A stretch of 7,371 bases of DNA from Actinomycetes bacterium (lineage in GTDB: Bacteria > Actinomycetota > Acidimicrobiia > Acidimicrobiales > Acidimicrobiaceae). The stretch is taken from the NCBI GenBank assembly GCA_021844725.1, contig JAKBSX010000127.1:1-7371 (forward strand), written 5' to 3'. A program made the translations under genes and the position numbers. The notes beneath the pieces were generated by a model. That model ran no database searches and was not told where the DNA came from. It was given only the letters and a program-made list of their open reading frames with translations. Positions 1 to 7,371 of the stretch are shown here, piece after piece (position 1 is the first letter of the stretch; every line of letters begins with the position of its first letter).

Positions 1-72
1 TTCTTTGAGGTGCCTCGATTTTTCTTTCCTTCGGTACTTCGAATAGGAGGCCAACAGAAAATTCCGAATTCT

Positions 73-108
73 CTATCTAGTGTAATACGTTCGTGCTACA
101 CTAGATAG
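73..108. promoter_or_regulatory. Inverted repeat, likely autoregulatory operator of TA cassette A
   Basis: Two perfect 12-bp arms, CTATCTAGTGTA (73-84) and TACACTAGATAG (97-108), flank a 12-nt spacer. The right arm contains the predicted -10 box and stops exactly one base before the GTG start codon at 109. A dyad covering the promoter of a TA operon is the usual site for repression by an RHH antitoxin, and such an antitoxin is encoded 300 bp downstream. The operator role is inferred; the repeat itself is directly visible. Confidence 0.6.
97..102 (+). promoter_or_regulatory. -10 box of cassette A, leaderless start
   Basis: TACACT fits the actinobacterial TANNNT -10 pattern. It ends 6 nt before the GTG at 109, so transcription would begin at or next to the start codon. 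An in-frame stop at 106-108 rules out any earlier start, and no Shine-Dalgarno sequence precedes the GTG. No convincing -35 box is seen. Confidence 0.45.
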
Positions 109-418
109 GTGAGAGATACAGATGTCTTAGACTGGAAATATCGGGCAGAGTACATACGAAGTCGATCGTTTAGACGTCCTGGTGATAAAGATATCGAACC
201 TGACTGGGCAAACGAGGCGTTTCCCGATGACGACGCTCTAATCGAGTGGCCTGACCCTGCTTCCAAATATGGCGGGAACCGATCGACTTATCGGTTACTC
301 GAAGACTGCACGTATCGTAATTGTCGTAATTTACTTACGAGACGAGAAGATTGGAGTAAATGCATGGAAGGCAAACGAAACTCAGGCCCGCCGTTATTGG
401 AGGAGAGATCATGAATAA
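109..418 (+). pseudogene. TA toxin broken by a +1 frameshift, first gene of cassette A
   Basis: The frame from GTG 109 gives a toxin-like N-terminal half, including RRPGDKDIEPDWANEA and WPDPASKYGG, up to about codon 60 (288). After that it degenerates into unrelated residues and stops at 414. Moving to the +1 frame from 290 gives IGYSKTARIVIVVIYLRD then GVNAWKANETQARRYW, ending at TAA 416-418. The joined product is about 102 aa. From memory this matches small actinobacterial proteins, often annotated as hypothetical or transposase-like, that sit upstream of RHH antitoxins and carry R[SV]xxVIGYS and NAWxAN motifs. The restored end overlaps the antitoxin start by 8 nt, as expected for a TA operon. 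Either the toxin is dead, or a programmed +1 shift at the ACTTATC site (286-292) is used, or this is a sequencing error. Confidence 0.72.
399..405 (+). promoter_or_regulatory. Ribosome binding site deciding the antitoxin start at 411
   Basis: GGAGGAG lies 5 nt before ATG 411 and inside the end of the toxin frame. It favours 411 over the upstream in-frame ATG at 360. Confidence 0.7.
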
Positions 419-737
419 TAAAAACCTTGAACAACTTATAAACCAAGAGACAGAGGCATCTGAGTTGGCACACGATGTCCCCGTATCAGATAAGGCCGTG
501 CGTAAAAGCAGGACCAAGTCAGTGATCTACTCCGTTCGGCTTACTCCCGAACAAATCAATGAAATACAGCATGTCGCGAATGCTGCCGATATTCCACCAT
601 CGGCACTGGTACGCGATTGGGTATTGCAAGGACTTACTAATGAAAAGCACGGATCGGATGTCGATGCCATATTGGATTCCTTGGTCAAGGACGTCAATCA
701 ACTTCAACGACACCTTTCCCAAGGAAAAGCGTCCTAA
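411..737 (+). CDS. RHH (CopG-like) antitoxin of cassette A
   Basis: A 108-aa protein. After a variable N-terminal segment, residues 37-75 form a ribbon-helix-helix pattern: strand SVIYSVRL, helix TPEQINEIQHVANAA, turn DIPPS, helix ALVRDWVLQGL. This family binds DNA as a dimer and normally represses its own operon while neutralising the upstream toxin. ATG 411 is chosen over the in-frame ATG at 360 because GGAGGAG (399-405) lies 5 nt upstream. It is the one gene here with a strong Shine-Dalgarno. The start overlaps the restored toxin end (418), giving translational coupling. The order is toxin first, antitoxin second, the reverse of cassettes B, C and D. The antitoxin is intact although its toxin is frameshifted. 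The family call is confident; the exact toxin partner family is less so. Confidence 0.78.
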   Translation: MNNKNLEQLINQETEASELAHDVPVSDKAVRKSRTKSVIYSVRLTPEQINEIQHVANAADIPPSALVRDWVLQGLTNEKHGSDVDAILDSLVKDVNQLQRHLSQGKAS

Positions 738-766
738 CTTAATCGTCTCAGCAGAAGCTCTTGACT

Positions 767-783
767 AGCTCCGCCAGTGGAAA
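767..783 (+). repeat. 17-bp motif left of att core 1, copy of 4204-4220
   Basis: AGCTCCGCCAGTGGAAA matches 16 of 17 bases at 4204-4220, which lies to the left of core 4. Here it ends 56 bp before the core and there 38 bp before. It may be a binding site on the left arm of the attachment site, or a trace of shared cassette ancestry. The rest of 738-839 shows no gene. Confidence 0.5.
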
Positions 784-839
784 CACAAATCTTTCGAAGA
801 GCCAGATCTTCATTATTCAAAATATGATTTTATGATTTG

Positions 840-881
840 CTCACTCGGAGGGGCTCGAACCCCCAACCCTCTGATCCGAAA
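840..881 (-). repeat. att core 1, tRNA-Arg 3' end fragment (most diverged copy)
   Basis: On the minus strand it reads from the anticodon loop through the T-arm (GGGGGTTCGAGCCCCTC) to the 3' acceptor strand of a tRNA-Arg. It differs from cores 3 and 4 at 841, 843, 853 and 881. There is no D-arm and no 5' acceptor strand, so it is not a tRNA gene. Confidence 0.8.
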
Positions 882-1027
882 TAGAAATATCTCGTTTCAA
901 ATAGTGCCTTGCGTCATCAGATTATTGCATACAGGCTGGTCTAATCGTTATTTCTGCACGTGAGTTGCAACACCGTGCAACAATTCGGTATTAACTGAAA
1001 CGGCTTTGTTGGGTTTATGTTGGGTTT
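882..1027 (+). repeat. Conserved att tail 1 with paired arm-like motifs
   Basis: The 146 bp after the core is imperfectly repeated after cores 2 and 3. Shared blocks include CTCGTTTCAA, TTATTGCATA, AGGCTG and TCTAATCGTT. It ends with two motif pairs: TGCAACA at 966 and 976, and TGTTGGGTTT at 1007 and 1018, spaced 10 and 11 bp. The two pairs are roughly inverted relative to each other (CAACA against TGTTG). Short phased repeats beside an att core are typical of integrase arm-type sites. The role is inferred. Confidence 0.65.
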
Positions 1028-1323
1028 GCCTAGACACGTAGTTATCTATTTCAGACAACAGTTTACTTCTTGAGTGGTGGCCCGAGCAATTCCAGGGGAA
1101 GTGGGAGTCCTAAAACGGCAATAGCCCATAGAAATGACTGTCAATCAAAACCACGGCGCCCTCTTGCAGAATCCCACACTCCTAGTGGCTTTTATAGGCC
1201 GACACAATTGCCTCGCTAAGTATTAGACCTGGCAAACCACTTTAAGACACCTCGATATACATAGTGTTCGCGGACATTGATAAATCGAACCGCTCGGAAG
1301 CTGAAAGTTCGAATACAATACGC
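1028..1323. other. Gene-free stretch before cassette B operon
   Basis: About 300 bp with no credible ORF in either strand. A short inverted repeat, TCGAAC (1285-1290) and GTTCGA (1307-1312), lies just upstream of the -10 box and could be part of an operator. Nothing else is recognisable. Confidence 0.5.
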
Positions 1324-1329
1324 TATAAT
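1324..1329 (+). promoter_or_regulatory. -10 box of cassette B, leaderless start
   Basis: A consensus TATAAT ends 7 nt before ATG 1337, so the transcript should begin at about the start codon. There is no Shine-Dalgarno. This supports ATG 1337 as the start rather than the in-frame codons at 1277 or 1331, which would lie upstream of the transcription start. Confidence 0.65.
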
Positions 1330-1336
1330 TATGTAC

Positions 1337-1609
1337 ATGACAACTCTTCCGGTCGCCGATGCTCGAGCTCACTTTTCAAAATTGATTGACGAAGCTGCAT
1401 CTACTCATGAACGGTTTGAAATCACACGCAACGGTATACGTGCTGCTGTGCTTCTAGGCGTTGACGACTACGACTCTCTACGCGAGACTATAGCTGTTTT
1501 GTCTGACTCGGAACTCTTAGTCGAACACGTAAAGGGTCTAGCTGCTATAGCAGAAGGTGACTATGTAGACGCTAAAGAACTCGCCCGCCTTATGCATTAT
1601 GCAGACTAA
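1337..1609 (+). CDS. Phd/YefM-family antitoxin (cassette B)
   Basis: A 90-aa protein with the Phd/YefM N-terminal DNA-binding fold: PVADARAHFSKLIDEA at residues 5-20, then FEITRNGIRAAVLLGVDDYD and SLRETIAVLSD. The acidic C-terminal half, EGDYVDAKELARLMHYAD, would wrap the toxin. The family neutralises a RelE/ParE-type partner by direct binding, and the complex represses the operon. The start is set by the -10 box at 1324-1329. The stop is directly followed by the toxin ATG (TAAATG), so translation is likely coupled. Function is confidently assigned by family; the specific name (RelB, YefM) is not settled. Confidence 0.88.
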   Translation: MTTLPVADARAHFSKLIDEAASTHERFEITRNGIRAAVLLGVDDYDSLRETIAVLSDSELLVEHVKGLAAIAEGDYVDAKELARLMHYAD

Positions 1610-1885
1610 ATGAATGAAAGCAGCTATAGCCTTCAAATTGCCGGTCCAGCCGCTCGCGCACTAGCTGAAGCACTGCCTCCAAAAATCGCAGCCGCGGCAT
1701 ATTCCTTCATCACTGGTCCATTGCTGGACAATCCGCAAAGGGTCGGTAAGCAACTTCAGCCACCACTTGCTCCGACTTGGTCGGCTCACCGAGGTGAATA
1801 CCGCGTGTTGTATCTTATCGATGAGACCTCTCGTGCAGTTAAAGTCACCGCGATCCGCCACAGAAGCGACGCCTACAGGGACTAG
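1610..1885 (+). CDS. RelE/ParE-family toxin (cassette B)
   Basis: A 91-aa basic protein of typical RelE length. It begins YSLQIAGPAARALAEALPPK (helical region), continues with PQRVGKQLQPPL and the strand HRGEYRVLYLIDE (residues 60-72), and ends KVTAIRHRSDAYRD. The Arg residues in RGEYR and the terminal RHRxxAYR are the positions conserved in RelE mRNA interferases, which cleave mRNA in the ribosome A site. It starts immediately after the antitoxin stop and has no separate promoter or Shine-Dalgarno. It looks complete. A ParE-like gyrase target cannot be excluded, but the RHRxxAY end favours RelE. Confidence 0.86.
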   Translation: MNESSYSLQIAGPAARALAEALPPKIAAAAYSFITGPLLDNPQRVGKQLQPPLAPTWSAHRGEYRVLYLIDETSRAVKVTAIRHRSDAYRD

Positions 1886-1950
1886 ATGTCACACCTAAAA
1901 AAGCCGCTAGACGACCGCGAATATCCGAAGAGCCACCACTCATGTAGCAG

Positions 1951-1992
1951 CGCGCTCGAAGGGACTCGAACCCCCAACCCTCTGATCCGAAG
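1951..1992 (-). repeat. att core 2, tRNA-Arg 3' end fragment
   Basis: Matches cores 3 and 4 at 41 of 42 positions; the one difference turns CTCGGAGG into CTCGAAGG. It is in the same orientation as the other copies. The stretch 1886-1950 before it holds no gene. Confidence 0.82.
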
Positions 1993-2139
1993 ATAGATAG
2001 AACTCGTTTCAAGTGGTGCCTTATGACGTCACGTTATTGCATATAGGCTGCTCTATTCGTTTTTTCTACACTAAGACTGCAACCACGTGCAACAATTGGG
2101 TTCTACTTGAAACGACTTTGTTGGGTTTTTGTTGGGATT
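1993..2139 (+). repeat. Conserved att tail 2 with paired arm-like motifs
   Basis: This is the counterpart of 882-1027. TGCAACC (2078) and TGCAACA (2088) are 10 bp apart. TGTTGGGTTT (2119) and TGTTGGGATT (2130) are 11 bp apart. Shared blocks include CTCGTTTCAA, TTATTGCATATAGGCTG and TGAAACGACTTTG. The motif spacing matches tail 1 although the intervening bases have changed. Confidence 0.65.
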
Positions 2140-2282
2140 TCAAAGTGGTAAATACCCCGTGGAATTGTGTATAGAAATAGCCAGTCTGGAACGACAAAGC
2201 AAATGTTGAGGAATAAAACTAAGCAAGACGACAAGATAGAAGCTACATTGGCGAATTTGAAAATCTCCAATATCAATATCCG

Positions 2283-2318
2283 TCTACCATCACAATCAAT
2301 CTACAAATCATCTACAAT
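2283..2318 (+). promoter_or_regulatory. Promoter of cassette C with TCTAC direct repeats
   Basis: The -10 box TACAAT (2313-2318) ends 6 nt before ATG 2325, giving a leaderless arrangement. TCTACCAT (2283), TCTACAAA (2300) and TCTACAAT (2311) are direct repeats, the last two 11 bp apart. That is the spacing expected for adjacent RHH dimers binding their own promoter. The interval 2140-2282 shows no gene. Confidence 0.5.
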
Positions 2319-2324
2319 AGGATC

Positions 2325-2561
2325 ATGACATCATCAGATACCACAACAGTTCGGGTTCGGCGCCCCGACTCTGAACGACTACAATCCTTAGCAAAGAGTA
2401 GGCAAACTACTGTTGTTGAGATTGTTCACACAGCAATAGAAGCTTTGGAACGTCAAGAGTTCCTAAGCGGTTTGAATAACGATTACCGACGCTTACGCGA
2501 GGATCCAGATCTCTGGAAGGAGTACTGGGCGGATCGTGATGAATGGGACTCACTGGCTTGA
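2325..2561 (+). CDS. RHH antitoxin, MazE-like (cassette C)
   Basis: A 78-aa protein. Residues 7-45 have a ribbon-helix-helix pattern: strand TTVRVRRPD, helix SERLQSLAKSR, QTTVVEIVHTAIEALERQ. The C-terminal part is acidic and aromatic-rich (DPDLWKEYWADRDEWDSLA), as in RHH MazE-type antitoxins whose tail occupies the MazF groove. The start is placed by the leaderless -10 box. The end overlaps the toxin start by 19 nt. It is expected to repress its own promoter through the TCTAC repeats. The call is by fold and context; the E. coli-type MazE (AbrB fold) is unrelated. Confidence 0.82.
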   Translation: MTSSDTTTVRVRRPDSERLQSLAKSRQTTVVEIVHTAIEALERQEFLSGLNNDYRRLREDPDLWKEYWADRDEWDSLA

Positions 2562-2893
2562 TTTGGAGTGGAGCTATTTACGATGTCAATTTGGGGCAAC
2601 CTATAGGTCACGAGCCAGGATTAACGCGACCAGCGGTTGTCGTTTCTGTGGACATTATCAATAACGGACCAGGAGAACTTGTCGCGGTGGTTCCCATATC
2701 GTCTAAGTTCTACGGCCTGCGGAGTCATGTTGAGTTGGAGCCTGGAACTTCGGGTCTCGATCATGTTTCATACGCCCGTTGTGACCAAATTCGTACAATA
2801 TCAACACGCCGCCTGTCCATTCGGCTGGGCGAAGCTGCTCAAGATGAAGTTCACAAAATCAGTCAGGCACTTCGATTTATTCTGGACCTATAA
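2543..2893 (+). CDS. mazF: MazF/PemK-family toxin (cassette C)
   Basis: A 116-aa protein with clear MazF features: SGAIYDVNLGQPIGHEPG, then LTRPAVVVSVD (R29 and P30 correspond to the conserved active-site Arg and its Pro), VAVVPISS (51-54), LEPGTSGLDHVSYARCDQIR and a closing helix ending in ALRFILDL. MazF enzymes are sequence-specific single-strand RNA endonucleases that arrest translation. The usual GE/GD before the IY is GA here, and the catalytic Thr position seems to be Ser (S53); both are readings by eye. The start at 2543 overlaps the antitoxin by 19 nt with no Shine-Dalgarno, so expression depends on translational coupling. It appears full length. Confidence 0.9.
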   Translation: MGLTGLIWSGAIYDVNLGQPIGHEPGLTRPAVVVSVDIINNGPGELVAVVPISSKFYGLRSHVELEPGTSGLDHVSYARCDQIRTISTRRLSIRLGEAAQDEVHKISQALRFILDL

Positions 2894-2956
2894 AAAGATC
2901 AAACAAACCACTGAAATATGGCTCTTCAGCTTTTATCGGGTCGCTAATTCTCTCAC

Positions 2957-2982
2957 CCATTATTATTCAACAACTTGAATGG
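2957..2982 (+). terminator. Weak stem-loop after mazF, possible terminator
   Basis: CCATT and AATGG with inner CAA/TTG can pair around the loop CAAC, leaving a six-base bulge. There is no clear T-tract, so the terminator call is weak. The rest of 2894-3002 shows no gene. Confidence 0.2.
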
Positions 2983-3002
2983 TTAATAGAATACTTATAC
3001 CG

Positions 3003-3044
3003 CGCGCTCGGAGGGACTCGAACCCCCAACCCTCTGATCCGAAG
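3003..3044 (-). repeat. att core 3, tRNA-Arg anticodon loop to 3' end
   Basis: Identical to core 4 over 44 bp (3002-3045 against 4258-4301). On the minus strand this copy also keeps a full anticodon arm: stem TCTGA, loop CTTCGGA, stem TCAGA, giving anticodon UCG (Arg). No D-arm or 5' acceptor strand follows, so no tRNA can be made from it. Confidence 0.85.
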
Positions 3045-3190
3045 TCAGATAAATTCGTTTCAAATGGCGCCTTGTGGCGTCAAATTATTCCATATAGGCT
3101 GGTCTAATCGTTGTTTGCGCAAGGAGGCTGTAACAAGGTGCGACCATTCGGCGCCAGATGATCCGAAAATGTTGGGTTTTTGTTGGGTCT
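3045..3190 (+). repeat. Conserved att tail 3 with paired arm-like motifs
   Basis: Shares TTCGTTTCAAATGG, ATATAGGCTGGTCTAATCGT and the closing TGTTGGGTTT (3170) plus TGTTGGGTCT (3181) with tails 1 and 2. The TGCAACA pair is degraded here to TGTAACA (3129) and TGCGACC (3139) but keeps its 10-bp spacing. Confidence 0.6.
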
Positions 3191-3416
3191 GCTTTGGGGC
3201 GTTATTTTGGTAAAAACCCGCTAGCTTACTTTCACCCAACCACTATTTCACTCACTACTTTCTACCGGCAGATGAAGCCGAGTCGGCGAAATTGACAGAA
3301 TGCGCAATCATGGAATACCGAGTTAAAGTGGCTCAACCAAGGAGTTGAACTATCACCGACCACATTTGGTTCTGACAGCGTAGCACACGGTCAAGAGCAA
3401 CGTAATACGAGAAGGT
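3191..3416. other. Gene-free stretch between att tail 3 and vapC
   Basis: About 225 bp with no credible ORF. A short inverted repeat, AACCAA (3335-3340) and TTGGTT (3366-3371), is present but has no T-tract. It lies 3' of vapC (minus strand) and would contain that operon's terminator, which I cannot identify. Confidence 0.4.
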
Positions 3417-3833
3417 TCAAAGTATGATGAGGTTTCCCCGATAACCCAATTTGCTCTTTGTGGGCCAGCCTCGGTCAGTGGTAACGAGTACATCAGCCCC
3501 TCTTTGAATAGCGGTCGCCACGACTAGGGCATCGGGAAGCTTAAGTTTTTGGCCATGACGAGCCCGAAGTTTCGCTGCCTCAACGGCAATCTCTGAATCA
3601 AGTTCCACAATCAATAATGGTAACCGTTCAATAAATTCACATATGGCCGCGACTGAAGATTCACCCCTACGCGCCGGAGACACGAGCGACTCAGCAAAGG
3701 CCGATGCTGGCAGGGCGATTCGGTCGCCACGTTGTTGTGCACTTACGAGTTCTCGCTTTGCCCCACTATGATGCGCATCGTCCTCATCAAGAAAGGCAAT
3801 TAGAATGCCAGCGTCGACTAGAGTCAGTCCCAT
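3417..3833 (-). CDS. vapC: VapC-type PIN-domain ribonuclease toxin (cassette D)
   Basis: A 138-aa PIN-domain protein of normal VapC length. The acidic metal-binding residues expected in the family are visible: D7 in LTLVDAGILIAFLD, E48 in SAFAESL, D101 in LKLPDALVVATAI, and D120 in LVTTDRGW. VapC proteins are Mg-dependent RNases, several of which cut initiator tRNA or rRNA; the target here is unknown. It starts 10 nt inside the end of vapB (ATGGGACTGA), so the two are translationally coupled. The pair runs opposite to the TA operons of cassettes A-C. All key residues are present and the toxin is probably active. Confidence 0.9.
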   Translation of the reverse strand: MGLTLVDAGILIAFLDEDDAHHSGAKRELVSAQQRGDRIALPASAFAESLVSPARRGESSVAAICEFIERLPLLIVELDSEIAVEAAKLRARHGQKLKLPDALVVATAIQRGADVLVTTDRGWPTKSKLGYRGNLIIL

Positions 3834-4066
3834 TCATTGCGCAGTTGATCAAGAATTCTCTGATCGAATACTCCCGTCAGGGATCCAGAGAACCGCTCCA
3901 GAACGTCGTCTTGGCGTTCAAGTACCACCCGTCCTGGGCCTTCAGCCCGCGCCATCACTCGCTCACCGGCTTCCAGACCCGCAATGCGCATCGCATCAAT
4001 CGGAATGGTTACCTGGTGCTTCACACTAATTTTCGTGCTCCGACCCTGATTCTTTACTTTCTCCAT
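3824..4066 (-). CDS. vapB: VapB antitoxin, AbrB/MazE swapped-hairpin fold (cassette D)
   Basis: An 80-aa protein. Residues 10-50 have the AbrB pattern STKISVKHQVTIPIDAMR, then GLEAGERVMARAEGPGRVVLE, the DNA-binding double-psi hairpin. The C-terminal segment DDVLERFSGSLTGVFDQRIL resembles the toxin-binding tail of VapB proteins. It neutralises VapC and the complex should repress the operon. The reading frame is open back to 4225, but ATG 4066 is chosen: the preceding residues are not family-like and a -10 box lies 8 nt upstream. The end overlaps vapC by 10 nt. Confidence 0.85.
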   Translation of the reverse strand: MEKVKNQGRSTKISVKHQVTIPIDAMRIAGLEAGERVMARAEGPGRVVLERQDDVLERFSGSLTGVFDQRILDQLRNEWD

Positions 4067-4074
4067 ACTTGTAA

Positions 4075-4080
4075 AGAATA
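4075..4080 (-). promoter_or_regulatory. -10 box of vapBC, leaderless start
   Basis: Minus strand TATTCT ends 8 nt before ATG 4066, the same short spacing as in cassettes A-C. There is no Shine-Dalgarno before the ATG. Confidence 0.45.
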
Positions 4081-4203
4081 GCACCCATTCGCTCCAAGCA
4101 AAACATCCAAAAATAGAAAACCAAATTACACCGAGAGCAATTGAGCAACCGTCTGTTAATTTACGAGATACATCATAAGATTCGTTATACAATCCAGATT
4201 GGC

Positions 4204-4220
4204 AGCTCAGCCAGTGGAAA
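4204..4220 (+). repeat. 17-bp motif left of att core 4, copy of 767-783
   Basis: AGCTCAGCCAGTGGAAA, one mismatch from the copy left of core 1. Cores 2 and 3 have no clear copy. The rest of 4081-4258 shows no gene. Confidence 0.5.
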
Positions 4221-4258
4221 AGCAAGCCTATTCCCTATAATTATGAGTGCACCTATAG

Positions 4259-4300
4259 CGCGCTCGGAGGGACTCGAACCCCCAACCCTCTGATCCGAAG
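4259..4300 (-). repeat. att core 4, integrase-proximal tRNA-Arg 3' end fragment
   Basis: Identical to core 3. Unlike cores 1-3 it is not followed by the arm-motif tail. To its right lie 145 bp of different sequence and then the 3' end of the integrase gene. This position corresponds to the recombination site next to the integrase in a phage or ICE. Confidence 0.85.
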
Positions 4301-4445
4301 TTAGAAGCTTCAGGGCTTCTACCAGGAACGATGTAAAACAGAAATGACTAAATACCGATACTGACCTGCTATTACTGTTCACTAGTGTACATAGGTGTTT
4401 CTGGGTAATATTTTCGTAACTGTACACCAACTACCCACCAAAACA
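4301..4445. other. Integrase-side arm of att site 4
   Basis: Gene-free DNA between core 4 and the integrase stop. It has a 7-bp stem (TAGAAGC 4302-4308, GCTTCTA 4315-4321) and GTGTAC (4385) with GTACAC (4422). It lacks the TGTTGGGTTT pairs of tails 1-3, so it would be the opposite arm of the attachment site. That role is inferred from position. Confidence 0.35.
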
Positions 4446-5918
4446 TCAATCACCCTTGGCCGGGTTTGACCCGTATCGCTTAGACATAGAATGGGCCACA
4501 AGTTCACTATCCTGATCAGTCAGATGTGAGTAGACATCAAGTGTCACGGTGATTGAACTGTGGCCGAGGGTTCGTGAAACTATTTGCATGGGGACTCTAT
4601 CGTTGAGCAGTTGACTTGCAGCCGTATGCCTCAACTCGTGTACGCTCCACGCTCTGCCATCTTCGTGCGGTTCTATTCCAGCTTTCTTGCATGCTGAGGT
4701 AAAGCGCTTTTGGAGGTTATCCGGTCTGATGTGGGAACCATGGGAATTAGTGAAGATTAGATCTGGTTGTGTTCTGCCATCCTTAACTGCAGCACCAAGT
4801 TGTGAACGTCTATGATCCTCGAGCTCAGCAATAAGGAAGTCTGGTAGTCTCAATCGTCTTTTTGACTTATCGGTTTTTAGGTCACCCCTTGCGACTTTCC
4901 CGCCTTCGATCTTGAGCTGACTAGTTACCGTAATTGATTCCCCATCAAAGTCGCTCCAGCGGAGACCTAAGGCTTCTCCTCTTCGAAGCCCGGTGGTTAT
5001 CATCAAGGCCCAAAGAGGACCTAGTTCTGAACCCTTGGTGGCCTCAATTAACCGCTTAGCCTGATCTTGGCTTAGTGCATGTTTCTCTGGAAGCGGTCTT
5101 CCACCAGCTGGTTTGGTTTCAGCAGCTACGTTTTTAGATGCCAGCCCTTCAGCAATTCCCCACTTGAGTGCCATCCCAAGTACCGCTCTGCACAATCGTA
5201 ATGTGTTTGCAGAGTAAGTGAGAGTTCTTTTGCCTCTCGTGTAAGAAGTTCCTTCCACCGCATGAAGCCAATTCTCCACCTTCGATTTGTTGAGATCTTT
5301 GATCTTTATGCGACCCAAGGATGGAATAATATGAGTGTTCGAAATGTCACGATATTGCTCAAAAGTTCTGATAGCAAGCCCTTTGCCTTGATTACCGGTC
5401 TTTACCCTGATACTGGCCAGCCACACTTCCACTAGCTCGCTGACCGTGGATGAGCCCTTTAGTAGACCCCCATTTGATTTGATTTCTTTTAGCTCTTCCA
5501 GCGCCTGGAGGGCCTCGAGTGGCGGATTCTTGGTCTTCCTATCGACCTTGATCAGCTTTCGTTTCTTTACCTGTTTGCCACTCGGCTCCGTCATGGTCAC
5601 CTGCGCAACCCAGGCTTTTCGATCAGCACGGTAATACAGTGAACCTTCTTGGGGGCTTCGCTGCTCCCGCTTCACGGCTGCCACATTCTTAGGGATGATT
5701 CCGACCTTCATGGCTTCGGCCAACGCCATGGAGAGAACCGACCGCAAGCCCTTGTCCTGGCTGCAAACCTTCTCTACTAGCTCCGGGGTAATCTCAGATA
5801 GGTCTAGAAAAGCCAGGGCCTCTTTCAGGGCCTCAACGGCACGGGCATAGCGCTGCAGCGTCCGGGGAGAAACCACTCTCGAGGCCAACCATTGCTCCAA
5901 CCATTCCCCCGTATCCAT
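4446..5918 (-). CDS. int: Tyrosine recombinase/integrase with an extra N-terminal core-binding-like domain
   Basis: 490 aa, longer than the 370-420 aa usual for this type. Residues 285-475 form the catalytic domain: R312 (TTGLRRGE), K348 (LKTDKSK), H427 and R430 (SVHELRH), H453 (TLGHSSIT) and nucleophile Y463 (DVYSHL), so all catalytic residues are present. Residues 158-265 are a SAM-like core-binding domain. Residues 92-146 (GSLYYRADRKAWVAQVT and after) look like an AP2-type arm-binding domain. Residues 4-81 resemble a second core-binding domain. It would cut and join DNA at tRNA-Arg-type cores such as that at 4259-4300. ATG 5918 has a -10 box 6 nt upstream and no Shine-Dalgarno. No excisionase gene is visible. 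Confidence 0.93.
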   Translation of the reverse strand: MDTGEWLEQWLASRVVSPRTLQRYARAVEALKEALAFLDLSEITPELVEKVCSQDKGLRSVLSMALAEAMKVGIIPKNVAAVKREQRSPQEGSLYYRADRKAWVAQVTMTEPSGKQVKKRKLIKVDRKTKNPPLEALQALEELKEIKSNGGLLKGSSTVSELVEVWLASIRVKTGNQGKGLAIRTFEQYRDISNTHIIPSLGRIKIKDLNKSKVENWLHAVEGTSYTRGKRTLTYSANTLRLCRAVLGMALKWGIAEGLASKNVAAETKPAGGRPLPEKHALSQDQAKRLIEATKGSELGPLWALMITTGLRRGEALGLRWSDFDGESITVTSQLKIEGGKVARGDLKTDKSKRRLRLPDFLIAELEDHRRSQLGAAVKDGRTQPDLIFTNSHGSHIRPDNLQKRFTSACKKAGIEPHEDGRAWSVHELRHTAASQLLNDRVPMQIVSRTLGHSSITVTLDVYSHLTDQDSELVAHSMSKRYGSNPAKGD

Positions 5919-5924
5919 GGGGTT

Positions 5925-5930
5925 AATTTA
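5925..5930 (-). promoter_or_regulatory. -10 box of int, leaderless start
   Basis: Minus strand TAAATT ends 6 nt before ATG 5918. No Shine-Dalgarno is present, matching the leaderless pattern of the TA operons. Confidence 0.4.
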
Positions 5931-5971
5931 GCACCGAAGGGGCTCTGGGAATTTAAGTTCCGCGATAGCAG

Positions 5972-5984
5972 GGTTTTTAAAACC
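5972..5984. repeat. 13-bp near-palindromic repeat, copy 1
   Basis: GGTTTTTAAAACC, identical to 6163-6175. It lies 41 bp upstream of the predicted int -10 box. It is probably a protein-binding site for control of int or replication; the role is unproven. Confidence 0.45.
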
Positions 5985-6025
5985 TTACACATGGCAAGGC
6001 GGTGGAGGAGAAAATCTGTGGGTTT

Positions 6026-6049
6026 ACTTAAGCTGGTACCAGCTTAAGT
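6026..6049. repeat. 24-bp perfect palindrome, operator or terminator
   Basis: Arms ACTTAAGCTGGT and ACCAGCTTAAGT meet with no spacer at 6037/6038. A run of six T follows on the plus strand (6049-6054), so it could end a plus-strand transcript, but no plus-strand gene lies upstream. A dimeric DNA-binding protein site is equally likely. Confidence 0.5.
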
Positions 6050-6162
6050 TTTTTAGTATCACTCTCCCGCGAAGCAGATCTTACTAAAGAACCTTCTCTG
6101 CACTGACGTAAGGGGGAAAAAGACTTTTCTTAGAGACCAGCTTTACCATGTGTAGGGTTTAA

Positions 6163-6175
6163 GGTTTTTAAAACC
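6163..6175. repeat. 13-bp near-palindromic repeat, copy 2
   Basis: Identical to 5972-5984, 191 bp away, with the 24-bp palindrome between them. The flanks are partly mirrored (GGG before copy 1, CCC after copy 2; CTTAC after copy 1, TTTAAG before copy 2). Confidence 0.45.
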
Positions 6176-6202
6176 CCAGAGTGTGCGACCTTTAGTGGTA
6201 AG

Positions 6203-6240
6203 GGGATTTGATGAGGAGTTTGAACGACTCATCAAATCCC
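6203..6240. other. Long stem-loop in the replication region
   Basis: A perfect 13-bp stem, GGGATTTGATGAG (6203-6215) with CTCATCAAATCCC (6228-6240), encloses a 12-nt loop. No T-tract follows on either strand, so it is unlikely to be a simple terminator. Its position next to the iterons suggests a role in origin function such as single-strand initiation, but that is inference. Confidence 0.55.
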
Positions 6241-6266
6241 TACTAGTTAATACTAGTTATTACTAG
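6241..6266 (+). repeat. AT-rich 10-bp direct repeats beside the iterons
   Basis: TACTAGTTAA, TACTAGTTAT and TACTAG start at 6241, 6251 and 6261. AT-rich short direct repeats next to iterons are typical of the DNA-unwinding element of theta-type plasmid origins. Confidence 0.5.
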
Positions 6267-6269
6267 CTC

Positions 6270-6332
6270 CCCGCCGATATGGGGACACAACCCGCCGATA
6301 TGGGGACACAACCCGCCGATATGGGGACACCC
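6270..6332. repeat. Three tandem 21-bp iterons, probable replication origin
   Basis: Three head-to-tail units start at 6270, 6291 and 6312. The first two are identical; the third matches through 19 bases, then has CC for AA. The central sequence is CCGCCGATATGGGGACAC. A 21-bp period is two helical turns, the standard spacing for Rep-bound iterons. They lie directly after the stop of the putative rep gene, i.e. on its 3' side. Confidence 0.7.
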
Positions 6333-6333
6333 A

Positions 6334-6819
6334 CTATTTCTGAGAGTTGTCAGGATTGTTGACGCTAACGCCCTGAGGCTGGCGGTAGCTGAGCATCGTC
6401 CCCCCGTTGTAAAAGCTGATGCCAAGTGCCCCTAACTCGGCTTCCCACTTCCGCACTTCCCGCCTCAGCCTGTGCTTTGAGGTCTCCCGCATCCCCGGCT
6501 GGAACGCCCCTATGGTCGTCAAAACGCCATCGAGAGATGTTGCTGTCCCATTTTTATGTGTAAGCATATGTAGCGCCAGCGCATGGGCCGCCCCGCTTTT
6601 GATGCTGTTCAGGACTGGTAGCATAGTTTTGTACCGCACCACCAGACTAGTGTCGTAAATTTGCATCCACGCAGTTGAAACAACCACTGCGAGCAGCGGA
6701 CGAGTATCTAATTCTCCTGCCGGACCTTTCAGTCTGCCAGTTGGCATATCCACCCGACTCAACACTGCTGCAACTCGCGGAAAGTTTGCACCGATATACA
6801 TTGTGCCCGTCGATGTCAA
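6334..6819 (-). CDS. Putative plasmid replication initiator (Rep), short and possibly N-terminally truncated
   Basis: 161 aa from a TTG at 6819, or 155 aa from ATG 6801; the frame is closed by a stop at 6832-6834. The middle resembles a winged-helix domain of theta-type Rep proteins: YDTSLVVRYKTMLPVLNSIK, SGAAHALALHMLTHKNG, SLDGVLTTIGAF, then the basic helix SKHRLRREVRKWEAELGALG and a wing ISFYNGGTMLSY. Iterons immediately downstream support the call. Known initiators of this type usually carry two such domains in 250-330 aa, so the N-terminal half seems absent. No Shine-Dalgarno is evident. Residues before about 40 have no recognisable match. Rep identity is by pattern and context only. Confidence 0.55.
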   Translation of the reverse strand: MTSTGTMYIGANFPRVAAVLSRVDMPTGRLKGPAGELDTRPLLAVVVSTAWMQIYDTSLVVRYKTMLPVLNSIKSGAAHALALHMLTHKNGTATSLDGVLTTIGAFQPGMRETSKHRLRREVRKWEAELGALGISFYNGGTMLSYRQPQGVSVNNPDNSQK

Positions 6820-7099
6820 TCTTTTGCCACCTCAAGTCGAAGATGCCGCTGTTGGGCAGCTCAAGCAAATCTTGTCAAGGGATGATGTTGCTAAGACCGC
6901 TCACGAGACAGTACAAGCACGGGCGCTGCAGAACTCTCAGAATTTGCAACAATCTTTGAGGAAACGACAATCACGTAAAGCAAAGGTAGTGCCTCAGCAA
7001 CCATTGGCTCCGTCTTTAGACCCGTCGTTGATCCCCCCGATTGATGGCACGCAGCTACCGGGTCAGGGCGGGATTGGGGGGTTGGATGAAATTACTTAG
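6803..7099 (+). CDS. Hypothetical protein with Gln-rich helix and Pro-rich tail, possibly 5'-truncated
   Basis: 98 aa from GTG 6803; the frame is open back to 6659 without a better start. Residues 1-60 are charged and probably helical (VGQLKQILSRDDVAKTAHET, ARALQNSQNLQQSL), followed by a basic patch LRKRQSRKAK and a Pro/Gly-rich tail (PQQPLAPSLDPSLIPP, LPGQGGIGG). Such tails are common at the C-terminus of large conjugation or membrane-associated proteins, but I do not recognise a family. Its start overlaps the 5' end of the putative rep gene on the other strand. With both genes seeming to lack N-terminal parts, a rearrangement junction near 6800-6830 is possible. It converges on the next gene; the two stops overlap at 7096-7099. 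Confidence 0.45.
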   Translation: MPVDVNLLPPQVEDAAVGQLKQILSRDDVAKTAHETVQARALQNSQNLQQSLRKRQSRKAKVVPQQPLAPSLDPSLIPPIDGTQLPGQGGIGGLDEIT

Positions 7100-7371
7100 C
7101 GGGCCCCATTACCGTAACAAGTAGCCGTTAACGCCGAGCCAAAAGCTGCTCCCTGTCCTCGTAGGTTACTGTTCCCCGCAGACCAGATAGTTGAACATCC
7201 CGATGGAGGCGGCGTATAACTCAAACCTCCGCGCTTAGTTGTTTGATTACTTTTAGGCAGTATTGAATTCTGATTCCCGGATTTCGATGAGCTATTGCCA
7301 TTGAGCGTGATCGAACCTGATGCACTACAGCTGTTACTAGTGCAATAAAAAGAAGAGGTAGACGTCGGATT
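7096..7371 (-). CDS. C-terminal part of a Ser/Asn-rich, cysteine-containing (probably exported) protein
   Basis: 91 codons are open from the window edge to TAA at 7098-7096; the start lies outside. The segment is rich in Ser, Asn, Thr and Gly (SCSASGSITLNGNSSSKSGN), has four Cys (fragment positions 10, 15, 59 and 85), and a TPPPSGCSTIWSAGNSN stretch. It has few charged residues and no membrane segment. This composition fits a secreted or surface protein with disulfides, for instance a pilin-like or adhesin tail encoded by a mobile element, but no family is recognised. The convergent stop overlap with the plus-strand gene suggests compact, possibly native, gene packing at this end. Confidence 0.45.
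   Translation of the reverse strand, partial: NPTSTSSFYCTSNSCSASGSITLNGNSSSKSGNQNSILPKSNQTTKRGGLSYTPPPSGCSTIWSAGNSNLRGQGAAFGSALTATCYGNGAR

Follow-up and report, generated by a model that had tools for sequence, protein, structure and literature searches.

Organization of the locus

The window (the whole analysed stretch of 7,371 nucleotides, from a member of the Acidimicrobiaceae) contains four copies of a 42-bp core, spaced by 1111, 1052 and 1256 bp, together with toxin-antitoxin (TA) genes and a tyrosine integrase gene adjoining the last copy (Table 1). This is the arrangement put forward in the original prediction, namely units of about 1.1-1.3 kb separated by att repeats, built on tRNA-derived sites and followed by a tyrosine integrase. 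A TA pair of a different family had been expected in each unit. Pfam searches bear this out for units 2-4, with one pair each (Phd/ParE, RHH-like/MazF and AbrB-like/PIN, respectively), the antitoxins of units 3 and 4 falling short of significance (for the former, Pfam gave no significant match). In unit 1, which is truncated by the window edge, the antitoxin candidate scores below the cut-off and the toxin frame is split: the second frame looks like the end of a toxin gene that is either split or broken. The further expectation that each cassette has its own promoter gained nothing from a search of positions 1-4500, which yielded 5 promoter-like matches (6.4 +/- 2.3 in shuffled sequence); the genes of unit 4 are oriented opposite to those of units 1-3 and, therefore, at least this unit needs a promoter of its own.

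Table 1. Features identified within the window (positions in nucleotides from the window start).
Feature	Position	Strand	Evidence and remarks
Unit 1, presumed toxin frame	109-414	+	no PHROG match
Unit 1, second frame (overlaps 109-414)	269-418		weak PHROG 9985 match, E 0.001
Unit 1, NikA/MobA-like, presumed ribbon-helix-helix (RHH) antitoxin	360-737	+	PF21983, E 9.5e-6, 26.1 bits (cut-off 27)
Core 1	839-880	-	3' half of tRNA-Arg(TCG)
Tail 1	878-1032	+	tail model, E 9e-33 (copy in the model's training set); GTTGGG at 1008, 1019
Unit 2, Phd/YefM antitoxin	1331-1609	+	PF02604, E 5e-19 (scanned as 1277-1609)
Unit 2, ParE toxin	1610-1885	+	PF05016, E 1e-6
Core 2	1950-1991	-	3' half of tRNA-Arg(TCG)
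Tail 2	1986-2144	+	tail model (training copy); GTTGGG at 2120, 2131
Unit 3, RHH-like antitoxin	2325-2561	+	position and look only
Unit 3, MazF/PemK toxin	2543-2893	+	PF02452, E 2e-22
Core 3	3002-3043	-	3' half of tRNA-Arg(TCG)
Tail 3	3038-3194	+	tail model (training copy); GTTGGG at 3171, 3182
Unit 4, PIN (VapC-like) toxin	3417-3833	-	PF01850, E 1e-16
Unit 4, AbrB/MazE-like antitoxin	3824-4066	-	PF04014, E 0.005, below cut-off
Core 4	4258-4299	-	3' half of tRNA-Arg(TCG); parting point of window and L017
ACCAA repeats, 11 bp apart, presumed arm-type sites	4426-4441	+	read in sequence
Tyrosine integrase, 490 aa	4446-5918	-	PF00589; 146 bp from core 4

Cores and tails

Cores 3 and 4 are identical in sequence to the corresponding part of the intact tRNA-Arg(TCG) genes of loci L019 and L024, from which core 1 differs at 2 and core 2 at 1 of 38 positions. 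ARAGORN found no tRNA in the window, and core 3 scores slightly below the Rfam tRNA threshold (27.3 vs 29 bits). In copies 1-3 the repeat reaches 191 nt, copies 2 and 3 being 67% and 76% identical to copy 1. Beyond the core, on its anticodon side, each of these three copies has a conserved tail (about 150 nt) containing GTTGGG repeats spaced by 11 bp; at core 4, which has no tail, the repeat ends with the core. Tails are mutually about 63-90% identical. They were detected in 10 of the 42 family genomes and in 0 of 197 others drawn from the order. Two of the genome scans, which scored no more than 2 and 14 candidates in each genome, may undercount. A homologous tail adjoins five tRNA types, i.e. 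Arg TCG, ACG and TCT, Gln TTG and Met CAT (the last assigned by a weak tail match).

No base pairs were predicted in the tail, and the folding z-scores of 18 tails (one strand folded) ranged from -2.7 to +1.5. The tail model weakly matches the tail itself on the reverse strand, which led to an inverted repeat, CGTTTCAA ... TTGAAACG. Its pairs are formed in 72.7% of cases, compared with 70.3% in shuffles (31 of 500 as high) and 28-41% in slid versions; its covariation is no better than that of shuffles (72/500), and it is therefore read as paired protein sites. The tail resembles a double-stranded phage-type attP arm rather than a folded attC. In some units, a motif like CCTGCACTTATGTRG lies on the side opposite the tail.

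Cassettes recur with different neighbours

A contig of a metagenome-assembled genome (MAG), L017, matches window positions 1-4300 with 99.95% identity over 4300 bp (its positions 345-4644). Beyond core 4 the identity drops to the level of unrelated DNA: L017 continues with RelBE- and HicAB-type units and the window with the integrase. Nearly identical DNA thus has different cargo after the same core, as seen at a single junction in either assembled sequence. Since this core forms a repeat of some 45 bp and L017 stems from a metagenome assembly, an assembly error at the repeat might produce such a difference; we consider this very improbable, given that L077, L079, L018 and L078 show the same cassettes with other neighbours at cores (for L078, gaps put the fixed-offset identity bins out of register).

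Unit 1 was found in two genomes, G414 (94.1% identity over 880 bp), where it ends at an intact tRNA-Arg(TCG), and G423 (92.9% over 949 bp); at locus L077 the unit is 94% identical. For the chromosomal gene glmS, the MAG shows 74% identity with G423 and only patchy alignment (64-78%) with G414, and the comparison shows unit 1 to be much more alike between these species than glmS, as judged from the alignments. A second chromosomal region agrees with this: there, the MAG G001 is 99% identical to G428 and 76% identical to G423, with no match in G414. The right border of unit 1 is kept in three loci with different neighbours; between L017 and L077, likeness of the unit ends about 50 bp before the tail of L077.

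The MazF unit is bordered by cores on either side in three loci (the window, L018 and L079). L018 and L079 are 96-97.5% identical up to the right core and 53% beyond it. This unit lies at Arg TCG and a related longer form at Arg TCT. Other borders are less regular: restriction-modification (RM) units of L018 and L082 have one core border in common and part within the unit on the other side, and in L080 likeness to the MazF unit is limited to its left 1.0 kb. The aligned loci show that some cassettes occur again elsewhere, in further arrays and in further species, with their ends at cores, and that the repeats vary, as the original prediction required. The L018/L079 identity (95.6%) was dropped as evidence of transfer, G001 and G428 being 99% alike in a chromosomal region. 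In the stretch beside tRNA-Arg(TCG), G001 and G428 are 64% identical; MAG G001 may be composite, and for this reason two arrays within one genome are not claimed.

It appears improbable that the cassettes spread chiefly through homologous recombination or aboard larger elements, the cores being marks of old insertions. Tails as similar as these could pair, but several breakpoints are located at the 42-bp core, and G414 has unit 1 beside an intact tRNA.

The integrase and its relation to the units

The integrase has a PF00589 domain with the conserved R, HxxR, H and Y of phage-type tyrosine integrases. Residues R312, H427-x-x-R430, H453 and Y463, which we take to be the catalytic ones, are invariant in 6 aligned sequences. 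The ACCAA repeats beside the gene are presumed to be arm-type sites, and similar repeats adjoin the integrases of L002, L004 and L087. Integrases of the same family lie beside tRNA-derived cores in L083, L026 and L085, 3' remnants of such integrases are similarly placed in L084 and L027, and in L086 one adjoins tRNA-Gln. The window integrase is on the opposite side of the core from that of L083, and its ACCAA repeats are inverted relative to those of the tail. Tail and integrase family occur together in only 4 of the 10 tail genomes (G001, G414, G423 and G428; remnants counted where noticed), and no single element with both was seen among the compared loci. Each of these points on placement and co-occurrence counts against the cassette reading given below.

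Fourteen units could be delimited, of which 13 measure 0.46-2.4 kb and one 5.5 kb. The units may still be what is left of longer, complete integrative elements, although searches with 120 integrase queries, which detected three positive controls, revealed a convincing integrase in none of the 14. A match in unit 3 (33% over 54 aa, E 3.7e-4, with 1 of 120 queries) was taken as chance. Among the listed open reading frames (ORFs) of the units, genes for conjugation or mobilisation were not noticed, the NikA-like antitoxin in unit 1 excepted; this listing omits overlapping ORFs and in this way hid a partner gene in L113.

Sequence comparison shows that environmental actinobacteria carry rows of small cassettes, many with one TA pair, joined by copied half tRNA genes. 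Some of the cassettes recur in other rows and species, which points to movement as single units by an integrase that targets tRNA genes. With moderate confidence, we read the units as small non-autonomous integrative cassettes, each with its own attachment region and moved by a tRNA-targeting tyrosine integrase.

A rather unlikely explanation, but one with published precedents, is that the units are CIMEs, i.e. decayed ICE/IME remnants with att sites, accreted in tandem and moved only in cis by a neighbouring element. CIMEs and micro-CIMEs of the same architecture, also at tRNA-Lys, have been described (PMC7563491), as have Dehalococcoides ssrA islands, 15 of them without an integration module (PMC3146451). 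In L083, moreover, an integrase element and a MazEF cassette have identical borders over 57 nt, and some units differ internally (the RM unit and L080). The left-side motif is clear (at least 11 of 15 positions) in 4 of 12 cassette borders and in 4 of 4 integrase-element borders, having been derived from borders such as the latter; together with the borders lying off cores, the low count weakens the cassette reading and strengthens the CIME one. Against CIMEs speak the MazF unit with both its core borders in three loci, the right border of unit 1 kept beside differing neighbours, the single homologous tail at five tRNA types, and the 14 units, in which no integrase was found and, other than the NikA-like one, no transfer genes were noticed.

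Relation to known systems

The original view that such an array had not been described was overstated, as tandem elements at tRNA and tmRNA sites, some without an integrase, appear in the literature (CIMEs, additive islands, ssrA islands). CIMEs are arranged in tandem with att repeats at a gene 3' end, some lack an integrase, and the most decayed elements lie farthest from the target gene (PMC7563491). The units share the tandem att direct repeats, the gene 3' end and the absence of an integrase, but are mostly 1-2.4 kb long with one homologous attP-like arm and carry mostly TA genes; some of them are found at more than one tRNA gene and in more than one species. The Dehalococcoides islands, likewise numerous and in tandem, contain copied 3' ends of the tmRNA gene, but use a serine recombinase and carry cargo including reductive dehalogenase genes (PMC3146451). 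Additive flexible genomic islands correspond in their variable cassettes at a tRNA target and part-tRNA repeats, all of which are found here; in the sections seen, they are described without a common attP arm or TA/RM-dominated cargo, and Actinomarinales, also actinobacterial, are said to lack TA systems (PMC7771536, PMC4119200, PMC10872708). Tycheposons share tRNA targeting and a tyrosine recombinase (PMC10872708, PMC11389934) but, in the available description, are 4-200 kb long and include the recombinase (PMC10872708), unlike these units.

The proposed kinship with integrons failed: the integrase scores 40.4 bits with TIGR02249 (cut-off 265) and 19.5 with NF011946 (cut-off 435), and the tail has no conserved fold. 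Both systems are arrays of exchangeable cassettes, but here there is no IntI and no single-strand-folding attC, the core is tRNA-derived, and two-gene TA operons lie in both orientations. The pdif modules of Acinetobacter plasmids have Xer sites at their borders, served by XerC/D; they are exchangeable and often carry TA genes, as here, but the borders of our units are tRNA halves. TA genes are reported to be frequent in Alteromonas integrons, and CALIN arrays to lack an integrase (PMC11389934, PMC4119200).

A plasmid or phage origin was rejected, with no DNA match in plasmids (near-identity search) or phages (distant search) and no confirmed match for core, integrase or tail in IMG/VR scans. 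All 2264 phage records matching the integrase were below 60% identity (25.5-29.3% among the 10 matches listed). The MazF unit was also rejected as plasmid-borne, two plasmid records having each just a 47-nt match spanning the core; in the matched stretch of an Arthrobacter record, no TA or integrase gene is listed.

Proposed mechanism

In the cassette model, the attachment region of each unit would consist of the tRNA-derived core and the tail on its anticodon side, and the acting enzyme would be a tyrosine integrase that targets tRNA genes and probably belongs to the family adjoining core 4, working in trans or encoded by an adjacent element. A cassette would leave as a circle once the cores at both its ends are joined, and would enter either the 3' end of an intact tRNA or a core within an array; the tRNA would be rebuilt upon insertion and, therefore, arrays would grow on the tRNA side. 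Loss of TA and RM cargo would be punished. The acting integrase, the circle, its action in trans and selection by addiction are what we infer from the arrangement.

More tentatively, and with slightly more doubt than belief, we propose an integrase-free class of addiction cassettes on double-stranded phage-type sites, having one conserved attP arm and cores derived from no fewer than five tRNA genes; a family of integrases that target tRNA genes would move them in trans, and the core would be exchangeable under related cargo, in parallel with integrons. Its novelty would lie in addiction cassettes of mostly 1-2 kb with one common attP-like arm. If correct, this would constitute a route for single TA or RM modules between chromosomes without a plasmid or phage of their own, and a further cassette system, in which integron-like shuffling proceeds via phage-type attP sites. 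It would also offer a natural system for asking whether TA cargo stabilises site-specific arrays.

The right flank of the window (5919-7371) has a sole match of 289 bp, in G001 (86% identity; 1 of 14 genomes). At L019, a different integrase, located beside a RepSA gene, uses the same tRNA-Arg(TCG).

Cores, tails and cargo of the array

The 42-bp core, corresponding to the minus-strand 3' half of tRNA-Arg(TCG), is present in four copies in the window, spaced by 1111, 1052 and 1256 bp, and cores 3 and 4 are letter-identical to intact tRNA-Arg(TCG) genes of L019 and L024 (L-numbers denote loci of relatives and G-numbers genomes). Cores 1–3 are adjoined by a conserved, attP-like tail with GTTGGG repeats at 11-bp spacing close to its end; a sequence-only model trained on 14 tail copies, those of the window included, matches it over about 155 positions. 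Core 4 is followed by 146 bp and then by the 3' end of a gene for a 490-aa tyrosine integrase. The cargo of the four units comprises: a NikA-like antitoxin with a presumed toxin spread over two frames (unit 1), Phd/ParE (unit 2), RHH-like/MazF (unit 3) and AbrB-like/PIN (unit 4). The inverted repeat ahead of the unit 1 genes is possibly an operator, and the ORFs scanned around the iteron-like repeats yielded no Pfam or PHROG matches.

Coordinates of features in the window and in related loci
Locus	Position	Feature
Window	73-108	Inverted repeat, 17 bp, 88% complementary, directly ahead of the unit 1 genes
Window	4446-5918 (-)	Tyrosine integrase (PF00589, E 1e-24)
Window	6270-6332	Iteron-like 21-bp sequence repeated three times in tandem, past the integrase; inverted repeats close by
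L004	1960-2633	Full integrase and C-terminal integrase fragment, facing, apparent tRNA-derived core between them; 11-bp repeats on both sides
L018	2114-4139	RM unit
L019	1-2824	AICE-like integrase beside RepSA gene (PF20199, E 3e-106), at intact tRNA-Arg(TCG)
L050 (G043)	5516-7266	1.65-kb unit, Ig-like repeat protein, between two tRNA-Arg cores with a common, different tail
L051 (G336)	134-3640	RHH + Fic/Doc unit with adjoining AbrB/MraZ-like and PIN-like pair; tail differing from the window tail family
L082	3746-5752	RM unit, also with a DUF3644 protein
L108	821-1761	Tail copy without recognised tRNA core, adjoining a 248-aa protein
L109	7222-8145	Tail copy without recognised tRNA core, adjoining a similar-looking 261-aa protein

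In total, 14 units were delimited; 13 of them lie between two cores, and in the remaining one (L082) the second core is degenerate. Toxin-antitoxin (TA) genes were found in 11 of them: units 2–6 of the window and L017, the MazF units of L018, L079 and L080 (the last with a short MazF of 75 aa), unit 1 in L077 (where the antitoxin is the only open frame), the MazEF unit of L083 and the L113 unit, which encodes a DUF5615 PIN-like toxin preceded by a small gene resembling its antitoxin. The MazF unit accounts for 4 of these 11; counted by type, 8 of 11 unit types carry TA genes, the others being a restriction-modification (RM) unit, a unit with an AHSA1/SRPBCC protein and one without any ORF of 55 aa wholly inside. 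Open units encode a HigBA-like pair (L111) or proteins of unknown family (L108 and L109). A tblastn search with 120 integrase queries, which recovered 3/3 positive controls, gave no convincing integrase match in the 14 delimited units; the sole integrase-like match (54 aa, E 3.7e-4) lies in unit 3.

Exchange and recurrence of cassettes

Window positions 1-4300 share 99.95% identity over 4300 bp with L017 (contig G001:C34 of the metagenome-assembled genome 'Actinomycetes bacterium LSA3.bin6'), and the difference begins at the end of core 4. Past this core, L017 continues with a complete tail and a further pair of units, the first with a YafQ/ParE-type toxin and a weakly RelB-like partner (E 0.04), the second with HicA, a HicB-like partner and an MFS fragment, ending at another core 54 bp from the contig end. 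Thus, one core is followed by different cargo in near-identical DNA. The difference lies on the tRNA side, the orientation being taken from six loci in which the array is closed on its right by an intact tRNA identified with ARAGORN: tRNA-Arg(TCG) in L077 and L079, tRNA-Arg(ACG) in L083 (tail match partial, 57 nt only), tRNA-Arg(TCT) in L080, tRNA-Gln(TTG) in L081 and tRNA-Met(CAT) in L113 (tail match weak, E 6e-5).

Unit 1 recurs in G414 (L077; 94.1% over 880 bp), where the copy ends at the intact tRNA, and in G423 (L078; 92.9% over 949 bp), where core and tail come next. For comparison, glmS of G001 is 74% identical to that of G423 and alignable with that of G414 only in patches of 64–78%, and in a second chromosomal region G001 and G428 are 99% alike, with G423 at 76% and G414 unmatched. 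Unit 1 being far closer across genomes than the chromosome, this comparison of sequences points to its movement between genomes, with the reservation that G001, on which it is based, may be a composite. The MazF unit, bordered by cores at both sides, is also present in L018 (83%) and L079 (82%), in the latter adjoining the intact tRNA, while the left 1.0 kb of it (73%) adjoins the tRNA in L080. L018 and L082 have in common a type II RM unit (MTase E 8e-161, REase E 5e-87; 83% over 2033 bp).

Identity was compared across the borders in 80-bp bins. It amounts to 69–100% as far as the core and about 42–55% past it for window/L017 and window/L077, and the same contrast was found at the right side of window/L079 and L018/L079. 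Against a strict cassette model, however, the L017/L077 likeness left of unit 1 ends about 50 bp short of the L077 tail, the L018/L079 likeness extends outward past the left core by about 25 bp, and the RM units of L018 and L082 diverge inside the unit and not at the core.

The integrase and its association with cassettes

Six aligned integrases, including that of the window (two of them, L001 and P0019, look like the same protein), have invariant R312, H427-x-x-R430, H453 and Y463. Among the best 120 of 1072 relatives found, the first 41 (window included) are 59–100% identical and the others at most 39%, and this gap sets the family apart as a separate clade among the 120.

Several observations connect this family with the cassettes. 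L083 contains, in order, an integrase cut by the contig end, a core, the MazEF unit, a core, the SRPBCC unit and the intact tRNA, and its cassette border is identical to the integrase-element border over 57 nt. In L084, an integrase 3' remnant is followed by a core and a tail. Relatives adjoin cores in L026, L027 (3' remnant) and L085, and tRNA-Gln in L086 and L002. A motif beside the core, CCTGCACTTATGTRG, was considered clear with at least 11 of 15 positions matching and at most 1 in 500 shuffles as good; it was clear at 4/4 integrase-element borders and 4/12 cassette borders, having itself been derived from such borders, and was not present at those of units 1 and 3 and of the MazF and SRPBCC units. 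The integrase 3' flanks contain repeats at 11-bp spacing, of CAACTACCGAC type in L002 and L004 and inverted in both the window and L087.

Other findings count against a role of this integrase in cassette movement: in contrast to the arrangement in L083, the window integrase is located to the anticodon side of the core that it adjoins; no element with both integrase and tail was seen among the loci examined; and the family, remnants included, co-occurs with the tail in only 4 of 10 tail genomes. Integrase matches of E 1e-60 or better were found in 5/42 family genomes. The AICE-like integrase of L019, placed at the same tRNA-Arg(TCG), indicates that several integrases have this target in common.

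Proposed mechanism and tail structure

On the favoured reading, a tRNA-targeting integrase, supplied in trans or by a neighbouring element, would move cassettes with attP-like regions. Insertion of a cassette would take place at the 3' end of the tRNA gene and restore the tRNA, so that the array would grow on the tRNA side, and loss of cassettes would be counter-selected by the TA and RM cargo. Considered as an attC site, the tail is unlike one in folding and covariation: no conserved base pairs were predicted in it, and folding energies of 18 tails (one strand folded) were mostly shuffle-like (z -2.7 to +1.5). Tails of the window, L017 and L077 contain an imperfect inverted repeat, CGTTTCAA ... 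TTGAAACG, with arms about 80–90 nt apart; it covaries no more than shuffles and perhaps constitutes paired protein-binding sites.

Related systems and distribution

Published reports describe tandem ssrA islands in Dehalococcoides, 15 of them without an integration module and termed possible cis-mobilizable elements (PMC3146451), CIMEs and micro-CIMEs in Streptococcus, with tRNA-Lys among the sites (PMC7563491), gene cassettes targeting tRNAs in Actinomarinales, Alteromonas and Methylophilaceae (PMC7771536, PMC4119200, PMC10872708) and, in a review, helper-dependent elements and CALINs (PMC11389934). Among the titles and abstract openings listed, with most subscription journals outside the coverage, no description of integrase-free TA cassettes with a common attP arm was found. 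Tandem integrase-less islands being already in print, the variant appears new and the kind known.

The tail was detected in 7/42 genomes of G001's family by BLAST with one tail as query and in 9/40 with the tail model (G428 and G003 not included), together 10/42. In three of the ten (G413, G426 and G427) the tail is matched weakly, at E 6e-10 to 5e-6; no tRNA core was seen at the G413 site. Among 198 genomes of the order, searched with stricter filters and 14 candidates per genome, G001 alone contained it.

In G336, a further actinobacterial genome, a 1.7-kb RHH + Fic/Doc unit, among whose ORFs no integrase was noticed, lies between a core copy and an intact tRNA-Arg(ACG), with an AbrB/MraZ-like and PIN-like pair further out (the PIN-like gene below the cut-off). 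This unit and that of G043 suggest that the cassette principle may extend past the window's tail family.
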